DNA of 64,000 nucleotides from an uncultured Armatimonadota bacterium (lineage in GTDB: Bacteria; Armatimonadota; Fimbriimonadia; Fimbriimonadales; Fimbriimonadaceae). The position numbers and the translations under genes were made by a program. Below are positions 1 to 64,000 of the stretch, one piece after another. The stretch covers positions 62,001 through 126,000 of the forward strand of contig CAILEM010000010.1 in assembly GCA_903833215.1 (NCBI GenBank). Reading direction: 5' to 3'. Each line of letters opens with the position of its first letter. The first letter of the stretch is position 1. The notes under the pieces are model-generated. The model was not told the origin of the DNA. It worked only from the letters and a program-made list of their open reading frames with translations, and did no database searches.

Positions 1-264
1 GTCGAAGATTGGGACCCAGGTGCGACCCGCGTTTTCGGTCTTCCAGACCCCCCCGCCAACCGCACCAAAGTAGAACTTCTCCGATTGGCCATTGACTCCA
101 GAAACGGCTAGCACACGTCCACCGCGGAAGGGACCCACCAAACGCCAATGCAAACCGCCCGTGATCGAAGCTCCGGTCGGTTGCCCCCAGCAACTGATCT
201 GCAAAATGAGGGTAGCGATCGCCACCACCGCGTATCGTGTGAGTCTGACCCAAGAGCAAAGCAT
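1..264 (-). CDS. Secreted BNR/VPS10-type beta-propeller protein, N-terminal 88 residues only
   Basis: This gene runs off the left edge; only its N-terminus is in the window. The reverse strand reads open from an ATG at 264 to base 1. The first about 30 residues are a signal peptide (basic VRLTRY, hydrophobic AVVAIATLILQI). Then come WRLVGPFRGGRVLAVSG and FYFGAVGGGVWKTENAG, which are the first blade signatures of the sortilin/VPS10-like glycosyl-hydrolase BNR repeat family (usually about 1000 residues). Family members are exported; their substrates are mostly unknown. No Shine-Dalgarno site is visible before the ATG, so the exact start is inferred from the signal peptide. Confidence 0.85.
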   Translation of the reverse strand, partial: MLCSWVRLTRYAVVAIATLILQISCWGQPTGASITGGLHWRLVGPFRGGRVLAVSGVNGQSEKFYFGAVGGGVWKTENAGRTWVPIFD

Positions 265-474
265 TGGGTGCAGTATGGAACGCCAAACGGACCAACACAA
301 GAGGGAAGCGAGCGAATCAATGAAACCGTTGATCTTCTGACAGATCGACACTCAAATGCATGCTTCCAAACGAAATGTTAACGAAACACAGCGTCCCCCA
401 AAGCTTCGTGATTGGGGAAGGCGCTAGGATACGCAGCGATGAAAACGTAGATTGACTTACTGCCGCCGAAGAAC

Positions 475-912
475 CTAACTCACTGTAGGTCCGCTCGACG
501 ATGTCGAAGTTGACCCATCAACGGCAGGATCTGCCGGTGATGGGTCAGGATCTTCTTGATCGACCACGTCAGACGACTCATCCGACGAAGGGCGGCTAAC
601 AGTTGATTCGGGAGCTGGATTCGTGAATGCGCTGTACCCGTCGTACCAGCCCAAGTCATTTGTCGGTACGGTGGCACCATTGTTTTGAGCTACCTGCTTC
701 ACGGAGACGTATTGTGGCTTTGGCTCAATCACGACGCCAAATTGACTTAATATGTCGAAATTCGATTCCGGAATGGGTCGCGACTGGACTCTTCGATCAC
801 GCTCACTTCGTTCGAAAGGTGAGCCAGTGGAGGTCATTGAACTGCGCAAGGGGAGGGCAATGATCATCGCCATGGCAAAGGCGAAACCGAAAATTTTCGT
901 GGCTGTGTTCAT
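475..912 (-). CDS. Small secreted protein of unknown function
   Basis: 145 residues. The ATG at 912 is chosen because GAGGA lies about 10 bases upstream and because it opens a signal peptide (MNTATKIFGFAFAMAMIIAL). Open frame continues further upstream but reads poorly. The mature part has a basic patch (ERSERDRRVQSR), and the last 50 residues are rich in Ser, Asp, Pro and Thr, as in a disordered surface tail. I recognise no domain. It faces away from the gene at 1109. Confidence 0.6.
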   Translation of the reverse strand: MNTATKIFGFAFAMAMIIALPLRSSMTSTGSPFERSERDRRVQSRPIPESNFDILSQFGVVIEPKPQYVSVKQVAQNNGATVPTNDLGWYDGYSAFTNPAPESTVSRPSSDESSDVVDQEDPDPSPADPAVDGSTSTSSSGPTVS

Positions 913-1108
913 CGTCAGAATCCTCTGTGAATCCCAAAAATCAAGACTACATGGTAATAATATTCTAACTTTAACGAAAATCCCAGCGAATTGGGGCCAA
1001 TGACCGAAATATCTCGCCAAATTGCCTCTGGAATCTGAAACCCAATCGGATTGATGCCGTCACTTCTATTTGGTGACATTTCAATTTTTGTCGCGGGGGT
1101 AAAGGATC

Positions 1109-2242
1109 ATGAATAAAGGTGCTATGTGGACGTTATCATCAGTGCTTGCGGTTGCTGCAATAGGCGCGGTGGCACAAACACCCTCTGCGCCTTTGGTGAA
1201 CCAATCCTTCAAGGATAGCGATGGCGGCTGGATGGCAATCGGACAATCCGGGAAAGTGAGTATCTCTCATGAGCCGGAGATCACTTTGGCTGGAGCTGGT
1301 GCCCTCAAATTCGAATACACCCTCGCGAAAGGCGAGTTCAGCGCCCTGATGCTTCCTGCGGCTCTTGATGCTTGGACAAAGGCCAAGTCATTCAAGTTTA
1401 GGATCCGATCTGACAGCAACGCCATGTTCGCCGTAGCTCTTCAGGAACAAGATGGCGGTAGGTATACGGCTATGCTTCAGGTCCCGAAAGGCAGTTGGCA
1501 ACCCGTTGAATTGGCAGCATCCGATTTCATCCTTTCACAGGATGCAACTGATCCGAAAGATCCTGACGGTAAGTTAGACCTCGACCGTGTGACCGGGATC
1601 GCGATTACGGACATCGCGGCGTTCCTGCTATCGATTGATAACCCGGCATTGGTGTCAATGTTTGATATCAAGCCTGGTGCCCGTACGGTCTATCTTGATA
1701 GCTTTTCTATCGGAACCGCACCCATCTCTTCAAGTACATCAAGCGCCGGTGACACCGTGCAACTTGATAGCCTTGTACACCCTCAGCTTTCTTGGCTCTG
1801 TTTGGGTGGGCTTAATTTGACGAAATCGGCAGGAAAACCACTGGACTCCGTCGGAATTCGTGCGGATTACCGTCAGGCGGGTGGCAAGATTTTCTTCCTG
1901 AGTCGGGCACTACCTTCTTGGGTACTTACGGGTTCGAAGGTTCTGACATTCGATATTGCCTCCGTCGAACCAACGAAGCTGATCGTTCAATTCGAGCAGT
2001 ACGACGGCGGGAAGTACAACATGACTCTAGACCTTCCTGGCGGATCGGTAGCGCAACACCAGAAACTTCTGCTGTCTGCGTTCACGCGGGCAGATGACTC
2101 CAAGGATGCCGATACGAAAATTCATCTCGCGTCGGTGAAGTCGATCGCTATTCTCGATGTTACAGGACTCCTCGATCCGTCCGTTAGCAAAGATAATAGC
2201 CTTTGGATTGGAAAACTCAAGGCAACCACTTCCACCAACTAA
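1109..2242 (+). CDS. Exported protein with two tandem carbohydrate-binding-like jelly-roll domains
   Basis: 377 residues with a signal peptide ending near AVAQTP (residue about 24). Two similar domains follow, about 28-205 and 225-372. Each has the matching phrases FAVALQEQDGGRYTAML (first) and LIVQFEQYDGGKYNMTL (second), followed by a basic/aromatic strand and a VxxIAIxDVT-like strand. This layout resembles CIA30/CBM11-like beta-sandwiches that bind glycans, but no catalytic residues are evident. The internal repeat shows an ancient domain duplication. The gene is single, with its own terminator at 2254. Binding to polysaccharide is inference. Confidence 0.7.
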   Translation: MNKGAMWTLSSVLAVAAIGAVAQTPSAPLVNQSFKDSDGGWMAIGQSGKVSISHEPEITLAGAGALKFEYTLAKGEFSALMLPAALDAWTKAKSFKFRIRSDSNAMFAVALQEQDGGRYTAMLQVPKGSWQPVELAASDFILSQDATDPKDPDGKLDLDRVTGIAITDIAAFLLSIDNPALVSMFDIKPGARTVYLDSFSIGTAPISSSTSSAGDTVQLDSLVHPQLSWLCLGGLNLTKSAGKPLDSVGIRADYRQAGGKIFFLSRALPSWVLTGSKVLTFDIASVEPTKLIVQFEQYDGGKYNMTLDLPGGSVAQHQKLLLSAFTRADDSKDADTKIHLASVKSIAILDVTGLLDPSVSKDNSLWIGKLKATTSTN

Positions 2243-2253
2243 TTCCCATCATT

Positions 2254-2291
2254 AAGCCCGTTCTTTCATGCCAATGACTGAGCGGGCTTTT
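2254..2291 (+). terminator. Rho-independent-type terminator after the gene at 1109
   Basis: AAGCCCG at 2254-2260 pairs with CGGGCTT at 2283-2289, followed by TTTT. The loop is long (22 bases). The site lies between convergent genes and may serve both. Confidence 0.6.
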
Positions 2292-2300
2292 GTCATTAGC

Positions 2301-2747
2301 TCACGCCTGCGGATTGGGTAACCGTTCGTAGTAAATATCCCACTCTGCCTCATCAACCTTAATGAACCCGTGCCGGAGGTAGAAGTGATTCGAATCACTG
2401 CCTTTCAAAGCTCCAACTCTCACCGGAAGCGATTTTTCATCGGCAATGGTGAAGATGTGGCTAAGCACAAATCCTCCGACTCCTTGCCCTTGTGCCGAGG
2501 GTGAAATGTACAAGTGCTCAAGCTTCAGCGCTTCACTGGTAGGAATTACGGTGTAAAACCCAACCTGAGCACCATCCAAAAAGATCGTGTGAATGTGTTC
2601 AGGGAAGAAACTGTCACGAAATCGAGCCCGTGACCTCTCCGGGTCGAAACGTCCGACCCTATCCAGACTGGGACGCATCGCCTGAAGTCGAAGCTCAACG
2701 AGGGCCTCAAAGTCAGCCTCCGCCACACTTACAAATTCGACAATCAT
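2301..2747 (-). CDS. GNAT-family N-acetyltransferase
   Basis: 148 residues, a normal length for a single GNAT domain. Motif A, LEHLYISPSAQGQGVGG (about residues 76-92), carries the Q-x-x-G-x-G/A pyrophosphate-binding loop for acetyl-CoA. The terminal FYLRHGF is the usual motif B ending. The acceptor substrate cannot be read from sequence. It is a stand-alone gene, convergent with the upstream secreted protein. Its ATG follows a TAGAAT box by nine bases with no Shine-Dalgarno site. Confidence 0.85.
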   Translation of the reverse strand: MIVEFVSVAEADFEALVELRLQAMRPSLDRVGRFDPERSRARFRDSFFPEHIHTIFLDGAQVGFYTVIPTSEALKLEHLYISPSAQGQGVGGFVLSHIFTIADEKSLPVRVGALKGSDSNHFYLRHGFIKVDEAEWDIYYERLPNPQA

Positions 2748-2756
2748 AAGTGCCGA

Positions 2757-2762
2757 ATTCTA
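2757..2762 (-). promoter_or_regulatory. -10 box TAGAAT, leaderless start of the GNAT gene
   Basis: TAGAAT on the minus strand ends nine bases before the ATG at 2747. The predicted transcription start falls on or next to the start codon. Confidence 0.55.
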
Positions 2763-2900
2763 CCGGGGAGAGTCTCCAACGCGATCATCTAGAAATTCTC
2801 AATGAATTTGCCTGTTTTTGCGCGGTAGAGTGTGCGTCATGCAAAGGCGCTATCGAAATCGGTGGAACCGGATCCGCCCATGTCTACCGGAGGTATCGAG

Positions 2901-4499
2901 ATGATGATCGAAAAGCCCCTGACCCGGTTTCGGTGGACCATTTGCGCCCTGGTGTTCTTCGCCACCACCGTCAACTATCTCGATAGACAGCTATTCTCGA
3001 ACCTCGTTCCATTTTTCGAGGATGACCTGAGGCTGGGCCCCACTGATCTCGCCCTCATTAATGTCAGCTTCATCCTCCCTTACGGCATGGCGATGCTATT
3101 TGTGGGCAGGTTCATCGATCGGGTTGGGATCAAGTTCGGATTGGCGAGCACGTTCTTGCTTTGGACGGTCGCATCGGTGTGTCACGCTTTTGTCAGGAGC
3201 CTAGGCGGATTCATGGGAATACGCTTTATTCTTGGCATGGGCGAATCGGGAATGTATCCCGGCGCAGTTAAGACGATAGCGGATTGGTTTCCGGTTAAAG
3301 AACGATCCACCGCAAACGGGATTTTCAACGCGGGAGCAAATCTTGGCGCCGTTCTTGCCTCGTTAATCGGCGTCAATTTAGCCTTGCACTATGGGTGGAG
3401 AACCTGTTTTGTTGTCCTCGGCGCGGTTGGAGCCGTCTGGATCTTCTTTTGGAACGTGCTTTACAAGCCGCCAAAACAGCATCCCAAGGTCTCACCATCA
3501 GAATTAGCATACATTCACAGCGACGATCTTCCTGAGCAGGAAAGAATCAGCTACAGCCAGCTCTTTGGAATGCGCAATGTCTACGGGCTAGCTCTTGCGA
3601 AGGCCCTCACCGACGGGCCTTGGTGGTTCATTCTGCTGTGGCTGCCCAAGATTCTCGTCGATCAATTTCATGAAAGCAAATTATTCATGGCCTACGCCAT
3701 TCCCGTCGTCTATATCATCGGTGACATAGGGTCCATTGGTGGTGGCTGGGCATCATCACGGCTACTGCAAAAAGGCAAATCGTTGAACGTAGCCAGGAAG
3801 ACCGTCATGTTGGCGTGCGCCGCATGTGTGCTCCCCGTTGCATTTGTCGGGACGCTGGTTGATCATCCGGCAATTCTGGGAATCCCATCTGTTTTTTGGG
3901 CGATAGGCATATTCTCCATCGCGGCGGGGGCCCACCAAGGGTGGAGCAGTAACCTCTTTACGCTTATCTCCGACACTGTTCCGAAGAGCTCCATGGCGAT
4001 GGCGGTAGGTGCCATCAACGGTTTCGCGATGGTTGGTGTCTCCGCAATGCAATTCTTAGTGGGTGGAATCGTACAGGTCACCAGCAGCTACTCTATCCCG
4101 TTTGTCATTGCAGGCTGTCTCTATTTGATTGCATTCGGTTTTCTTCAAATCATTCTTCCGAGGGTTGAACCGTATCCAACAGAGCGACGAGCAAAGATGC
4201 CACTCGTTGTTGCGGGTGGCATTGTCATACTTCTCGGTCTCTTTTACATGCAGTACGCAACCAATCGGCCACCGTATGCTTCACTTGATAACTACCTAAG
4301 CCTGCGGCAGTCCCAACTCAAAGCCAACGCCCCGCCTTTAGAGGTTGGCCGAGCAAAAGTCCGGTGGATGGATGCCCGTTGGTATCAGTGGCAATTGCCC
4401 GATGGAAAGCTGAAAAGGGAACTGATCAAGTTCGACACGCACGGACAGCCCTTCATCGAAGCGAAAGGTGAAAAGGCAGAAAAATACAAAGCACTCTGA
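2901..4499 (+). CDS. MFS transporter, anion:cation symporter (hexuronate/glucarate-like), with C-terminal extension
   Basis: 532 residues. The ATG at 2901 is preceded by GGAGG (2889-2893) at a seven-base spacing, which decides the start over earlier GTG/ATG codons. FATTVNYLDRQLFSNLVP and the helix-2/3 loop GRFIDRVGIKFG are hallmarks of the ACS family (ExuT/GudP type), which imports sugar acids with protons. GMGESGMYPGAVKTIADWFP is the family's conserved helix-4 segment. Twelve helices end near residue 440. About 90 extra residues follow: one more hydrophobic helix (PLVVAGGIVILLGLFYMQYA) and a charged tail ending in KYKAL. The tail is unusual for this family and has no domain I recognise. Confidence 0.85.
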   Translation: MMIEKPLTRFRWTICALVFFATTVNYLDRQLFSNLVPFFEDDLRLGPTDLALINVSFILPYGMAMLFVGRFIDRVGIKFGLASTFLLWTVASVCHAFVRSLGGFMGIRFILGMGESGMYPGAVKTIADWFPVKERSTANGIFNAGANLGAVLASLIGVNLALHYGWRTCFVVLGAVGAVWIFFWNVLYKPPKQHPKVSPSELAYIHSDDLPEQERISYSQLFGMRNVYGLALAKALTDGPWWFILLWLPKILVDQFHESKLFMAYAIPVVYIIGDIGSIGGGWASSRLLQKGKSLNVARKTVMLACAACVLPVAFVGTLVDHPAILGIPSVFWAIGIFSIAAGAHQGWSSNLFTLISDTVPKSSMAMAVGAINGFAMVGVSAMQFLVGGIVQVTSSYSIPFVIAGCLYLIAFGFLQIILPRVEPYPTERRAKMPLVVAGGIVILLGLFYMQYATNRPPYASLDNYLSLRQSQLKANAPPLEVGRAKVRWMDARWYQWQLPDGKLKRELIKFDTHGQPFIEAKGEKAEKYKAL

Positions 4500-4600
4500 G
4501 ATTCGAAGGAGCAGGTACGTCTTGACTAGGGAGGTTCCTTTCAAGAGGTAAGCCAGATGTACACTCTCACTTCGATCTCCCGAAACCTCGAAGCAGCCCT

Positions 4601-7525
4601 ATGAAGCATTCCTACTCTCTGCTCGTGATGGCAATCGCTGGACTTGGTTACGCTGCCTGGCCTGAGCAAGGCGCGAAACCAAAACAACCAGAGATTAACT
4701 TCGGTCGAGACGTTAAGCCGATTCTCAGTCAACACTGCTTTAAGTGTCATGGGCCAGATGCGAGCAAGGCGGCAGCCGGACTGCGACTCGATAGCTTTGC
4801 CGGAGCGACGAAAGCGCTCGACGACGGCTGTGCAATCGTGCCTAAGGATCCTACCAAATCGATCCTAATCGAGCGAGTCTCAGCGAAGACCCCCGCCATG
4901 CGGATGCCGCCCGCCAATTCCGGGATGGCCGCACTCTCGACGGAGCAGATTGGGATCCTGAAAGCTTGGATTAGCCAAGGTGCGAAGTATGAGAAGCACT
5001 GGTCGTTTGTGTCACCAAAACTGCCCGCCATACCGGCTGTCAGTAACCCCGCCTGGTGCCGGAATCCAATCGACCGCTTCGTACTTGAAAAGCTCGATGT
5101 TGCTGGACTGAAGCCCGAGCCTGAAGCTGACAAAGATACACTTGCCATGCGTGCCGCTCTGACCCTTACAGGGTTACCGCCATCTCAATCCGAGCAAGCC
5201 GCATTTCGAAACGACAAGTCCAAGGATGCCTACGAGCATTACGTCGACAAGTTGCTTGCGAAGCAAACCTACGGAGAGCACCAGGCTCGATTCTGGCTCG
5301 ATGCCGTTCGCTATGCAGATACTCACGGCTTGCAGCTTGATAACGAGCGCTCGGTCTATCCCTACCGCGACTGGGTCGTTGAATCCCTCAATGAAGACCT
5401 GCCGTTCGACAAATTCGCTCAGTGGCAGTTAGCCGGCGATCTTCTCCCCAAGCCGACCAATGAGCAACTCGTTGCCACGGGTTATGTCCGTATGAATCTG
5501 ACTTCCAATGAAGGAGGAGCAATCGAGGAGGAGTTTCTTGCCCGCAACACTTTTGACCGAGTTGAAACGACCAGCACGGTTTTCCTAGGACTTACCGTTG
5601 GCTGTGCTCGTTGCCATGATCACAAATTCGATCCCATCAAGCAGAAGGACTATTACGGCCTCTATGCCTTCTTCGACAGTACGGCAGATAGTCCGCTTGA
5701 CGGCAACATCGCTCTCCCTCCACCGTTCATCTCCGCTCCCAGCAAAGCGCAAACGGCAGAGTTAGCCCAGAAGCATGCGCAGATGGAGAGAAGGCTTAAG
5801 TCACTCGATGCTGGAAAGGCTGCCGCGTGGTTTGAGGCACATCACAAGTCTCTGATTTTGACAAAGGACTGGCAGGTTTCGTCCGTTTACACGTCTCCGA
5901 ATTTTGATGTCGCCTTCGAGAAGGCACAGCCGGGAGAACCGGGCCAACCGGATGCGCAGTGGAAAGCGTTTGACTTTGTCCCGGGCACCGATTACAACAA
6001 TATCATCGGTAAAGACTCCTCCTCGATCTACATCAAAGGCACCATCTCTGCCACCAAAGCGGTTGAGATCACACTCGGAGTGTCAAGTGATGACGCCGTG
6101 CGTGTTTGGCTTAACGGAACACTGATCCACTCGAATAAGGCGAGCCGTGGCGTGAATCAGGCGATCGATAAAGTCAAAGCTCAATTCCGAGCGGGCGACA
6201 ACCAATTGATTGTAAAGATCATCAATGGAGTCGGCCCTGACGGCGTAAACATTCGAATCGCCAGTGACTCAGATCAGCTGATCGACAATGCACTTGCCGC
6301 TTTTCGGCGAACTCCGCAAAATGCCGCTGTTCAAAACGAACTCAAGAAAACCTACTTCCAGCTCGGCCCCAAAACTGCCGAATCAAGGGCATACTTGGCG
6401 TTGACGAAAGAAATCACGGAGATCGAAGCCTCTATTCCTAAAACGCTCATCGCCAAGGAAATGGCGACGCCTCGCCCCACCTTCATCCTAAAACGCGGCC
6501 AATACGATCAGAAGGGTGATCCTGTCGATAGGCACATTCCAGCTTCCCTTGGCGTTCTTCCCGCAAACCTCTCGGTTGATCGACTTGGATTGGCAAAGTG
6601 GCTGACGTCACCTACGAACCCCCTCGTCTCTCGAGTGTTCGTTAACCGCGTATGGCAGCAGCATTTCGGCACTGGAATCGTGAAGACTGCCGAGGATTTC
6701 GGAAGCCAGGGCGAGTGGCCTGCGAACCAAGCTCTGCTGGACTACCTTTCCGTCAGCTTCATGAACAATGGGTGGAGCATCAAGAAGCTGAACAAGATGA
6801 TGGTCACATCAGCTGCTTTTCGCCAAAGTTCAAAAGTCACTCCTCAGAAGCTAGCGAAGGATGCAGAAAATCGCCTCATTTCGCGTGGTCCACGCTATCG
6901 ACTTGACGCCGAAGTCATCCGTGATAAGGCCCTCGACGCTGGTGGCCTTCTTGTAAAAAAGATAGGCGGCCACGGCTTCAAACCCTACCAACCCGATGGG
7001 CTGTGGGAGGGCTCTTCGGACCCGGCAAGCAGTACACACTTCTACAAACGCGACCACGATCTCAGTATCTACCGGCGCAGTATGTATCTCTTCTGGAAGC
7101 GGACAAGTCCACCACCAGCGATGATCACATTCGATGCTCCAACCCGAGATACGTGTACTGTTCGAAGGAGCTCTACCAACACGCCGCTACAAGCGCTGAC
7201 CACACTCAACGAAGTCGCGTTTTTGGAAGCCTCAAGGACCATGGCGCAACGCCTCCTTTCTCTCAACGTCTCAGACGAGCAACGCTTGGCGAGAGCGTTT
7301 GAAATTACGCTCGGTCGAACTCCTCAGCCAAGCGAATCCAAAATCCTAACCAATGCGCTTTCACGATATCGAAAGCTCTATCAAGCTGATCCTGCCGCAG
7401 CCAAGAACCTCATTAATGTTGGGGACGCGCCGCAGCCAGCGAAGGTCTCGGCGACAGATCAGGCCGCTTGGATGATCGTTTGCTCTAGCCTCATGAATAC
7501 GGACGAATTCCTGACCCTACACTAA
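4601..7525 (+). CDS. Secreted PSCyt1-DUF1549-DUF1553 (PSD1) multihaem-like protein
   Basis: 974 residues. Order: signal peptide (1-20); planctomycete-type cytochrome domain with CFKCH at 46-50; DUF1549 from about 150 ([11 protein letters not shown]) with a second CxxCH motif, CARCH, inside [20 protein letters not shown]; a PA14/galactose-binding-like insert (about 430-560, [16 protein letters not shown]); then DUF1553 (about 650-930, [20 protein letters not shown]). The protein is thought to act outside the cytoplasm with its DUF1501 partner, which starts one base after the stop at 7527. The pair is typical of Planctomycetes, Verrucomicrobia and Armatimonadota. Function remains unproven; polysaccharide breakdown linked to electron transfer is the usual suggestion. 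Confidence 0.9.
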
Positions 7526-7526
7526 C

Positions 7527-9056
7527 ATGGACCCCATTCGCGAAGCAGAACTGATGATGACTCGGCGACAGTTATTCGGTCGCACCACCCTTGGCTTGGG
7601 TACCGCAGCCTTAAGTCGGTTGTTCGCTCTGGGCGGGCTAGGTGGGCTCACGCAGTTGGCCTCCGCCTTTGATGGCCAAGCCCACCACGGCATCCCGGGT
7701 TTGCCCAATTTCGCACCTAAGGCCAAGCGGGTCATCTACCTATTCATGAGTGGTGGGCCGAGTCAACTTGATCTTTGGGACTACAAGCCAAAGCTCAACG
7801 ACCTTTTCAACACCGACCTGCCAGACAGTGTTCGGCGTGGTCAACGAGTGACGACGATGACCAGTGGGCAGGCACGTTTTCCAATTGCCCCGTCCAAGTA
7901 CAAATTCCAACATCACGACAATGGTGGGGACGGCATTTGGGTGAGTGAGCTTCTCCCTCACACCGCAAAGATTGTCAAAAAACTCTGTGTGATCAAGACG
8001 ATGTGGACCGAGGCGATCAACCACGATCCCGCGACGACCTACCTTCAAACGGGAAGCCAATTACCCGGTCGTCCGAGCATGGGAGCGTGGCTCAGCTACG
8101 GCCTGGGAAGCATGAACGAGAACTTGCCGACCTACGTGGTTCTGCATAGCAAGGTCTCCAGCGGCAAACCGAATCAGCCTGTCTACCCTCGACTGTGGGG
8201 AACAGGATTCTTGCCAAGCGAATATCAGGGAGTCTCCCTTCGTTCCCAAGGGGATCCGGTGCTTTATCTCAAGGATCCCAACGGAATGGACCGGACTACC
8301 CGAAGAGCAATGCTGGACGACATCGCTGCCCTTAACCACAGAGAGTTAGGCGCCTTTGGCGATCCCGAGATCGCAGCCCGGATTAAGCAGTACGAACTTG
8401 CATACCGCCTGCAAGCCAGCGTTCCCGATTTGATGGACCTCAGCAAGGAGTCTGCCGATACGTTTGAGTTGTATGGAAAGGATGCCCATGAACCGGGCAC
8501 GTTTGCGGCCAACTGCCTTCTTGCCAGGAGAATGGTTCAGCGTGGGGTTCGGTTCATCCAGATCTTTCACCGAGGTTGGGATTTACACTCTGACCTCGGA
8601 ATTGATATGCCAAGTCAGGCCAAGGATATTGACCAAGGCTGTGCCGCGCTCATCAAAGACCTGGAACGAACCGGTTTGCTTGACGAAACGCTCGTCATCT
8701 GGGGTGGAGAATTTGGTCGAACGGTTTACTCCCAGGGACCTCTTTCTCATGAGAACTACGGGCGCGATCACCATCCGCGGGCGTTTACGGTTTGGATGGC
8801 GGGTGGGGGCGTGAAGCCTGGAATGGTTTACGGTCAAACCGATGATTTCGGCTACAACATTGTCGATAAAAATGGTGCCATTATCGATCCGTCCGTTGAT
8901 CGTCGAACACCTGGTGCAGTCCACGTACACGACCTACAAGCAACCGTTCTCAATCAGCTGGGCATTGACCACACGAAGATGACCTACCACTATCAGGGTA
9001 GAGAGTTCCGTCTGACCGACGTCTATGGAAATGTGATTCATGACCTCATCACATAA
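7527..9056 (+). CDS. DUF1501 protein, Tat-exported, sulfatase/alkaline-phosphatase-like fold
   Basis: 509 residues. A twin-arginine leader ([18 protein letters not shown]) near residue 12 predicts folded export by Tat. Conserved DUF1501 landmarks are [40 protein letters not shown] and [15 protein letters not shown]; the Asp/His residues would sit where sulfatases bind metals. The ATG at 7527 follows the upstream stop by one base, so the two genes are translationally coupled. An internal ATG nearer the RR motif (7554 or 7557) is also possible. The substrate is unknown. Confidence 0.88.
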
Positions 9057-9116
9057 GTTCAAATACAACTTTTCCTGAACCTCCGGTATCGTTGAACCGT
9101 CCGATAGGTGAATCGA

Positions 9117-10376
9117 ATGCGGATCATAAAGTACATCTTGCTTCCGATCCTCGGCATTCTTGCTGCCATCATCGCCTTTCGATTGGCCGCTCCGTACGAA
9201 TTCACGCTAAATCGACCCAATATGAACCCCGACGACCCGAGGGCCGTATTCACGTGGGGAACCAAGTGGGGCGAGGTGAATCGTATTGCTTTTGGTGCTC
9301 TGCTTTGTGGTCCCCTTGCGGTGGTCTTGGCGCTCGGACGCAGATCGGCGCTCAATTTAATCATTGCCGGGGTGATCGGCACTGTCCTCGGTGGCGTTGT
9401 CAATTTTGCTACCGACTCTGCGGCCGATATCATTGGCATCACCCTCGATACAAAGCGAGCAGGAGGTGGCCCCCTTGTTGCGATGCTCGCCTGGTGCGTG
9501 CTCGTCCCTGCAGGGATAGCATTGACCCTTGTCCTTGCTCAAGGACCGACTTTTCAACGTATACGCCGCGCTGTCTATGCGTTGAAGTACGCCATCATCG
9601 CCTCTGTCGCTGTCCAATTCTGCGGTGGAGCCCTCGCCGCCCAGGAAGCCGAAGGTGCCGTCAACCTGCAGTCTCAAATTCCAGTTTGGCGTATGGTTGA
9701 AATCGCGGTTGGCCTCGCCTTTGGCGTGACCATCTTGGCTGCCGATGAGTTCTGGCGAGTCGGTACAGTCCGATTACTTCACGGAAAGAACGAGTACGTT
9801 GACTGGAGCCTCGACCATGCAGTGACTCGCCTTGGATCTGCCGAAGGCTGCGAGGTCTATGTGCGAGGATTCCAGGGCGTCGAAGCGGTGCATGCGTTGA
9901 TCATCAAGCAAAAGGACCACTTCATCCTTGATCCCAGAGCACCGACCCTCGTCAATGGAGCCGCAGTTGGCCAAACGACCTTAGCTTCAAGAGATGTGAT
10001 TACCGTCGGCAACGCTCAGTTGGTGTTTTCGACATCCAGCGTTGGTGCCTACTCCTACGCGCCCGCCAAGCCGATCTATCTCACCGGCCAAGCTCACTCA
10101 AAGGTCTTGCAGGATGGAGCTGGGCGCCAAATTCCTCTGATGCCAGGACGCTACGGAGTGGGCACCGACATGACCAATGCCTTCTGCCTCCAATTCGACC
10201 AACTTGTCGCCCCCAATCACGCGGAGATCATCGTTAGCGACACGGGCATCACCGTCACCGACCTTCGGAGCGCAACTGGAACCAAGAGAAACGGCACCCC
10301 CATTCACGCGCCAACGACGCTGAATATCGGCGACACCCTAGAGATCGGTGTGTCGAAGTTTACGTATATTTCTTGA
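9117..10376 (+). CDS. Membrane protein with two C-terminal FHA domains
   Basis: About 419 residues (a GTG at 9108 would add three). The N-terminal 200 residues contain about six hydrophobic helices (for example YILLPILGILAAIIAF and LNLIIAGVIGTVLGGVVNF). The C-terminal half has two forkhead-associated folds, about 220-305 and 330-419, recognisable from VTRLGSAEGCEVYV, HALIIKQKDHFILDP, NHAEIIVSDTGITVTDLRS and GTKRNGTPI. FHA domains bind phosphothreonine, so this could be a membrane docking point for Ser/Thr-kinase signalling. The first FHA lacks the usual RxxS loop; the second has the SATGTKRNG end. No kinase gene lies nearby. Confidence 0.75.
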   Translation: MRIIKYILLPILGILAAIIAFRLAAPYEFTLNRPNMNPDDPRAVFTWGTKWGEVNRIAFGALLCGPLAVVLALGRRSALNLIIAGVIGTVLGGVVNFATDSAADIIGITLDTKRAGGGPLVAMLAWCVLVPAGIALTLVLAQGPTFQRIRRAVYALKYAIIASVAVQFCGGALAAQEAEGAVNLQSQIPVWRMVEIAVGLAFGVTILAADEFWRVGTVRLLHGKNEYVDWSLDHAVTRLGSAEGCEVYVRGFQGVEAVHALIIKQKDHFILDPRAPTLVNGAAVGQTTLASRDVITVGNAQLVFSTSSVGAYSYAPAKPIYLTGQAHSKVLQDGAGRQIPLMPGRYGVGTDMTNAFCLQFDQLVAPNHAEIIVSDTGITVTDLRSATGTKRNGTPIHAPTTLNIGDTLEIGVSKFTYIS

Positions 10377-10386
10377 ACCTTGCACC

Positions 10387-10671
10387 TTGGCTAACCGTAC
10401 AGGCATTGGGAAGTATCTGGTCACGTTGAAGAATCGAGCACAGTTGAATTCCTGGCTACAATTCGGTCTGTTAGTTGCGACGGCATGTGTATTAATGCTC
10501 GCTCACTTAGGCTACCAGCCAATCGCAGACCTGTTTCCCGTCTGGATGACTTCCCAACAATACACTACGAAGGGTGGGATGAGCCTGGCTGGAACGCTAT
10601 CCGCCTTTTGCGTTGTGATAATCATTACGATATTAGGTCGAATTGTTTTCGAGCGAAGTGATCGATCTTAA
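10387..10671 (+). CDS. Possible small two-helix membrane protein
   Basis: An open frame with two good hydrophobic helices (WLQFGLLVATACVLMLAHLG and LSAFCVVIIITILGRIVF) ends at 10671. It has no ATG before the first helix. TTG codons at 10387 or 10426 and a GTG at 10348 overlapping the upstream gene are candidate starts, and none has a good ribosome site. It may be real given the helices and its position after the FHA gene, but it could also be a chance frame. Confidence 0.35.
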   Translation: MANRTGIGKYLVTLKNRAQLNSWLQFGLLVATACVLMLAHLGYQPIADLFPVWMTSQQYTTKGGMSLAGTLSAFCVVIIITILGRIVFERSDRS

Positions 10672-10713
10672 TCGAAGTTCTGGGACAAGTCCACATAAGC
10701 ACACTCACAAAGC

Positions 10714-10719
10714 TAGAAT
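10714..10719 (+). promoter_or_regulatory. -10 box TAGAAT before the GH172-like gene
   Basis: TAGAAT ends five bases before the GTG at 10725. No Shine-Dalgarno site fits between them. Confidence 0.5.
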
Positions 10720-10724
10720 GTAGC

Positions 10725-11828
10725 GTGAACCAGTTCAATGGCCTTGGCCTCCATTTGGGCAACCTTTCTCGCCTCTCCCACGCAAAGACGCGCTCGATCT
10801 CACCTGAGAATTTCAACGGTGAAAAGGGCAAGGCTGGCATGGCAACCACTGGAACCGGAGCCAACGCCGCCCGGGATCTTGGACAGGGCTGGAAGGTCTC
10901 CCCTTCCGTCCGCATCGAGCCCGGCGAAGTCTTCACCATCGCAGACATTGAAGGACCTGGAGCAATTCAGCAGATCTGGATGACTCCCGCCGGTGTCTGG
11001 CGGCATTCCATCATCCGCTTCTACTGGGATGGCGAAGAGACTCCTTCGGTCGAATGCCCGGTGGGCGATTTCTTCGCTTGTGGTTGGCAGAAATACGCGC
11101 ACGTCAATTCGCTCGCCGTTTGCGTCAACCCTGGAAGCGCCTTCAACTGCTATTGGGAGATGCCTTTCCGCAAGCATTGCCGTATTACAATGACAAACAT
11201 TGGCACCGAACCCTTTGGGCTCTATTACCAAGTGAACTACACGCTCACAGATGTTCCAGAAGACGCTGCCTATTTTCACGCTCAATTCCGAAGGACAAAT
11301 CCGCTCCCCTACAAAGAGGATTACACCATCGTTGAGGGCATCCAAGGCCAAGGACAATTTGTGGGTCTCTATATGGCTTGGGGTGTGAACAACAACGGGT
11401 GGTGGGGTGAAGGAGAGATCAAATTCTTCATGGATGGTGACACCGACTATCCGACCATCTGTGGAACCGGCACTGAAGACTATTTCTGCGGAAGCTACGA
11501 TTTCGATGTGAAAGGGAAGACCCAATTCGGTGTCGAAACTCTCGAGTATCAAGAGTTCAGCACACCTTACGCTGGACTACCTCAGGTCATCCGTGGCGAC
11601 GGACATTATCAAGTCCAACAACGCTTTGGAATGTACCGATGGCATGTCATGGACCCCATTCGTTTCGAGAACGACTTGCGGGTTACCATCCAAGCCCTCG
11701 GTTGGCGAAGCGGTGGTCGCTATCTTCCGCTCCAAGACGACATCGCCAGTGTCGCGTTCTGGTATCAAGCCGAACCCCACACCCCCTTCCCAACTCTACC
11801 AAACCGCGACAGTCTCGAAATAATCTGA
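10725..11828 (+). CDS. DUF2961 / glycoside hydrolase family 172-like protein
   Basis: 367 residues, the normal size of a DUF2961 protein. Family landmarks are ISPENFNGEKGKAG near the start, IADIEGPGAIQQIWMT, VECPVGDFFACG, YQVNYTL, EGEIKFFMDGDTDYPTICG and TGTEDYF. The two acidic positions of the GTGTED and EGEIKFF segments are the proposed catalytic acids of GH172 (difructose-anhydride or arabinofuranose chemistry). No signal peptide is present, so it probably acts in the cytoplasm. It starts with GTG under an apparently leaderless promoter. Exact substrate unknown. Confidence 0.85.
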   Translation: MNQFNGLGLHLGNLSRLSHAKTRSISPENFNGEKGKAGMATTGTGANAARDLGQGWKVSPSVRIEPGEVFTIADIEGPGAIQQIWMTPAGVWRHSIIRFYWDGEETPSVECPVGDFFACGWQKYAHVNSLAVCVNPGSAFNCYWEMPFRKHCRITMTNIGTEPFGLYYQVNYTLTDVPEDAAYFHAQFRRTNPLPYKEDYTIVEGIQGQGQFVGLYMAWGVNNNGWWGEGEIKFFMDGDTDYPTICGTGTEDYFCGSYDFDVKGKTQFGVETLEYQEFSTPYAGLPQVIRGDGHYQVQQRFGMYRWHVMDPIRFENDLRVTIQALGWRSGGRYLPLQDDIASVAFWYQAEPHTPFPTLPNRDSLEII

Positions 11829-11834
11829 GACCAC

Positions 11835-11867
11835 TTGATGGAAAATGCCCATCAAGCATATCTTTTG
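11835..11867 (+). terminator. Hairpin terminator after the GH172-like gene
   Basis: CTTGATGG (11835-11842) pairs with CCATCAAG (11850-11857) around a seven-base loop, followed by CATATCTTTT. A second hairpin follows at 11874-11907 (GCCTCCAG with CTGGAGGC). Confidence 0.55.
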
Positions 11868-11977
11868 ATGATGCCTCCAGCCGAAGCGAAAGCGGAGCCT
11901 GGAGGCTGCAAACCATCTGCTTAGAAGCAGGGAATAGTTAACACAACCGAACGCTGGGATAATAGTCGCTGAGTTCT

Positions 11978-12011
11978 CCGCGGGGCGGAATTCGCCTGCG
12001 CAGGCCCGCGG
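11978..12011. repeat. Nested palindromes in intergenic DNA
   Basis: CCGCGGG (11978-11984) pairs with CCCGCGG (12005-12011), and the interior holds the perfect 12-base palindrome GCCTGCGCAGGC (11994-12005). A GGATAAT sequence sits 20 bases before it on the plus strand. It lies just past the 3' end of the DUF1287 gene, so a terminator without a T-run or a small RNA are both possible. Confidence 0.5.
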
Positions 12012-12037
12012 TTAGAAACCTTGAGGTACTACGAACT

Positions 12038-12616
12038 CTATTGGCGACCCCCGTATCGAAAATGCCCAACGATCTTCCATGTCGTTAGCACGTCCTCTTC
12101 AGTCGTCCGATTGATGTTGTGGATCACCAACGGAAGGCCCTTTCGACTCCGAGTATCAGAAATGATCCCGCAGTGATCCAGGCCGTTGTTCAGCTTCCAA
12201 AATACGATATCACCCGCCTTCCAAGTCGCAAGCTGTGTCCCAACCACCGACGTAGGAAGCTTACGACCGAACTTGCCGAAGAAATGAACCAGGTTGGGCA
12301 CGCGCCGATGGTCAATATTCGAGTCTGGCTTGGATTCTCGTCTCGGGTACTGCGAAAAATGCTTTCGCATATCTTCATGGATGAGGCGCTGCAAATCAAA
12401 TCCGGCGTTGCGGAATGAACGAATCACGACGTCGGTACAAACGCCCTGAGAACTCGGCAGATCACCGTTGGGGTAGCCGATACGAAAATAGCCCGGTGTG
12501 TAATTTGCTGGAGCCCGTAGCTGTAGCTTTGCCCCCGCGAGTACCTTGTCCGAGGTCGAAGCGTGCGATATCGCAACCAACCCCAAACTTGCCAGGAGTA
12601 ACGACTTCCGTGTCAT
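12038..12616 (-). CDS. DUF1287 secreted protein (YijF-like, NlpC/P60-type fold)
   Basis: 192 residues with a short signal peptide (MTRKSLLLASLGLVAISHAS). GVCTDVVIRSFRNAGFDLQ puts a Cys at residue 60, DHRRVPNL follows at about 102, GDIVFWKL at about 136, and DHCGIISD puts a His at 148; VIHN closes the core. These are the Cys-His landmarks of the DUF1287 family, which is related to papain-like cell-wall amidases. A periplasmic peptidase or amidase role is inferred only. It is divergent from the esterase gene at 12669. Confidence 0.85.
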   Translation of the reverse strand: MTRKSLLLASLGLVAISHASTSDKVLAGAKLQLRAPANYTPGYFRIGYPNGDLPSSQGVCTDVVIRSFRNAGFDLQRLIHEDMRKHFSQYPRRESKPDSNIDHRRVPNLVHFFGKFGRKLPTSVVGTQLATWKAGDIVFWKLNNGLDHCGIISDTRSRKGLPLVIHNINRTTEEDVLTTWKIVGHFRYGGRQ

Positions 12617-12622
12617 ACAGAC

Positions 12623-12628
12623 ATTCTA
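12623..12628 (-). promoter_or_regulatory. -10 box TAGAAT before the DUF1287 gene
   Basis: The box ends six bases before the ATG at 12616. The divergent gene at 12669 instead uses a GGAGAG ribosome site. Confidence 0.55.
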
Positions 12629-12668
12629 TTTCGGATGACCATAATGAAATCGACTCGAAGGAGAGAAT

Positions 12669-13994
12669 GTGATCGATCGTCTGAATTCCCGCTTGCATCT
12701 GGGTGCCACCATCGCACCGATCCTCGCTCTGCTGGCTTCATCAGCCTACTCGCAGCAATCCCTTGTGGTGAAGCCGCTAAAGGCTGGAGGAGTTTATTCG
12801 GTCGGCGAGAAGGCCGGCTGGATTGTGTCCGTGCCGCCGAGTGCAAATGGAATTGCCGGCTCGCTCAGATACACCATCAAGCGAAATAACCACGACGTCA
12901 TCAAATCTGGAACGATTGACCTCACAGGCGGTAGTGCAACCATCGAAGTGGTTGGTGATGAACCCGAAATGCTGTATGCAGAGATTTCGCAGATCACCGG
13001 TTTGGATGGACCTCGGCCGAATCCAAGGGTATTTGGAGCTGCCATTGCTCCCACCAGACTTCGACCAGTAGAGCCAAAACCCAGGGACTTCGACGCGTTT
13101 TGGAAATCGAAAATCAAACTCTTAATTTCAACTCCGATGGATGCCGAACTGACTCCCAAAGAGAGTGGCAAGGCAAACGTGGACTACGCCACCATCAAAA
13201 TGAATAACATCAATGGCGGTCACGTATATGGCCAGGTTGCCAAGCCAAAGGGGGAAGGGAAGTACCCGGCGATGGTCATTTACCAGTGGGCAAGCCCACC
13301 TTATCCTCTCCAAAAGTCTTGGGTCACTGATCGCGCCGCAGAAGGTTGGCTCGTCATTAATATCGAACCCCATGACGTGCTGCCAGACGCACCACCTACC
13401 TATTATCGGGGCCTCCCGGTTGAACTCAAGAACTACGGAAACATTGGCCGCGAAGATAGAGAGAAGTGCTACTTCCTGCAGATGTACCTTGCCGACTACC
13501 GTGCCGTGGATTACATCGCGTCGAGGAGAGACTGGAACGGGAAGACCTTAGTAGTCACCGGGACAAGCATGGGCGGGCAGCAGAGCGTCGTCGTTGCTGG
13601 CCTCCACCCCAAGGTTACGCACCTGATTGTCAACGAGCCCTCAGGCTGCGACTTGTCCTCGAATCAACATGGTCGCCAACCGGGTTACCCCGAATTTCCA
13701 ATGGGAAACCCAAAAATGGTTGCCACCGCCCCTTACTTCGACGCGATCAACTTCGCTTCTCATATCCGGGCCACTTCGTTCGTTGCGATGGGTTTTCTCG
13801 ATACGATTGCTCCGCCCGCTGGAATTTGGACAGCCTTCAACCAAATTCGCGGTCGCAAGGAAGCGGCACCCATGTTTGAATCGCCGCACAACAACACCGC
13901 AACTCCTGCGCAGCAGCGTCCATTTACATTTCGAGCGTCAGAGTGGTTCAAAGCTCTCGTTAGCGGGGAACGCATTCCGGCACCTTCAAAGTAG
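12669..13994 (+). CDS. Secreted acetylxylan-esterase-like alpha/beta hydrolase
   Basis: 441 residues. The GTG at 12669 follows GGAGAG; an ATG three bases earlier would hit an immediate stop. A signal peptide spans about 1-28 (ILALLASSAYSQQ). An N-terminal beta-sandwich (30-130) is followed by a cephalosporin-C deacetylase/AXE1-type hydrolase domain (135-440). The nucleophile is Ser300 in VVTGTSMGGQQ. GFLDTIAPP and ESPHNN are likely to supply the acid and histidine. RDFDAFWKSK is the typical entry to this family. It probably removes acetyl groups from plant polysaccharides outside the cytoplasm. Confidence 0.85.
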   Translation: MIDRLNSRLHLGATIAPILALLASSAYSQQSLVVKPLKAGGVYSVGEKAGWIVSVPPSANGIAGSLRYTIKRNNHDVIKSGTIDLTGGSATIEVVGDEPEMLYAEISQITGLDGPRPNPRVFGAAIAPTRLRPVEPKPRDFDAFWKSKIKLLISTPMDAELTPKESGKANVDYATIKMNNINGGHVYGQVAKPKGEGKYPAMVIYQWASPPYPLQKSWVTDRAAEGWLVINIEPHDVLPDAPPTYYRGLPVELKNYGNIGREDREKCYFLQMYLADYRAVDYIASRRDWNGKTLVVTGTSMGGQQSVVVAGLHPKVTHLIVNEPSGCDLSSNQHGRQPGYPEFPMGNPKMVATAPYFDAINFASHIRATSFVAMGFLDTIAPPAGIWTAFNQIRGRKEAAPMFESPHNNTATPAQQRPFTFRASEWFKALVSGERIPAPSK

Positions 13995-14155
13995 GCGAGT
14001 TCTGACTGGCGTAAAGTCGAGTGTGTGAAATAGGGATGAATTCCGATAGAATTCTGAGAATCCTGGTAAATCTCTGCTTGATTTGCAAGTGCTTTTGGGT
14101 AGATCGTAACGTTTCGGATTATTAAGACTTAACGTCTTGCCCAATGGAGGGATCC

Positions 14156-15004
14156 GTGCATCTCATGAGAAAAGCATCTGCATTCACGTTAATTGAATTA
14201 TTGGTTGTTATCGCCATCATCGCAATCCTCGCAGCGATCCTGTTTCCCGTATTCGCGCAAGCCAAATTGGCTGCAAAGAAGTCTTCAGACTTGTCGAACG
14301 TTAAGCAGCTAGGCTTGGCAACGATCATGTACACCAGCGACGCGGACGGTGTATATCCCATGAGCGTTTACGACACACAGGCTGCGGCTCTGACGCCCGG
14401 TTCCGGACATGTTGTGGCGACAGTGTATGACGTTCTCATGCCCTTCATGAAGAATACTGGCATCCTCCAGTCACCTGTTAATTCTCCGGGAATTGACTTT
14501 GGGGGAGCCTATCCAGATCCGTCCGTTTTAACTCGGGTTGGACTGGTTGGGCAAGGCAATTTCAAGTACGCCTCCTACGCGCCCAATTTCTCTCTATTTG
14601 AGGATCCAGCCCTTGAGCTTGGTGTGTTGGGCCAGGTAGTTGCTCCCGCTGTGAACGAGACGACGTTGTCTCAGGTGTCTTCAACGGTTGCGTTCTTTAC
14701 TGGTAGATACGTGACGAAGTCGGACCAAGCTCCCGCTCGATATTCCGCTTACTGCAAGGCGAATTGGCCCCAATCAGCGCAGGAACTCTTCGGAACCAAT
14801 AATTTCCCAGGTGATGACGTCTACATGAACGGAATCAATATCGCCTGGGCCGATGGCCATGGCAAGTTCGTGGCGTGGAATGGATCGATTCCTGTAACGT
14901 CTCCATCGGGATGCGGTGCAGAGTCAGCACCATGCTCAACATATCACATGCCCTGTGACTTGTCTGGTATCCCAGACGGCAGTGGCAGCACCTGGGGTTT
15001 CTGA
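14156..15004 (+). CDS. DUF1559-type prepilin / pseudopilin-like secreted protein
   Basis: About 282 residues. GGAGGG (14146-14151) favours the GTG at 14156; the ATG at 14165 would give the classic [15 protein letters not shown] leader. The type IV prepilin cleavage site lies between Ala and Phe in the leader, and the methylated-helix segment [19 protein letters not shown] is complete, followed by [10 protein letters not shown], which is characteristic of Armatimonadota members. The C-terminal [13 protein letters not shown] corresponds to the H-x9-DG motif, with Asn in place of His. Such proteins are exported through type II/IV pilus machinery. It forms its own transcription unit. Confidence 0.9.
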
Positions 15005-15018
15005 GCCCTAAAGCAGTT

Positions 15019-15051
15019 GCCATCCCTCATTCTATGTCCGAGGGATGGCTT
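15019..15051 (+). terminator. Terminator after the prepilin gene
   Basis: GCCATCCCTC (15019-15028) pairs with GAGGGATGGC (15040-15049), a ten-base perfect stem followed by TT. Confidence 0.75.
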
Positions 15052-15062
15052 CCACAAAATTT

Positions 15063-15091
15063 CACTGCGCTACTTTTTTCGTAGTGTAGTG
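15063..15091. other. Hairpin in a 330-base gene-poor spacer
   Basis: CACTGCGCTAC pairs with GTAGTGTAGTG (two G-T pairs) around a T-rich loop. The rest of the spacer up to 15377 holds an open frame from TTG 15157 to 15375 whose product I do not recognise and which lacks compositional support. I do not call it a gene. Confidence 0.4.
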
Positions 15092-15377
15092 GGTCTGTCC
15101 TTGGTTCCATGGACTCCTAACGCTTGACTTGAGTTCACCTCATCATCCAGCGAGAATTGGAGGTAAAGGCCGGTATTGGACCAATGACAGATCTCAGCCG
15201 CTGCGTAGCTATCGTATTTGAATCGCGATACGGTGGCGCGCGATACCGAATGGAGCGTTTTTGCTCGGTTTCCACGGCGAGTGATCGACTGGCCCACCAC
15301 CAGCAGTTTCATTCGAGGTTGGCCAACTCCGAGATTGCCGTTGGCGAATTTCGACACGTTTTTGTGGAGAAGTAGCC

Positions 15378-16100
15378 ATGAAGATCGCCGCGAATGTCCG
15401 CTCAGATTCTGAATTTGGTGCTGCCCAGAGCTTGATATCCAGGCTAGAGTGCGACCTAATTCAGCTTGAACCGTACTCGAAATATCGCCGATTCGTCGAG
15501 GCCGCCGCGGCGCCCATGTCAGTCAACCAGAGTAGGTCATTTGGAGCTGTCGCGATGCTTCAGCAACAAACACACTGTCTGCAAACCGATGAGGAGAGCA
15601 ACGAGTCCATCCTCTTTTATCGCGGTAATCAAAATGGGGGTGGGCCACTCAAATGTGTGTTCGCCACCGATCATTCAGATTACGCAAACCTCGCTCTGGA
15701 TAAGTTTATTGGCCTGGATCCCAAAGGCATTGCCTCCCTGGAGATATTCTCGGCGATCGAGCCGACGTGTCGGATGTCCGTCGCCAATTTGCATCGGCAT
15801 CTGGCTGACATGGTTGGCGAGTTACACGATGCGCGAGAAATCGCAAGGCGGTCTGCCGAACTGGCAAGTCGAATCGAAAGTCTTGGAATCTCTTGCGGCA
15901 CTAAACTCAGAACCGGACATGTCGCTCACCTCGTTGACGGTGCCGTCAAGGATTCACAAGCCGATCTGTTAATCCTCGGGGCACAAGGTGAGAATGCACA
16001 GAATGGTTCGCGATATGGCGCAGTGACAACCGCCGTCCTACAACAGGCCCAATATCCGGTGCTCGTGCTCAGAATTCATCAGCCTGGGAGCTCCAATTAG
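15378..16100 (+). CDS. Universal stress protein (UspA) family
   Basis: 240 residues, preceded by GGAGAAGTAGCC. The second half is a recognisable UspA domain: KCVFATDHSDYANLALDKF opens it, and ADLLILGAQGENAQNGSRYGA with PVLVLR closes it, giving the G-x2-G-x9-G-S ATP-binding pattern in a degenerate form. The first about 85 residues match no domain I know and replace what would be a first Usp domain in longer relatives. A role in stress adaptation is inferred from the family. Confidence 0.75.
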   Translation: MKIAANVRSDSEFGAAQSLISRLECDLIQLEPYSKYRRFVEAAAAPMSVNQSRSFGAVAMLQQQTHCLQTDEESNESILFYRGNQNGGGPLKCVFATDHSDYANLALDKFIGLDPKGIASLEIFSAIEPTCRMSVANLHRHLADMVGELHDAREIARRSAELASRIESLGISCGTKLRTGHVAHLVDGAVKDSQADLLILGAQGENAQNGSRYGAVTTAVLQQAQYPVLVLRIHQPGSSN

Positions 16101-16146
16101 CGTTTGCGTCACTTCGAACGAAATACGGTCGTTAGGTAACTCTGGA

Positions 16147-16782
16147 CTAAGCCGCGGTGAGTTCAGCAAAAACAGAATCGGGAGAATCATCAAAGATCTC
16201 GGCGAGACTTGGCAACCGCTCTCGTAGCATCCTCCGAGCCCGAAACAGTCGGCTCTTCACGGTTCCAACGGGAACGTGCAGATCTGTCGCAAGGTGCTCG
16301 TATGTCGTATGATCCCGATGTACGGCGAGTAGCAAATCTCTCTCCGGCTCCGGCATGTGCGCGAGCTCTTCCATGATCCTGCTGTGCGTGAACTGCAACA
16401 GCGATTCATCAATTTGCTGATCTTGCGAGGGTGTGATCGGATGGAGATCGTAGTCCGGAAATCCCTCAAGTAACTGATCGAGACTGCGAGCCGGACGTGC
16501 AGCTGCTCGGCGAGAAATGTCTCTTGCACAGTTGATAACCACTCGATGTAGCCAAGTCGACAGCTTGCTCTCAAACCGGAAACTACCGCCCGTGCGATAG
16601 AGCCTGATTAAGGCATCAGAAACCGCATCCGCTGCTTGCTCGTGACTATGGGTGACTCGGTAAGCAGTTGCGTGGAGTCTTTGCTGATGCTTTGCCACCA
16701 ACTTATCGAAACATGTCTCGTCACCGTCAAGTGCGCGGCTAAGCAAAACATAGTCTTCGCAGTCGCTGGAATGAGTGGTCAT
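16147..16782 (-). CDS. ECF-type RNA polymerase sigma factor
   Basis: About 211 residues (a GTG at 16791 adds three). Region 2 (about 15-85) has the conserved ADAVSDALIRLYR and FRFESKLSTWLHRVVINCARD. Region 4 (about 140-195) has MPEPERDLLLAVHRDHTTYEHLATDLHVPVGTVKSRLFRARRML split by its helix-turn-helix. No anti-sigma gene lies beside it, unlike most ECF factors; the 3' neighbour is the convergent stress protein. A short C-terminal tail (SLAEIFDDSPDSVFAELTAA) could be regulatory. Confidence 0.88.
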   Translation of the reverse strand: MTTHSSDCEDYVLLSRALDGDETCFDKLVAKHQQRLHATAYRVTHSHEQAADAVSDALIRLYRTGGSFRFESKLSTWLHRVVINCARDISRRAAARPARSLDQLLEGFPDYDLHPITPSQDQQIDESLLQFTHSRIMEELAHMPEPERDLLLAVHRDHTTYEHLATDLHVPVGTVKSRLFRARRMLRERLPSLAEIFDDSPDSVFAELTAA

Positions 16783-17003
16783 TTTGATCACGGTCGGACT
16801 TACGTCGTCTTAATGATGTTGGGTTGAAATGAGCCTACGTGCAAGCCAACTATTCCATGTCAGGGTTTTCTTTGTCATGGGTTTGGAGGACAGAGAAGAG
16901 CCGACTCGCGAACTCAAATCAAACCCGCCTAACCTCATCTGAGCATCTCTTTCATATAGTTCGAAGCTGACGGTATTTCAGGATGCTCAACGGAGATAGA
17001 TCG

Positions 17004-17189
17004 ATGAGCGAGAAAATGAATGATACGAATACAACCGAGGTAACCGACGACCCGTCTGTCGAAGGAGCGAACACTTCGACCGAGGAAAATGGGTCTGAAT
17101 CGAAAGCTTTACAACCGGCGGTTCCCAAAAAAGCAAGGTCCCGGAAGGTAGTCGAGTTGCCAACTGAAGACAAGTGGGCGGGCTTCTAG
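17004..17189 (+). CDS. Small hydrophilic protein, unknown function
   Basis: 61 residues from the ATG at 17004, which GGAGA precedes by seven bases. The protein is very acidic and Thr/Ser/Glu-rich over residues 1-35 and then basic (VPKKARSRK), and it ends with LPTEDKWAGF. It has no helix long enough for a membrane and appears disordered. The good ribosome site and the following terminator support a real gene. Confidence 0.55.
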   Translation: MSEKMNDTNTTEVTDDPSVEGANTSTEENGSESKALQPAVPKKARSRKVVELPTEDKWAGF

Positions 17190-17217
17190 GCTTCTGTAAC
17201 AAGAGGCAAAACAAAAG

Positions 17218-17245
17218 TCGGGAGAGTTATTTTTAGCTCCCCCGA
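17218..17245. terminator. Hairpin between convergent genes
   Basis: GGGAG (17220-17224) pairs with CTCCC (17237-17241) across an AT-rich loop, with flanking TCG/CGA extending the stem. It is likely bidirectional. Confidence 0.55.
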
Positions 17246-17279
17246 TCTATGAATCGACTTCTCTCAAACAATCCGGTGC

Positions 17280-17984
17280 TTAACGTCTTTGAAGCTCTAG
17301 CAGAATTCTGAGGACATACCAGAACAGCAAAGCTACCGCAGCGAAGAGGTCAAGTGCGGCGGCAACATACTGATCCGTAGGATAGACTCGTAGGATGTTT
17401 GAAGTGCTGTAAACAACCGCACCCGATGCGAAAAGCACCATTGCTGCGCTGAACCAGATTCCCAAATTGAAGCCAAAAATGGCTCCACAAACGATCGCTG
17501 CGAGTGCCACAAAACCAGCAATCGCGAGGCCGGGACCGATAAAAGAGAAATCCTTCTTCGAGAACAAGACGTATGCCGTCAGCCCGGCAAATGCTGCCAA
17601 AGTGATTGCTGCAGCTTCGGGGAGAACACCGGGTGCCATTTTTGCCGCGATATAAATCAGCGGCGTGAAGATCACGGCTTCGGCAAAGGCGTATAGTGCC
17701 AATCCGGCGTATTGTACAGAAAGCGAGCGGTTCGACCGGGCTAGGTTTTGCGCCATGTACCCGGCAACCATAAAGCCACCAAGGATGAGTAGCCAAGCAA
17801 AACGGCTTGTACCCATCATGCCGAGAATCGCTTCTCCGACCCCAGCACCGTAGAAGGCTGCTGATAGCAGGACGAAACCCACAACCGCGCCGGCGAGGTG
17901 CACATAGGTCTTGCGAATGAATGCCATCCGAGCATCCTGCGAAACCATGTACGCAGGACCAGAAGCATAGACAGAAGAGTTCAC
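17280..17984 (-). CDS. Bax inhibitor-1 / YccA-family membrane protein
   Basis: About 234 residues from a GTG at 17984; an upstream extension to 18050 reads like non-coding sequence. There are seven hydrophobic helices after an N-terminal cytoplasmic segment ending in FIRKTYVHLAGAVVGFVLL. LYAFAEAVIFTPLIYIAA is the conserved helix of the TMBIM/BI-1 family, and DLFAAVALLFWYVLRILLEL is the typical final helix. Bacterial relatives are linked to calcium leak or to FtsH regulation. The product would sit in the inner membrane. Confidence 0.85.
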   Translation of the reverse strand: MNSSVYASGPAYMVSQDARMAFIRKTYVHLAGAVVGFVLLSAAFYGAGVGEAILGMMGTSRFAWLLILGGFMVAGYMAQNLARSNRSLSVQYAGLALYAFAEAVIFTPLIYIAAKMAPGVLPEAAAITLAAFAGLTAYVLFSKKDFSFIGPGLAIAGFVALAAIVCGAIFGFNLGIWFSAAMVLFASGAVVYSTSNILRVYPTDQYVAAALDLFAAVALLFWYVLRILLELQRR

Positions 17985-18126
17985 TTCTATGACTACGAAA
18001 ATGTCAGGCCGAATGTGTCGCCGCTTAAGAATCCGCGACCACCAAGTCAAATAGCGAGTCGAATGAGGCGCGCTATTTTTGCCTTCGGACGCACCAACCG
18101 CTGGTTATAACCAACCCAGACTGCGA

Positions 18127-18450
18127 TTAGCTGCAGGGTCCGGAAATTCGCAGGGCTACGGCGGACAGGCCCCCCGACGTCCATGATCGTCGCCGTTCGC
18201 TCGTTGCTGGGCATTCAGCACGATCCTGTATGAGCGCGAAGGCGCGAGTTGATCGTCCGCCCTGCGATGACGAACTAAAATTCGACGGTTCGGGACGGCG
18301 GGGAGCCCGGACGCCGTAGCCTCGCGCGAAGGAGGCAGACAGCACCCAGCGGCGTGAGTGTCCGAACCAACTGCCAACTAAACCAACCTGAGGAGCGAAT
18401 CGCCCACCGCTCGGAGGTTGAAGGAGGGGGAGAACACAAGCTGCCAAGAT
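18127..18450. repeat. GC-rich, highly structured spacer of about 320 bases
   Basis: The 578 bases between 17985 and 18562 hold no convincing gene. Within them, CGCAGGG..GGCGGAC (18149-18166) is inverted as GTCCGCCCTGCG (18255-18266), with a four-base gap in one arm, and inner sequences (GATC, TTCGCTC/GAGCGCGAA) extend the fold. A GCCGTAGC..GCGAAGGAGG motif lies at 18313-18335 and recurs at 25164-25189. A 12-base palindrome TGGTTATAACCA is just upstream at 18102-18113. It resembles a dispersed intergenic repeat or structured RNA. Open frames here on the minus strand look accidental. Confidence 0.5.
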
Positions 18451-18547
18451 CCACTCAATGGTGGGACTCCCTGCAACTTACCGCTCGTTTCTAGGCAACC
18501 TAATAGCAAACGCCGCCTTCAATGTAGCGAATCAGGGAATGTTCCCT

Positions 18548-18553
18548 TATAAT
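18548..18553 (+). promoter_or_regulatory. -10 box TATAAT before the PQQ-like propeller gene
   Basis: A consensus TATAAT ends nine bases before the ATG at 18563, which suggests a leaderless message. Confidence 0.6.
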
Positions 18554-18562
18554 TGTCGGGTT

Positions 18563-20566
18563 ATGCTCAGATTCGTTTCATCATTTGCTTTTGCCGCAGT
18601 TGTTGCCGCTTGCGGCTTCGCACAGGGTTGGCAGTGTTACGGTGGAGATGCCCAGCATTCGGGTCAGTTCGTAGGCACAAGCCAAACCGCGAATCTGGTC
18701 AAATGGCAGACGTCTCTCGATCAGAACCGCGCCTACTACGGCAATGAAGTGTTGGTTCACTACGCCGCTCCCACCGTGACTCAAATGAACACAGTGGTTT
18801 ATGGGTACAGCTTTACGTCCACCGTCAATGGCTCGCCAAGCTACGACAATTGGCGTGTGATTGGCCGTAAGGGAACGACCGGCGCACAAGTGTGGTCCAT
18901 GGATACCGACTACAGTGCAGCCGTTATCTACCCCAATGATTGGACATCCGTATTTCCAATGACACTGTACAAAATGTCAAGCGGAGCAACCACACGTGGA
19001 GTTGTCGCAGCAGGAGCCGCCGGATCAATCTTGATCCGGCCAGATGCAGACTCAGCGTCAAGTGCCTCAAATCGTGTCGTGTTCTACACCACGCTATCCG
19101 ACTTTAACAAGAACAAAGCGACCTACGCTCCAATCAAAATCAACACACCGATCTCCGCGGATAACGCTGGCAATTTGTTCTTCGGCTATGAAGTGATTTC
19201 CACTGTTCCATTCACTTCAGTTGGCTCCGGCGGAATCGTAAAAGTTAACGCGAAAACTGGGGCTGTTACCTTCAAGTCGGTTTCGGACCTTAAAATTGAC
19301 GGTTCGCTTAGTCGTCCAGCGATGAATGCGGCTCCGGCCGTTACCGCGGACGGTAAGTTTATCTACGTTGCTTTGGTTGGTGGTTCTGCAACACTGGCAA
19401 AGCTCAACACTTCGGACCTATCTGTCGTCGCAAAAGTCCAGGTCATGGACCCGTCGGTCAACGGTAGCGCAAGTTTTATCAACGAGTCTTCCGCTTCACC
19501 TATGATCGGTCCAGATGGCCAGGTGTTCATGGGTGTGTTTGGCAACCAATGGCGCGAGAGTCACGGTTGGATGATGCAGTTCGATTCGAACCTCAATCCG
19601 AAGGATGCAGCCGGCAAGAAATTCCCAACCGGAGCGTTTGGATGGGATGACACCGCAAGCATTGTTCCAGCCACGATGGTGCCGTCATACAAGGGTAAAG
19701 CGAAGTACCTCCTCCTAACGAAGTACAACAACTACGACATGGGCGGCGACGCTGGTGCCGACGGTTCCAACAAGGTCGCTGTACTTGATCCAACGAGCGA
19801 TTCCATCAGTAAGGACCGTCAGTCGGGTATCGCGGTTATGAACGAAGTTCTGACTGTTCTTGGCCCAACCTTAACTGGTGACCCAAATCACCCAGCCGCC
19901 GTCAACGAGTGGTGCATTAACTCCGCCGCCGTCGATGTGAACCGCAAGAGCGCGATCATCAACAGTGAAGACGGTCACATGTACCGATGGAGTTTTGTCA
20001 CGAACTCGCTTGTCGAGAACATCCCACTTCAGCCTGCGACGGGTGAAGCCTATACCGAAACCGCGATTGGACCAGATGGCCAGCTCTACGTCATCAATAA
20101 CTCCATTCTGTTCGCTATTGGCTCGAACAACGCGACTGCCGTGAGCACGGTTCAGGGCGCCGGAGTTTCAGGCACCGTCAAAAATGTCTGGAGCCTAGAC
20201 GGCCAATCTTATTCGGTAGGGTCCGTGAATACCAGTAGTGGTCAAACAGCAACAGTCGAGGCTGACTTCACGCTTACGACTGCCAACCCAACCTCGCTAA
20301 CGTACGCTGGCAATGTTGCGGCGGGCAAGGGCGCAACTGGGAGCATGTACGCCTATAACTACACAACCAAGAAGTTTGATCTGCTCGGAAGTGGAACGAT
20401 TGGCGGGCTGGACTCTCACTTCAGCAATACGATTAGCTCAAACGTTGGCCGATACATCGGCACTGGCGGAAAGGTTCGCCTGAGGTTAACCGCCCTTGTG
20501 CCACCTACCGTGTCGAAGACGAAGTTCACATTCGTCATTGACACCATCACCTGCGGCCTGAACTAA
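18563..20566 (+). CDS. Secreted PQQ-like beta-propeller protein
   Basis: 667 residues. The ATG at 18563 starts a signal peptide (MLRFVSSFAFAAVVAACGFAQ). GWQCYGGDAQHSGQFVGTSQ is the usual opening of PQQ/BamB-type propellers (W-x-x-x-x-x-D-x-x-x-S/T-G). Blades with phrases such as TGAQVWSMDTDY and AAPAVTADGKFIYVAL run to about residue 520, followed by a beta-sandwich-like C-terminal part. No true PQQ-dehydrogenase active site was seen. Probably an exported structural or binding protein. An excellent terminator follows. Confidence 0.8.
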   Translation: MLRFVSSFAFAAVVAACGFAQGWQCYGGDAQHSGQFVGTSQTANLVKWQTSLDQNRAYYGNEVLVHYAAPTVTQMNTVVYGYSFTSTVNGSPSYDNWRVIGRKGTTGAQVWSMDTDYSAAVIYPNDWTSVFPMTLYKMSSGATTRGVVAAGAAGSILIRPDADSASSASNRVVFYTTLSDFNKNKATYAPIKINTPISADNAGNLFFGYEVISTVPFTSVGSGGIVKVNAKTGAVTFKSVSDLKIDGSLSRPAMNAAPAVTADGKFIYVALVGGSATLAKLNTSDLSVVAKVQVMDPSVNGSASFINESSASPMIGPDGQVFMGVFGNQWRESHGWMMQFDSNLNPKDAAGKKFPTGAFGWDDTASIVPATMVPSYKGKAKYLLLTKYNNYDMGGDAGADGSNKVAVLDPTSDSISKDRQSGIAVMNEVLTVLGPTLTGDPNHPAAVNEWCINSAAVDVNRKSAIINSEDGHMYRWSFVTNSLVENIPLQPATGEAYTETAIGPDGQLYVINNSILFAIGSNNATAVSTVQGAGVSGTVKNVWSLDGQSYSVGSVNTSSGQTATVEADFTLTTANPTSLTYAGNVAAGKGATGSMYAYNYTTKKFDLLGSGTIGGLDSHFSNTISSNVGRYIGTGGKVRLRLTALVPPTVSKTKFTFVIDTITCGLN

Positions 20567-20585
20567 AGGCGAGAGTGATTCTTGA

Positions 20586-20622
20586 GGGGTGATTCCAGGA
20601 TGCTGGAATCACCCCTTTTTTT
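20586..20622. terminator. Strong bidirectional terminator
   Basis: A 13-base perfect stem, GGGGTGATTCCAG (20586-20598) with CTGGAATCACCCC (20603-20615), loop GATG, followed by T7. It separates the convergent genes ending at 20566 and 20621. Confidence 0.92.
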
Positions 20623-22162
20623 AGTTCTTTTGTGGGTAGCTGTTACGATCTTTCGCGGCTTCGGTGAGCTTAAGAATCTCTTTGCCTAAAGGTTCATCGG
20701 TCGCGGCTCCCGCCGGATCCTGAGTTCGCAGAAAGTGGATGAGCTCCGCTGTATTCCCCTTGGTATTCATCTTCTGCCATACAAGGTGAGTGCGAACGAG
20801 GTCCTCCTTCAGTAGGAGCAAGTTCATTCGAATGGAATTCGATGCGAACTTTATGTATAAATCTCGATGCTCTGGATTCGTCGGAATGTCCCGATAGAAG
20901 TACGAAAAAGCCCTCAGTCCCGCGAAATCCCATATCCTTCGCTTGCGACTTTGAGCCTCTCCCCATGAACTGGGGTTGTTTGATACCACTGCTTGTCGCC
21001 TTGCAGTGGCGTAGACGCTATGCATCGGATAAGGGCCATCCTTAGAAAGGCTCTCAGCCATCCACAGACCGTACCGCGTCTTATCGTCGTAGGACGTTTT
21101 GAAAAGCCCTTGATCAGACAACCAGCCTGCCCAGAACCAAGCTGCCCGCAACTGGTGAAATTGATCGGCAAGCGGTGTGGCGCCAGTCTTTTTTATCACT
21201 GTCTCGGGAGGCATGCCGAGCGATTGCGGATCGCGCCCCATCATCTGGCGAACCATATCCCCGACGTCCCAAAACGCGTTGTAGCTACCCAGGGTAAGAA
21301 TGTCGGTGGAAATCGGGACTGCATCGGCTTCGGAATGGTGGCGAATCCGATCTTGCCATATCAGTAGCGCTCGGAATTTCAACGCGGAAATGGCGGGGAA
21401 CCCAAGCATCCTGCTCGTTTTTACAACCTGAACGTGGTGAAGAAAGAGCGATTTTAAGTTCTCCTGGGTCGGATTGGCGAGGTACTTATCCTCCAATGAA
21501 TACCACGCTTGCAGATCTTCTTCTGGGATGAGGGGCGCGATCTCAGGGAGCCATTGTGCAATCGACGCATGGTCATCGCCATGTACGAAATCTTCCGACA
21601 GGCGATTCAGCGGAATACCGATTTTGAGTTGGATAGGTGACAGGTCCAGCAACTCTTTCTCAGCGACCTTCGCCTTGGCAAGGGAGTCAATCCGCCCTTC
21701 AAAAAAGTGAGGAAGTCTCACCTTCAACTCATGGCCGAATGCCAAGTCTCTCTCCGTCGCAGTATTCCCTGCAAGCACGGTCCCGCCTGGCTGGAGAGGC
21801 CGATTTTCGTTCGGATCACGCAAGTCCCTCAAATTGAGCTTGGCACGCAACGCATGAACATAGTTCACGATCGTTTGAGTGTCCTCGGCGTTGAGGTGGA
21901 CGGCGGCTCGACGCTTTAGGTTTGCGTCATCAAAGTTGTATACAGCCAATTCGATACCGTCTGGGCTGTGGCAAGTCGCACAGGAAGCTCCTCCATCAAT
22001 TCGTCCTGACTTGCGCCAAATCTTTAAGCCTTTGGCCAAGACTTCGTCCTGGGATTTCACCGCATTTCGGGTCGGTGTACTCGCCGAAACACCACTCGAA
22101 ATCAATCCGACACCAACAAACAAAGGGAGGAATCCCATCAATAGCCGACTGTGCTTAAACAC
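20621..22162 (-). CDS. Exported c-type-cytochrome-like protein, about 510 residues
   Basis: 513 residues starting with GTG. A signal peptide (LLMGFLPLFVGVGLISSGVSA) is followed by a single haem motif CATCH (about residue 60) inside SGRIDGGASCATCHSPDGIELA, and TIVNYVHALR closes the cytochrome fold at about 105. The remaining 400 residues are helical and rich in Trp, His and Arg (for example RAAWFWAGWLSDQGLFKT); I do not recognise a domain there. It is probably periplasmic and redox-linked. The gene has its own TATCAT-driven start and follows the acyl-CoA dehydrogenase. Confidence 0.75.
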   Translation of the reverse strand: MFKHSRLLMGFLPLFVGVGLISSGVSASTPTRNAVKSQDEVLAKGLKIWRKSGRIDGGASCATCHSPDGIELAVYNFDDANLKRRAAVHLNAEDTQTIVNYVHALRAKLNLRDLRDPNENRPLQPGGTVLAGNTATERDLAFGHELKVRLPHFFEGRIDSLAKAKVAEKELLDLSPIQLKIGIPLNRLSEDFVHGDDHASIAQWLPEIAPLIPEEDLQAWYSLEDKYLANPTQENLKSLFLHHVQVVKTSRMLGFPAISALKFRALLIWQDRIRHHSEADAVPISTDILTLGSYNAFWDVGDMVRQMMGRDPQSLGMPPETVIKKTGATPLADQFHQLRAAWFWAGWLSDQGLFKTSYDDKTRYGLWMAESLSKDGPYPMHSVYATARRQAVVSNNPSSWGEAQSRKRRIWDFAGLRAFSYFYRDIPTNPEHRDLYIKFASNSIRMNLLLLKEDLVRTHLVWQKMNTKGNTAELIHFLRTQDPAGAATDEPLGKEILKLTEAAKDRNSYPQKN

Positions 22163-22171
22163 TGCGAGGTT

Positions 22172-22177
22172 ATGATA
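22172..22177 (-). promoter_or_regulatory. -10 box TATCAT before the cytochrome-like gene
   Basis: The box ends nine bases before the GTG at 22162. Confidence 0.5.
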
Positions 22178-22201
22178 CAGGTATCCACCCCAACCTGGCT
22201 G

Positions 22202-23788
22202 TCAGGAGATTGGACGACGGTTTTGATATACCGCCTCGGCCAGGGCCGCTATGTCAGTCTGCTCACACTGCGGAAGGGTGACAGCAGCGCCCGTGAGCAG
22301 TTGGAAAGCCTCTGCCCCCCGCGCGTTAAGCCATGGCAGAACCGTTGCGTGCAGCGCTGCACCATGCCCCTTCGATTGCATTGACCGCAGTCGCGTGGAC
22401 TGCTCTGCATAACTCAGGAGCAGCAAATCGGAGACGGCCCCGAGGCTAACCTGGTCCTTCACATTCAGGGCCAGAGCTTTCCCAGCCAACTCGGACAAGA
22501 ACGAGTCGCCGACTGCAGTTCCCAGAATCTTCCCGTCTCGAATCTTTCGCGCAAGACGGTCTGCGATGAACAGCCGATTGATCTCGTTTGTCCCCTCATA
22601 GATTCGACTGACACGAGCATCGCGATAGTGGCGAGCAATCGGGAATTCCTCGGTAAATCCGTATCCGCCAAAGACCTGGATTGCTTCGTCGATTATGAGA
22701 GACTCGATTTCCGTCGAGAACACTTTGCAAGCGCTGCACTCAACCGAGAATTCCTCTGCGGCTTTGCGGTTTCCCTCAACTGTGCCGCCCCAAAGGTCGA
22801 ATGCGGCATCGATCATCGCACCGGTGCGGTATATCATGGATTCCGCCGCATAGAACCAGGCAGCCATCATCGCAAACTTCTTCTGAATCAGGCCAAAACT
22901 CGAAATCGGCTGCCCAAATTGCCGACGATCAACCGCGTACGCTGCCGCAAGCCCGATCGCATCGCGCGCAGGACCAATCGACATCGCAGCCAGCTTGAAT
23001 CGCCCAATATTCAGCGCATTAAATGCCACATGATGCCCTTGTCCTACCTGATGGAGCAGGTTCTCGGCCGGAACTTCCGCATTGTCCAGGATCAACCGCG
23101 CCGTGGAGGATCCCTTAAGCCCCATCTTGTGCTCTTCGCGTGAAACTGTCACGCCAGGGAAGTCCTTCTCAACCAAAAATGCGCTGAACTTGTCGCCGTC
23201 GACCTTTGCCATTACCAAGAACAGATCGGCCCACTTTGCGTTGCTGATCCACATCTTGGTGCCGTTCAGAACGTATTTGTCACCAACCAAGTCAGCCCTT
23301 GTGGTCGCCGAGAGAGCATCGCTCCCACTGTTTGGCTCGCTCAGGGCGTAGGCGCCTATCCATTCTCCAGATGCCAACAGCGGAAGATACTGCTGCTTCT
23401 GCTTGTCCGTGCCGAACAGAGACAGCCCAACCTGGCTAATGCCACTCGTTATTCCGTAAGTGACGCTAAACGAACCGTTGAGGCTCATGAATTCGAGAAT
23501 CCGAGCCGCAATCGTCTTGGAGAGCCCCAGTCCCCCGAAGGCGTCAGATGTGTCGACACCGCAGAGTCCCAATTCTCCGGCATGTCGAATGAGACCAGGC
23601 ATCAGCCCATCTTCTTGCTTGTCGAGTCGTTCGAGGAGGGGAAGGACTTCACTTCGCGAAAACTGCTCAGCGGTCTGAATCATCAGCGCTTCATCGCCGA
23701 CGAACTGTTCGGGCGCGAAGATGGACGATGGTGTTTCGGCGAAAAAAGAGCAGCCCGAAGGCGAGAGTTCAGTAGTCAGGGGCATCAT
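22202..23788 (-). CDS. Acyl-CoA dehydrogenase, long form
   Basis: About 528 residues; tandem ATGs at 23788 and 23785 follow a weak AGG site. FAD/acyl-CoA dehydrogenase motifs are YALSEPNSGSDALS (about 150), NGTKMWISNAKWADLFLVMA, RRQFGQPISSFG and GGYGFTEEFPIARHYRDARV, with the catalytic Glu in IYEGTNEINR. The extra about 130 C-terminal residues make it VLCAD/ACAD9-like. It would oxidise fatty acyl-CoA to the enoyl-CoA. It is on the same strand, 88 bases after the gene at 23877-24767; no other beta-oxidation genes are in the window. Confidence 0.92.
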   Translation of the reverse strand: MMPLTTELSPSGCSFFAETPSSIFAPEQFVGDEALMIQTAEQFSRSEVLPLLERLDKQEDGLMPGLIRHAGELGLCGVDTSDAFGGLGLSKTIAARILEFMSLNGSFSVTYGITSGISQVGLSLFGTDKQKQQYLPLLASGEWIGAYALSEPNSGSDALSATTRADLVGDKYVLNGTKMWISNAKWADLFLVMAKVDGDKFSAFLVEKDFPGVTVSREEHKMGLKGSSTARLILDNAEVPAENLLHQVGQGHHVAFNALNIGRFKLAAMSIGPARDAIGLAAAYAVDRRQFGQPISSFGLIQKKFAMMAAWFYAAESMIYRTGAMIDAAFDLWGGTVEGNRKAAEEFSVECSACKVFSTEIESLIIDEAIQVFGGYGFTEEFPIARHYRDARVSRIYEGTNEINRLFIADRLARKIRDGKILGTAVGDSFLSELAGKALALNVKDQVSLGAVSDLLLLSYAEQSTRLRSMQSKGHGAALHATVLPWLNARGAEAFQLLTGAAVTLPQCEQTDIAALAEAVYQNRRPIS

Positions 23789-23876
23789 TGGACCTGCTGG
23801 AATCATTCAAGGGCGAAAAGTCCTCGAACGCAAAATGTACCTCAACCCAGGGCGGCCCAGTGGATTGGGCCAGGGA

Positions 23877-24767
23877 TTACGGGTTCAAGACAATATTGCC
23901 AAACCTGACCCTTGTGATGGGCCGAACGAGAAGCTCGACCTTGGCCACCTTTGCCGCATCGCCCTTAAAAGCAACTCGACGTTCCTCGGGATAAACGCCT
24001 GCACTCTCAAAAGGTCGTCCCCTCGCATCCTTCGCTGCAAACCAGATGTCATCGCGTGCAAACCGCCGGGGCACGATGTACTCCACCTTGAACAACGAGT
24101 CGAACTTTACAGACTTGAAGTCTGGCTTCTTCGAGGGATCATGCTTGGCTGCTGGCATCGGCGCTGTGTAGGGCTCAAGCTGTTCTCCAAAGGCGAAGCC
24201 ACGTAGTCGTTTTAGGTTCGTGAATACACCGCTTTCGACTGTTTTGAACTCCTCCGTTGCCACACGCACCTGGAACTCCGTTCGTCGATCTCCCGGCAGG
24301 ATATGGAGTCCTCCAAGGCATTCGAACACGTTCTTGTTCTCTGCATGAGACCGGATGATTGCTGGACCTGCCGCTGTTTCGACGATGGGGAAGTAGTTTG
24401 CCGATCGACGCGCTTTCGGTAGCGTCAACCGCATGAGAATTTGCTTGCCTTTCAATCCAGCAAGATCGGAGGACGTAAAAGGAGCCATCGAAACCACGAT
24501 TGGCGTGCCGTCGGGTTTCCTGGCATTTTCAAGCTTTCCATCCGTGACCGCAATAAGCTCAAGCCGACTACCATCCGCAAATACTTGTGAACTGGATGCC
24601 AGCTTTAATGTGTGACCACGCCTCGGCCCCCGGTTCCGCTGTGCATTGCCAATGCTGCACATGAGGATGCACATTGGCAGAAGCAGGCAGAGGAGCCCAA
24701 CCTTCGGACGAAGGGCGGTTTGATTGTTCAGCTCGGGTCGACAGTCGCACTGAAATCGAAAATGCAC
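23877..24767 (-). CDS. Exported protein of unknown function
   Basis: 296 residues from a GTG at 24767. I chose this start because a complete promoter sits immediately in front of it. After a charged stretch, a hydrophobic segment (VGLLCLLLPMCILMCSIG) acts as a signal peptide or anchor. The mature part is beta-strand-rich with repeated modules such as FKSVKFDSLFKVEYIVPRR and VKVELLVRP-like phrases. I recognise no family. The frame stays open to 25052, but this part is implausible as protein and contains another start region. Confidence 0.6.
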   Translation of the reverse strand: MHFRFQCDCRPELNNQTALRPKVGLLCLLLPMCILMCSIGNAQRNRGPRRGHTLKLASSSQVFADGSRLELIAVTDGKLENARKPDGTPIVVSMAPFTSSDLAGLKGKQILMRLTLPKARRSANYFPIVETAAGPAIIRSHAENKNVFECLGGLHILPGDRRTEFQVRVATEEFKTVESGVFTNLKRLRGFAFGEQLEPYTAPMPAAKHDPSKKPDFKSVKFDSLFKVEYIVPRRFARDDIWFAAKDARGRPFESAGVYPEERRVAFKGDAAKVAKVELLVRPITRVRFGNIVLNP

Positions 24768-24773
24768 TCGGCT

Positions 24774-24802
24774 ATTATCGCAATAAGAGCAGGGTTTGTA
24801 AA
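24774..24802 (-). promoter_or_regulatory. Full promoter TTTACA-N17-GATAAT for the exported protein
   Basis: -35 TTTACA at 24802-24797 and -10 GATAAT at 24779-24774 with an exact 17-base spacer; the GTG start is six bases further on. It is the clearest two-box example of the leaderless arrangement in the window. Confidence 0.75.
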
Positions 24803-24832
24803 AGGCTAAGCCTCCAACATGCGAAAAGAGCC

Positions 24833-24958
24833 TTAAGCTGACTCTCGATAGCCACGAACGATTGCGGTTCGGATAAGCACAGCCACCACAACGACGAGGC
24901 AGACCTTGATTCCAAACGGAATTGCGACCAGCAGAAAACACATCCGACCGTAATTCAT
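24833..24958 (-). CDS. 41-residue single-helix membrane protein
   Basis: The minus strand from ATG 24958 to TAA 24833 encodes 41 residues: a short basic start (MNYGRM), one long hydrophobic run from CFLLVAIPFG through VCLVVVVAVLI, then a basic tail (RTAIVRGYRESA). The inside-positive tail fits a membrane protein. A TATACT box ends six bases before the ATG, the same spacing seen at larger genes here. I do not know a family. It lies between the tRNA and the promoter of the exported-protein gene. Confidence 0.55.
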   Translation of the reverse strand: MNYGRMCFLLVAIPFGIKVCLVVVVAVLIRTAIVRGYRESA

Positions 24959-24964
24959 GCACCC

Positions 24965-24970
24965 AGTATA
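24965..24970 (-). promoter_or_regulatory. -10 box TATACT before the 41-residue gene
   Basis: The box ends six bases before the ATG at 24958; no Shine-Dalgarno site. Confidence 0.5.
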
Positions 24971-25063
24971 GCGATTCGATAGGCAGTCCGACGTTGCCGA
25001 CACAACCACCCCAGACGAAAATCCCCTCCCAAGCGGTCCGGGAAGGTATCATCTGCCGAAGTG

Positions 25064-25139
25064 GGGCCTGTAGCTCAGGGGTTAGAGCGTGCGGCTCATA
25101 ACCGCTTGGTCGTGGGTTCGATCCCCACCGGGCCCACCA
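25064..25139 (+). tRNA. tRNA with CAU anticodon (Ile2 likely, or elongator Met), CCA encoded
   Basis: The acceptor stem GGGCCTG pairs with CGGGCCC (one G-T pair), A is the discriminator base, and CCA is encoded at 25137-25139. D arm GTAGCTCAGGGGTTAGAGC, anticodon loop CTCATAA, variable loop TTGGTCG and T arm GTGGGTTCGATCCCCAC are all intact. The acceptor stem and the CTTGGTCG segment look more like bacterial tRNA-Ile(CAU), in which TilS converts C34 to lysidine, than like tRNA-Met. It lacks the three G-C pairs of initiator tRNA. Confidence 0.9.
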
Positions 25140-25160
25140 CCTTTCGCAAAGCGAAAATTA

Positions 25161-25190
25161 TCCGCCGTAGCTCACGAGAGCGAAGGAGGG
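25161..25190. repeat. Short imperfect palindrome downstream of the tRNA
   Basis: CCGCCGTAGCTC-ACGA-GAGCGAAGGAGGG folds with GCTC/GAGC and CC-x-CC/GG-x-GG pairs. The core GCCGTAGC..GCGAAGGAGG is repeated at 18313-18335. A small hairpin TTTCGC-AAA-GCGAAA at 25142-25156 precedes it and may terminate the tRNA. Confidence 0.5.
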
Positions 25191-25224
25191 CAACCCCGCC
25201 ACCCCACATCTACCTGGTCACCTC

Positions 25225-25346
25225 GTAGTCGGCGCTGATCGTACCGACGTCCGGAAACGCGTAGCACACCTCGCATGGAGACGTGGCAAACCCCATGGGC
25301 CAACAAAACCCTAGGCTGCTGCGTCGGTACGATCACCGCCGTCTAC
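25225..25346. repeat. Long inverted repeat: 25-base arms, 72-base loop
   Basis: Arm 25225-25249 and arm 25322-25346 match in inverted orientation at about 23 of 25 positions (core GATCGTACCGACG against CGTCGGTACGATC). It occupies the 270-base spacer between the tRNA and lepB, which otherwise holds only short chance frames. It could be a terminator-like structure, a remnant of an inverted duplication, or a mobile-element trace. Confidence 0.6.
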
Positions 25347-25409
25347 GGGTCTGGTAGGTGGCCCCGATTTTTACCGTCACTTCGGACGCTGTCGCGAGCG
25401 AATCTGCAT

Positions 25410-26381
25410 CTATCGTGTTCGCTGAATGTGCGACCACGGCCACCACACAAACTCTGACCGACCCACAATCTGCTCACGTGACACGAGTCCCCAGGCACGC
25501 CCATCGTACGAGTTATTCCGGTTGTCCCCCATCATCAGATACATACCCTTGGGAATGCGCTCTGCCGGCAACGACACCGCGGTCTTCTGATCCGAAGGAT
25601 TCGGCAGCCTAAACGGCAACGCCACGTGATAGGGCTGGCTCGTTTCGGCATAGTCACCAACTCTCGGTGAGGGATCATTGGCGTCCATTTCGGTGTAGTT
25701 GAGGGGAAGAAGTTTCCCGTAGAGGTTCACAAGCTTGAAGCTTGGTTTGGTGACGTGCTTCACTTCGTCGGGTGAAAGCTTCCGGTACTCCTGACAGTGA
25801 TTCGGGTTATCGATGCAGACCGAATAGGCTTGATAAGGCTCTTCGATAACCTTGCCGTTTCGATACACAACGCCTTTCTTCATCTCAATCAAGTCGCCTG
25901 GAACCCCAATACATCGCTTCACAAAGTCAAACTTCATCTCGCCATCTGCGCCGAGATCCGTCTTAAGAAGGGCACTCGTCGTGGGAGGGTGGAACACCAC
26001 AACGTCACCGGCCTGCGGGTCCGTGTAGCGGTAGATCAGCTTGTTCGCCAAGATGAAGTCATTGACGTGAAGTTGAGACCACATCGACCCCGTGGGAATC
26101 AGAAACGCCTGAAACCCAAACGGCCGAATGAGCATGAACACCAACACGCCCGCATAAATCATCGAATCCAGCAGTTCATTGGTGAACTGCACGAACCCGT
26201 AAGAACCACTCCGCCTGTGCTTCGCCGTCCGGAGGAGGTATGGCTGAACGATGAGCCGGATCACCGAAAGCACACAGACCCCAACAACCACCTTACTAAG
26301 CGGTGTCCGAGCCAAGTGGTCAACGATCTCACGCGCTCCATCCGGTTGGGCTTGGGCGAACAGAAGGTTGAATGGGCTCAT
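25410..26381 (-). CDS. lepB: Signal peptidase I, second paralogue
   Basis: 323 residues from the ATG at 26381; the frame extends to a TTG at 26435 but that part is poorly supported. Two membrane helices (about 30-50 and 73-92) precede the catalytic domain. FLIPTGSMWSQL supplies the nucleophile Ser99, FDFVKRCIGVPGD the general-base Lys155, and MGDNRNNSYDGR the box E signature. All catalytic parts look intact. The enzyme cleaves leader peptides of Sec- and Tat-exported proteins at the outer face of the inner membrane. It lies 104 bases downstream of a close paralogue. Confidence 0.93.
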   Translation of the reverse strand: MSPFNLLFAQAQPDGAREIVDHLARTPLSKVVVGVCVLSVIRLIVQPYLLRTAKHRRSGSYGFVQFTNELLDSMIYAGVLVFMLIRPFGFQAFLIPTGSMWSQLHVNDFILANKLIYRYTDPQAGDVVVFHPPTTSALLKTDLGADGEMKFDFVKRCIGVPGDLIEMKKGVVYRNGKVIEEPYQAYSVCIDNPNHCQEYRKLSPDEVKHVTKPSFKLVNLYGKLLPLNYTEMDANDPSPRVGDYAETSQPYHVALPFRLPNPSDQKTAVSLPAERIPKGMYLMMGDNRNNSYDGRAWGLVSREQIVGRSEFVWWPWSHIQRTR

Positions 26382-26485
26382 GGAGTACCAGCGCAGACTT
26401 GTCGGGTCTGTCGGTAGTACGAGCAGCAATACCAAATTGGTTTCGGAATCACCCTGATCTCAACGCATAGCCGTGAAGGCTTTGC

Positions 26486-27475
26486 TTACCGCGTGATGTG
26501 CAATCGCGAGATGGGGAACCAGGTGAGCTCGGAGCGGCCGATGATCCATTCGCGGGGGACAAGGCCCCAGCCGCGACCGTCGAAAGAGTTGTTTCGATTG
26601 TCGCCCATCATCAGATACATCCCGTCCGGAATTTTCTCTGCGGGAAGATTTCGTGCCTTCTTTTGTTCCTCGGGATCAGGGATCTGGAAATCTTCGGCGA
26701 CGTGGTACGGCGCCTGGGATTCAACGAAATTCTCGACGCGAGGAGAAGGTGAGTTTGCGTCAAGCTCCGTGTAGTTCAGCGGAATGATCTTGTCGTTGTA
26801 TTTGACGAGCTTAAAGCTTGCCATCGTAAGCTGCTTTTTCTCGTCCGGGCTCAGCATTCGGAAGTTCTGGCACTCTGCCTCGGGGTGAACGTCGGTGCAC
26901 TCAGAGAGAGCCTTGTTCGGCTCGTCAACCTTCATCCCGTTTCGGTAGAGAACGCCTTTCTTCATCTCGACTACATCGCCAGGAGCGCCGACGCATCGCT
27001 TAATGAAGTCCACTTTCATCTCACCCTGAGCATCCACTTGATCAGGACTGAGTTTTGCCGTTGTGGGCGGCCGGAATACAACGATATCGCCAACCTTGGG
27101 GTTGGAGTATCGGTAGACAGCTTTGTTCGCAACGATGAAGTCGTTGACGTAAAGCGTGGGCCACATCGAGCCTGATGGAATCAAGAACGCTTGAACTCCA
27201 AACGGGCGGATCAGCATAAATACGAAAACGCCAGCGTAAATAAACGCATCGAGCATTTCGTCAACAAATCGACCCAGTGCGTAACCCGTTCCCCTCAGAT
27301 GAGGGGCAGAGGCTTTCGCAAAGAGGGGGCGCAGGGCGAGCCGCACAACCGTAAGCGCAACGACAAACATGACAACCTTGCTCAGCGGAGTGCGAGCAAG
27401 GGAGTCAACGAGTTCTCGGGTTCCACCGCCAGCTTGCGCTTGGGCGAGGAGTTGCGTCACGGAAGAAAGCGGCAC
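26486..27475 (-). CDS. lepB: Signal peptidase I, first paralogue
   Basis: 329 residues starting with GTG, two bases after the rplS stop, so it is co-translated. Ser103 lies in FLIPSGSMWPTL and Lys159 in VDFIKRCVGAPGD; MGDNRNNSFDGR is present. Overall layout and long insert (YRNGMKVDEPNKALSECTD) are the same as in the neighbouring copy, which shows a local duplication. The trmD-rplS-lepB order is widespread in bacteria, so this copy holds the ancestral position. Confidence 0.93.
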   Translation of the reverse strand: MPLSSVTQLLAQAQAGGGTRELVDSLARTPLSKVVMFVVALTVVRLALRPLFAKASAPHLRGTGYALGRFVDEMLDAFIYAGVFVFMLIRPFGVQAFLIPSGSMWPTLYVNDFIVANKAVYRYSNPKVGDIVVFRPPTTAKLSPDQVDAQGEMKVDFIKRCVGAPGDVVEMKKGVLYRNGMKVDEPNKALSECTDVHPEAECQNFRMLSPDEKKQLTMASFKLVKYNDKIIPLNYTELDANSPSPRVENFVESQAPYHVAEDFQIPDPEEQKKARNLPAEKIPDGMYLMMGDNRNNSFDGRGWGLVPREWIIGRSELTWFPISRLHITR

Positions 27476-27477
27476 GT

Positions 27478-27828
27478 TTAGCGGCGCTCTTTAATTCGGG
27501 CGTCCTTACCGACCTTGTCTCGCAGGTAGTAAAGCTTCGCTCGTCGAACCTTACCGCGTCGAGTTACTTCGAACTTGGCAACGTTTGGCGAGTGGAGTGG
27601 GAACGTTCGCTCTACGCCAACGCCACTGGAAATCTTTCTGAGGGTTACAGTCTCAGCAATGCCACCATGCTTTACAGCAATGACAACGCCTTCGTAAAAC
27701 TGAATTCGCTCTTTGCCGCCTTCACGGACTTTTACAGAGGCCTTTACAGTGTCGCCTGGCCAAATCTTGGGCAGGTCGGTTTTCTTGTACGGCTGGACAA
27801 CACTTTCTAAAATCGCGGCTTTGGACAT
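27478..27828 (-). CDS. rplS: 50S ribosomal protein L19
   Basis: 116 residues, standard length. [36 protein letters not shown] and [21 protein letters not shown] are canonical L19 sequences; the C-terminus [18 protein letters not shown] is complete. It sits at the 30S-50S interface. A GGAAGAAG stretch lies upstream of the ATG. It is downstream of trmD and upstream of the signal peptidases on the same strand. Confidence 0.97.
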
Positions 27829-27953
27829 CTTTTCGCTTCTTCCGTTTGGGTCTCCATCGAATGGAGCATATTCTCAGGCGACTTAAACCTCGCGGCATTC
27901 ACCCTATTTGTATCATCCCAGAGGCACGACGGAAGGCCGTGCTTAGGCGCAAT

Positions 27954-28685
27954 TCAAGAGGATAGCACATTGACGTCAGCCTTATCCACCTTCGCCTTTG
28001 CTAAAAGGTCGGGTCGCACCTTTCGAGTGACTTCGAGTGACTTCGCTCGACGCCAGCGTTCAATCGCCTTGTGATCTCCGCTTTTCAGGACTTCGGGGAT
28101 GGTTTCTCCGCGCCAGATCTCGGGTCGTGTGTAGTTCGGCGCGCTCAGCAAGCCATCACTGTGACTATCCGCCTTCAGGCTGTCCGCGCTGCCAAGGACG
28201 CCCGGCAAGAGGCGAACCACCGCATCGGCAATGATTAAGGCTGGCAATTCGCCGTTCGTGAGGACGAAGTCGCCAATGCTGACCGCCCGAGCCTTAAACC
28301 GCTCCACGACGCGCTGGTCAATCCCCTCGTAGTGGCCGCACAAGAAAATGATTCGGCGTTTGGATGAAAGCTCTTCCGCCATTGCTTGATCAAAGCGTGG
28401 TCCTGTGGGATCGGTGACAATGATTTCTACGTCAGATGGCAAAGCATCCGGCAGTATCCCAAGGTTTTCTAGCGCCAGAGCTACTGGTTCGGCCTTGATG
28501 AGCATGCCTGCTGCGCCACCAAACGGTACGTCATCCACCTTCATGTGCTTGTCATAGCAGAAGTCACGAGGGTTGGCCGTTTCGAACTGGACGATTCCGC
28601 CATCCGCCGCTCGCTTCATCATGCTTTGAGACATCGCTCCAGCAATAACGTCTGGAAATAGAGTCACAAAGTCAATGCGGAGCAT
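27954..28685 (-). CDS. trmD: tRNA (guanine37-N1)-methyltransferase
   Basis: 243 residues from the ATG at 28685 (MLRIDFVTLFPDV is the typical start; the frame extends further upstream by accident). The trefoil-knot SAM pocket is shown by IIFLCGHYEGIDQRV and SIGDFVLTNGELPALIIADAV. GLLSAPNYTRPEIWRGETIPEVLKSGDH split by its loops carries the conserved tRNA-binding segment. It methylates G37 of tRNAs reading CNN codons and prevents frameshifts. The usual upstream rpsP-rimM genes are absent; gcvH lies divergently. Confidence 0.96.
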   Translation of the reverse strand: MLRIDFVTLFPDVIAGAMSQSMMKRAADGGIVQFETANPRDFCYDKHMKVDDVPFGGAAGMLIKAEPVALALENLGILPDALPSDVEIIVTDPTGPRFDQAMAEELSSKRRIIFLCGHYEGIDQRVVERFKARAVSIGDFVLTNGELPALIIADAVVRLLPGVLGSADSLKADSHSDGLLSAPNYTRPEIWRGETIPEVLKSGDHKAIERWRRAKSLEVTRKVRPDLLAKAKVDKADVNVLSS

Positions 28686-28692
28686 AGAGAAC

Positions 28693-28698
28693 AGGATA
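28693..28698 (-). promoter_or_regulatory. -10 box TATCCT before trmD
   Basis: The box ends seven bases before the trmD ATG. Confidence 0.45.
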
Positions 28699-28793
28699 CT
28701 TCGGGTGCGCTCCTGCCGTCGAACTTCCAGCGCTCGCAATCCCCTGCCCCCGGGTAGACTTCTCCCCATCCCAGTCCCTTGTTTGGAGCGAAT

Positions 28794-29174
28794 ATGTCTA
28801 ACATTCCTGAAGATCTGAAGTACGCAAAGTCCCATGAGTGGGTCCGTCTTGACGGTGATATCGCCACCATCGGTATTACCGATTTCGCACAGTCGGAGTT
28901 AGGCGATGTCGTTTATGTTGAACTCCCGGAAGTGGGTCGAGTTCTTCAGCTAGGCGATACCTTTGGCAGTGTCGAAAGCGTAAAGACCGTCAGCGATGTT
29001 TATGCTCCAATTGCAGGGACCGTTACCGAAGTGAACGCATCCCTCGGCGCTCGATCCGAACTTATTAACTCAGATCCATACGGAGACGGCTACATGTTGA
29101 AGCTCCGAGTCGACGACCCAAGCGCGCTTGGCGATCTTCTCGATGCCGCCGGTTACGCTGCAGTGATTGCCTGA
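28794..29174 (+). CDS. gcvH: Glycine cleavage system H protein
   Basis: 126 residues from the ATG at 28794, with GGAG six bases upstream and a TAGACT box at 28755-28760. The lipoyl-lysine is Lys64 in FGSVESVKTVSDVYAP. HEWVRLDGDIATIGITDFAQ and the C-terminal YMLKLRV are typical. It carries the aminomethyl group from the P protein to the T protein. gcvPA and gcvPB follow after 159 bases; gcvT is not in the window. Confidence 0.97.
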   Translation: MSNIPEDLKYAKSHEWVRLDGDIATIGITDFAQSELGDVVYVELPEVGRVLQLGDTFGSVESVKTVSDVYAPIAGTVTEVNASLGARSELINSDPYGDGYMLKLRVDDPSALGDLLDAAGYAAVIA

Positions 29175-29186
29175 GTTGTTAGGCGA

Positions 29187-29223
29187 GATTCTAGGGATTC
29201 ATCACCGGTGAGTTCCTAGAATC
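29187..29223 (+). terminator. Hairpin between gcvH and gcvPA
   Basis: GATTCTAGG (29187-29195) pairs with CCTAGAATC (29215-29223), with the palindrome CACCGGTG inside the loop. There is no T-run, so it may act as an mRNA stabiliser or a weak terminator that makes gcvH more abundant than gcvP. Confidence 0.5.
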
Positions 29224-29333
29224 GGCTGGAAAGCTGCATCAAAATCTTTCTTCGAATCATCTCGTAGTCGTTTGTTAGAAAGCCTCGCTCGAATTCTAGT
29301 CTTCTTTACAAACTTAACGCCTCGCACTTTAGC

Positions 29334-30671
29334 ATGCCCTACATTCCACATACCGACGCCGATCGAGCCGAAATGCTGGCCACGATCGGAGCTCAATCTA
29401 TCGACGAACTATTTAGAGAAATTCCTGCAAATCTTCGAGTGGCACCCGGTTCACTCGATTTGCCGCCCGCTCTCGACGAACACCGGCTGATGGCCCATCT
29501 TTGGGAAATAAGCAAGAAGAACGTCAATCTCGCTGACGTCACCTGCTTCCTCGGTGCCGGAATTTACGACCGTTATATCCCCGCATCGGTCGGCGCCGTC
29601 ATTTCGCGTGGTGAATTCCTCACGGCCTACACGCCGTACCAACCAGAAGCCTCGCAAGGATATCTCCAAGCCATCTACGAGTTCCAAACCATGACGGCCG
29701 AGCTGTACGGCATGGATCTCGCCAACGCTTCGATGTACGACGGAGCGACCTCCATGGCGGAAGCGGCGATCATGTCGACGAGCATCAAGAAGCGCGACAA
29801 GGTCGCTGTGAGCGAAGCGGTTCATCCTCACTACCGGCAAGTGCTCGAAACCTACTGCTGGTCGATGGGAATCGAAATCGTTGTTCTTCCTGCACTCGAA
29901 GCCGGGGCGACCAAGGATTATTCAACCGCCGAGGGTGTGTCGAGTGTGATTGTTCAGTATCCGAACTTCTTCGGAACCATTGAAGACCTCGCTGCCGCTC
30001 GAAAGGCCGCGACAGAAAAAGACGCGTTGCTCATCGTGGTTGCAGACCCTGTGGCATGCGCATTGCTAAAAACACCAGGATCATTTGGTGCAGATATCGT
30101 CGTCGGCGAAGGCCAACCTCTCGGCGTTGCAATGGGCTTAGGCGGTCCGATGGTCGGACTCTTTGCCTGCAAGAAGGAATTCATTCGACAGATTCCAGGC
30201 CGAATCGTCGGACGAACGAAGGAAGCTCATGGCGATAAGCCCGGCTACGTAATGACCCTTCGAACCCGCGAGCAGGATATTCGACGGGAGAAAGCAACTT
30301 CGAACATCTGCACGAACGAAGCACTGATGGCGCTTGCCGCGACGGTTTACATGATCGCGCTCGGCAAGAACGGCCTCAAGCAAGTAGCAACCACCAGTGT
30401 CCGGAACACCCAGTATGCGATTCAACAACTGACCGCGGCGGGTGCGACCTTGAAGTACACCGGCAAGAGCTTCGATGAGTTTGTGTTGGAGCTTCCGAAA
30501 GACCCAACCTTTGTGAGGGATGAATTATTGAAGCGAAATATCCTCGCTGGTTTGCCGCTGGGACCCTACTACGCCACGTTGACAAAATGCCTCCTTGTGG
30601 CCGTGACTGAGTTGAGAAGTAAGGACGAAATCGACACCTTTGCCTCAGCGCTCGCGGAGGTGCTGAAATGA
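29334..30671 (+). CDS. gcvPA: Glycine dehydrogenase (decarboxylating), subunit 1
   Basis: 445 residues, the normal length for the split-type alpha subunit. MPYIPHTDADRAEMLATIG is the standard start, and GAGIYDRYIPASVGAVISRGEF and TAYTPYQPEASQGYLQAIYE are highly conserved in GcvPA (split here for length). The subunit pairs with GcvPB, which carries the PLP lysine, to decarboxylate glycine and load the H protein. Its stop overlaps the gcvPB start by four bases. Confidence 0.97.
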   Translation: MPYIPHTDADRAEMLATIGAQSIDELFREIPANLRVAPGSLDLPPALDEHRLMAHLWEISKKNVNLADVTCFLGAGIYDRYIPASVGAVISRGEFLTAYTPYQPEASQGYLQAIYEFQTMTAELYGMDLANASMYDGATSMAEAAIMSTSIKKRDKVAVSEAVHPHYRQVLETYCWSMGIEIVVLPALEAGATKDYSTAEGVSSVIVQYPNFFGTIEDLAAARKAATEKDALLIVVADPVACALLKTPGSFGADIVVGEGQPLGVAMGLGGPMVGLFACKKEFIRQIPGRIVGRTKEAHGDKPGYVMTLRTREQDIRREKATSNICTNEALMALAATVYMIALGKNGLKQVATTSVRNTQYAIQQLTAAGATLKYTGKSFDEFVLELPKDPTFVRDELLKRNILAGLPLGPYYATLTKCLLVAVTELRSKDEIDTFASALAEVLK

Positions 30672-32155
30672 GCAACCTCAAGGGATTCCGCATGAAGCGA
30701 ATGCCGGAGCCACAGCTGATTTTCGAACAGTCAAGCCCAGGCCGAATCGGATGTAACGTACCAGTTGCCGACACGCCAGAGGTCGACCTCAGTGCTGTGC
30801 TTGGTGACCTAAGAGAAGAACTCAATCTTCCTGAAGTCGGCGAACTCGATTTGCTGCGACACTTCACTCGGTTGAGCCACATCAACTACGGGATCGAAAC
30901 TGGCTTCTACCCATTGGGTAGCTGCACGATGAAGTACAACCCGAAGATCAACGAGAAGACGGCGGGCCTGCCTGGATTCGCGAATCTCCACCCAATGCAG
31001 CCTGTCGCGACGATTCCAGGCGCTCTAGAGATCCTGATCGGCGTCCAAGAGATGCTGATCGCCATTACCGGCTTCGACGAGATCACACTCCAACCTCTCG
31101 CAGGTGCCCACGGAGAAATGACGTGCTTGATGCTTATCAAGGCTTATCACGAGTCACGTGGGGAAGGGAAGCAGAGACACATCGTGTTGGTGCCGGATTC
31201 CGCGCACGGTACGAACCCTGCGTCAGCCGCCAGATGCGGTTACGACGTCCGTCCGATTCCAACGACTGAGGAAGGCAACACCGACCTCGTCGCGTTGGCA
31301 GCCGCGCTCGATGATTCGGTCGCCGCCCTGATGCTCACAAACCCGTCGACGCTTGGCCTTTTCGAGCCAAACATCGAGCAGATTTGCGAGATGGTTCACG
31401 CCGCTGGCGGTCAAGTCTTCTGCGATGGCGCGAACATGAACGCAATGGTCGGCACGACGCGACCGGGTGACCACGGTTTCGACTGCATGCACTTGAACCT
31501 CCACAAGACGTTCTCCACGCCCCACGGCGGTGGCGGACCGGGGTGTGGGGCAATCGGTCTCAAGAGCCATCTCGAACCATTCCTTCCAGCCCCGGTTATT
31601 CGAAGGTCCGAAGGCAAGGTCATCGCCGACACCGATCGTCCTTCGACTATCGGTCGAGTGAGCGGATTCTATGGCCAGTTCCTGATGGAAGTGCGCGCCT
31701 ACACCTACCTTCGAGCGTTTGGTAAGGAGTACATGGCTGACATCTCCCGGCATGCCGTCCTCAATGCAAACTATGTTCGAGCGAGACTCAAAGACGTGTT
31801 GCCCCCCGCCCACGATCGCCCGTGCATGCACGAGTGCATCCTGACGGCTGAGAAGTACAAGAAGGAAAATGGAATTCGCGCGTTGGACATCAGCAAGAGG
31901 CTGATTGACTACGGTTTCCACCCGCCAACGAACTACTTCCCGTTGATCGTTCCCGAGTGCTTGATGATCGAGCCGACGGAAACCGAAAACAAGGAAACAC
32001 TGGATGACTTCTGCGATGTCATGATCGAAATCTGCCGAGAAGCCGTCGAGTCGCCAGATCTACTGCACGATGCCCCGTCAACTCAAATTGTCGGACGCCT
32101 CGACGAAACTGCAGCAGTCAAGAACCTTGATGTACGTTGGTGGCCGTCGAAATAG
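30668..32155 (+). CDS. gcvPB: Glycine dehydrogenase (decarboxylating), subunit 2
   Basis: 495 residues, normal size. The PLP-binding lysine (about 280) lies in HLNLHKTFSTPHGGGGPG. YPLGSCTMKYNPKINE, PLAGAHGEMTCLMLI and HGTNPASAARCGY are diagnostic. It forms the P protein with GcvPA via an ATGA stop/start overlap. The C-terminus (APSTQIVGRLDETAAVKNLD) is complete. No glycine-riboswitch-like tandem aptamer was seen upstream of the operon. Confidence 0.97.
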   Translation: MSNLKGFRMKRMPEPQLIFEQSSPGRIGCNVPVADTPEVDLSAVLGDLREELNLPEVGELDLLRHFTRLSHINYGIETGFYPLGSCTMKYNPKINEKTAGLPGFANLHPMQPVATIPGALEILIGVQEMLIAITGFDEITLQPLAGAHGEMTCLMLIKAYHESRGEGKQRHIVLVPDSAHGTNPASAARCGYDVRPIPTTEEGNTDLVALAAALDDSVAALMLTNPSTLGLFEPNIEQICEMVHAAGGQVFCDGANMNAMVGTTRPGDHGFDCMHLNLHKTFSTPHGGGGPGCGAIGLKSHLEPFLPAPVIRRSEGKVIADTDRPSTIGRVSGFYGQFLMEVRAYTYLRAFGKEYMADISRHAVLNANYVRARLKDVLPPAHDRPCMHECILTAEKYKKENGIRALDISKRLIDYGFHPPTNYFPLIVPECLMIEPTETENKETLDDFCDVMIEICREAVESPDLLHDAPSTQIVGRLDETAAVKNLDVRWWPSK

Positions 32156-32180
32156 GGGTTTGATTGGATTATCGGCTCCT

Positions 32181-32227
32181 TGTATGTATTATATGAAATT
32201 CAAAAAATATATGATATAATTCATACA
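32181..32227. promoter_or_regulatory. Promoter-operator of the antitoxin/PIN operon
   Basis: Two 16-base arms (32181-32196, TGTATGTATTATATGA; and 32212-32227, inverted) match at 14 of 16 positions. The second arm covers a consensus TATAAT (32215-32220) and the first base of the ATG at 32227, six bases on. This AT-rich island stands out from its surroundings. A dimeric repressor bound here would block both polymerase and the start of a leaderless message, as expected for antitoxin autoregulation. Confidence 0.65.
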
Positions 32228-32646
32228 TGGAGCAGAGAGAAGAACAAACTCCTTCTGTCGACCAATCGGCGGAAGATATTCGTCAAGCGGGTCATCGCTA
32301 CGTAGCCCGCGCCCGAGCCGAGGGGCGAGATACCCTCACCATCGTCACCGGTGATATTGTCCGCGAACTTCGCGTGCCCTATCGGATTCCGAGTGTGGTC
32401 TCGGCCCTAGGTTCAAAGCGGTTTCAGAAAGAGAACGGCATCACCCTCGAGCATCGCGAGGGCCCTCCTTCCGGAGTGAGTGCATCGACAAGGTTCACTT
32501 ATCGGCTCAACGAAGCAATCAGTGCCGAGGCGACAAAGCCTTCGTCACTGTGGGCCCTTCGTGGTGCAGGCAAAGCGGTATTCAAGGCAGTTGGGGGCGG
32601 GCAGGCATTCCTCACAGAAGAACGCAGCCAACTCAATCTCCCATGA
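32227..32646 (+). CDS. Probable antitoxin: winged-helix-like DNA-binding protein
   Basis: 139 residues. The core (about 15-105) has AGHRYVARARAEGRDTLTIV, TGDIVRELRVPYRIPSVVSA and LGSKRFQKENGI, then GPPSGVSASTRFTYRL, a layout I associate with small winged-helix-like proteins (not a classical AbrB or RHH antitoxin). It overlaps the PIN-domain gene by four bases (ATGA) and has a palindromic operator upstream. The antitoxin role is inferred from order, overlap and operator. The C-terminal 35 residues (TKPSSLWALRGAGKAVFKAV) could wrap the toxin. Confidence 0.6.
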   Translation: MEQREEQTPSVDQSAEDIRQAGHRYVARARAEGRDTLTIVTGDIVRELRVPYRIPSVVSALGSKRFQKENGITLEHREGPPSGVSASTRFTYRLNEAISAEATKPSSLWALRGAGKAVFKAVGGGQAFLTEERSQLNLP

Positions 32647-33083
32647 CTCGAATCTACTGGGATACGATGCTGTTCATCTACTGGCTGGAGGACACTCCAG
32701 TCTTTGGTGAGCAGGTCGCTTCCGTTTACGAATCGATGCTCGCGAGGGGGGATGTGCTTTGCGGCAGTACGTTCACAATCGCCGAACTCCTGGTTGCCCC
32801 GAGGAAACTTGGAGATGAGTCGCTGGAAAAGAGAATCCTGCAGTTCTTTGATAGCAAGGATATCGAAGTGCTGCCTTTCGACATTGCCGCGGCCCGGCAG
32901 TTTGCGCGCATTCGAGCCGAGGCCAAAGTCTCGCCCGCCGACGCCATTCACCTTGCCTGCGCCTCGGCCGCCGGGGTTGATCTTTTTCTGACGAACGATG
33001 CCAAAGTGCGAAAGCAATTCGTGCCCGGTATCCGATTCATCGACGGCCTTGACACCACAGTTCTCATACGGCCAAGCGAATGA
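32643..33083 (+). CDS. PIN-domain ribonuclease toxin (VapC-like)
   Basis: 146 residues from the ATG at 32643. The acidic Mg2+ site is complete: Asp7 in IYWDTMLFIYWLE, Glu in TIAELLVAP (about 45), Asp in SPADAIHLACA (about 98) and Asp in LFLTNDAKV (about 116). VapC-type toxins cut tRNA or rRNA when their antitoxin is degraded. It is translationally coupled to the upstream partner and, by another four-base overlap, to the octanoyl transferase gene downstream, which is unusual for a toxin gene. Confidence 0.88.
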   Translation: MTRIYWDTMLFIYWLEDTPVFGEQVASVYESMLARGDVLCGSTFTIAELLVAPRKLGDESLEKRILQFFDSKDIEVLPFDIAAARQFARIRAEAKVSPADAIHLACASAAGVDLFLTNDAKVRKQFVPGIRFIDGLDTTVLIRPSE

Positions 33084-33748
33084 CCATTCCGTTAAAAGTT
33101 TACGAGCGTCTGAATGGCATCGAGAACATGAGACTTGATGAAGAGTTACTCTTTAAGGCTGAGTCAGGCACCCCAGGCTGCCGTGTATACGCGTGGGATG
33201 GCCCCTGGGTGACGCTAGGACGCTTTCAATCCTCAATCAGCGACCTCGTAGACCCTCAGTATCCTCTGTGGGTACAGCGGCCAACAGGAGGCAAAGCGGT
33301 GCTTCACGGTCATGACGTTACCGTTGGGTTAGGCATTCCGTTGTCCTTGCTCTTTCCAGAAGTCCAGCAGCGCGGTATCAAGCCGATCTATCGAGCCGTG
33401 GTAGAGCCGATCGTCGAGGCACTCAACGCCTGTGGCCTGCCCGCTGCCCTTGCTGAAAACACGAGTTATTCCAACCGAGGTCGGCATACTGCCGACTGCT
33501 TTGCATTCTCCTCACCCAATGACATCGTTAATCGCATGACGGGCCAGAAAGTCTGTGGCTGTGCACTGCGGATAACCGACAAATCTGTGCTCGTGCAGGC
33601 GAGCATTCCCAATGGTCCCCCACTAGTAGATCCTGTAAGCGTTATTGTTAACGCGGATCGTGGTGAATACCAGGCTTGGGATGCGAAAGGCTTTAGTGAT
33701 GCCTTAAGAAGTGCGCTCACCCGCCTTGGCTATTCGAGGCCACAATGA
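33080..33748 (+). CDS. Octanoyl/lipoyl protein ligase (LipM/LplA family)
   Basis: 222 residues. VQRPTGGKAVLHGHDVT (about 65-81) is the substrate-binding RRxTGGxxVxH-type motif, and MTGQKVCGCALR supplies the catalytic Lys157. Cys140 in TADCFAFSSPND sits where LipM octanoyltransferases carry their acyl-accepting cysteine, so transfer from octanoyl-ACP to GcvH or E2 domains is more likely than ATP-dependent lipoate ligation. The protein is shorter than LplA and lacks its C-terminal domain. The nearby gcvH gives it an obvious substrate. Confidence 0.82.
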   Translation: MTIPLKVYERLNGIENMRLDEELLFKAESGTPGCRVYAWDGPWVTLGRFQSSISDLVDPQYPLWVQRPTGGKAVLHGHDVTVGLGIPLSLLFPEVQQRGIKPIYRAVVEPIVEALNACGLPAALAENTSYSNRGRHTADCFAFSSPNDIVNRMTGQKVCGCALRITDKSVLVQASIPNGPPLVDPVSVIVNADRGEYQAWDAKGFSDALRSALTRLGYSRPQ

Positions 33749-34542
33749 AAATCGGTGTGTTCGACTCAGGCCTTGGCGGACTGGCAATTGCTCAAGCCAT
33801 CATGCATCGCCTACCGCAGTACGACTACCTTTACTTGGGAGACACAAAGCGCGTCCCTTACGGTGGTCGGTCTCAAGAGTCTATTCATGAGTTCACCTCG
33901 CAGGCACTCAACTACCTTTTCGAGCACGACTGCCAGGTCGTTATTCTTGCCTGTAACACCGCTTCCGCCGAAGCTCTGCGAAAGAGCCAACAGGAGTATC
34001 TGCCACGCCATTACCCATCTCGCCGCGTGCTTGGCGTCATCATCCCGACTGCTGAGGCCTGTTTTGAGCCGGGAGGCGCCAGTAGAATTGGTGTTTTGGC
34101 CACTCCTAGCACGGTTGAGTCCAAAGCTTATGAGCGTGAGCTACTAAGACAGAACCCTTTGGCCCAGGTGATTCAGGTTCCGGCGCCATTATTGGTTCCT
34201 ATCGTCGAGAATGACGGACGCAAATACGTCGATCCGATATTGGACGACTATTTGGCACCGCTTCTGGATGAACAAGTTGATCGAATTGTGCTGGGATGCA
34301 CCCACTACTGCCTTTTGAAAGCGGAAATTCGAAATAAGGTGAGCATCCCCGTCATTTCCCAAGACGAAGTCATCCCCGAGAAGTTTGCGGATTATCTCAA
34401 TCGACATCCTGAGATTGAGGCTCTACTCAGTCGAGGTGGTGCCGCTGAATACCACGTCACTGATGTAACATCCGGCTATCTCCAGTTTGCCAAAGAACTG
34501 ACGCAAAGTGAGATCCAACTCAAGAAGGTGACTCTCACTTGA
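33745..34542 (+). CDS. murI: Glutamate racemase
   Basis: 265 residues, normal length. MKIGVFDSGLGGLAIAQAI opens with Asp7/Ser8; Cys70 (VVILACNTASAEAL) and Cys185 (RIVLGCTHYCLL) are the two catalytic cysteines, and GDTKRVPYGGRS is conserved. It makes D-glutamate for peptidoglycan. It overlaps the upstream gene by four bases and the alr start by four bases (TTGA), so the three are likely translated as a set. Confidence 0.96.
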   Translation: MKIGVFDSGLGGLAIAQAIMHRLPQYDYLYLGDTKRVPYGGRSQESIHEFTSQALNYLFEHDCQVVILACNTASAEALRKSQQEYLPRHYPSRRVLGVIIPTAEACFEPGGASRIGVLATPSTVESKAYERELLRQNPLAQVIQVPAPLLVPIVENDGRKYVDPILDDYLAPLLDEQVDRIVLGCTHYCLLKAEIRNKVSIPVISQDEVIPEKFADYLNRHPEIEALLSRGGAAEYHVTDVTSGYLQFAKELTQSEIQLKKVTLT

Positions 34543-35651
34543 ACTTATCTGAAATCCAAATCGACCGTGGGCGACTGATCGAGAACTTCAGGGCGCTTAA
34601 ATCGCTACTCCTGCCCGGAACCCACGCGATTGTGGTTGTTAAAGGGAATGCCTATGGGCATGGATTTGCTGAAGTGGTCAAAGTTCTTGCCGAGGAAGCA
34701 GATGGCTTTCAGGTCGATGATATTGAGGAACTTCGGTTGCTTCGGTCGTTGACTGCGAAAAGAGCCCTGGTCCTGGGTTATATCACCAAACGAGATATAG
34801 ACGAGGCGGTCGGCCTGGATTGTGAGATCTCGGTGTTCGATCTTGAACGACTGTCATCCATCGCCGAAGCGGGGAAGCGGCATAGTATGCGACCGAAGAT
34901 CCACCTGAAAATCGATGCACTTTTAGGACGCCTTGGATTTCTGCCGGCCGACATTCCGAACGTTATTTTTGACCTCAAGCGCTTTCCTGAGCTAGATCTG
35001 CGGGCAGCCTATGCTCATTTCGCCAATATTGAGGACACGACGGATGTCGTTCATGCCAACGACCAGTGGGAAGCTTTTGATTCATGTTGTCAGCAACTAC
35101 AATCAAGCGGTTGGCCTGAACTCGGAACCCACATTTCGGCGACATCTGGTGTTATGACGAACTGGAAAGGCCACAGTCTCGCACGACTGGGGTTAGGCGT
35201 GTACGGAATGTATCCATCTGGAGCGCTGGCAAGACGTCATACCGAGTTAGGTTTGAAGCCAGTTATCCGTTGGGTGAGCCATTTGGCTCAAGTCAAGATG
35301 TTGCCCGCCCATCATCCCGTCGGATACGGTTTGACCTTTATTACTCCGAAGCCGATGCGGATCGGAATTGTGCCTCAGGGCTATTCCGACGGGGTGGACC
35401 GCGGGTTGTCCAGCATCGGTGAGGTTCTCGTTCGCGGAACGCGTTGTTCGATCTTGGGCCGGATTGCCATGAACATGTTCGCCGTTGACTTATCCAACGT
35501 TGCTGATGCCAAAGCCGAAGATGAGGTGGTACTCCTCGGCAGCCAGGGTGAAGAGAGTATTGGTGCAGAAGAGATTGCGTCCCGTCTGGGAACGATCAAC
35601 TACGAGATCACCACACGGATCAGCCCGCTCCTTCCGCGTCGAATTGTGTAA
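34539..35651 (+). CDS. alr: Alanine racemase
   Basis: 370 residues with a TTG start inside the murI stop. The PLP lysine is Lys35 in AIVVVKGNAYGHG. IHLKIDALLGRLGF, THISATSGVM and the second catalytic Tyr region VPQGYSDGVDRGLS are present, with Ser rather than Ala after Tyr. RISPLLPRRIV ends a normal C-terminal domain. It supplies D-alanine for peptidoglycan. A long perfect terminator follows. Confidence 0.95.
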   Translation: MNLSEIQIDRGRLIENFRALKSLLLPGTHAIVVVKGNAYGHGFAEVVKVLAEEADGFQVDDIEELRLLRSLTAKRALVLGYITKRDIDEAVGLDCEISVFDLERLSSIAEAGKRHSMRPKIHLKIDALLGRLGFLPADIPNVIFDLKRFPELDLRAAYAHFANIEDTTDVVHANDQWEAFDSCCQQLQSSGWPELGTHISATSGVMTNWKGHSLARLGLGVYGMYPSGALARRHTELGLKPVIRWVSHLAQVKMLPAHHPVGYGLTFITPKPMRIGIVPQGYSDGVDRGLSSIGEVLVRGTRCSILGRIAMNMFAVDLSNVADAKAEDEVVLLGSQGEESIGAEEIASRLGTINYEITTRISPLLPRRIV

Positions 35652-35653
35652 AC

Positions 35654-35690
35654 AAAAAACCGGAGTCGCCTGTTGACGACTCCGGTTTTT
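35654..35690. terminator. Bidirectional terminator between alr and sigA
   Basis: ACCGGAGTCG (35659-35668) pairs with CGACTCCGGT (35677-35686), with an A-tract before and T5 after, so it can end transcripts from both sides. Confidence 0.93.
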
Positions 35691-35710
35691 GATGTTTGAG
35701 TTCCTCAGAC

Positions 35711-36757
35711 CTAGACTGGCGTTGGAGTGATCGTGAAGCCTTGCGAGCTCAACTCTTGGCCGATGTGGCGGAGTTTCTTCATCGCTCGGAGCTCGATCTG
35801 GCGTACGCGCTCACGAGTAACGTTGAGTTCGCTGCCTACCTCTTCCAAAGTCCTCGACCGACCGTCGTCAAGACCGAATCGAAGGCGGACGACGTCTCGC
35901 TCTCGCGATGTCAACCGGCCAAGAATTCCATCGATCTCTTCGCGTCGAATCAATGTCCAAGTGACATCGCCAGGTGATGGCATGTTTTGGCTCTGAACGA
36001 AGTCGCCGATTGAACTATTGTCCTTCTCACCAACTGGAGTTTCCAAAGAGATCGGTTCAACCGCAACACGCATCATCTCTCGGACGCGGTCAATCGAAAG
36101 TCCAACTTCGCGGCTGATCTCTTCTTCAGTAGGCTCTCTCTGCAACTCCTGCTGGAGTCGTGAAGCAGTCTTCACTACCTTGTTGATGAGTTCAGCGACA
36201 TAAACCGGAATTCGGATTGTGCGGCCCTGGTTGATGATAGCTCGGGCGATAGCTCGCCGAATCCACCACGTAGCATACGTGCTGAATCGGAATCCCTTTC
36301 TCCAATCGAACTTTTCTACAGCGCGAATCAGACCCAAATTGCCTTCTTGGATCAAGTCCGCGAGTGGGATGCCTCTTGCGTTGTACTTCTTCGCAATACT
36401 GACCACAAGTCGAAGATTCGACTCGATCAGAACTTTTTTGGCATACATATTGCCCGCTTGGACCTTTCGGGCCAAGTCGACTTCTTGTTCAGGAGTTAAG
36501 AGTTGTGCGCGACGAGTTTGCCGCATCCACATCTCAAGTTCCTCAGAGTCGTCTGGTACAGGGCGCTCTTCACTTGCTTCATCCGCTTCATCATCCGCGG
36601 CATCAAGTTCAAGCAAATCATCATCTGCCGGCTCCGCAGATGGATCGTCCATGACAGGGGCAGCCCCAGCCTCCATGTAGGAGTGGCGACCAGGCGTTCG
36701 AACGGTAATTGCTCGTCCTCGCCTTGGTTGTGTGGCTAACCCATTTTCTGCTGGCAT
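35711..36757 (-). CDS. rpoD: Primary RNA polymerase sigma factor
   Basis: 348 residues from the ATG at 36757, preceded by GGAGG at ten bases. A 75-residue acidic, variable N-terminus ([20 protein letters not shown]) replaces a long region 1.1. Region 1.2/2 contains [53 protein letters not shown] and [17 protein letters not shown]. Region 4.2 has the helix-turn-helix [20 protein letters not shown]. It would recognise TTGACA/TATAAT-type promoters. Short length and lack of the large 1.1/non-conserved insert resemble SigA of Gram-positives. Confidence 0.95.
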
Positions 36758-36767
36758 GCTTTTGTAA

Positions 36768-36791
36768 CCTCCGAAGTTCACTCTGAACTTC
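36768..36791 (-). promoter_or_regulatory. Perfect inverted repeat abutting the sigA ribosome site
   Basis: GAAGTTCA-CTC-TGAACTTC (36773-36791) is an eight-base perfect palindrome with a three-base loop. The GGAGG site (plus-strand CCTCC, 36768-36772) begins at its edge. As RNA it would form a hairpin touching the Shine-Dalgarno sequence; as DNA it resembles an operator half-site pair. Confidence 0.6.
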
Positions 36792-36909
36792 ACTGTTGTG
36801 AGACCTTCAAACCCTCGGTTCTGCTCCGAACAAGGACGAATTTGTCTAAACGTCGAAAAAATGCTCTATGCTGTTGTATAAAACGATGGGCGTCTATGCC
36901 CAGCGCACC

Positions 36910-36938
36910 ACCATAACACAGTGAACTGCGTGTGTCAA
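36910..36938 (-). promoter_or_regulatory. sigA promoter TTGACA-N17-TATGGT
   Basis: -35 TTGACA at 36938-36933, 17-base spacer, -10 TATGGT at 36915-36910. It predicts a start near 36903 and a 5' leader of about 145 bases, the longest visible among genes of the window. The 300-base region 36758-37057 holds no gene. Confidence 0.75.
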
Positions 36939-37057
36939 GAAGCGGATTAGTGTGACTTAAGAAACACGGTATGATTTCGCCTTCGTTTTCGGAAACCTCA
37001 CAACTCGCGTACAGAGTCTATTGACGTTCAACTTGACCCAATTCGTTGCGTCAATCC

Positions 37058-38140
37058 TCACGCGCTGATCATTCTACGTAGGTTTTCCACTACCCGTCGC
37101 AATGATGCTGAAAGCTGGCGAGCCGATCCGGGCGAGCAAAATTTTCCAAAGCTGATCCGAACTGTCCCTCGGGTCCATTCCTCCTCTAAGTCTAAGACCC
37201 GCAAAACATGACTTGGTTCACGTGAATGGGAACTGCATGCTGCGCCGCTACTTATTGCGAATCCCTCTCGGTCGAGTTCAATGACCAGCGCCTCACCCTC
37301 CACTCCCAAAAAGCTGATACTCAAAATGTAGGGTGAAATATCGGTACCACCGTTGACTCGCCAGTCGCTACAGGCTGAGAGCCCATCTAAAACCTCGGAT
37401 CGCAAAAGGCTAACGAGCTTGAAGGATGCTTCCATTTCGTCAGCAGCAATCTCTGCAGCCGCACCGAATCCAACAATTGCTGGAACGTTAAGCGTTCCTC
37501 CCCGCAATCCATTTTCTTGTTCACCACCGATGACAAGAGTTTGAGGAAGCTCCCCCTGGAAGTACAGGGCACCAACGCCTTTGGGACCGTACAACTTGTG
37601 TGAGCTAAAGGAAGCAAAATCGATTCCACTGACATCAACTGAAATTTTGCCAACTGCTTGGGTGAGGTCGCTGTGCACAAAACGGGCAATTTTGCTCAGA
37701 TCGCGAGGATTCCAGATCGTCCCGATTTCGTTGTTGACCGTCATGAGGCTGGCTAGGTCATACATCGACTCTGGTACACGGATGGCTAGTCCGTCGTTGG
37801 AAAGAATGTCTCCTCCCAACTGTATCGCTGTTTCGTATAGCGAACTGTGCTCGAAAGGGCTAACGGCCGTCTTCGAGAAGCTGCGCAGAATTTGATTGTT
37901 TGATTCCGTCGCACCAGACGTGAACAGAATTTGAGATGGATCCTCGGCACCGATGAGGGAAGCAATTCTTGACCGAGCTAGGTCGACAGCAGCATGGGCT
38001 CGTCGTCCCGGTTCGTGAATAGAGTTCGCGTTGCCGAATCCATCCTTTAGGTAGGGCAGCATTTCCCTGAGAACACGCTCATCCACGGGAGTCGTGGCGG
38101 CATTGTCAAAGTACCGTTCGGCAAGGAGGCTTTGGTCCAC
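37058..38140 (-). CDS. Cysteine desulfurase (NifS/IscS family)
   Basis: 360 residues from a GTG. YFDNAATTPVDERVLREM opens the fold; Lys182 in SSHKLYGPKGVG forms the PLP Schiff base; Cys302 in SSGAACSSHSREPSHVL is the persulfide cysteine on a short class I-type loop; HSDLTQAVGK supplies the PLP-binding Asp/Gln. It releases sulfur from cysteine for Fe-S clusters or tRNA thiolation. No IscU or IscR gene is adjacent. Its neighbours sucD and sigA give no clear operon link. Confidence 0.93.
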   Translation of the reverse strand: MDQSLLAERYFDNAATTPVDERVLREMLPYLKDGFGNANSIHEPGRRAHAAVDLARSRIASLIGAEDPSQILFTSGATESNNQILRSFSKTAVSPFEHSSLYETAIQLGGDILSNDGLAIRVPESMYDLASLMTVNNEIGTIWNPRDLSKIARFVHSDLTQAVGKISVDVSGIDFASFSSHKLYGPKGVGALYFQGELPQTLVIGGEQENGLRGGTLNVPAIVGFGAAAEIAADEMEASFKLVSLLRSEVLDGLSACSDWRVNGGTDISPYILSISFLGVEGEALVIELDREGFAISSGAACSSHSREPSHVLRVLDLEEEWTRGTVRISFGKFCSPGSARQLSASLRRVVENLRRMISA

Positions 38141-38191
38141 TATCTTGTCTACGGAGAATTTCGGTCTGAGAAATGAACTTTCCGAAAGATG

Positions 38192-38230
38192 TTCCTGGAG
38201 AACCTAAGTTACTGCTAGGTTCGCCAGGAA
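38192..38230 (-). terminator. Long hairpin after sucD
   Basis: TTCCTGG..AACCTA (38192-38206) is inverted as TAGGTT..CCAGGAA (38216-38230), a 13-pair stem with a two-base internal mismatch and nine-base loop. No T-run follows on the minus strand, so it may be a processing or stabilising structure. Confidence 0.6.
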
Positions 38231-38244
38231 GTGGTAACGCTCGA

Positions 38245-39120
38245 TCAAACTTTCGCGAGAGCTTCGAGCACAAGGCGGGGAACATCACTGGTACGGTCTG
38301 CAACCGAGGCACCAGCGCTGAGGAAAGCATCCACTTTTGATTGAGGCGTGCCGGTATTGCCAGAGATGATCGCTCCTGCATGTCCCATTCGCTTTCCGGG
38401 AGGGGCCGTTCGACCCGAAATGAATCCTACAACCGGCTTCTTCATCGACTTGATGAATTCGCAAGCTGTCTCTTCGTCAGATCCGCCGATTTCACCGATC
38501 ATCACAACCGCTTTTGTTTTGGGATCCGCTTCAAACATCTCCATGACTTCGATAAATCGGGTTCCCGGAAGAGGGTCTCCTCCGATGCCGACGCATGTCG
38601 TCTGCCCGATGCCTGCACTCGTCATTTCCCAAACGATCTCATAGGTTAAGGTGCCACTGCGGGAAACGAGACCCACATCGCCTGCCTTGAAAATGTTGCC
38701 GGGCATAATTCCCATCTTGCACTCGCCGGGGGTGATGATTCCGGCGCAGTTCCCGCCTAGAAGTTTTGTCGTGCCGTTCGTTCGAACACGATTCACCATT
38801 CGGATTTCGTCGTGAATTGGAATCCAGTCGCTAATCAAAGTCACGAATGGGAGCCCAGCCGCTTCGCACTCAAGAACGGAGTCCGCAGCATACGGTCCTG
38901 GCACAAACACGATGGATGCATTCGCATCGACTGCCTTGACTGCTTCCTCGACGGTGTCGAAAATAGGTCGTCCGAGGAATTCGGTTCCACCCTTTCCAGG
39001 AGTAACGCCTGCAACCACCTGGGTTCCGTACTCAATCATTTGCCCCGTGTGGAAGCCGCCTTCTTTGCCCGTCATGCCGCACACAATCACTCGCGTGTGC
39101 TTATCAACCAGGATTGCCAT
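38245..39120 (-). CDS. sucD: Succinyl-CoA ligase, alpha subunit
   Basis: 291 residues. The ATG at 39120 gives the standard [21 protein letters not shown] start, and a TACCAT box precedes it by seven bases. [11 protein letters not shown] and [19 protein letters not shown] are the CoA-binding parts; the phosphorylated His247 is in [11 protein letters not shown]. The enzyme interconverts succinyl-CoA and succinate in the TCA cycle. Its obligate partner sucC is not in the window, which is unusual because the two genes are commonly adjacent. Confidence 0.95.
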
Positions 39121-39127
39121 AAATCGT

Positions 39128-39133
39128 ATGGTA
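39128..39133 (-). promoter_or_regulatory. -10 box TACCAT before sucD
   Basis: The box ends seven bases before the ATG at 39120. Confidence 0.45.
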
Positions 39134-39290
39134 CCTACCTCAATCCCGCCAGCACCTCGCTGGACCGTCAATCAAGTGCACGGAACCCTGGAACTTCACC
39201 AACATCGCTAGGAATCTGCCAAAAGGCCCGATGCGTATCTATTTTCGCGATTCCATGAAAAGCCTCCTAACCGCTTGAAGGTTTCCGTGA

Positions 39291-39296
39291 TACACT
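39291..39296 (+). promoter_or_regulatory. -10 box TACACT of the c-di-AMP riboswitch transcript
   Basis: TACACT predicts a transcription start near 39303, about ten bases before the aptamer. No good -35 was found at 16-18 bases. Confidence 0.5.
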
Positions 39297-39312
39297 AATT
39301 ACTGTGGCTGCA

Positions 39313-39437
39313 AAGCCAGCGTTGAATTTCCCAAAAGGAAAACGGGGGAACCGTAACTTAGGGGTGAATGGAAACCAGTTTGGTTTCCTAGGGTAACTCT
39401 TGGCCCGAACCCGACAGCTAACCCCGTAGACGTAGCA
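39313..39437 (+). ncRNA. c-di-AMP riboswitch aptamer (ydaO/yuaA type)
   Basis: The conserved blocks of the ydaO/yuaA class appear in order: AGCGTTGAA (39318-), ACGGGGGAACC (39342-), TAGGGGTGAATGG (39359-), TAGGGTAACTC (39389-), then GCCCGAACCCGACAGCTAAC and CCCGTAGACGTAGC (39402-39436). These ligand-binding blocks are nearly invariant in that family. The class senses cyclic di-AMP and usually lowers expression of wall hydrolases or potassium and osmolyte transporters. Here it is followed by about 200 bases and a terminator, with no long gene on its strand. Confidence 0.93.
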
Positions 39438-39513
39438 TGAGTCGGATGCGCGCGAACGACGCCGGTTTCGGCCGGAAGAGAAGACGGGACAATGTTGTTC
39501 CGGTCAGGGCGCC

Positions 39514-39636
39514 ATGACACTTGCATTTGTGGTCCAGGGGGCATTGTGCCTTCAATCGTGGTCTTTGGCTGCAATGGAGCAGCGCCAATCGCGATTTGAA
39601 GAATCAATTGCCTTTCGTGTCAGCACCTCCTGTTGA
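39514..39636 (+). CDS. Possible 40-residue ORF controlled by the riboswitch
   Basis: ATG 39514, four bases after AGGG, to TGA 39636. It encodes a short hydrophobic start (MTLAFVVQGALCLQSWSLAA) and a polar tail. A second option in another frame runs 39492-39599 (35 residues, MLFRSGRHDTCICGPGG...). Neither is known to me. They are the only coding candidates between aptamer and terminator; the region may equally be non-coding. Confidence 0.25.
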   Translation: MTLAFVVQGALCLQSWSLAAMEQRQSRFEESIAFRVSTSC

Positions 39637-39639
39637 GAT

Positions 39640-39670
39640 GGGCCTTCCGAAAGGGAGGCCCTATTTATTT
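39640..39670 (+). terminator. Terminator of the riboswitch transcript
   Basis: GGGCCTTCC (39640-39648) pairs with GGGAGGCCC (39653-39661), GAAA tetraloop, followed by TATTTATTT. It lies 200 bases after the aptamer and just before the convergent upp gene. Confidence 0.85.
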
Positions 39671-39715
39671 GCTCAATAGGGGCTGGAACCGATGCCACAA
39701 GAAAAGAACGAATCT

Positions 39716-40336
39716 CTACGGTGTTCCGTAGAGTCGATCTCCAAAATCACCCAGGCCAGGCAGAATGTACTTTTTGGCGTTCAGGCCATCATCAAGTGCG
39801 GCCGTAATAATCTGAATGTCGGGGTGAGCATTTTGTAAGAACGCGACACCCTCGGGTGCAGCGACGACCGACACCATTGTGATCTGGGTTGCTCCATGTG
39901 TTTTCATGAGGCTGATTGCCTGAGCGGCCGAGCCTCCTGTCGCCAGCATCGGGTCCAGACAAAGGTTGTAGCGACCGGCTAAATTAGGCAGTTTGCTGTA
40001 ATAGCTTCGGGCAATCGCTGTGTCCTCGTGGCGTTCGAGCCCGATATAACCAACCGCAACATCAGGAAACAAACGCACGACGGATTGAAGCATGCCCAAA
40101 CCTGCACGCAAAACGGGTACCGCAGCAAGCGGCTGATCGAGAACCTTTCCTGGAGTGGTTTTAAGTGGCGTCTCAACCATGACCTCCCGCGTGCGGATGT
40201 TATAGGTAGCCTGCAGCACGAGAAGAGTCGTCAGCGTCTCCGTCATCGATCGAAACTGTTCCGGGTTTGTTGACTTATCACGGAGATGCGCTAACAGGTG
40301 GGCAGCCAACGGATGGTCCAGTACTTGCAGTGGCAT
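39716..40336 (-). CDS. upp: Uracil phosphoribosyltransferase
   Basis: 206 residues, normal length. VLDHPLAAHLLAHLRDKST is the typical start; LDPMLATGGSAAQAI is the PRPP-binding loop; PGLGDFGDRLYGTP is the uracil-site C-terminus. It salvages uracil to UMP with PRPP, the product of the nearby prs gene. The ATG lies eight bases after a TAGAAT box. It is divergent from glmU. Confidence 0.97.
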   Translation of the reverse strand: MPLQVLDHPLAAHLLAHLRDKSTNPEQFRSMTETLTTLLVLQATYNIRTREVMVETPLKTTPGKVLDQPLAAVPVLRAGLGMLQSVVRLFPDVAVGYIGLERHEDTAIARSYYSKLPNLAGRYNLCLDPMLATGGSAAQAISLMKTHGATQITMVSVVAAPEGVAFLQNAHPDIQIITAALDDGLNAKKYILPGLGDFGDRLYGTP

Positions 40337-40344
40337 ATTGTCCT

Positions 40345-40350
40345 ATTCTA
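40345..40350 (-). promoter_or_regulatory. -10 box TAGAAT before upp
   Basis: The box ends eight bases before the upp ATG at 40336. Confidence 0.5.
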
Positions 40351-40454
40351 TTCCTAACCCCGCACGATTCGTGTCGTACCTTGCCCTCTGATGGTCGAAA
40401 GGGGCACAATGATGCGTCCCTCCCGAGTCAGTGTTTCAGGGACGCTTACGCACA

Positions 40455-41852
40455 ATGCAATCTTTGTCCATAGCTGGAATGATTTTGGCCGCCGGTAAGG
40501 GAACCCGAATGAAATCGGATTTACCCAAGGGCCTCCATCGAATTTGTGGCATCCCGATGGTCGAGCACGTCGCCCGTGCAATGAAGGCTGCCGGTGTCCA
40601 ACGCCCCATCATCATCATCGGACACGGTGGCGAGTTGATTCAAGAAGCCCTTGGCGATGGATATGACTACGCTTGGCAGCACGAACAATTGGGGACGGGT
40701 CACGCTGCGCTGATGGCGAAGGAATTACTGGCGGACCACCATGGTCCTGTCATCGTCGCTGCCGGGGATACGCCCCTGCTTCAGCCCACCATCTTTGCCG
40801 AACTTTTTGAGGCCCATAACTCAGCGGGTGCAGCAATGACGCTGTCATCAAGCATTCTTCCAGATCCAAGTGGCTACGGCCGTATCATTCGGGACAGTGA
40901 AGGAAAACCAACTCGAATCGTGGAGCATAAAGATGCATCGGAGGCGGAACGAGCCGTAAACGAAATTAACGTTGCCCTCTATTGCTTTGATTGCGAGACG
41001 CTTTTCCGAATCCTGCCAACCCTAAGCAACTCCAACGCCCAAGGTGAGTACTACCTTCCCGATGTCTTGGAAGTTATCCAGAAAGAAGGAGGAGTTCTCG
41101 CTGCAAAGGTCTACGAAGACCAAGACGTAACCGTCGGAGTTAACGACCGTTGGCAGCTAGCGCTGGCTGAAAATGAACTTCGAACCCGAATCTTGCAGAG
41201 ACATGCCGTGTCCGGCGTCACGCTGAGAAACATTGACTCCATTTCGATTGACGTTGATGTCACGATCGGGGGTGACGCAGTCATTGAACCTGGCACGATC
41301 TTGACCGGCAAGACATCCATTGGAAGTGGGTGCCAAATTGGACCCTATTCGCGCATCCACAACTCGGTAATTGGTGACGGATCGGCAGTCGTTTCAAGTT
41401 ATGTCGACTCTGCTATCGTCGGTCAGAATGCGGCCATTGGGCCCTTCGCTCACCTCCGGCCCAGGGCCAATATCGGGGACCAAGCAAAGGTCGGCAACTT
41501 CGTTGAGATCAAGAACGCTCAGATTCACGAAGGGGCCAAAGTTAGCCACCTCTCCTATATCGGTGACGCTACTGTGCACGAGGCTGCCAATATTGGCGCT
41601 GGAACCATCACCTGCAACTACGATGGCTTCAATAAGCATCGAACAGAAATTGGTGAAAACGCTTTCGTCGGCTCTCACTCTACTTTGGTCGCGCCGGTGA
41701 AGATTGGCGCGAGAGCCATTATCGCCGCGGGCTCCGTGATCACTCACGATGTTCCAGATGACGCTGCCGCATTTGGGCGCGCAAGGCAAGAAACAAAGGA
41801 AGGTTGGGCAGATCGGTGGCGAAAGATTAAGAAGGCAGCAGGGAAGCAATGA
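40455..41852 (+). CDS. glmU: Bifunctional UDP-GlcNAc pyrophosphorylase / GlcN-1-P acetyltransferase
   Basis: 465 residues from the ATG at 40455 (a GTG at 40431 is in frame). The N-terminal uridyltransferase (1-230) has GMILAAGKGTRMKSDLPKGL and HEQLGTGHAALMA; the C-terminal half is a left-handed beta-helix of hexapeptide repeats with FVEIKNAQIHEGAKVSHLSY and GTITCNYDGFNKH, including the acetyltransferase His. It makes UDP-GlcNAc for peptidoglycan. The stop overlaps the prs start by four bases. Confidence 0.96.
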   Translation: MQSLSIAGMILAAGKGTRMKSDLPKGLHRICGIPMVEHVARAMKAAGVQRPIIIIGHGGELIQEALGDGYDYAWQHEQLGTGHAALMAKELLADHHGPVIVAAGDTPLLQPTIFAELFEAHNSAGAAMTLSSSILPDPSGYGRIIRDSEGKPTRIVEHKDASEAERAVNEINVALYCFDCETLFRILPTLSNSNAQGEYYLPDVLEVIQKEGGVLAAKVYEDQDVTVGVNDRWQLALAENELRTRILQRHAVSGVTLRNIDSISIDVDVTIGGDAVIEPGTILTGKTSIGSGCQIGPYSRIHNSVIGDGSAVVSSYVDSAIVGQNAAIGPFAHLRPRANIGDQAKVGNFVEIKNAQIHEGAKVSHLSYIGDATVHEAANIGAGTITCNYDGFNKHRTEIGENAFVGSHSTLVAPVKIGARAIIAAGSVITHDVPDDAAAFGRARQETKEGWADRWRKIKKAAGKQ

Positions 41853-42814
41853 GTAAACGACTGAGCGGCATGAAATTGTTCTGTGGGAACGCCCACCCGG
41901 AGTTGGGTAGGCGAGTTGCAGCGCAACTCGGAATCGAACTTGGGAAACTAACGACGACGAAGTTCGCCGACGGTGAGATCCGAATCATGATTGAGGAAAG
42001 TGCGCGAGGGAATGAGATTTTTATCCTCCAACCGACGTGTGCTCCCACGAACGACAATGCGATGGAGTTGTTCATCATGCTCGACGCATTCCGCCGAGCG
42101 TCTGCAAGCAGGATCACTGTCGTCATGCCGTATTACGGATATGCGCGTCAGGACAAGAAAATCAAACCGCGTGAGCCCATAACCGCTCGCATGATTGCGA
42201 ATTTCCTTGAAACAAGTGGTGCCGATCGCATTGTTGCCATTGATCTGCACGCTGAGCAGATCCAAGGCTTCTTTAATGTCCCTGTGGATCACCTTTACGG
42301 TGGACCCATTCTTGGCCGCTACTTTGTGGATCGCGGCTTTCACGAGGACAAAGACATTGTCATTGTCAGCCCCGACGTTGCCGGTGTGGGCAGAGCGAAA
42401 GCCTTGGCCGAAATGCTCCGTTGTCCATTCGTTGTCATCGCGAAAAGGCGCCCGGCTCCAAACGTTGTCGAAGTCGTCGAGATCGTTGGAGATTTCGTCG
42501 GTAAAAAATGCGTGATGATCGATGACATGATTGATACCGGTGGATCAATCATCGGCGGTGCGCAGGCCCTTATGGATCGGGGTGCGAGAGAAGTTATCGC
42601 ATGTGGAACGCACGCAGTCTTCAGCCGCGAAGCTCGAAGTCGGCTCCAGGATAGTTGTATTTCAGAAGTCGTGGTTCTTGATACGATTCCAACTCCGCCT
42701 GGAGAGCAATACTCGAAGATAACTGTCCTTCCGTCGGCTCCGCTAATCGCTGATGCGATCCGAAGGATTCATCTCAATGAGTCGGTAAGCGAACTGTTCC
42801 ATGAATGGCGATGA
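41849..42814 (+). CDS. prs: Ribose-phosphate pyrophosphokinase
   Basis: 321 residues, standard size. KLFCGNAHPELGRRVAAQLG starts the fold; FADGEIRIMIEES, MPYYGYARQDKKIKPREPIT (flexible ATP loop with the catalytic Lys/Arg), DLHAEQIQGFF and VMIDDMIDTGGSII (PRPP loop) are all present. It makes PRPP from ribose-5-phosphate and ATP for nucleotide and upp reactions. It is translationally coupled to glmU and overlaps the next gene by 14 bases. Confidence 0.97.
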   Translation: MSKRLSGMKLFCGNAHPELGRRVAAQLGIELGKLTTTKFADGEIRIMIEESARGNEIFILQPTCAPTNDNAMELFIMLDAFRRASASRITVVMPYYGYARQDKKIKPREPITARMIANFLETSGADRIVAIDLHAEQIQGFFNVPVDHLYGGPILGRYFVDRGFHEDKDIVIVSPDVAGVGRAKALAEMLRCPFVVIAKRRPAPNVVEVVEIVGDFVGKKCVMIDDMIDTGGSIIGGAQALMDRGAREVIACGTHAVFSREARSRLQDSCISEVVVLDTIPTPPGEQYSKITVLPSAPLIADAIRRIHLNESVSELFHEWR

Positions 42815-43286
42815 GCCTCAGGAGGGCATAAAACCGCAAGCGTCAGCTTTTCGTTGGCGAGTGCGTCCGGCAGACGCGGATCCTCCGAAAATGCTGGGAA
42901 TTGCCGCCGTAGGAATACTGGCTTTTCTAGCTGGACAATTCCTTTTCGGAAATCCCCTCATGGGGCTCGTTGGTTTTGCTATTATCTTCGGATCGACTGC
43001 AGAATTTTGGCTTGGAACTTCGTTCTCCCTGGATGAAAAAGGGGCGACAATGAAGACCGGTTTCAATATCTCGGCAATCGAGTGGGCGGATGTCAAAAGA
43101 GTCGTTCGCGATTCTCAAGGTATCAAATTGTCTCCTCTGGATAAACCAGGAACTATGGAGGCATTTCGAGGCGTGTATCTGCGATATGGAAAGGACAATC
43201 GAGATAGTATCGAGAGGGCAGTTCTAACTTTTGGACAAATTAGCGACGGAGATGTGGTCGACCGAACTCACGGACGAGGAGACTGA
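42801..43286 (+). CDS. Membrane protein with PH-like domain, first gene of the membrane cluster
   Basis: 161 residues, overlapping prs by 14 bases. Two adjacent hydrophobic helices (about 31-49 and 52-68, LGIAAVGILAFLAGQFLFG and MGLVGFAIIFGSTAEFW) are followed by a soluble beta-rich part (TSFSLDEKGATMKTGFNISA, WADVKRVVRDSQGIKLSPL). This layout resembles small PH/YcxB-like membrane proteins. No precise family is recognised. It starts a run of six genes with little or no spacing. Confidence 0.6.
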   Translation: MNGDEPQEGIKPQASAFRWRVRPADADPPKMLGIAAVGILAFLAGQFLFGNPLMGLVGFAIIFGSTAEFWLGTSFSLDEKGATMKTGFNISAIEWADVKRVVRDSQGIKLSPLDKPGTMEAFRGVYLRYGKDNRDSIERAVLTFGQISDGDVVDRTHGRGD

Positions 43287-43545
43287 CGCCCTGATTGACA
43301 AGGCTGCGGGTGAGGTCGCGAAAAGACATCTCAACACGCCTGCGATTCTCTTCCTAGAGATGCACAAGCCTTTATCTTACATTGGTGCGAACGCTTCGCT
43401 CGTTTTTGCACCATTTGCGGTGCCTTTTCTAGGTTTTGACTTTATAAATGACTATGGCCGACTCTTTTCGAAGCGCGAAAACGTCGAAAAGCTGATTCGG
43501 AAGCTTGAACAACTTTCCAAGCCGACTGCGGCAAAGGACGATTAA
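43252..43545 (+). CDS. Small protein of the membrane cluster
   Basis: 97 residues from the ATG at 43252, with a CGGAG ribosome site; it overlaps the previous gene by 35 bases. The sequence is polar at the start (TELTDEETDALIDKAAGEVA), has one hydrophobic stretch (IGANASLVFAPFAVPFLGF) and a basic coiled tail (RENVEKLIRKLEQL). No known family. Overlap in a different frame with a credible ribosome site supports a coupled gene. Confidence 0.6.
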   Translation: MWSTELTDEETDALIDKAAGEVAKRHLNTPAILFLEMHKPLSYIGANASLVFAPFAVPFLGFDFINDYGRLFSKRENVEKLIRKLEQLSKPTAAKDD

Positions 43546-44489
43546 TGGGAAATCAGTATCTCGATACAGGATGGTTCATGATGGTCCTCACCCTTGTGAT
43601 GGTGAGTCTCATCTTGTACAACATATCCCGCGCTCACGGAGGCAAGGATCTCTACATACGTAGAATCTCAGGTCTCAACGCAATTGACGAGGCAGTTGGA
43701 CGTGCCACAGAAATGGGAAGACCCGTTCTGATGGTTCCTGGCCTAAGCGCAAGCGTCAATGCCAAAACGATGCAGGCGATCAATATCTTCGCCTACGTCA
43801 CTCGTGTTGCGGCCAGGTTTGCGAACCCAATCATGGTCTGTTGTGCAGACGCGACGGTTCTGACGGTTTGCCAAGAAGTTATTCGTGATGTCTATCAGCA
43901 GGAAGGCCTCGCCGATCAGTACGACGTTGACTCCGTACGGTTTATCAGCGATCGTCAGTTCGCTTTTGCCGGTGGCGTCGCCGGGCTTATCCTTCGAGAA
44001 AAGGCTGCTGCTACTTTCTTCCTGGGTGAGTTCTATGCCGAGTCGCTGATTCTCGCTGAGACGGCAAACTCAGTTGGAGCTATCCAAGTTGCAAGCTCAA
44101 CCGAGTTAACACAAACGCCGTTCTTTATCGCCGCCTGTGACTACGTTCTCATCGGAGACGAATACTATGCTGCAAGCGCTTTCTTGACGCGACAACCCGT
44201 GCTTGTTGGCAGCTTAATCGGGCAGGACTGGTGCAAACTCGCGATGATCGCCATGATTCTTTGTGGCACAACCTTCAACTCCATCCAACAGCGAGGAACA
44301 ACGACAACGGAGCACAAAGAAGGGAAGTGGGTTGATTTGCCCAAAGAGAGACTCGTTTTGGCCAAAGACACATTCTTTTCGCGCTTGCTTAAGGCAGATC
44401 CCGAAAAGAACATCAAATTGGATCCGCCACGCGAAAAGCTTCCCCCAGATCAACTTCCTTCCGGCGGCCCTGCAGGAGGTGACAAATGA
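43545..44489 (+). CDS. DUF6754-like membrane-anchored protein
   Basis: 314 residues; the ATG overlaps the previous stop by one base (TAATG). An N-terminal anchor (WFMMVLTLVMVSLILYNI) is followed by GGKDLYIRRISGLNAIDEA, GRPVLMVPGLSASVNAKTMQ and VRFISDRQFAFAGGVAGLIL. A conserved-looking SVGAIQVASSTELTQTPFFI and FIAACDYVLIGDEYYAASAF come before a second membrane helix (KLAMIAMILCGTTF). I believe this is the DUF6754 family, which has no known function. It is probably the core component of the cluster. Confidence 0.65.
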   Translation: MGNQYLDTGWFMMVLTLVMVSLILYNISRAHGGKDLYIRRISGLNAIDEAVGRATEMGRPVLMVPGLSASVNAKTMQAINIFAYVTRVAARFANPIMVCCADATVLTVCQEVIRDVYQQEGLADQYDVDSVRFISDRQFAFAGGVAGLILREKAAATFFLGEFYAESLILAETANSVGAIQVASSTELTQTPFFIAACDYVLIGDEYYAASAFLTRQPVLVGSLIGQDWCKLAMIAMILCGTTFNSIQQRGTTTTEHKEGKWVDLPKERLVLAKDTFFSRLLKADPEKNIKLDPPREKLPPDQLPSGGPAGGDK

Positions 44490-45394
44490 ACCTATTTCTT
44501 CAAGTTGACCCCAAGAGCTTCTGGAATGCCCCTCACGGCTCCACGGAGCTGACGGTTAAGCTATTCGCTGCCTTTATCATCGGTATTGGTATCGCGGTGG
44601 GATTGACCTTTATCCCCGCGCAGTTGAGAAAGTGGGTGGTGCGGTTCGTCACCTTCGGTGCAGGTCTGTTTTATGTCCTGTTCTGGATTTTCCCGCGACC
44701 GATAAGCCGTGCACCAACCGATGCACCTCGGGGAGCGATCGAAGGAATGTCCTTCTGGATCGCAGATTCGCAGCCGGTCATCATGACCCTAACCAACGTT
44801 ATTGCTGGTTTCATGATTGGACTTGGAATCTACTCCCTACTAAGGGTCCATTTCAGCAAGATCGCCAAGCAGCAACGAGACTGGGCATTTAGTGCAGTGC
44901 TCGTAATCAGCATGCTGTTGATGGTCACTTTGGGATATGCCGACTTTTTGCAGCGCCAGGATCCAGCGAATTTTGGACTGGCCGATCAGAAAAACTGGGG
45001 ATTGGTCAACTACGGTAAGGACCTCTTGTTCGATGGTCTCTTGCAGAACATGGACGCCGGCATGTTCTCAATCGTCGCGTTCTACATCATGTCCGCTGCG
45101 TACCGAGCATTCCGAGCCCGATCGATTGAGGCAACGATTCTCTTGGTCACAGCATTGATCGTGATGTTGAGTCTGATGGGAGTTGTCGAGTTTATGTGGA
45201 GTGGAGCCATCGATTCCATCAGCAAGGATAACGGCTTGATCCAGAGCTTTAAGTTGAGTGCCATCTCAGGGTGGCTGAAGGGCACCATTCAAACACCGGC
45301 AATTCGCGGAATTGACTTCGGTGTCGGTATTGGTTTGCTGGCGATGGGCCTCAGGCTGTGGTTAAGCCTCGAAAAGACTGGAGGTGAGGCGTAA
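44486..45394 (+). CDS. Polytopic membrane protein of the cluster
   Basis: 302 residues, about seven hydrophobic helices (for example LFAAFIIGIGIAVGLTFI, VIMTLTNVIAGFMIGLGIY, AVLVISMLLMVTLGYADFL and TILLVTALIVMLSLMGVVEF). It starts by ATGA overlap with the DUF6754-like gene and stops by one-base overlap (TAATG) with the next. No transporter signature is recognised. It probably forms the membrane scaffold of the predicted complex. Confidence 0.65.
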   Translation: MNLFLQVDPKSFWNAPHGSTELTVKLFAAFIIGIGIAVGLTFIPAQLRKWVVRFVTFGAGLFYVLFWIFPRPISRAPTDAPRGAIEGMSFWIADSQPVIMTLTNVIAGFMIGLGIYSLLRVHFSKIAKQQRDWAFSAVLVISMLLMVTLGYADFLQRQDPANFGLADQKNWGLVNYGKDLLFDGLLQNMDAGMFSIVAFYIMSAAYRAFRARSIEATILLVTALIVMLSLMGVVEFMWSGAIDSISKDNGLIQSFKLSAISGWLKGTIQTPAIRGIDFGVGIGLLAMGLRLWLSLEKTGGEA

Positions 45395-46356
45395 TGGCTA
45401 TGGACCAGCAAGCGGCCCCTTTGACTCTAGCTGAGAAGCTACAGTCGCTTCCGAAGCCGATGATCTACGGCATCCTTCTTGTCGTCGCGACGATTCCGCT
45501 TTTCTTTTCGGTGAAGCTTCCAAACAAGTGCATCGATCCGAGCATCGATTTCTATGCGCAAGCGATGAAACTGCCGGACGGCTCCAAGGTCATCATTTGT
45601 TCCGACTGGACCAACTCGACACGAGGCGAGAGCAAGGGCGAAATGGAGGCCCTGCTCAGAATTTTGATGCGCAAGAACATCAAGTTCGTACTCCTCTCAA
45701 TCGGCGATCCGCAGGCTCCCCAAGTTGCCAAGGATACGATTCGCGAGGTCACCAGCGCTGAAGAACTACACGGTGGAAAGCACTATAAGGAGTTTGAAGA
45801 CTACGTCAACCTGGGCTATTTCCCATCTGGCGAAGGAACAATCGTCTCCATCAACAACAATGTTCGTTCGGTTGCTCAGGGCAAGAAGGATTTTCCTGAA
45901 GGCTCGGGTCCGAAGGATGCTCTGCAATCACCGGTATTTGAAGGCATCAAGTCAGTATCCGACTTCAAAATGTTCTTCCTGGTCACAGCCTCAAGCACCA
46001 ACCGAACGGTTCTTGAGCGATTGACCAACTGCCCCATGATGTATATGGTCTCTGGAGTTATGGTTCCGGAGAACACGTCGTACTACGCTTCGGGTCAGCT
46101 TAAAGGCTTGTGTGGCGGCGTAAAGGGCGTCTATGACTTGGAAAATCTGATGGAGGTCGGAATCAATAATCCAGGCCCAGGACAGATCACTTCCGATAAG
46201 TACAAGGGAGAAAGCATCCCTGGATGGCCAGGCAAGACGAACACAGGTAAGGGCACGGCCTACTACCTTGCGCTTCACTTCACCCTCGCCTTGCTGATTA
46301 TCGCCGTCATCGTCGGCAACCTTGGAATGTATCTGTCCAAGCGGAGGGCGAACTAA
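45394..46356 (+). CDS. Membrane-anchored extracytoplasmic protein of the cluster
   Basis: 320 residues. One helix near the start (MIYGILLVVATIPLFFSV) and one at the end (LHFTLALLIIAVIVGNLGMY) bracket a soluble domain of about 230 residues. The domain begins DPSIDFYAQAMKLPDGSKVI and contains GESKGEMEALLRILMRKNIK, KHYKEFEDYVNLGYFPSGEG and YYASGQLKGLCGGVKGVYDL. I recognise no fold by eye, although the alternating strands and helices look Rossmann-like. It is the most distinctive soluble part of the cluster. Confidence 0.6.
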   Translation: MAMDQQAAPLTLAEKLQSLPKPMIYGILLVVATIPLFFSVKLPNKCIDPSIDFYAQAMKLPDGSKVIICSDWTNSTRGESKGEMEALLRILMRKNIKFVLLSIGDPQAPQVAKDTIREVTSAEELHGGKHYKEFEDYVNLGYFPSGEGTIVSINNNVRSVAQGKKDFPEGSGPKDALQSPVFEGIKSVSDFKMFFLVTASSTNRTVLERLTNCPMMYMVSGVMVPENTSYYASGQLKGLCGGVKGVYDLENLMEVGINNPGPGQITSDKYKGESIPGWPGKTNTGKGTAYYLALHFTLALLIIAVIVGNLGMYLSKRRAN

Positions 46357-46359
46357 GCC

Positions 46360-47070
46360 ATGGACTATTCACTGCTTAAGCAATTCGTCGCGGTTACTGC
46401 TACGGTAGGGTTATATTCTGTCCTTTATAAGGAAAATAAGTTCTACCGGTTTTGGGAGCATGTGTTCCTTGGATTGGCTTCTGGTTGGGCTCTAGTTATT
46501 CTCTGGACGGACGTTTTGAAGTCTGGCTGGTACGAGAAGATGCTCGGCGCCTCCGCCGCTGACGGCAACACCGCCGTCATGGGTTACTGGCCCTATATGT
46601 TCCTTTTGCCGATCGGCTTGATGGCATATACGGTCTTTAACAAGAAACACAACTGGCTTAGTCGCATTCCGATTGGCATCATCCTCGGTCTGTATTCCGG
46701 CCAGCAGTTCAGCGCCTGGATGACGTACTACGGGCCGCTCCTTAACGACTCAATGAAACCCATCGTGCCGAACACGGCCGAGTTCTTCCATCCGGCAACG
46801 GTCGTTCCAGGGACAGTCTATGTATCCGATGCGTTGACGAACCTGATCGCCCTCTTGACGGTCATCTCCGTTCTAACCTACTTCCTCTTCAGCTTCGATG
46901 TGAAGAGCAAGGTTCTGCACGCAACTTCGACGACGGGACGTTGGCTGTTGATGATCGGCTTTGGTGCCATCTTTGGCTCCACGGTTATGATGCGATTTAC
47001 GCTCCTCATCGACCGCATGTATTTCATCTGGATCGAATTCGTGAAACAGGGCCTTCTTCATATGAAATAG
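46360..47070 (+). CDS. Polytopic membrane protein, last gene of the cluster
   Basis: 236 residues, starting three bases after the previous stop. There are about six hydrophobic segments (for example FVAVTATVGLYSVLY, VFLGLASGWALVILWTDV and LIALLTVISVLTYFLFSF). It ends with MYFIWIEFVKQGLLHMK. No family is recognised. A hairpin at 47071 right after the stop marks the end of the unit. Confidence 0.65.
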   Translation: MDYSLLKQFVAVTATVGLYSVLYKENKFYRFWEHVFLGLASGWALVILWTDVLKSGWYEKMLGASAADGNTAVMGYWPYMFLLPIGLMAYTVFNKKHNWLSRIPIGIILGLYSGQQFSAWMTYYGPLLNDSMKPIVPNTAEFFHPATVVPGTVYVSDALTNLIALLTVISVLTYFLFSFDVKSKVLHATSTTGRWLLMIGFGAIFGSTVMMRFTLLIDRMYFIWIEFVKQGLLHMK

Positions 47071-47094
47071 GGTGACGACTCAATGAGTCTTCGC
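47071..47094 (+). terminator. Hairpin at the end of the membrane cluster
   Basis: GGTGACGACTC pairs with GAGTCTTCGCC with two mismatches. It lacks a T-run, so it is a weak call. Confidence 0.4.
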
Positions 47095-47182
47095 CTTGAT
47101 GTGCAAACACCAACAATGGCAAGCGCTAGAGTGATTTGGGTGACTAAAAGAGCCATCTTGCCCAAATAACTCTGGCGCTTGA

Positions 47183-47188
47183 TAGTTT
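47183..47188 (+). promoter_or_regulatory. -10-like TAGTTT before recO
   Basis: TAGTTT ends seven bases before the recO ATG at 47196. A TTGCCC lies at 47158-47163, with a spacer a little too long. Confidence 0.35.
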
Positions 47189-47195
47189 TGAACTC

Positions 47196-47936
47196 ATGGC
47201 TGAACGCACCGTCCACGCAATCGTCCTCCGCCGGCGCGATGCAGGCGAATCTGACCGTCGATTGACCATCCTTACCGAAGAATTCGGCAAGCTAGACGTG
47301 CTCGCAAAAGGCGCCCGAAAGAGCGCATCTCGCCTCTCCGGGATATCGGAGCCGCTGAGTACGGCCGTGATGAATCTCGCCTCGGGTAGGCATGCATCAT
47401 TTGTAACTCAAGCTCAACCTCTTGCCTCCTTTCGTGGCCTCCGCACCGATTACGAGAGGTTAAGCTGCGGGCTGGCGCTTGTGGAACTCTATGCTGCTGT
47501 CCTTCCGATCGACGAGCCATTTCCCGAAGCCTATGAGCTTCTCGTCAAATCTCTACGACATCTGGAGAAGCATCCGAAGCCAGTCGTTGCGCTTGTATGG
47601 GCCGAGGTCCAACTCCTCAGCATTTCTGGTTTCTTGCCTCAATTCGATACCTGTGTCGTGACGGACGCGAAAATCATCGAGGCGACGCCTTTCCTTTCCC
47701 CAAGGGCTGGTGGTTACGTTTGTGATACGTCCGCGATCCCATACACGGATCGGTTTAGGACTCGGGCAGAAGTGCTTTACGGACTGGTCCGTCTTCCTGA
47801 ATTTGACGACCCTCCCAACAATATGAAATTCGTCGACGAGGCACTGGCAGACCTGCTTCCATTTTGGCAAAACATCGCAGAGACCCAACTACCTGCAAAC
47901 GAAACGGCCGTTCGTGAGTTCCGGCACCGCGAATAG
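47196..47936 (+). CDS. recO: DNA repair protein RecO
   Basis: 246 residues, normal length. RTVHAIVLRRRDAGESDRRL and TILTEEFGKLDVLAKGARKS form the N-terminal OB fold. The middle helical domain has GLALVELYAAVLPIDEP. The zinc site of many RecO proteins is reduced: CVVTD replaces the first CxxC, and GGYVC leaves only one of the second pair. RecO anneals SSB-coated strands and loads RecA with RecR/RecF. It is a single gene with no visible Shine-Dalgarno site. Confidence 0.92.
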   Translation: MAERTVHAIVLRRRDAGESDRRLTILTEEFGKLDVLAKGARKSASRLSGISEPLSTAVMNLASGRHASFVTQAQPLASFRGLRTDYERLSCGLALVELYAAVLPIDEPFPEAYELLVKSLRHLEKHPKPVVALVWAEVQLLSISGFLPQFDTCVVTDAKIIEATPFLSPRAGGYVCDTSAIPYTDRFRTRAEVLYGLVRLPEFDDPPNNMKFVDEALADLLPFWQNIAETQLPANETAVREFRHRE

Positions 47937-47975
47937 TGTTTGGCGCTATCCATTTTTAATGATGCGTCATAGCGG

Positions 47976-47981
47976 TAGACT
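47976..47981 (+). promoter_or_regulatory. -10 box TAGACT before the binding-protein gene
   Basis: The box ends eight bases before the ATG at 47990. Confidence 0.5.
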
Positions 47982-47989
47982 CAACGCTT

Positions 47990-49606
47990 ATGAGACGGGC
48001 GTCCCACTTTATTCCTGCGGCGTTGATTGTTGTGGCTCTAGTTGGCTGCGGCAAGGGCAACTTTTCGCAGAAAGCTTCTGAAGGAAAATCGAACACATTT
48101 CGATATCCGATCACCTCTGAGATAACGAGCCTAGATCCCGCCAAGGTTCAAGATGGCGATACGATTGATGCGCTTCAACAGGTTTTTGAAGGCCTCGTAA
48201 AGTGGGATGAAAACAGCAAGGTCGTTCCCAACATTGCTGAGAAGTGGGAAATTTCGCCCGACGGCAAGACTTACACGTTCACCTTAAACAAGGGCGTGAA
48301 GTTCCACAATGGTCGCGAAGTGAAGGCCGCCGATTTCAAATATACGCTTGAGAGAGAGTCAGATCCCAGTTTCAGCTCGGAGACTGCTCCGAGCTATATG
48401 TCCGTTATTGACGGTTTCAAAGAGCGCCTAGCAAAGAAGGCAACAGAGATTCGCGGAGTTAAAGTCGTTGACGACTACCATTTGGCGATTACGACCATTA
48501 AGCCATGCCCATATTTCCTTGGGTTGGTCACGTATCCGAACTACTGGGTTGTCTGCAAGGAGGCAGTCGAAACGGTCAAGGAGATCACGAACGTTAAGCA
48601 GATGGTCGGAACCGGTGCCTACAAGGCAGATTCCTACCAAGAGCGACAATTGTTGACTCTCGTTTCCAACAAAGACTACCGAGGCGGGGCACCCAAGATT
48701 GACAAGATTGAACGGCCAATCATCAAAGACCCGGTTACTCGACTCAATAAGTTCAAGTCAGGTGAGTTGGACCTAACCCGAATCGAGCGACAAGATATCG
48801 AAGGACTCTCAAAGGACGCTAAGTTTAAGGACCAAGTCAAATATTTCGAGCGACCTGCGTTGTATTACGTCGGCTTGAACTGCAAGGCATACGCTCCGTT
48901 CAAGGATCGAAACGTCCGTCGTGCGTTTGCAATGGCTATCAACCCACTGAAGGTCGTGGACACTATTTTGAGTGGTGATTCAGCCGACTCAAAATGTCCG
49001 GTCGCGAAAAGCATCCTTCCCCCGTCTGTGTTTGGTTTCCGAACCAACGCTGCCTTCATTCCGTTTGATGTTGCCCAAGCAAAGAAGCTCCTCGCAGCTG
49101 CAGGGTATCCAGACGGCAAGGGGCTACCAGCTTTGACCATGTATCACCGTGATGGACAGACCGACGTTGAACGAGTAGCGGTGGCGATCACAACTCAATT
49201 ACACGAGAACTTGGGAATTGAATGCCAAACAAAGATGCTGCCTTGGGGCCAATATCTCGATAAGCATAACAAGCACCAGCTTGAGTTCTTCCACATGCGT
49301 TGGGCGGCAGACTATCTTGATCCTCAGAACTTCTTGAGCTTGCTTCTGTCGACGACTGGGGCAGAGAATAGAATCGACTACTCGAATCCCGCGTATGACG
49401 CCCTTTGCGCCAAGGGTGACACGATGGTAGGTAACGACGTCGAGCGGCTTAAGCTCTACGCGCAGGCGGAAGACATGGTTCTTCAAGATGCCCCGTTCAT
49501 CCCCGTTTACATCGAAAAGGATGCTGAGTTGATCAGCTCTCGTGTTCACGGACTTCGAGAGTCAGTCTTTGGCCACCTGCCACATACCACCGTCAGTCTG
49601 GAGTAA
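47990..49606 (+). CDS. ABC-transporter substrate-binding lipoprotein, SBP_bac_5 (peptide/oligopeptide type)
   Basis: 538 residues. The lipobox LVGC (residue about 20) makes it a lipoprotein. DPAKVQDGDTIDALQQVFEG, KWEISPDGKTYTFTLNKGVK and FHNGREVKAADFKYTLER are DppA/OppA family signatures. YYVGLNCKAYAPFKDRNVRR and AFAMAINPLKVVD continue the fold. It captures peptides or similar solutes for an inner-membrane permease, but the permease and ATPase genes are not beside it. The AraC regulator that follows could regulate it. Confidence 0.9.
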   Translation: MRRASHFIPAALIVVALVGCGKGNFSQKASEGKSNTFRYPITSEITSLDPAKVQDGDTIDALQQVFEGLVKWDENSKVVPNIAEKWEISPDGKTYTFTLNKGVKFHNGREVKAADFKYTLERESDPSFSSETAPSYMSVIDGFKERLAKKATEIRGVKVVDDYHLAITTIKPCPYFLGLVTYPNYWVVCKEAVETVKEITNVKQMVGTGAYKADSYQERQLLTLVSNKDYRGGAPKIDKIERPIIKDPVTRLNKFKSGELDLTRIERQDIEGLSKDAKFKDQVKYFERPALYYVGLNCKAYAPFKDRNVRRAFAMAINPLKVVDTILSGDSADSKCPVAKSILPPSVFGFRTNAAFIPFDVAQAKKLLAAAGYPDGKGLPALTMYHRDGQTDVERVAVAITTQLHENLGIECQTKMLPWGQYLDKHNKHQLEFFHMRWAADYLDPQNFLSLLLSTTGAENRIDYSNPAYDALCAKGDTMVGNDVERLKLYAQAEDMVLQDAPFIPVYIEKDAELISSRVHGLRESVFGHLPHTTVSLE

Positions 49607-49646
49607 TTGATAGTGGGCCGATTGATTGGCCGAGATCAGGAATTCA

Positions 49647-50882
49647 ATGCCTCGAACACCGCAGACTCACTTCTTTACCGCTGAATTCGCCCGTCCGGAT
49701 TCAGGTGTGATCTTCGCGCCTGACTCCAACGAGTTGGGTTGCACATTTTCTGGTGAAGTGGGCTGGCAGAGCAACGGTGGCCCTTACCGAGGGCATCCCG
49801 CGCGCTCTTTGCCATTTTCCATGGAGGCAAGTATTGATTCCGAAAGTGGACAACTTCTTAGGATTCACCTCCTCGGTGTATTTGCACTCCACGCCGCACG
49901 AAATGAGGAATCGGCGGGCACACTAGGTGCAAGTATTCAGCTCAATAACTCCAGGGATACCGTCTTTCGCCAGGATCTCCTTAACGGAAGGCACTACCGT
50001 GACGCTCGAGACCTAACTCCTCTTTCCGATGCAAATGGTGATGGAACCAGCCTCAAGACGGTCGGAACCTGTATGTTGCAAGGCGAGCTTGCTCGCGTCG
50101 ATGTCCTCACCATCGACATGCCAGAGGAGCTATCCGTCGAGTCATTCAGATTCAAGGATCTCGGCAGTCCAGCGTCTTTTGTCTTGTTCGACATAATCTT
50201 CGAACACGAAATTGGAAAAGGCTGCCCTTTCCACGTTCACAGCGGGGGCATTTCGCTCGGTGAGATTGGGTCGAGTATTCGTATTGGCGATCGAGTTAAG
50301 TTCTCCAAAGCGCTTGAACAGATGGAAGCTGGGATTCTCGCCGCTGAGGATCTTGATGAGGCAAGAGGGGAAGCTCTAACATTCCTTGCCGTTGTTACCG
50401 CCGCAACGATTGAAGTTGGTGGAACCCGCGAGATGCATCGAGCCCTACTTGAGAGTGCCCGAGAATTCGACGCGATACATGACATTGAGGGTATTGCCGA
50501 TGCCGTGAAGCGCCGAGCCGACATTGTTGCCGCTCTCGTGTTCAAGGAAATTCAGGGACCGTCCTCGTACCTCGTCGACAGAGCCCTCGCGATGGTTGAG
50601 AGGAACTACGCGAAGAACCTCACAGACGCCAGTGTTGCGGCAACGCTGGGCCTGAGTACCTCCCACTTCCGCTACCTGTTCCGAGAGACTACTGGGCAGC
50701 CATTCCACAAATTCCTTGTGTCGTTGAGACTTGAGAAGGCACGCCAGATGCTCGTTGAACAAGAGATCGCCGTGTCGGTGGTTGCGAAGGCAGTGGGATT
50801 TGCCGGCCTTTCGCACTTCAGCCGTGCGTTTACCCAACGATTCCAGGTGAGCCCAACCAGTATTCGGCGGAGCGTCGACTAG
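49647..50882 (+). CDS. AraC-family transcriptional regulator with a long unknown N-terminal part
   Basis: 411 residues from the ATG at 49647, with AGGA in front. The last 100 residues hold two helix-turn-helices: NLTDASVAATLGLSTSHFRY, LFRETTGQPFHKFLVSLRLE and VSVVAKAVGFAGLSHFSRAF, then RRSVD at the end. The first about 310 residues have a beta-rich jelly-roll-like region (1-200) and a helical linker with EALTFLAVVTAATIEVGGTR. The ligand is unknown. Three bases separate it from the ABC ATPase gene. Confidence 0.85.
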   Translation: MPRTPQTHFFTAEFARPDSGVIFAPDSNELGCTFSGEVGWQSNGGPYRGHPARSLPFSMEASIDSESGQLLRIHLLGVFALHAARNEESAGTLGASIQLNNSRDTVFRQDLLNGRHYRDARDLTPLSDANGDGTSLKTVGTCMLQGELARVDVLTIDMPEELSVESFRFKDLGSPASFVLFDIIFEHEIGKGCPFHVHSGGISLGEIGSSIRIGDRVKFSKALEQMEAGILAAEDLDEARGEALTFLAVVTAATIEVGGTREMHRALLESAREFDAIHDIEGIADAVKRRADIVAALVFKEIQGPSSYLVDRALAMVERNYAKNLTDASVAATLGLSTSHFRYLFRETTGQPFHKFLVSLRLEKARQMLVEQEIAVSVVAKAVGFAGLSHFSRAFTQRFQVSPTSIRRSVD

Positions 50883-50885
50883 TCA

Positions 50886-51620
50886 ATGGTGAGCCTCAAG
50901 GAATTGCGCAAGAGCTTCGAGGCGACTGAGGTTCTGCGAGGTATCAGTCTGGAAATTAACCACGGTGAGATCGTGGCGATCATGGGAAGCAGTGGGGGTG
51001 GAAAAACGACTCTCCTGCGCTGCATCAGCGGGCTCCTCAAGCCCACTTCAGGCGAGATCTTGGTGGATGATGTCGATGTCCAGAAGAGCCCCGAGGAAGC
51101 GCGCCGGCACATGGGAATGGTCTTCCAGTCAGCGGCACTGTTCGATTACATGGATGTTCGCGCAAACGTTTTGTTCGGCATTCGAAGGCAACTTCGCCTA
51201 AGCCCAAAAGAGCAGAACCAAGCTGCTAACCAAGCCCTTGAGAGAGTCGGATTACAAGATGATTCCTCCAAAATGCCCGCCGAATTAAGTGGAGGAATGA
51301 AGAAACGTGTAGGCATTGCTCGTGCGATCGCGTTAAACCCCAAAGTAATGCTCTACGACGAGCCTACAACGGGGCTGGACCCGATTACCGCCTACACAAT
51401 CGACAAGTTGATCGTCGACCTTAGAAAGGATCTGAATGTCACAACGCTGGTCGTGAGTCACGACGTGAATTCAGTATTTCGAGTTGCTGATCGAGTGGCA
51501 TTTCTCCATAATGGCGAGTTGATTTTTGTCGGGACTCCGACGGAGTTCTCCAAGTCACGAGAGGAGAGCATCGAAGAACTCGTCAGTAAGTCCCAGGCAA
51601 CTTCGTTTACGGCTGCCTGA
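50886..51620 (+). CDS. ABC transporter ATPase, MlaF/Ttg2A-like
   Basis: 244 residues. Walker A GSSGGGKTT (about 35), Q-loop MVFQSAALFDYMDVRANV, signature LSGGMKKRVGIARAIALNP, Walker B VMLYDEPTTGLDP, H-loop VSHD. The AALFDY-type segment after the Q-loop and the SGGMKKR signature are typical of ATPases that power MCE/Mla phospholipid transport. No MlaE permease or MlaD gene adjoins it; it follows an AraC regulator directly and runs 14 bases into a convergent gene. Confidence 0.88.
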   Translation: MVSLKELRKSFEATEVLRGISLEINHGEIVAIMGSSGGGKTTLLRCISGLLKPTSGEILVDDVDVQKSPEEARRHMGMVFQSAALFDYMDVRANVLFGIRRQLRLSPKEQNQAANQALERVGLQDDSSKMPAELSGGMKKRVGIARAIALNPKVMLYDEPTTGLDPITAYTIDKLIVDLRKDLNVTTLVVSHDVNSVFRVADRVAFLHNGELIFVGTPTEFSKSREESIEELVSKSQATSFTAA

Positions 51621-52143
51621 GATCGATCATCAAGCCCCATTCCGGGCTCTGATCTGGGTCGTCGAGGATTCGATCCCCAACGACTTTTGCTCCAAACCTG
51701 CCATAGAGCCGATGAGCGTCTCCAAAGCGTTTGTCGCTCCAAAGTTCCATGGCGCTTCGGTTTTCGCCTTTCGCCACCGCAATCACATGGTTGATGAGTC
51801 CACTCCCTGCCCCAAATCGGCGGCTATCGGGGTGAACATACATGCGCTCAAGTGAGCAGTCACATCCCTGAACCCTGCTGTACCCTTCAATGACCTTAAG
51901 GTCGCCCGGAGCACCGGGGATTAAGTCAAAGCGTTCAAGCGCGATCGTTCCGATGACCACCCCATCTTTCTCAGCCACGAAGAAAGTATCTCCGCACCCG
52001 GTGTAGTGCGTTTCGATATCGTACAAGTCGGCATGATAGCCATCTTCTTCCCAAGTGAAGGAATATTCGTCAAACACCGCATGGATGACGTTGACGACCC
52101 CTTCGACATCGCGATTGTTTGCTTGCCTGATATGAAACGACAT
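51607..52143 (-). CDS. GNAT-family N-acetyltransferase
   Basis: 178 residues. The acetyl-CoA site is RMYVHPDSRRFGAGSGLINH (motif A, with RRFGAG in place of the usual Q/RxxGxG/A), and LYGRFGAKV is the closing motif. Substrate unknown. It is the third gene of a minus-strand run (mobA-like, MFS, GNAT) and starts six bases after the MFS stop. Its 3' end overlaps the convergent ATPase gene by 14 bases. Confidence 0.85.
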   Translation of the reverse strand: MSFHIRQANNRDVEGVVNVIHAVFDEYSFTWEEDGYHADLYDIETHYTGCGDTFFVAEKDGVVIGTIALERFDLIPGAPGDLKVIEGYSRVQGCDCSLERMYVHPDSRRFGAGSGLINHVIAVAKGENRSAMELWSDKRFGDAHRLYGRFGAKVVGDRILDDPDQSPEWGLMIDLRQP

Positions 52144-52149
52144 AAGGAA

Positions 52150-53556
52150 TTAACGGACGCTACGGACATTCTTCAGGAAGAAGGCTCCCAATGCGAAACA
52201 GATCGCACATAGGCCAAAAACCGCCGCATAGCCGTTGATTGTGTAGTGAACCGAGGGAATACCATCCGGCGCGATGTAGGGCGTCTTGCCAAACCTAAGT
52301 ATCAAGTCACCTGCGAATGGAGCAGCGATGGTCTGGGGAAGGGTCATGGCGATGTGCCACACACCCATCTCCTTGCCCGCGCTCTTCTTGTTAGGAAGAA
52401 CGTCGGTTCCGAGCGCCCAGTCGACGCTGATATACGCACCGTAGCCGAGCCCGAAGATCGATCCCGCAATGAGGACCTGGGGAATCGTGCGGCAGAAGAT
52501 AAATGAGAGTGCCACGATGGCAATTAGGACGTTCGCAATGTAAACGACCCGCTTTCGACCAATGCGATCCGAAAGGATGCCGCCGTAGATTCCACTAAGG
52601 CACGACGATATCAGCAGCAAACCGGTCATCATCGCTGCTGGTCCATCGGGGTTCTCGATGCCTATAACGTCTACGAAATAGTAGTTGACGAAAGGGAGAA
52701 CGGAGTAGAAACCAAGCATCACGAGCGCACGCGTGATCCAAACCCATGCGAAATCTGGGTACAGCTTTGGGTCAATCCAGAGTGATTGAAAATACAGCTT
52801 CCAATCGATCTTGGGTGGCTTCTGCGGCAGCGGGGTTTCCTTGATGCCAAGGATCGTGATCAAAGCCAGTCCGACCAAAGCGCTCCCAACAGCGATGTAC
52901 TTGATGACTTCTGGCTGGCCACTCAATAGCTTGCCGCACCCTAGAACACCAAACAACGTTCCCAGCTGGGACATAAGGGCCATATAACCGCTTGCGACCC
53001 CGCGCTGGTCCTGGGGCACAAGGTCTGGTATGACGCCACTGTAGGACGCAGAGGAGATGTTATTTCCTAGCTGAACAATCATATAGGCAGCGAGAAACCA
53101 GAGGAAAGATGGGCTCCTCATCAAGAACGCGATTGTTGGCCAAAATCCGGAGGTACCAGAGGGGCCTAGAGGAGTCGACGTCATGTAGGCCAAGCACATC
53201 AGGGCGAGGCCGACCACGTTGATGCCGACTCCTAAGATCATAAACGGCCTTCGACGACCGAATTTGGATGCACAACGGTCGCTCAATTCACCTATCAGCA
53301 GGGGAACAACGAGGGCGACCAGAGCCGAAAGGCCGCCAAGAAGGCCGATTGCCGCTACACGATCGTTGGGCACCATGTGCCGCATCTCGCCTGGCAGCAT
53401 GATGACCAGCAAGGCACCCCACAGAAAGTTGGTGGCGAACCAATAGGCACTGAACTTGATGTGATCTGGGATCCGTAGCGTCACACCTTCGTACGGCGAG
53501 ACGACAGCCGGAACTTGATTGGCAATTTCTGCAACCGCGTCCTTATGCGCTGACAT
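52150..53556 (-). CDS. MFS/GPH-like sugar transporter
   Basis: 468 residues, about twelve helices. GELSDRCASKFGRRRPFMIL is the helix 2-3 loop signature shared by MFS and the GPH/SLC45 sugar carriers, and GGILSDRIGRKRVVYIANVL repeats it at helix 8-9. SSASYSGVIPDLVPQDQRG and SVDWALGTDVLPNKKSAGKE with GVWHIAMTLPQ are typical of the sucrose-transporter-like branch. It overlaps the upstream mobA-like gene by 14 bases. The substrate is probably a sugar or glycoside. Confidence 0.82.
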   Translation of the reverse strand: MSAHKDAVAEIANQVPAVVSPYEGVTLRIPDHIKFSAYWFATNFLWGALLVIMLPGEMRHMVPNDRVAAIGLLGGLSALVALVVPLLIGELSDRCASKFGRRRPFMILGVGINVVGLALMCLAYMTSTPLGPSGTSGFWPTIAFLMRSPSFLWFLAAYMIVQLGNNISSASYSGVIPDLVPQDQRGVASGYMALMSQLGTLFGVLGCGKLLSGQPEVIKYIAVGSALVGLALITILGIKETPLPQKPPKIDWKLYFQSLWIDPKLYPDFAWVWITRALVMLGFYSVLPFVNYYFVDVIGIENPDGPAAMMTGLLLISSCLSGIYGGILSDRIGRKRVVYIANVLIAIVALSFIFCRTIPQVLIAGSIFGLGYGAYISVDWALGTDVLPNKKSAGKEMGVWHIAMTLPQTIAAPFAGDLILRFGKTPYIAPDGIPSVHYTINGYAAVFGLCAICFALGAFFLKNVRSVR

Positions 53557-54331
53557 TTTCGATCTGTCCTCCGATGAACTTCATTGCGTATTCGTAATCC
53601 TCAAAATCATCAATGTCATACGCCAACTCTGGGGCGCAGTTGAGGACGGGAGCGCCAGAACACCTTAGGATCTCTTTGAGTTTTGCCTCGACCATCGGTA
53701 CAGTCAACTGCTTCCTCAAGAATCGATAAGTAAACACTGGACCCAGCAACATCGCCATTCCAATCTTGCTCTTTCGAACTTTGAACACGCTCTCCAAATG
53801 AGGCATGGATCGCTCAAGGGACTCGACGTCCATGAGGTACGTGTTGCCTGCCGTCCAGGTGTCATCACGCATCGGGATAAACGTCGAATGAGAATGGGGA
53901 AAGCGGTTTTGATAAGCTCCCTTCGTGATAAGTGGCATGCACACATCAACTTCCTTTGGGCAGGAGTCGATGAAGTCCGTCAGAAGCTTTGGAGTTAAGA
54001 AGGGAAGGTCGGTCGTCAGCACAACGACCTTTTTGGGCGGATTAGGTTCCTTGAGCAACACTTTGAGCGCATTTAGGATGCTCTCTGGGCCGCTATTGCC
54101 AGCTGCCACGACTTTCGTCGCCAGCTTTGCCGCATCACTTTGAATGACTTCTGGGGTCCCAGAAAGCACAATCCTGCCAACGCGACCAGTCTCACGCATC
54201 GAGTGGATCGTACGTTCAAGAATAGTCTGATCGCCGAAGCGAATGAGGGCTTTGCAGTTGGTCCCTACCTTCGCGGCGAATTCCGCATCAATATATCCAC
54301 CGGCTGGAAGGATGGCGTCGAAGGTCATCAC
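53543..54331 (-). CDS. MobA-like nucleotidyltransferase
   Basis: 262 residues (GTG at 54331, or ATG three bases later). FDAILPAGGYIDAEFA holds a degenerate LxAGG nucleotide loop, CKALIRFGDQTILERTIHSM continues it, and VVLTTDLPFLTPKLL supplies the metal-binding D-x-P segment of NTP-transferase folds. It may activate a molybdopterin or sugar-phosphate. The degenerate loop makes the exact nucleotide uncertain. A TACTCT box ends eight bases before the GTG. Confidence 0.75.
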   Translation of the reverse strand: MMTFDAILPAGGYIDAEFAAKVGTNCKALIRFGDQTILERTIHSMRETGRVGRIVLSGTPEVIQSDAAKLATKVVAAGNSGPESILNALKVLLKEPNPPKKVVVLTTDLPFLTPKLLTDFIDSCPKEVDVCMPLITKGAYQNRFPHSHSTFIPMRDDTWTAGNTYLMDVESLERSMPHLESVFKVRKSKIGMAMLLGPVFTYRFLRKQLTVPMVEAKLKEILRCSGAPVLNCAPELAYDIDDFEDYEYAMKFIGGQIENVSA

Positions 54332-54339
54332 GTGGTCAA

Positions 54340-54345
54340 AGAGTA
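54340..54345 (-). promoter_or_regulatory. -10 box TACTCT before the mobA-like gene
   Basis: It ends eight bases before the GTG at 54331, or 11 before the adjacent ATG. The spacing favours GTG. Confidence 0.4.
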
Positions 54346-54399
54346 TCCCACACCTGCACCACTGCGGGACCTAATTTCTTGCGACTATCTCGCTTAGCT

Positions 54400-57300
54400 T
54401 CAGAGACCGAGGCTTGCCCGGGCGTCTTCCAACTCCTTCATCGCGCGTTCGAAGCATCGCATCACTTGCTCGATTGCGGTGAGAGGGCTGTTAGAGAACG
54501 GCCAAATATAGGTGTCGCGCGTGAGGTACGCCGATTTGTTCCACTTTGCCATGATCGAGAACACTCGGGGCGGAATGGAAGATTTGTCCTTAAATGAGAT
54601 CGCTAGCCTGCCTTGATTCGCGTCGACCTTGTCGAAACCAACCTTTTTAGCCCGCATACGTAAGGACATGATTGTGAAAGCGTTGCTGACTTCGGCAGGC
54701 GGGTGGCCATACCGATCCTCAACTTCAGATTGGACTTCGCCAAGTGCGGCCTCTTCACGGCACGTCATCATCCGTTGGTAGTAATACAAGCGTTGAGCCT
54801 GATCCTTGATGAACGAATCGGGAATGAGAGCTACAACCGGAATTTCGAACTGTGGCAATGGCTCAAGTGATTCCAGAGGATCCTTGAGGTCATCCGAATC
54901 CGAAAGCCTTCCATCGACAGAGTTCTTAAGTTGTGCGACCGCCTCGTTGATGAGTTGCGTGTAAAGCTCGTAGCCAACCGAGACCATCGTTCCGCTCTGT
55001 TTTGCACCTAGGAGTTCGCCCGCGCCGCGAATCTGAAGATCGCGGAAGGCCAGAGAATATCCAGAACCGAGTGACGAAAACTCTTGGAGTGCCTGCAATC
55101 GTGCGAGGGCACCCTCAGTCAAATCTTTGCCCTTTCCATACAAGAAATAGGCGTAGGCCTGACGGTCAGATCTACCAACACGTCCTCGCAGCTGATACAA
55201 CTGAGAAAGTCCGAGGCGGTCGGCATTCTCGATGATCAACGTGTTGGCGTTCGAGATGTCAATTCCATTCTCGATGATCGTGGTACTCAAGAGGATGTCG
55301 ATCTCGCCCTTGATGAATCCGATCATGATGGGCTCAAGCTCCTTCTCCGTCATCTGACCATGTCCGACCCCGATACGAGCGGTTGGCACGAGTTTTCTGA
55401 GTTTCTCGGCTACGTGCCCTATCGATTCCACTCGGTTGTACACGTAGAACACCTGACCTCCGCGAGCGAGCTCACGGAGGAGTGCTTCACGCACAACTTC
55501 CGAGCTATACGGCCGTAAGAATGATCGAATTGGCAACCGGCCTGGAGGCGGGTCGTTGATCAACGACATTTGCCGAATATCCATCAGGGCCATGCTAAGG
55601 GTTCGCGGGATGGGAGTCGCGCTGAGGGTCAAGACGTCGACCTCTGTGCGAAGATGCTTCAGCATCTCTTTCTGCTTGACGCCGAACTTTTGCTCCTCGT
55701 CAATCACAACCAACCCAAGGTCATGAAACTCAATTCCCGCACCCAGAAGGGAGTGCGTCCCAAGCACGATCTCAATTTCGCCAGATTTGAGCTGGGCGAT
55801 GATCTCCTTCCGCTCAGTCGTGTGTGTAAATCGATTGATCAGGGCGACTTTGGTTTGGGATCCGCTTAGCCGCTCGTTGAAATTGCGGTAGTGCTGTTCG
55901 CTGAGAATGGTTGTCGGGCAGAGCACCGCCACCTGACGGCCTGCTTGGACGGCCTTGAATGCTGCTCGGATGGCGACTTCTGTCTTGCCAAACCCTACGT
56001 CACCACAGACCAGTCGGTCCATCGGATAACCCATCTCAAGGTCATGTTTTGCATCCTTAATGGCCTGTAGCTGGCTCGGCGTTTCGACCCAAGGGAACGT
56101 GGATTCCATCTCCGCCTGGAAAGGCGTGTCTGGGCCGTATGGCCGTCGCTGCACTCGCTTACGCTCGGCATAAAGCTTGACGAGGTCACGTGCGAATGCC
56201 TTCGCTTCTTCCTTAGCTTTACCGAGAGTCCGTTGCCATTCGCCGCCCGTAAGCTTGTTGAGTTTCGGGTTGGTATCCGATGGGTTCAGATACTTTTGAA
56301 TTCGATCAAGCTGATCGGCAGGTACGAAGAGCTTGTCAGGAGCCTGATACTCAATAAACAGGAACTCTTTCTCAACACCTTCGATGGTCTTCTTTGTCAG
56401 GCCGCGGAATATCCCGATCCCGAAGTGGATATGTACGACGAAGTCACCCGGCTTGAGGTCCAGAACCGTGGCAATCGGTGCGCCTTCCATGAAGCGCTTC
56501 TGGGGGAGCCTGAGCCGTGCAACCCCGAATAGCTCAGCGTCCGAGATGAAGGCAATCTTCTGTTCGAGGAGTACAAAGCCACCACCCAGATTTCCATTCG
56601 CAATGTAGGCGCCTGCGTCGCTTTGAGGTGCCGATTCGGCTGCGTAGATTTCCGCGTTTCCGAGAACAACCTTGGCCCGATTGGGTTGATCGGTAGGGAA
56701 GACAAGTGTCATCCCTTCTTTCTGATAGTTCTTGAGAGTCAGAGCCAGCGCTTCGGACCGGCCTCGATAGGGATCCAGTGAGATCGCATTGACCTCGATC
56801 TTCATCGGAAGTTCCAGCCAATCCGGCAGCGCATTCATCGCGCTCATGCTAATCGTGAACGGGTGGTTCGCGATGTGCTCCGGGGGAAGCATGAAGTCCA
56901 GCGCCGTGCTGTGGAGGATCTCCCCTCGCTTCGTTCGTGAATCGAGCGCTTGTGCCAACTCCTCTTCAGCTCGATTCGCGATGGATTCGAGTTCAAGAGG
57001 CTCATCGAGTACCAGCAGGTCGCCTTCGTCCAGAAGGTCAATCGCGCAACCGGAATCCGAATGCAAAATGGGGCGGTAAAGATCGAGGCGGTCAAAGTAC
57101 ACGCGGTTTGCGATCGCCTCGGCATCTCCGCGGACCAACTCCTCCAGTCGAGCCGACGCATCGGCATCTAGCATGGGCGATTCTCGCTCCATGTAACTCA
57201 GGATGAGATCGCGCATTTCGGTGCCACTGCTCGTATAGAGCGTTTCACGCGATGGTGAAAGGTCTAGCGTCGCAACATTGCCGACCGATCGTTGAGTATT

Positions 57301-57927
57301 CGAGTCGAACATTCGGATCGATTCGATTTCGTCCCCGAAGAGTTCAATTCGCACAGGGGTTTCTCGCCCAGTGGCATAAACATCAATGATTCCGCCACGA
57401 CGACTGAACTGGCCCGGCAACCGCACTGGCTCTTGATGTTCGTAGCCGAGATTGGCGAGCGTGCGGATGAATTTGTCGGGGTCGAGTTCGTCTCCCGGTT
57501 TCAACTCGACCGCAACATCTGCAAGCACTTCTTTTGGCAGCGTACGTTCTAGGGCCGCCCCTGGGGAGGCAAGAATGATTTTGGGTTCCGGTCCGGCAAG
57601 AGCTCTCAGTGCACCCAATCGATCCGACAGCGCGATCTGTTCCGGTGCGGCATCTTCATAAAGCTGAGATTGGCCACTAGGAAGTTGGCAAATCATTTCG
57701 GGCTTCACGCCGCCAAGAGCGAGCTTGGCTTGCCATGCCAAAGCCCTATCGTAGCTTGCCGTGATAACAAGAATCTTCCTTGGTTTGGCGCAATAGGCAG
57801 CCGCAAGCACGACAGGACGCGCCTCATATGCGATGGATTGCCATTCGCACGACCGAGGCGTTTCGAGGAGCGTGTTCTGAATCGCTGGGAGGCTGGCTAG
57901 TCGCCGTACCCAGTCGGCAGTGCGCAT
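54400..57927 (-). CDS. mfd: Transcription-repair coupling factor
   Basis: 1175 residues from the ATG at 57927 (a 21-residue extension upstream is unlikely). The UvrB-like N-terminus ends near 350; the CarD-like RNA-polymerase binding part has [20 protein letters not shown]. The translocase has Walker [21 protein letters not shown] box [25 protein letters not shown] and the TRG motif region [19 protein letters not shown]. The C-terminal regulatory domain is complete. It removes stalled polymerase and recruits UvrA. It is divergent from nuoB with a 56-base shared promoter region. Confidence 0.96.
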
Positions 57928-57934
57928 TGAACGA

Positions 57935-57940
57935 AGTTTA
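57935..57940 (-). promoter_or_regulatory. -10 box TAAACT before mfd
   Basis: It ends seven bases before the mfd ATG at 57927. The divergent nuoB box is 24 bases away. Confidence 0.5.
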
Positions 57941-57963
57941 CCTTCCGTGGCGTCTTCCGTCGG

Positions 57964-57969
57964 TATACT
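57964..57969 (+). promoter_or_regulatory. -10 box TATACT before nuoB
   Basis: TATACT lies 14 bases before the nuoB ATG at 57984, and GGAA sits in the short leader. This differs from the leaderless spacing. Confidence 0.45.
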
Positions 57970-57983
57970 CGCAATTGGAAGCC

Positions 57984-58565
57984 ATGCCAAAGCGACTTGA
58001 GACCGTAGTCCTGCACGATAGCTCGACCCCAGTGTTCGGTGACATTGAGAAAGGTGGAAGCGTCATCGTCACCACTTTCGACACTGTCCTCAACCAGATC
58101 CGCGCGAACTCCCTGTTTCCGTTGACTTTCGGTCTCGCATGTTGCGCTATCGAAATGATGTCGACGGCGGGATCGAGATTCGATATTTCTCGATTTGGTA
58201 TGGAGGCATTTCGCGCCTCTCCCCGTCAGGCTGACCTCATGATCATCGCTGGCCGACTCAGTAAGAAGATGGCTCCGGTCCTTCGCCAGATTTATGATCA
58301 GATGCCTGAACCCAAGTTTGTGATCTCGATGGGAGCGTGCGCTTCTTCCGGTGGCGTGTACAACAACTACGCCATCGTTCAAGGTGCCGACCAAGTCGTT
58401 CCAGTTGATGTTTACGTTCCTGGCTGTCCCCCGTCCCCCGATGCACTCCTCTACGGCATCCTGAAGCTACAGGACAAGATCAAGAAGGGCCACTCTCCGA
58501 AGCACTTCAAAGATCTGCGGGTAATTGAAACAACCCCTCGTGTAATTGAAAAGGTGGAGTTCTAG
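57984..58565 (+). CDS. nuoB: NADH-quinone oxidoreductase subunit B
   Basis: 193 residues. The N2 cluster ligands are the paired cysteines in [11 protein letters not shown], Cys in [15 protein letters not shown] and Cys in [36 protein letters not shown] is typical. It passes electrons to quinone in complex I. nuoI starts two bases after the stop; the other subunit genes (A, C, D, E-H, J-N) are not in the window. Confidence 0.96.
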
Positions 58566-58567
58566 CC

Positions 58568-59014
58568 ATGGAAGTCGTAAGAGACGTCGTTAAGCCAATC
58601 ATTGCTGGTTTTGGAATTACCCGACGCCGGCTGGCCCACAAAAAGGTCACGATCATGTATCCCGAGGAGAAGCGCCAGCAGTACCCTCGAACGCGTTGGC
58701 GCCATGTCCTCACACGCTATGAGAGCGGTCTGGAGCGATGCATCGGTTGTTCACTCTGTGCCGGAGCTTGCCCAGCGAGATGTATCTACGTTCAGGCGTC
58801 GGAGAATACGGATGCCGAGCGATACTCCCCTGGTGAGAGATATGCAGTTCGATATGAGATCAACATGATCCGATGCATTTTCTGCGGCTACTGCCAAGAG
58901 GCATGTCCGACGGGAGCCATCGTTTTACGGAACGATTTCGAACTTGCGAACTATCGACGTGAGGATTTCATCTTCACAAAAGAAATGCTTCTGGAACCAA
59001 TGCCCCTCCAATAG
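58568..59014 (+). CDS. nuoI: NADH-quinone oxidoreductase subunit I
   Basis: 148 residues with two [4Fe-4S] motifs, [12 protein letters not shown] (about 58) and [12 protein letters not shown] (about 101). [19 protein letters not shown] and [20 protein letters not shown] are NuoI-like. It carries clusters N6a/N6b in the peripheral arm of complex I. A GGTGGAG ribosome site overlaps the nuoB end. A strong terminator closes the two-gene unit. Confidence 0.95.
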
Positions 59015-59034
59015 GGAAGTGGTTCTTCAAATAG

Positions 59035-59070
59035 TGCCCTGCCAAAAATCAGAACTTTGGCAGGGCATTT
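59035..59070 (+). terminator. Terminator after nuoB-nuoI
   Basis: TGCCCTGCCAAA (59035-59046) pairs perfectly with TTTGGCAGGGCA (59056-59067), followed by TTT. Confidence 0.9.
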
Positions 59071-59125
59071 CCATTGATTTCTTCGGCTAACTTTGCCGAC
59101 ATTAGGCGAATTTAGCTCGTAGCTG

Positions 59126-59131
59126 TAAACT
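59126..59131 (+). promoter_or_regulatory. -10 box TAAACT before the BMP gene
   Basis: It ends eight bases before the ATG at 59140, favouring that start over an ATG at 59134. Confidence 0.5.
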
Positions 59132-59139
59132 GCATGAGT

Positions 59140-60159
59140 ATGAACGCGAAAAACATTCTGTCCCTGATGGCAGTTGCCTTCCTCATTGGTTGCGGAAAAC
59201 CAGAGTCGAACCAATACGAAGGATCGACCGTGAAGTCGGTAACGTCAGATGAGGAAAAAGCCAAGTTCAAAGTAGCCCTCCTTACTCCTGGGCCAGTATC
59301 CGACTCGGGATGGAACGCGTTGGCATACGAAGGACTCCAAGCGATTAAGGCTGACATGGGAGCCACCGTCGATCAGAAGGAGTCGAGCGGAACCAAGATT
59401 GCTGACGATATGCGAACGTATGCCCGACAAGGATACAACGTCGTTTTCGGTCATGGTTTCGAATATAACGACCCTGCAATGAGGGTCGCAAAGGATTTCC
59501 CAAACACCGTTTTCGTAACCTCTTCCGGAGGCGGAACCGCCAAGAACGTAGGTGCTTTTCGGTTTGACCTCGAAGAAGGCTTCTATATCGCTGGCTACAT
59601 GGCCGCCTTGATGAGCAAGAACGGGGTTATCGGTAGCGTCTCTGTCCAAAATTATCCATCCATCGTTTCCACCTTGAAGGCCTATGCGGCAGGAGCCAAA
59701 GCGGCTCGTCCGACCGTCCAAGTTTTGCCACCGGTGTACTTTGGAGTTGAAGGTGATGTTGCAAGAGCCCGCACCGCCACCCAACAGGTGATCAATCAGC
59801 ACGCTGACTTCATCATTCATCAGGCCAACGCCGCTGCTCAAGGCATTTTCGACGCCTGCAAAGAGAAGAAGGTCTACGCATTTGGGTCGAACGCCAACCA
59901 AAACGACAATCCATCTGGAATTGTTATTGGGAGCGCCGTCATCAGCACGAAGACTCCGTTTAAGGAACTTGCTGACGCCGCAAAGAGAAAGGTCTACGTC
60001 GGCGCGATCGGTGAGTACGCGATGATCAATAACGCGATTGATTTCGTGATCAATCCGAAGCTGCTGGATAAGGTTCCTGCCGACGTCCAGCAAAAGGTTC
60101 GGGATTTGGCCGCGGATATCAAGTCACAAAAGATCGTCGTACCCAAAGATAAGTTCTAG
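59140..60159 (+). CDS. BMP-family nucleoside-binding lipoprotein
   Basis: 339 residues from the ATG at 59140. The lipobox FLIGC (about residue 17) anchors it. FKVALLTPGPVSDSGWNALA with YEGLQAIKADMGA, FGHGFEYNDPAMRVAKDFPN, and VGAFRFDLEEGFYIAGYMAA are the BmpA/PnrA family landmarks; the Asp/Phe positions bind a purine nucleoside. It delivers nucleosides to the ABC permease encoded downstream. The operon is 59140-63574. Confidence 0.92.
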   Translation: MNAKNILSLMAVAFLIGCGKPESNQYEGSTVKSVTSDEEKAKFKVALLTPGPVSDSGWNALAYEGLQAIKADMGATVDQKESSGTKIADDMRTYARQGYNVVFGHGFEYNDPAMRVAKDFPNTVFVTSSGGGTAKNVGAFRFDLEEGFYIAGYMAALMSKNGVIGSVSVQNYPSIVSTLKAYAAGAKAARPTVQVLPPVYFGVEGDVARARTATQQVINQHADFIIHQANAAAQGIFDACKEKKVYAFGSNANQNDNPSGIVIGSAVISTKTPFKELADAAKRKVYVGAIGEYAMINNAIDFVINPKLLDKVPADVQQKVRDLAADIKSQKIVVPKDKF

Positions 60160-60178
60160 TTGATCTTGGCCCTCACCT

Positions 60179-60214
60179 GTCATCCCAGCAACTATGATTG
60201 TTGGGATGACTTTT
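60179..60214 (+). terminator. Hairpin with T-run between the binding protein and ATPase genes
   Basis: GTCATCCCA (60179-60187) pairs with TGGGATGAC (60202-60210), followed by TTTT and, one base later, the ATG at 60216. It should make the binding protein more abundant than the membrane parts. Confidence 0.75.
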
Positions 60215-60215
60215 A

Positions 60216-61682
60216 ATGCCCGTCATGAGTCACCTCGAAGTCCGGAACGTAACAAAGAGATTTGCCAACGTCCAGGCACTTGACGATGTTTCCATTTCAT
60301 TCCATGGCGGTGAGATCCATGCGGTTCTCGGAGAAAATGGCGCGGGCAAGTCAACCCTCATGTCCGCCATTTCCGGCTTCTTAACCCCCGATTCCGGCTC
60401 GATCCTGCTTGATGGAGCCTCGATTCCCATTGGCAAGGCTCACGACTGTAAGCGCATCGGGATCGAAATGATCCACCAGCACTTCACGCTGGTTCCAGAA
60501 TTTACCGTCGCTGAGAATCTGGCTTTGGTTCGGTTAAAGGGGCTCGTACAGGTGTCGAACCCTGCGAAGCTGTCAGCGGGGGCGATGGCCACCGGCAAGT
60601 CTCTCGGCTGGGCTTTGGAGCCAGAAAGCAGTACACGGCGTTTACCGGTTGGGGTTCAGCAGCGGATTGAGATCCTAAAAGCCATTAGCGGCGACGCTTC
60701 GGTGCTCATTTTCGACGAGCCCACCGCTGTGCTATCGCCAGACGAAGTCGAAGAACTCTTCCACGTCTTACGTCAACTCAAGTCAGAAGGGAAGGTCGTC
60801 GTCCTCATTGCCCACAAACTCAGTGAGGTACTGGAGATTTCGGACAAGGTGACCGTGCTGCGCCATGGCAAACTCATCGCCTCTGCTCTTCGAAGTGAGG
60901 TGGATGCCGATATGTTGGCAAGCTGGATGGTGGGTGAAATGCCACCGAAATCACCAACACGAACCTCACAAGACGCACAGCTAGCCGTTACTGCCTCCAA
61001 GCTAACTGTGCTTGGGGATCGCGGTGAATTTGCCATCAACGACATCACCTTCGAAATAAAGAAGGGCGAAATATTCGGAATTGGCGGTGTCGATGGAAAT
61101 GGGCAAGTCGAACTGGCCGAAGCGCTTGCACAGGTTCGTTCCATTAACTCAGGGGAACTCGAATGGGAAGGGAAATCCTTTTCAAAGGATATTCCCAAAA
61201 TTGGCTACGTGCCTCAGGATCGTCAGAGGGATGGATTGGCACTTCGGATGTCGATCCGAGACAACATGCTAGTGTCAGGTCTTCACCGGCCAGAGTTTTT
61301 TGCGGGACCTTTCCTCAAAGTTAGGTCCGTTACGAATTGGGCCAAAGAACTCATCAAGCGTTTTTCAATCAAGGTGGAGGATCCGCACGAATTGGCGGGC
61401 AGCCTAAGTGGCGGAAACCAGCAGAAAGTTGTCGTCAGCCGAATTCTGGACAACGATCCCGAGTTGCTCATTATCGTGAACCCAACGCGGGGTCTCGACA
61501 TCAAAGCCACCCAATACGTTCACGAGCAGATTCTTTCGGCCAGAGGTGCGGGAGCAGCCGTACTGCTGATCTCAGCTGACCTAGATGAGCTTTATGCCCT
61601 TTCAGATCGCACCGTCTTCTTGAGCCGCGGGCGTATGGTTGAGGACCAAGGCGCGGCGTCGTTGGTTGGAGGTGCATCCTGA
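60216..61682 (+). CDS. ABC transporter ATPase with two nucleotide-binding domains (nucleoside/simple-sugar type)
   Basis: 488 residues (an in-frame ATG at 60225 is an alternative). The first domain has Walker A LGENGAGKSTLM and Walker B LIFDEPTAVLSP. The second domain (about 250-485) has a degenerate P-loop GIGGVDGNGQVELAEALAQ, which is usual for RbsA-like tandem proteins, and LSGGNQQKVVVSRIL as its signature. It energises the two permeases that follow. Confidence 0.93.
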   Translation: MPVMSHLEVRNVTKRFANVQALDDVSISFHGGEIHAVLGENGAGKSTLMSAISGFLTPDSGSILLDGASIPIGKAHDCKRIGIEMIHQHFTLVPEFTVAENLALVRLKGLVQVSNPAKLSAGAMATGKSLGWALEPESSTRRLPVGVQQRIEILKAISGDASVLIFDEPTAVLSPDEVEELFHVLRQLKSEGKVVVLIAHKLSEVLEISDKVTVLRHGKLIASALRSEVDADMLASWMVGEMPPKSPTRTSQDAQLAVTASKLTVLGDRGEFAINDITFEIKKGEIFGIGGVDGNGQVELAEALAQVRSINSGELEWEGKSFSKDIPKIGYVPQDRQRDGLALRMSIRDNMLVSGLHRPEFFAGPFLKVRSVTNWAKELIKRFSIKVEDPHELAGSLSGGNQQKVVVSRILDNDPELLIIVNPTRGLDIKATQYVHEQILSARGAGAAVLLISADLDELYALSDRTVFLSRGRMVEDQGAASLVGGAS

Positions 61683-62713
61683 GAAAGGTCGCTGCTCCCG
61701 CAACGATGGTGATTGGTTTGGTCGCCGTTCTGGTTTTGACCCTCCTTGTCTTTAGGCTACCGGTCATTGAAAGTCTGAAGCTTCTGATTTCCGGTGCTTT
61801 CGGCGATCAATTTGCTTGGTCGAGAACAGCGGTGAAAGCCTGTCCGCTCCTTTTCACTGGATTGGGAATGGTGGTCGCTTGGCGAGCCGGAATGTACAAC
61901 ATTGGTGGTGAAGGGCAGTTTGTGATGGGTGGCATTTGCGGAGCCGCCGTTGCCAAATTTGTTCTGGTCGGTTCGACGGCGATACCGGGTTGGCTCGGCA
62001 GTCTGGTGATTCTCGTCGCTTGCGGCTTTGGTGGAGCAGCTTGGGCTTGGCTTGCGGCTTGGCTGTTTGTACGTCGTGGTGTCGCGGTTGTTATCAGCAC
62101 CATCCTCCTGAACTTCGTCGCAATCCAATTCCTCGGATACTGTGTAAGTGGACCCCTTCAACAGAAGAAGCAAGAAGTACCTCTGACGGACACGCTACCC
62201 GACGCCCTGATGCTGCCAAAACCGTCGCCGCAAATGGACCTTCATTTCGGAGTCGTTCTGCCTGTCCTCGCCGCTCTAGTGGTGTTTGTCTATCTCTATC
62301 GGACCCGACCAGGCTATCGACTTCGCCTAGTGGGAGAGAATGCGGATATGGCCAGAGCCAACCGCATCGACGCCGCAAAGGTCCAAATTCAGGCAATGCT
62401 TATTTCCGGGACTATGTGTGGACTGGCCGGTGGCGTTGAGTACATCGGAGTAGCCGGACAATTGGGCACCGATTTCTCCCAGCAGTGGGGTTTTCTTGGA
62501 ATTCCCGTCGCATTGTTGGGAGGGCTCCATCCGCTATTTTCGATATTGAGCGCCATCGTGTTTGGAGCGCTTTTTGCCGGATCAGAAAACTTGGCTAGGT
62601 TCACCAATGCCGGAGCCACGCTCGTATATGTGATTCAGGCCGTGGCCGTCCTTGGCTATGTGGGGATCAAGGCTCGCTCTGACGCTGTAAAAGCGCCTGT
62701 GGAGGCAGGATAG
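61679..62713 (+). CDS. Nucleoside ABC transporter permease 1, probable CTG start
   Basis: 344 residues if translation starts at CTG 61679; 335 from the ATG at 61706. A perfect GGAGG (61668-61672) lies six bases before the CTG, which overlaps the ATPase stop (CTGA) and adds the basic start MRKVAAPATM, as expected before a first helix. The ATG is 33 bases from that site and has none of its own. About eight to ten helices follow, with GLGMVVAWRAGMYNIGGEGQ and VGENADMARANRIDAAKVQI, hallmarks of BPD_transp_2 permeases. Confidence 0.88.
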   Translation: MRKVAAPATMVIGLVAVLVLTLLVFRLPVIESLKLLISGAFGDQFAWSRTAVKACPLLFTGLGMVVAWRAGMYNIGGEGQFVMGGICGAAVAKFVLVGSTAIPGWLGSLVILVACGFGGAAWAWLAAWLFVRRGVAVVISTILLNFVAIQFLGYCVSGPLQQKKQEVPLTDTLPDALMLPKPSPQMDLHFGVVLPVLAALVVFVYLYRTRPGYRLRLVGENADMARANRIDAAKVQIQAMLISGTMCGLAGGVEYIGVAGQLGTDFSQQWGFLGIPVALLGGLHPLFSILSAIVFGALFAGSENLARFTNAGATLVYVIQAVAVLGYVGIKARSDAVKAPVEAG

Positions 62714-63574
62714 ATGGAATTCTTGCCGCTCCTTCAGTACTCTGCCCCCGTGGCCCTTGCCGCGATGGGAGAGGTGATTACGGAACGTGGCGGAATCATC
62801 AACATAGGCCTTGAGGGCAGTATGTTGGTCGCGTCCTATTTCGCGATGTTGGCGTGCTACGTGACGCACAACCCATGGATCGGCCTTGGTGCCGGAGTCA
62901 CTGGAGCCCTCGTGACGACACTTCTCTTCGGCGTATTCGCCATCTACCTAAGTGCAGACCAAGTGGTCGTCGGCTCCGCCGTGAATCTCCTTGCACTGGG
63001 CGTAACCGGCACTCTCTTTCGATCGAAATTCGGGCAAAGTGGCCAGCTACTAAGTGTGCCGAGGATAGGTGGCTTCCATGGCGTCGACCCAATAATGGTT
63101 TTCATGCTTGCCAGCGCCCCGCTCCTTTGGTTGTTGCTGCGCAAGACAGGATGGGGTTTGGCCGTCCGCGCCTGTGGCGAATATCCCAAAGCCGCTGAGG
63201 CAGCTGGTTTCTCGGTATCTAGGCTCCGTCTACAATCGCTGATGGTCGGTGGGTTCTATTCGGGTCTCGCTGGGTCCTATTTGGCGTTGGTCATTGCTGG
63301 CTCATTCGCCGAAAACATGACGGCAGGGCGAGGATTTGTGGCGATCGCAATGGTCACTTTCGGCCGTTGGAAACCCCAGTTTGCGTTAATAGCTGCGTTG
63401 CTGATTGGCTGTGCCGAGAGCCTTCAATATAAGTTTCAGACATATGGTTGGAAGGTGCCTTTCCAGATGATGATCGCATTGCCGTACATCATCGCCCTCA
63501 TTGTTCTCGTACTAGTGGGTAGAGGAGCAAATGCCCCGGGAGCTTTGGCTCAACCGTATCGTAAAGAGAAGTGA
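62714..63574 (+). CDS. Nucleoside ABC transporter permease 2
   Basis: 286 residues, starting right at the previous stop (TAGATG). GEVITERGGIINIGLEGSML is the conserved first-loop signature; GWGLAVRACGEYPKAAEAAG is the cytoplasmic coupling segment; GRGFVAIAMVTFGRWKPQFA is the family's eighth-helix motif. It forms a heterodimer with the upstream permease. The stop overlaps the next gene by one base (TGATG). Confidence 0.93.
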   Translation: MEFLPLLQYSAPVALAAMGEVITERGGIINIGLEGSMLVASYFAMLACYVTHNPWIGLGAGVTGALVTTLLFGVFAIYLSADQVVVGSAVNLLALGVTGTLFRSKFGQSGQLLSVPRIGGFHGVDPIMVFMLASAPLLWLLLRKTGWGLAVRACGEYPKAAEAAGFSVSRLRLQSLMVGGFYSGLAGSYLALVIAGSFAENMTAGRGFVAIAMVTFGRWKPQFALIAALLIGCAESLQYKFQTYGWKVPFQMMIALPYIIALIVLVLVGRGANAPGALAQPYRKEK

Positions 63575-64000
63575 TGAATAGGTCGGTCCAAATGACAAGG
63601 CGGGTTGGGTTTTCAAGCGGCCACCGTTATTGGATACCCTCGCTGTCGGAATCCGAGAATCGGGACCTCTTCGGAATTTGGGCTTCACCCTATAATCACG
63701 GTCATAACTACATTCTGGATGTGACCGTCGAAGGACGGGTCGATCCGCAAACTGGGATGGTCGTGAATATCAAATGGATTGACGATATCCTCAAGGCGCA
63801 CATCGTTAAGCAGTTCGATGGGAAGAGCATCAACGACGAGGTGCCATTTTTCCACTCGCACTCATCGTGTCTGGAAAATATCGCCGCCTACATCGCAGAT
63901 TCGCTTCGTGCACCGGGCATTCTCCCTAAAGAGGTCCAGCTAACCTCTCTGCGACTTGAAGAAATGCCAACGCTCTATGTCGACCTGGACCTGCAGCCAC
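63574..64000 (+). CDS. PTPS/QueD-fold protein lacking catalytic residues, 3' end outside the window
   Basis: The ATG at 63574 overlaps the permease stop; 142 codons are in the window, and the frame is still open at the right edge. The layout matches 6-pyruvoyl-tetrahydropterin/6-carboxytetrahydropterin synthases: the zinc histidines are His17 (FSSGHRYW) and His42/His44 (NHGHNY), and LFGIWASPYNHGHN sits where LFGKCxxxxGHGHN is usual. The catalytic Cys is replaced by Trp36, and LDHK becomes FDGK, so the active-site His is lost too. It may have another activity or be a pterin-binding partner. Co-transcription with a nucleoside importer suggests a purine/pterin link. Confidence 0.8.
   Translation, partial: MNRSVQMTRRVGFSSGHRYWIPSLSESENRDLFGIWASPYNHGHNYILDVTVEGRVDPQTGMVVNIKWIDDILKAHIVKQFDGKSINDEVPFFHSHSSCLENIAAYIADSLRAPGILPKEVQLTSLRLEEMPTLYVDLDLQP

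Follow-up and report, generated by a model that had tools for sequence, protein, structure and literature searches.

A predicted free-standing small RNA with a c-di-AMP aptamer and an anti-Shine-Dalgarno seed, and its probable lipoprotein target in Fimbriimonadales

Results

A c-di-AMP aptamer between sucD and upp

The window, by which we mean the whole stretch of 64,000 nucleotides that was analysed, comes from a genome of Fimbriimonas (Armatimonadota), the genus to which the genomes G004, G012 and G019 also belong. The sequence-only reading had named a ydaO/yuaA aptamer, and the covariance search that it proposed confirms this aptamer at 39310-39446 (+), between sucD (38245..39120, minus strand) and upp (39716..40336, minus strand): the match covers the full model of RF00379 (1-134) and scores 87.6 bits (E 4.4e-19), where the gathering score, the curated cut-off, is 38. 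It is the single copy of RF00379 in this genome of 6.2 Mb, which also encodes a diadenylate cyclase domain. The predicted promoter of the RNA is an extended -10 element, TGATACACT, at 39288-39296 (+); its motif, TGNTANNNT, recurs before homologous aptamers and in most close homologues keeps a constant spacing of 22-23 nt 5' of the aptamer. An intrinsic terminator occupies 39640..39671 (+), with a hairpin of nine pairs, seven of them G-C, at 39640-39661 and a T-rich tail behind it, and most relatives have a homologous terminator. The -10 box and the terminator had both been noted from the letters of this one stretch, as had the convergent gene past the terminator, which is upp, ending at 39716, and the lack of a gene that would belong to the aptamer: on the same strand we find no open reading frame of more than about 50 aa between the aptamer and upp. 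The same-strand downstream gene that marks a cis-acting c-di-AMP riboswitch is missing here, where convergent upp follows, and the downstream genes vary among homologues. By sequence, the aptamer lies at the 5' end of a putative non-coding transcript with a promoter and a terminator of its own.

Distribution of c-di-AMP aptamers in the order

At least one c-di-AMP aptamer is present in 45 of 61 relatives and in 84 of the 113 genomes of the order. In the loci that we call class 1, a strong Shine-Dalgarno sequence (SD) stands within about 20-60 nt of the aptamer, on its 3' side, ahead of a gene for a small protein that is probably helical. The window locus is of class 2, in which the aptamer is followed by 55-185 nt of non-coding RNA, the heptamer ACCTCCT and an intrinsic terminator. 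Class-2 loci come from the Fimbriimonadaceae (f1) and from their sister family, f5. Much of Fimbriimonadales has roughly one such locus in each genome, in many gene contexts, and TGNTANNNT occurs in the last 48 nt before the aptamer at 15 of 36 class-2 loci (1.1 expected). The exact string of seed and terminator also matches three Armatimonadota contigs. The description of the window aptamer as an orphan therefore holds, but comparison with relatives reveals this as the conserved state of a whole RNA class and not as a peculiarity of the window genome.

Some class-2 loci depart from the usual layout. In a short variant (L064, L065 and L066, from G015, G018 and G001) about 55 nt separate the aptamer from ACCTCCT, a GCCCC/GGGGC hairpin holds the seed in its loop, and the gene context is different. 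Three further loci (L056, L057 and L063, from G013, G014 and G010) have kept the aptamer and the hairpins of the RNA body and have lost ACCTCCT and the usual terminator.

The class-1 proteins, for example those of L044:4106-4390 (+), L039, L037, L038, L031 and L049, have 80-140 aa and are probably helical, and two of these examples have no Pfam family; several of the loci adjoin a gene for a large (~815 aa), secreted-looking protein. The class-1 protein is possibly the product of a new c-di-AMP regulon gene. In a third group (L050, L085, L092, L102, L188, L189, L190 and L198) a GGAGGAG stretch stands right after the aptamer and is followed by a long, partly conserved, apparently non-coding stretch with a motif like CACCACTGGGGC and no clear open reading frame. 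This stretch may be a further RNA to which a c-di-AMP aptamer is joined.

Structure of the RNA body

The body of the window RNA (39447-39637), which is conserved within Fimbriimonas, contains three hairpins that are supported by 12 alignable homologues. In the first, CCGG...CCGG at 39462..39475 (+), all three pairs have changed on both sides. The second, GGGAC-AATGTT-GTTCC at 39486..39501 (+), covaries in the 12 homologues, and so does the third, GCTGC-AATGGA-GCAGC at 39568..39583 (+), in which 98.3% of the alignment cells are paired. Over all helices, 7 of 13 pairs have changed on both sides and 95.5% of cells pair in these homologues; shuffled and slid versions stay far from these values. 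A known RNA family for the body was sought and given up, as no other Rfam family matches 39447-39640 even at a permissive threshold.

The second and third hairpins, 66 nt apart, share a hexaloop of the type RAYGNN, and these loops are candidates for a protein site or an RNA contact. The RNAs bound by ANTAR proteins (Rli55-like) have two close hairpins whose hexaloops start with A and have G as the fourth base. The loops of the body mostly follow this pattern; in some homologues, however, the first base is G, and 66 nt separate the two hairpins. With this partial fit, we do not propose ANTAR binding.

The seed and its probable unlinked target

Directly 5' of the terminator lies the putative seed, CACCUCCUGUUGAG; the seed segment (39621..39637, +) reads CAGCACCTCCTGTTGAG and has its core, ACCTCCT, at 39625-39631. 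This core, found in nearly all class-2 loci, is identical to the core of the 3' end of 16S rRNA, which reads GGATCACCTCCTTT in the window genome; the RNA thus carries an anti-Shine-Dalgarno sequence. We scanned four genomes (the window genome G000, G004, G012 and G019) for CAGGAGGTG followed by ATG within 8 nt, and the only gene with such a site in all four encodes a lipoprotein of 46-52 residues that begins MTKKIFALVMVVSVLGAFVAGC and has no Pfam family. Its leader string, CAGGAGGTGTTTGTATG, is identical in the four genomes. In G000 the gene lies at C155:28505-28651, on a contig other than that of the RNA.

Orthologues of the lipoprotein were then collected by protein similarity alone, and each leader was compared with the seed of its own genome. 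Of 47 genomes that have the seed, 41 carry GGAGGTG in the leader; of 20 that lack the seed, 1 does. This is a raw count that ignores kinship and in which some matches from genomes without the RNA may be paralogues. In the members of the genus that lack the seed, the leader reads AGGAGGAAG (G010) or AGAGGAGATTAG (G013 and G014), and GGAGGT has been lost. Divergent seeds occur in G075 and G064, that of G075 matching its target incompletely.

The window itself contains a full complement to the seed at 44473-44488, where CAGGAGGTGACAAATG precedes an open reading frame of ~302 aa (start codon near 44486) whose product looks like a membrane protein. G004, G012 and G019 do not share this site.

Coevolution of seed and lipoprotein leader

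In 50 genomes from 25 genera, duplexes between the RNA and the lipoprotein leader of the same genome are more stable than non-cognate ones (mean -21.9 vs -20.6 kcal/mol, permutation p 0.0006). After weighting by genus and double centring, the advantage of cognate pairs amounts to -1.89 kcal/mol (z -4.3). When the flanks of the target were shuffled and the core was kept, the value was 0.10 +/- 0.46, and 0 of 60 shuffles reached such a low value, so the advantage is not one of base composition. Complementarity in four genomes had first pointed to the target, yet the tests hold when these four are absent: with one genome per genus, the median p is <0.001, and it stays there when the four discovery genomes are left out, when only f1 is taken, and when Fimbriimonas is removed from f1.

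The covariation can be followed at single positions. Where ACCTCCT is followed by A, the target base before AGGAGGT is T in 6 of 6 cases; where it is followed by G, the target has C there in 11 cases, T in 7 (a wobble pair) and G in 2. Outside the core, a second pairing block joins GUUGAG or its variants in the RNA to CUCAAC or matching variants 5' of the SD, and it too pairs better in cognate combinations (p 0.00025; examples are GUUGAAC/GUUCAAC in G073 and GUUGG/CCAAC in G100, with others in G091, G063 and G036). The 5' flank of the RNA alone has no significant cognate effect (p 0.10). These comparisons make pairing between the RNA and the lipoprotein leader well supported, and a conserved seed that coevolves with an unlinked mRNA is what one would expect of a trans-acting small RNA (sRNA).

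Discussion

We consider it probable that the locus encodes a free-standing sRNA of ~365 nt in which a 5' c-di-AMP aptamer is followed by a structured body and, before the terminator, by an anti-SD seed; that this sRNA acts in trans to block translation of the lipoprotein; and that c-di-AMP sets the amount of active sRNA. The aptamer, the terminator, the conserved seed, the body structure and the coevolution with the lipoprotein leader can be read from the compared sequences. We infer from them that the unit is transcribed, that the aptamer binds its ligand, and that repression is the outcome of pairing; the direction of control by c-di-AMP is a further inference, taken up below. Most likely, the tip of the RNA pairs with and silences the message for this tiny envelope lipoprotein: it would cover the SD and block translation, and the aptamer would make the silencing depend on c-di-AMP, whose binding would set the level of active sRNA. 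Of the roles that the sequence-only reading had offered, that of a small RNA, with a predicted gating by c-di-AMP, has gained strong comparative support from the conserved unit, the covarying body and the coevolving seed; a peptide and a control of upp have found no support.

An alternative explanation is that the RNA mimics the anti-SD of the ribosome and acts in trans on a broad set of SD sequences, the lipoprotein being one target of many, or that it affects access to ribosomes in general. ACCTCCT is, after all, the anti-SD core of 16S rRNA, its complement GGAGGT is also the core of a generic strong SD, many mRNAs carry an SD of the AGGAGG type, and the open reading frame that starts near 44486 in the window has CAGGAGGTG before its ATG. 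However, CAGGAGGTG is common to all four scanned genomes only at the lipoprotein gene, and the bases that flank the core coevolve with the lipoprotein leader and not with the SDs of class 1. In 25 genomes the SDs of the class-1 c-di-AMP mRNAs, taken as controls, show no cognate preference (-0.15, p 0.38), against -1.47 (p 0.0066) for the lipoprotein leader in the same genomes. A broad target set is therefore unlikely, and we prefer an sRNA whose main target is the lipoprotein message.

The neighbourhood of the RNA bears on a second alternative, namely that the locus is an ordinary c-di-AMP off-switch with its terminator, acting in cis, from which a hisB operon has moved away, leaving the leader as a relic. 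In f1 the RNA is usually divergent to sucD, which forms a conserved flank, and in many relatives hisB lies 3' of the terminator on the same strand (G017, G025, G003, G009, G002, G005, G006, G007, G027 and others); it also lies behind the RNA in G013 and G014, both without the seed. Other neighbours are found in G019, G011, G016, G032, G028, G033, G024, G030 and all seven f5 genomes, so that f5 possesses the unit without an adjoining hisB. A full-length gene in relatives that is truncated in the window genome had been named as the finding that would count against an orphan RNA, and hisB does follow in several relatives, yet the window genome has an intact hisB on another contig. The same was seen in 7 of 7 checked genomes without a linked hisB (G000 included): hisB is intact elsewhere and the RNA is retained, its seed and body hairpins still conserved. 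Furthermore, an element that resembles a -10 box (TATAAC, TATGTT, TAGAAT and similar) stands right before the start codon of many hisB genes, whether these are linked or not, and to our knowledge hisB is not a usual c-di-AMP gene. Because hisB is intact elsewhere and often has a promoter-like site of its own, the RNA is not the leader of a broken gene, and we rejected a relic leader as improbable; given also its varied neighbours, the RNA is best seen as an independent transcription unit.

We consider it very improbable that 39437-39640 encodes a small peptide under control of the aptamer. The guess had been one of 35-40 residues, and short open reading frames of 26-40 aa do exist, one of them with an ATG at 39492 and a similar frame in G004. 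However, G019 has ACG in place of this ATG, and G012 lacks it altogether. From one species to another the frame shifts and the length varies by amounts that are not multiples of three, whereas the base pairs of the segment covary. A check for conservation at the codon level found no frame common to the homologues, and neither start codons nor lengths are conserved across them. The convergent orientation of upp, a gene outside the unit, and the position of its stop codon, 55 nt past the terminator hairpin, might suggest antisense or readthrough control of this gene. Such control can be dismissed, since no more than three genomes (G000, G004 and G012) have upp as the next gene downstream and the RNA and its terminator stand in unrelated contexts elsewhere.

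How c-di-AMP would control the predicted sRNA may differ between the two families. In f5, a second, early terminator-like site follows 60-65 nt past the aptamer in 6 of 7 homologues. This site, together with the analogy to a c-di-AMP off-switch (PMC6488665) and to AspocR and Rli55 (PMC8079631), suggests that c-di-AMP stops transcription in f5 before the seed is made, and high c-di-AMP would thus favour synthesis of the lipoprotein. We found no early terminator right after the aptamer in the f1 homologues, G000 included, and the window locus differs in this respect from AspocR and Rli55, where a ligand-controlled premature terminator is found. Gating in f1 would consequently have to use folding, stability or factor-dependent termination. 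In single-sequence folds with and without the aptamer forced, exposure of the seed did not change consistently. We also considered that the seed is hidden within the molecule, by a GGAGGTG-like stretch (~+25 to +35) or by GGGGTG in the aptamer, and discarded this idea, as the complement is not preserved in G000 and G011 or in the f5 aptamers. It is conceivable, though in our view doubtful, that in the Fimbriimonadaceae c-di-AMP directly gates pairing of the finished sRNA, allosterically and with no ligand-controlled terminator, in what would be a conserved c-di-AMP route to the level of the envelope lipoprotein across the order.

Homeostasis of the cell wall and of turgor is linked to the nucleotide c-di-AMP, and the riboswitch that senses it is known to regulate in cis. 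If our reading is true, this would be the first c-di-AMP switch that acts in trans, as far as the literature that we searched shows. That literature, with subscription journals mostly outside it, contains no c-di-AMP case of a non-coding RNA fed by a riboswitch, none of any kind in Armatimonadota, and no description of a route from c-di-AMP to the envelope by way of an sRNA. The Armatimonadota gain a defined candidate pair of sRNA and target, the link from c-di-AMP to an envelope lipoprotein becomes directly testable, and aptamers without a gene can be sRNA genes and not relics.

Four kinds of known RNA come closest to the predicted one. MicL of E. coli represses the lipoprotein Lpp (PMC12137417) and is thus an sRNA of the kind predicted here, one that blocks translation of a small envelope lipoprotein; unlike our RNA, it has no aptamer, and we claim no relation in sequence. 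In Bacillus thuringiensis the leader of kdpFABC has a ydaO/yuaA riboswitch, which is a c-di-AMP off-switch (PMC6488665) and belongs to the same aptamer family, and the f5 homologues also have a terminator soon after the aptamer; however, the window RNA lacks a cis gene and has its own terminator after a conserved body and seed. That riboswitches can feed non-coding RNAs is already known from AspocR, Rli55 and SreA. SreA and SreB of Listeria, two transcripts of SAM riboswitches, pair with prfA in trans (PMC8079631), and base pairing of a riboswitch RNA with an mRNA leader is also what we predict; SreA is the terminated leader of a transporter operon and retains its cis role (PMC8079631), whereas the window RNA has no conserved cis gene. 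Rli55 and AspocR of Listeria monocytogenes are B12 riboswitches that control non-coding RNAs, the former sequestering the protein EutV and the latter being antisense to the neighbouring pocR (PMC8079631). Like these, the window RNA is predicted to be a regulatory RNA that has a metabolite aptamer at its 5' end and no gene, and its f5 homologues have the logic of an early terminator in common with them; the window RNA differs in its ligand and in its predicted target, an unlinked mRNA that would be bound at the SD.

Follow-up and report, generated by a model that had tools for sequence, protein, structure and literature searches.

The window analysed here, the whole stretch of 64,000 nt, comes from an uncultured Armatimonadota bacterium (Fimbriimonadaceae; assembly GCA_903833215.1, contig CAILEM010000010.1, positions 62,001 to 126,000). 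It carries a cluster of six genes, called A to F below:

Gene A, 42801-43286, + strand: ORF of 161 aa, with two hydrophobic helices at the N-terminus and then a short C-terminal domain.
Gene B, 43252-43545, + strand: ORF of 97 aa, a small protein with the motif P-A-x-L-F-L-E-x-x-K-P-L.
Gene C, 43545-44489, + strand: 314 aa, DUF6754, with a TM helix, a cytosolic Rossmann-like domain and a second TM helix.
Gene D, 44486-45394, + strand: 302 aa, polytopic, with seven hydrophobic segments (predicted topology and alignment).
Gene E, 45394-46356, + strand: 320 aa, with a TM anchor at either end of an extracytoplasmic alpha/beta domain of about 250 residues.
Gene F, 46360-47070, + strand: 236 aa, polytopic, with six hydrophobic segments (predicted topology and alignment).

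The six overlapping forward-strand ORFs listed in an earlier note on this DNA are present at these places. A and B overlap by 35 nt, B and C by 1 nt, C and D by 4 nt, and D and E by 1 nt, while a 3-nt gap separates E from F. The start of B is most likely the ATG at 43252, with a longer alternative from a TTG at 43231. There is also a 14-nt overlap between gene A and the 3' end of prs (41849-42814), and the context glmU-prs-[ABCDEF]-recO is kept in many Fimbriimonadales loci; this overlap and the kept context suggest translational coupling of the cluster to the UDP-GlcNAc/PRPP genes. Comparison of A to F with locus L031 gave pS values of 0.65 to 0.76, near saturation, and pN values of 0.13 to 0.26. 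Judging from these values, all six genes are under strong purifying selection. Since this selection is accompanied by same-order orthologues in dozens of loci, the six ORFs are not chance.

Only C matched a known family in Pfam scans. Called DUF6754-like beforehand, it proved to be a full-length member of PF20539 (E=5.7e-93, 311 bits for a cut-off of 27, profile positions 11 to 253 of 257), a family with no assigned function. The scans gave no convincing match for A, B, D, E and F, and nothing usable came from a NCBIfam scan of A to F. The PH-like character ascribed to A stands only weakly, bPH_6 (Pfam) being found in just 2 of 25 A homologues (E=9e-4) and the likeness being otherwise judged by eye. 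In almost every long Armatimonadota locus, an orthologue of A immediately precedes B. B itself, with no Pfam or NCBIfam match, forms a conserved family in the alignment of its homologues. A Pfam scan of 44 homologues of D, which in other phyla is shorter (about 205 to 230 aa), showed no consistent family; a single member matched archaeal DUF373 (E=0.006), which was not repeated over the 44 homologues and was set aside as chance. F homologues had no family match in their Pfam scan, and the comparison of D and F as homologues of each other was negative. In the alignments, invariant polar residues were found at R39, R53, E56, E172, Q181, Q190, C198, D199, E206 and D228 of C, suggesting a ligand or interaction site, and at E79 and Q235 of E. 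The conserved polar residues of both proteins are also compatible with a role in ligand binding, enzyme activity or transport.

Topology was predicted from hydrophobicity and positive-inside counts. C has its predicted N-terminus outside and its Rossmann-like domain in the cytosol, followed by the second TM; E has a short N-terminus inside, its domain of about 250 residues outside, and then its second TM. The arrangement proposed for E in the earlier note, two anchors holding an extracytoplasmic domain (there put at 230 residues), agrees with this prediction, as do the seven helices of D and the polytopic nature of F, for which six segments are predicted. C homologues in other phyla have an extracytoplasmic N-terminus with signal/FN3-like (or LysM) regions: the FN3-like repeats were judged from sequence, and LysM occurs there in one homologue. 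A TolB-like propeller is inserted in an outside loop of D at locus L103, and a PQQ-like insert is found in F at locus L162. The LysM, TolB-like and PQQ-like inserts all fall within predicted outside segments, and LysM is a peptidoglycan-binding domain; these inserted domains of relatives therefore support both the predicted topology and an envelope role, and the envelope location first proposed is borne out at the level of prediction. A weak match to a glycosidase-type beta-propeller was seen in D of L011, and D of L006 looked similar by eye.

AlphaFold2 models of C (pLDDT 85.6) and E (pLDDT 95.5, pTM 0.91) read alike, with a TM, a helix, six beta-alpha units and a TM, on opposite sides of the membrane. 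PDB fold searches of C and E gave no match at E <0.001, only generic Rossmann-like hits with a TM-score to the query of at most about 0.32. Candidate fold relatives were rejected as such generic matches or as artefacts, e.g., fusion-protein GPCR entries. The top fold match of C, a weak one, was an RCK gating domain, and sequence-profile searches of the PDB found no relatives. When C and E were compared by hhalign, they gave the best score of 12 comparisons with strands in register (P=0.009, one pair), and full profiles gave P=0.055. Homology of C and E is on these profiles suggestive only.

DUF6754 is found in 52/52 good genomes of the nearest relatives, 128 of the 141 good Armatimonadota genomes, 13/14 genomes of the group containing Coatesbacteria records and all 25 Poribacteria, and is absent from 14/14 well-known control genomes. 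A gene-order survey by iterated profile searches, over 110 and then 165 loci, showed that the order A-B-C-D-E-F is kept across Armatimonadota, so that the loss of gene order in relatives, which by the earlier note would refute its proposal, was not seen. The order C-D-E-F is kept in Coatesbacteria, Poribacteria and Fermentibacteria at 20 to 35% identity (about 20 to 25% for E and 26 to 35% for D, relative to the window proteins). The flanks glmU-prs and recO are conserved within the window's own family and not in other phyla, where the neighbours of the cluster included no recurrent gene and gave no consistent functional hint.

In some genomes CDEF is duplicated as a block. Extra copies of E only were observed at five loci (L136, L137, L138, L146 and L155), with up to three E-type genes per locus, and the envelope-facing part E seems to diversify independently. 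Second or third CDEF copies lacking A and B occur at L161, L162 (genome G012) and L164 (genome G019); in the L162 and L164 copies, D and F are enlarged by extra outside domains (PQQ-like in F). These three copies are possibly a specialised paralogous system.

The earlier note had taken the six genes for the whole machine, which fell short: two more, M and K, also belong to it and are unlinked to the cluster in the window's genome. An operon A-B-M-K-C-D-E-F occurs in deep Armatimonadota (L147, L149, L152-L154, L158 and L159) and in Fermentibacteria (L128), and Coatesbacteria-type genomes have the order CDEF-B-M-K-CDEF, in which B adjoins M. In the window's genome, M lies on another contig (C120, 26005-27504; locus L179, L179:8664-10529), and so does K (C138, 1903-3012). 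M was present in 13/13 relatives and K in 20 of 21, unlinked to the cluster there, and K was found in 24/25 Poribacteria.

M, of about 600 aa, is a predicted ATPase of ASKHA type from the MutL/GlmL superfamily. It matches PF13941 (MutL/GlmL) over its full length (E=7e-128, 427.6 bits, cut-off 27; E=2.2e-131 for the copy of the window's genome) and keeps the nucleotide-site signatures DCGSTTTKA, GVDIGGATTDV and LIGSGG(V)LSHAPR. K, of about 375 aa, shows in most members a sub-threshold similarity to RnfC_N/NqrA_N/Biotin_lipoyl barrel-sandwich domains and has a KOW-like end; its alignment shows neither an invariant Cys nor a lipoyl/biotinyl Lys motif. Mean column identity is 62% for M and 60% for K versus 26 to 32% for C-F, which makes M and K the best-conserved components of the system, far ahead of the membrane parts. 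Both were single in the loci examined, unlike CDEF or E; because CDEF and E duplicate while M and K remain single, a common motor (M/K) serving variable membrane and outer parts is suggested. Among plasmid records, C was found in none, and for M only true GlmL relatives were found.

M homologues in other genomes carry record names such as glutamate mutase L or GlmL. M shares the PF13941 match and the ASKHA signatures with the GlmL/MutL family, but annotated GlmL proteins (Peptoclostridium and others) are only about 29% identical to M and about 115 residues shorter, and GlmL is an accessory of B12-dependent glutamate mutase. M scored below the NCBIfam GlmL cut-offs (231.7 of 475 bits for NF040745, 164.9 of 204 for TIGR01319), and the catalytic E subunit of glutamate mutase, PF06368, was detected in 0/21 relatives searched. 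A role of M as glutamate mutase accessory was rejected on the absence of PF06368 from these 21 genomes, and the name "glutamate mutase L" is very likely wrong for M in these phyla.

Co-loss was analysed in good-quality Armatimonadota genomes, 12 without DUF6754 and 12 with it, in which M, K and E were searched. All 12 genomes with C also had M, K and E, and 9 of the 12 without C had none of the three. The remaining 3 (G082, G112 and G160) keep M and K; these assemblies are fragmented (440 to 1060 contigs), and C is likely missing from them through a missing contig. If genomes are treated as independent, the Fisher probability of the resulting M/K table (12:0 vs 3:9) is near 2e-4, but the number of independent losses is only about four to six, spread over families f1, f9, f12 and f14. 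In genome G081 of family f12, a distance of 1.45 Mb separates M/K from E, which means that the loss in f12 took two unlinked loci at once. This co-loss of unlinked M/K with C/E is the strongest functional link found. The eight genes are inherited as a unit, kept or lost together in nearly all Armatimonadota and in several other poorly known phyla.

A to F are shown to be the membrane module (C, D, E and F) and two accessories (A and B) of an eight-gene system that includes M and K. That the cluster forms one functional unit, as the earlier note proposed, is upheld by the gene order over several phyla, the duplication of CDEF as a block and the co-loss with unlinked genes. Profile searches placed the genes in no known system for transport, secretion or cell division; the suggestion that this is no described system also holds for Pfam, NCBIfam, the PDB and the papers searched (open-access PMC). 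In that open-access subset, no paper named DUF6754, PF20539 or PF13941, and related terms gave nothing relevant.

Several known machines bear comparison. In PilM-PilNOP and GspL-GspM, an ASKHA-fold cytosolic ATPase stands beside inner-membrane proteins with periplasmic domains. The architecture of M with C-F would be similar to these type IV pilus and type II secretion assemblies by analogy, but M belongs to PF13941, not to PilM, and A-F and their homologues had no Pfam match to PilN/PilO/PilP or GspL/GspM. Rnf and Na+-NQR share with the system several polytopic subunits and the weak RnfC_N/NqrA_N-type barrel-sandwich match of K; unlike them, K has no Fe-S cysteines, and Pfam scans of C-F homologues matched no Rnf or Nqr subunit. 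The cluster contains no separate TolQ, TolR, TolA, TolB or Pal genes, the TolB-like propeller being present only in D of L103, and no ABC or secretion ATPase or permease was matched by A-F, M or K.

We infer that the eight proteins may form an ATP-powered inner-membrane complex that passes a conformational change to the envelope, a function to which we give slightly less than even confidence. M and K would be the cytosolic motor and adaptor, docking on C at its Rossmann-like domain in the cytosol; the polytopic D and F would make up the membrane core, and the parts facing the envelope would be E and the N-terminus of C, which points outward. Through C/D/F, the ATP-driven motion of M would be relayed to E. 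The output would be an envelope component that is positioned, assembled or moved, most likely a glycan-related one, judging from a few decorated homologues. By analogy, the working mode may resemble that of the ASKHA-coupled PilM or FtsA membrane complexes, with homology to neither. A bolder form of this proposal, tentative and on balance doubtful, is an undescribed class of trans-envelope machine, in which the GlmL-like actin-fold ATPase M would drive a membrane core held between two Rossmann-like domains alike in topology, that of C inside and that of E outside. If true, nearly all members of several diderm phyla that have no studied model organism would carry a machine of this class. The mechanism class itself may still prove familiar.

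The same parts could instead compose a membrane transporter or flippase, with D/F as the path, C (inside) and E (outside) binding the substrate or gating, and M/K as an ATP-dependent driver or regulator. Two polytopic proteins combined with opposite-facing alpha/beta domains rich in invariant polar residues would suit such a device, as would the weak RCK gating match of C, and the multiplication of CDEF sets or of E alone in some genomes is what differing substrates would lead one to expect. This is nevertheless rather unlikely, since D and F resemble no transporter family, the set has no ABC or P-type ATPase, and there is no PDB relative. A membrane-bound enzyme complex is slightly less likely still: it would be activated or reactivated by its ASKHA partner, like 2-hydroxyacyl-CoA dehydratases and B12 mutases, with K providing a barrel-sandwich as in NqrA, RnfC and lipoyl proteins. 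The GlmL/hydantoinase-like superfamily of M, the resemblance of K to RnfC_N/NQRA_N/Biotin_lipoyl in most members and the strong conservation of both agree with it, but the glutamate mutase E subunit is missing in 21/21 relatives, M lies far under the GlmL equivalog cut-off (232 vs 475 bits), K lacks both the invariant Cys and the lipoyl/biotinyl Lys motif, and the operon encodes no flavin or Fe-S protein. That unrelated membrane proteins are kept together for expression only, in a housekeeping operon whose flanks glmU-prs and recO are likewise conserved in the family, is very improbable, as the order persists in several phyla at 20 to 35% identity although the flanks differ, CDEF is duplicated as a block, and M and K, often unlinked, disappear along with C and E in four families or more.

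It is uncommon for a near-universal gene set to lack an assigned role. Because it spans Armatimonadota, Poribacteria, Coatesbacteria and Fermentibacteria, the eight-gene set probably serves a core function in the envelope of diderm lineages for which no laboratory model exists. It offers a concrete target for function finding, with eight defined proteins, a candidate motor in M and some cultured Armatimonadota.

Some survey loci disagree with the titles of their records. Those titled Methanoregulaceae archaeon and Actinomycetota (L067 and L108) have clusters of clearly Armatimonadota type, and these bins are probably mislabelled or mixed. Two others with the title Zixibacteriota, L101 and L106, are similar to the Coatesbacteria group.
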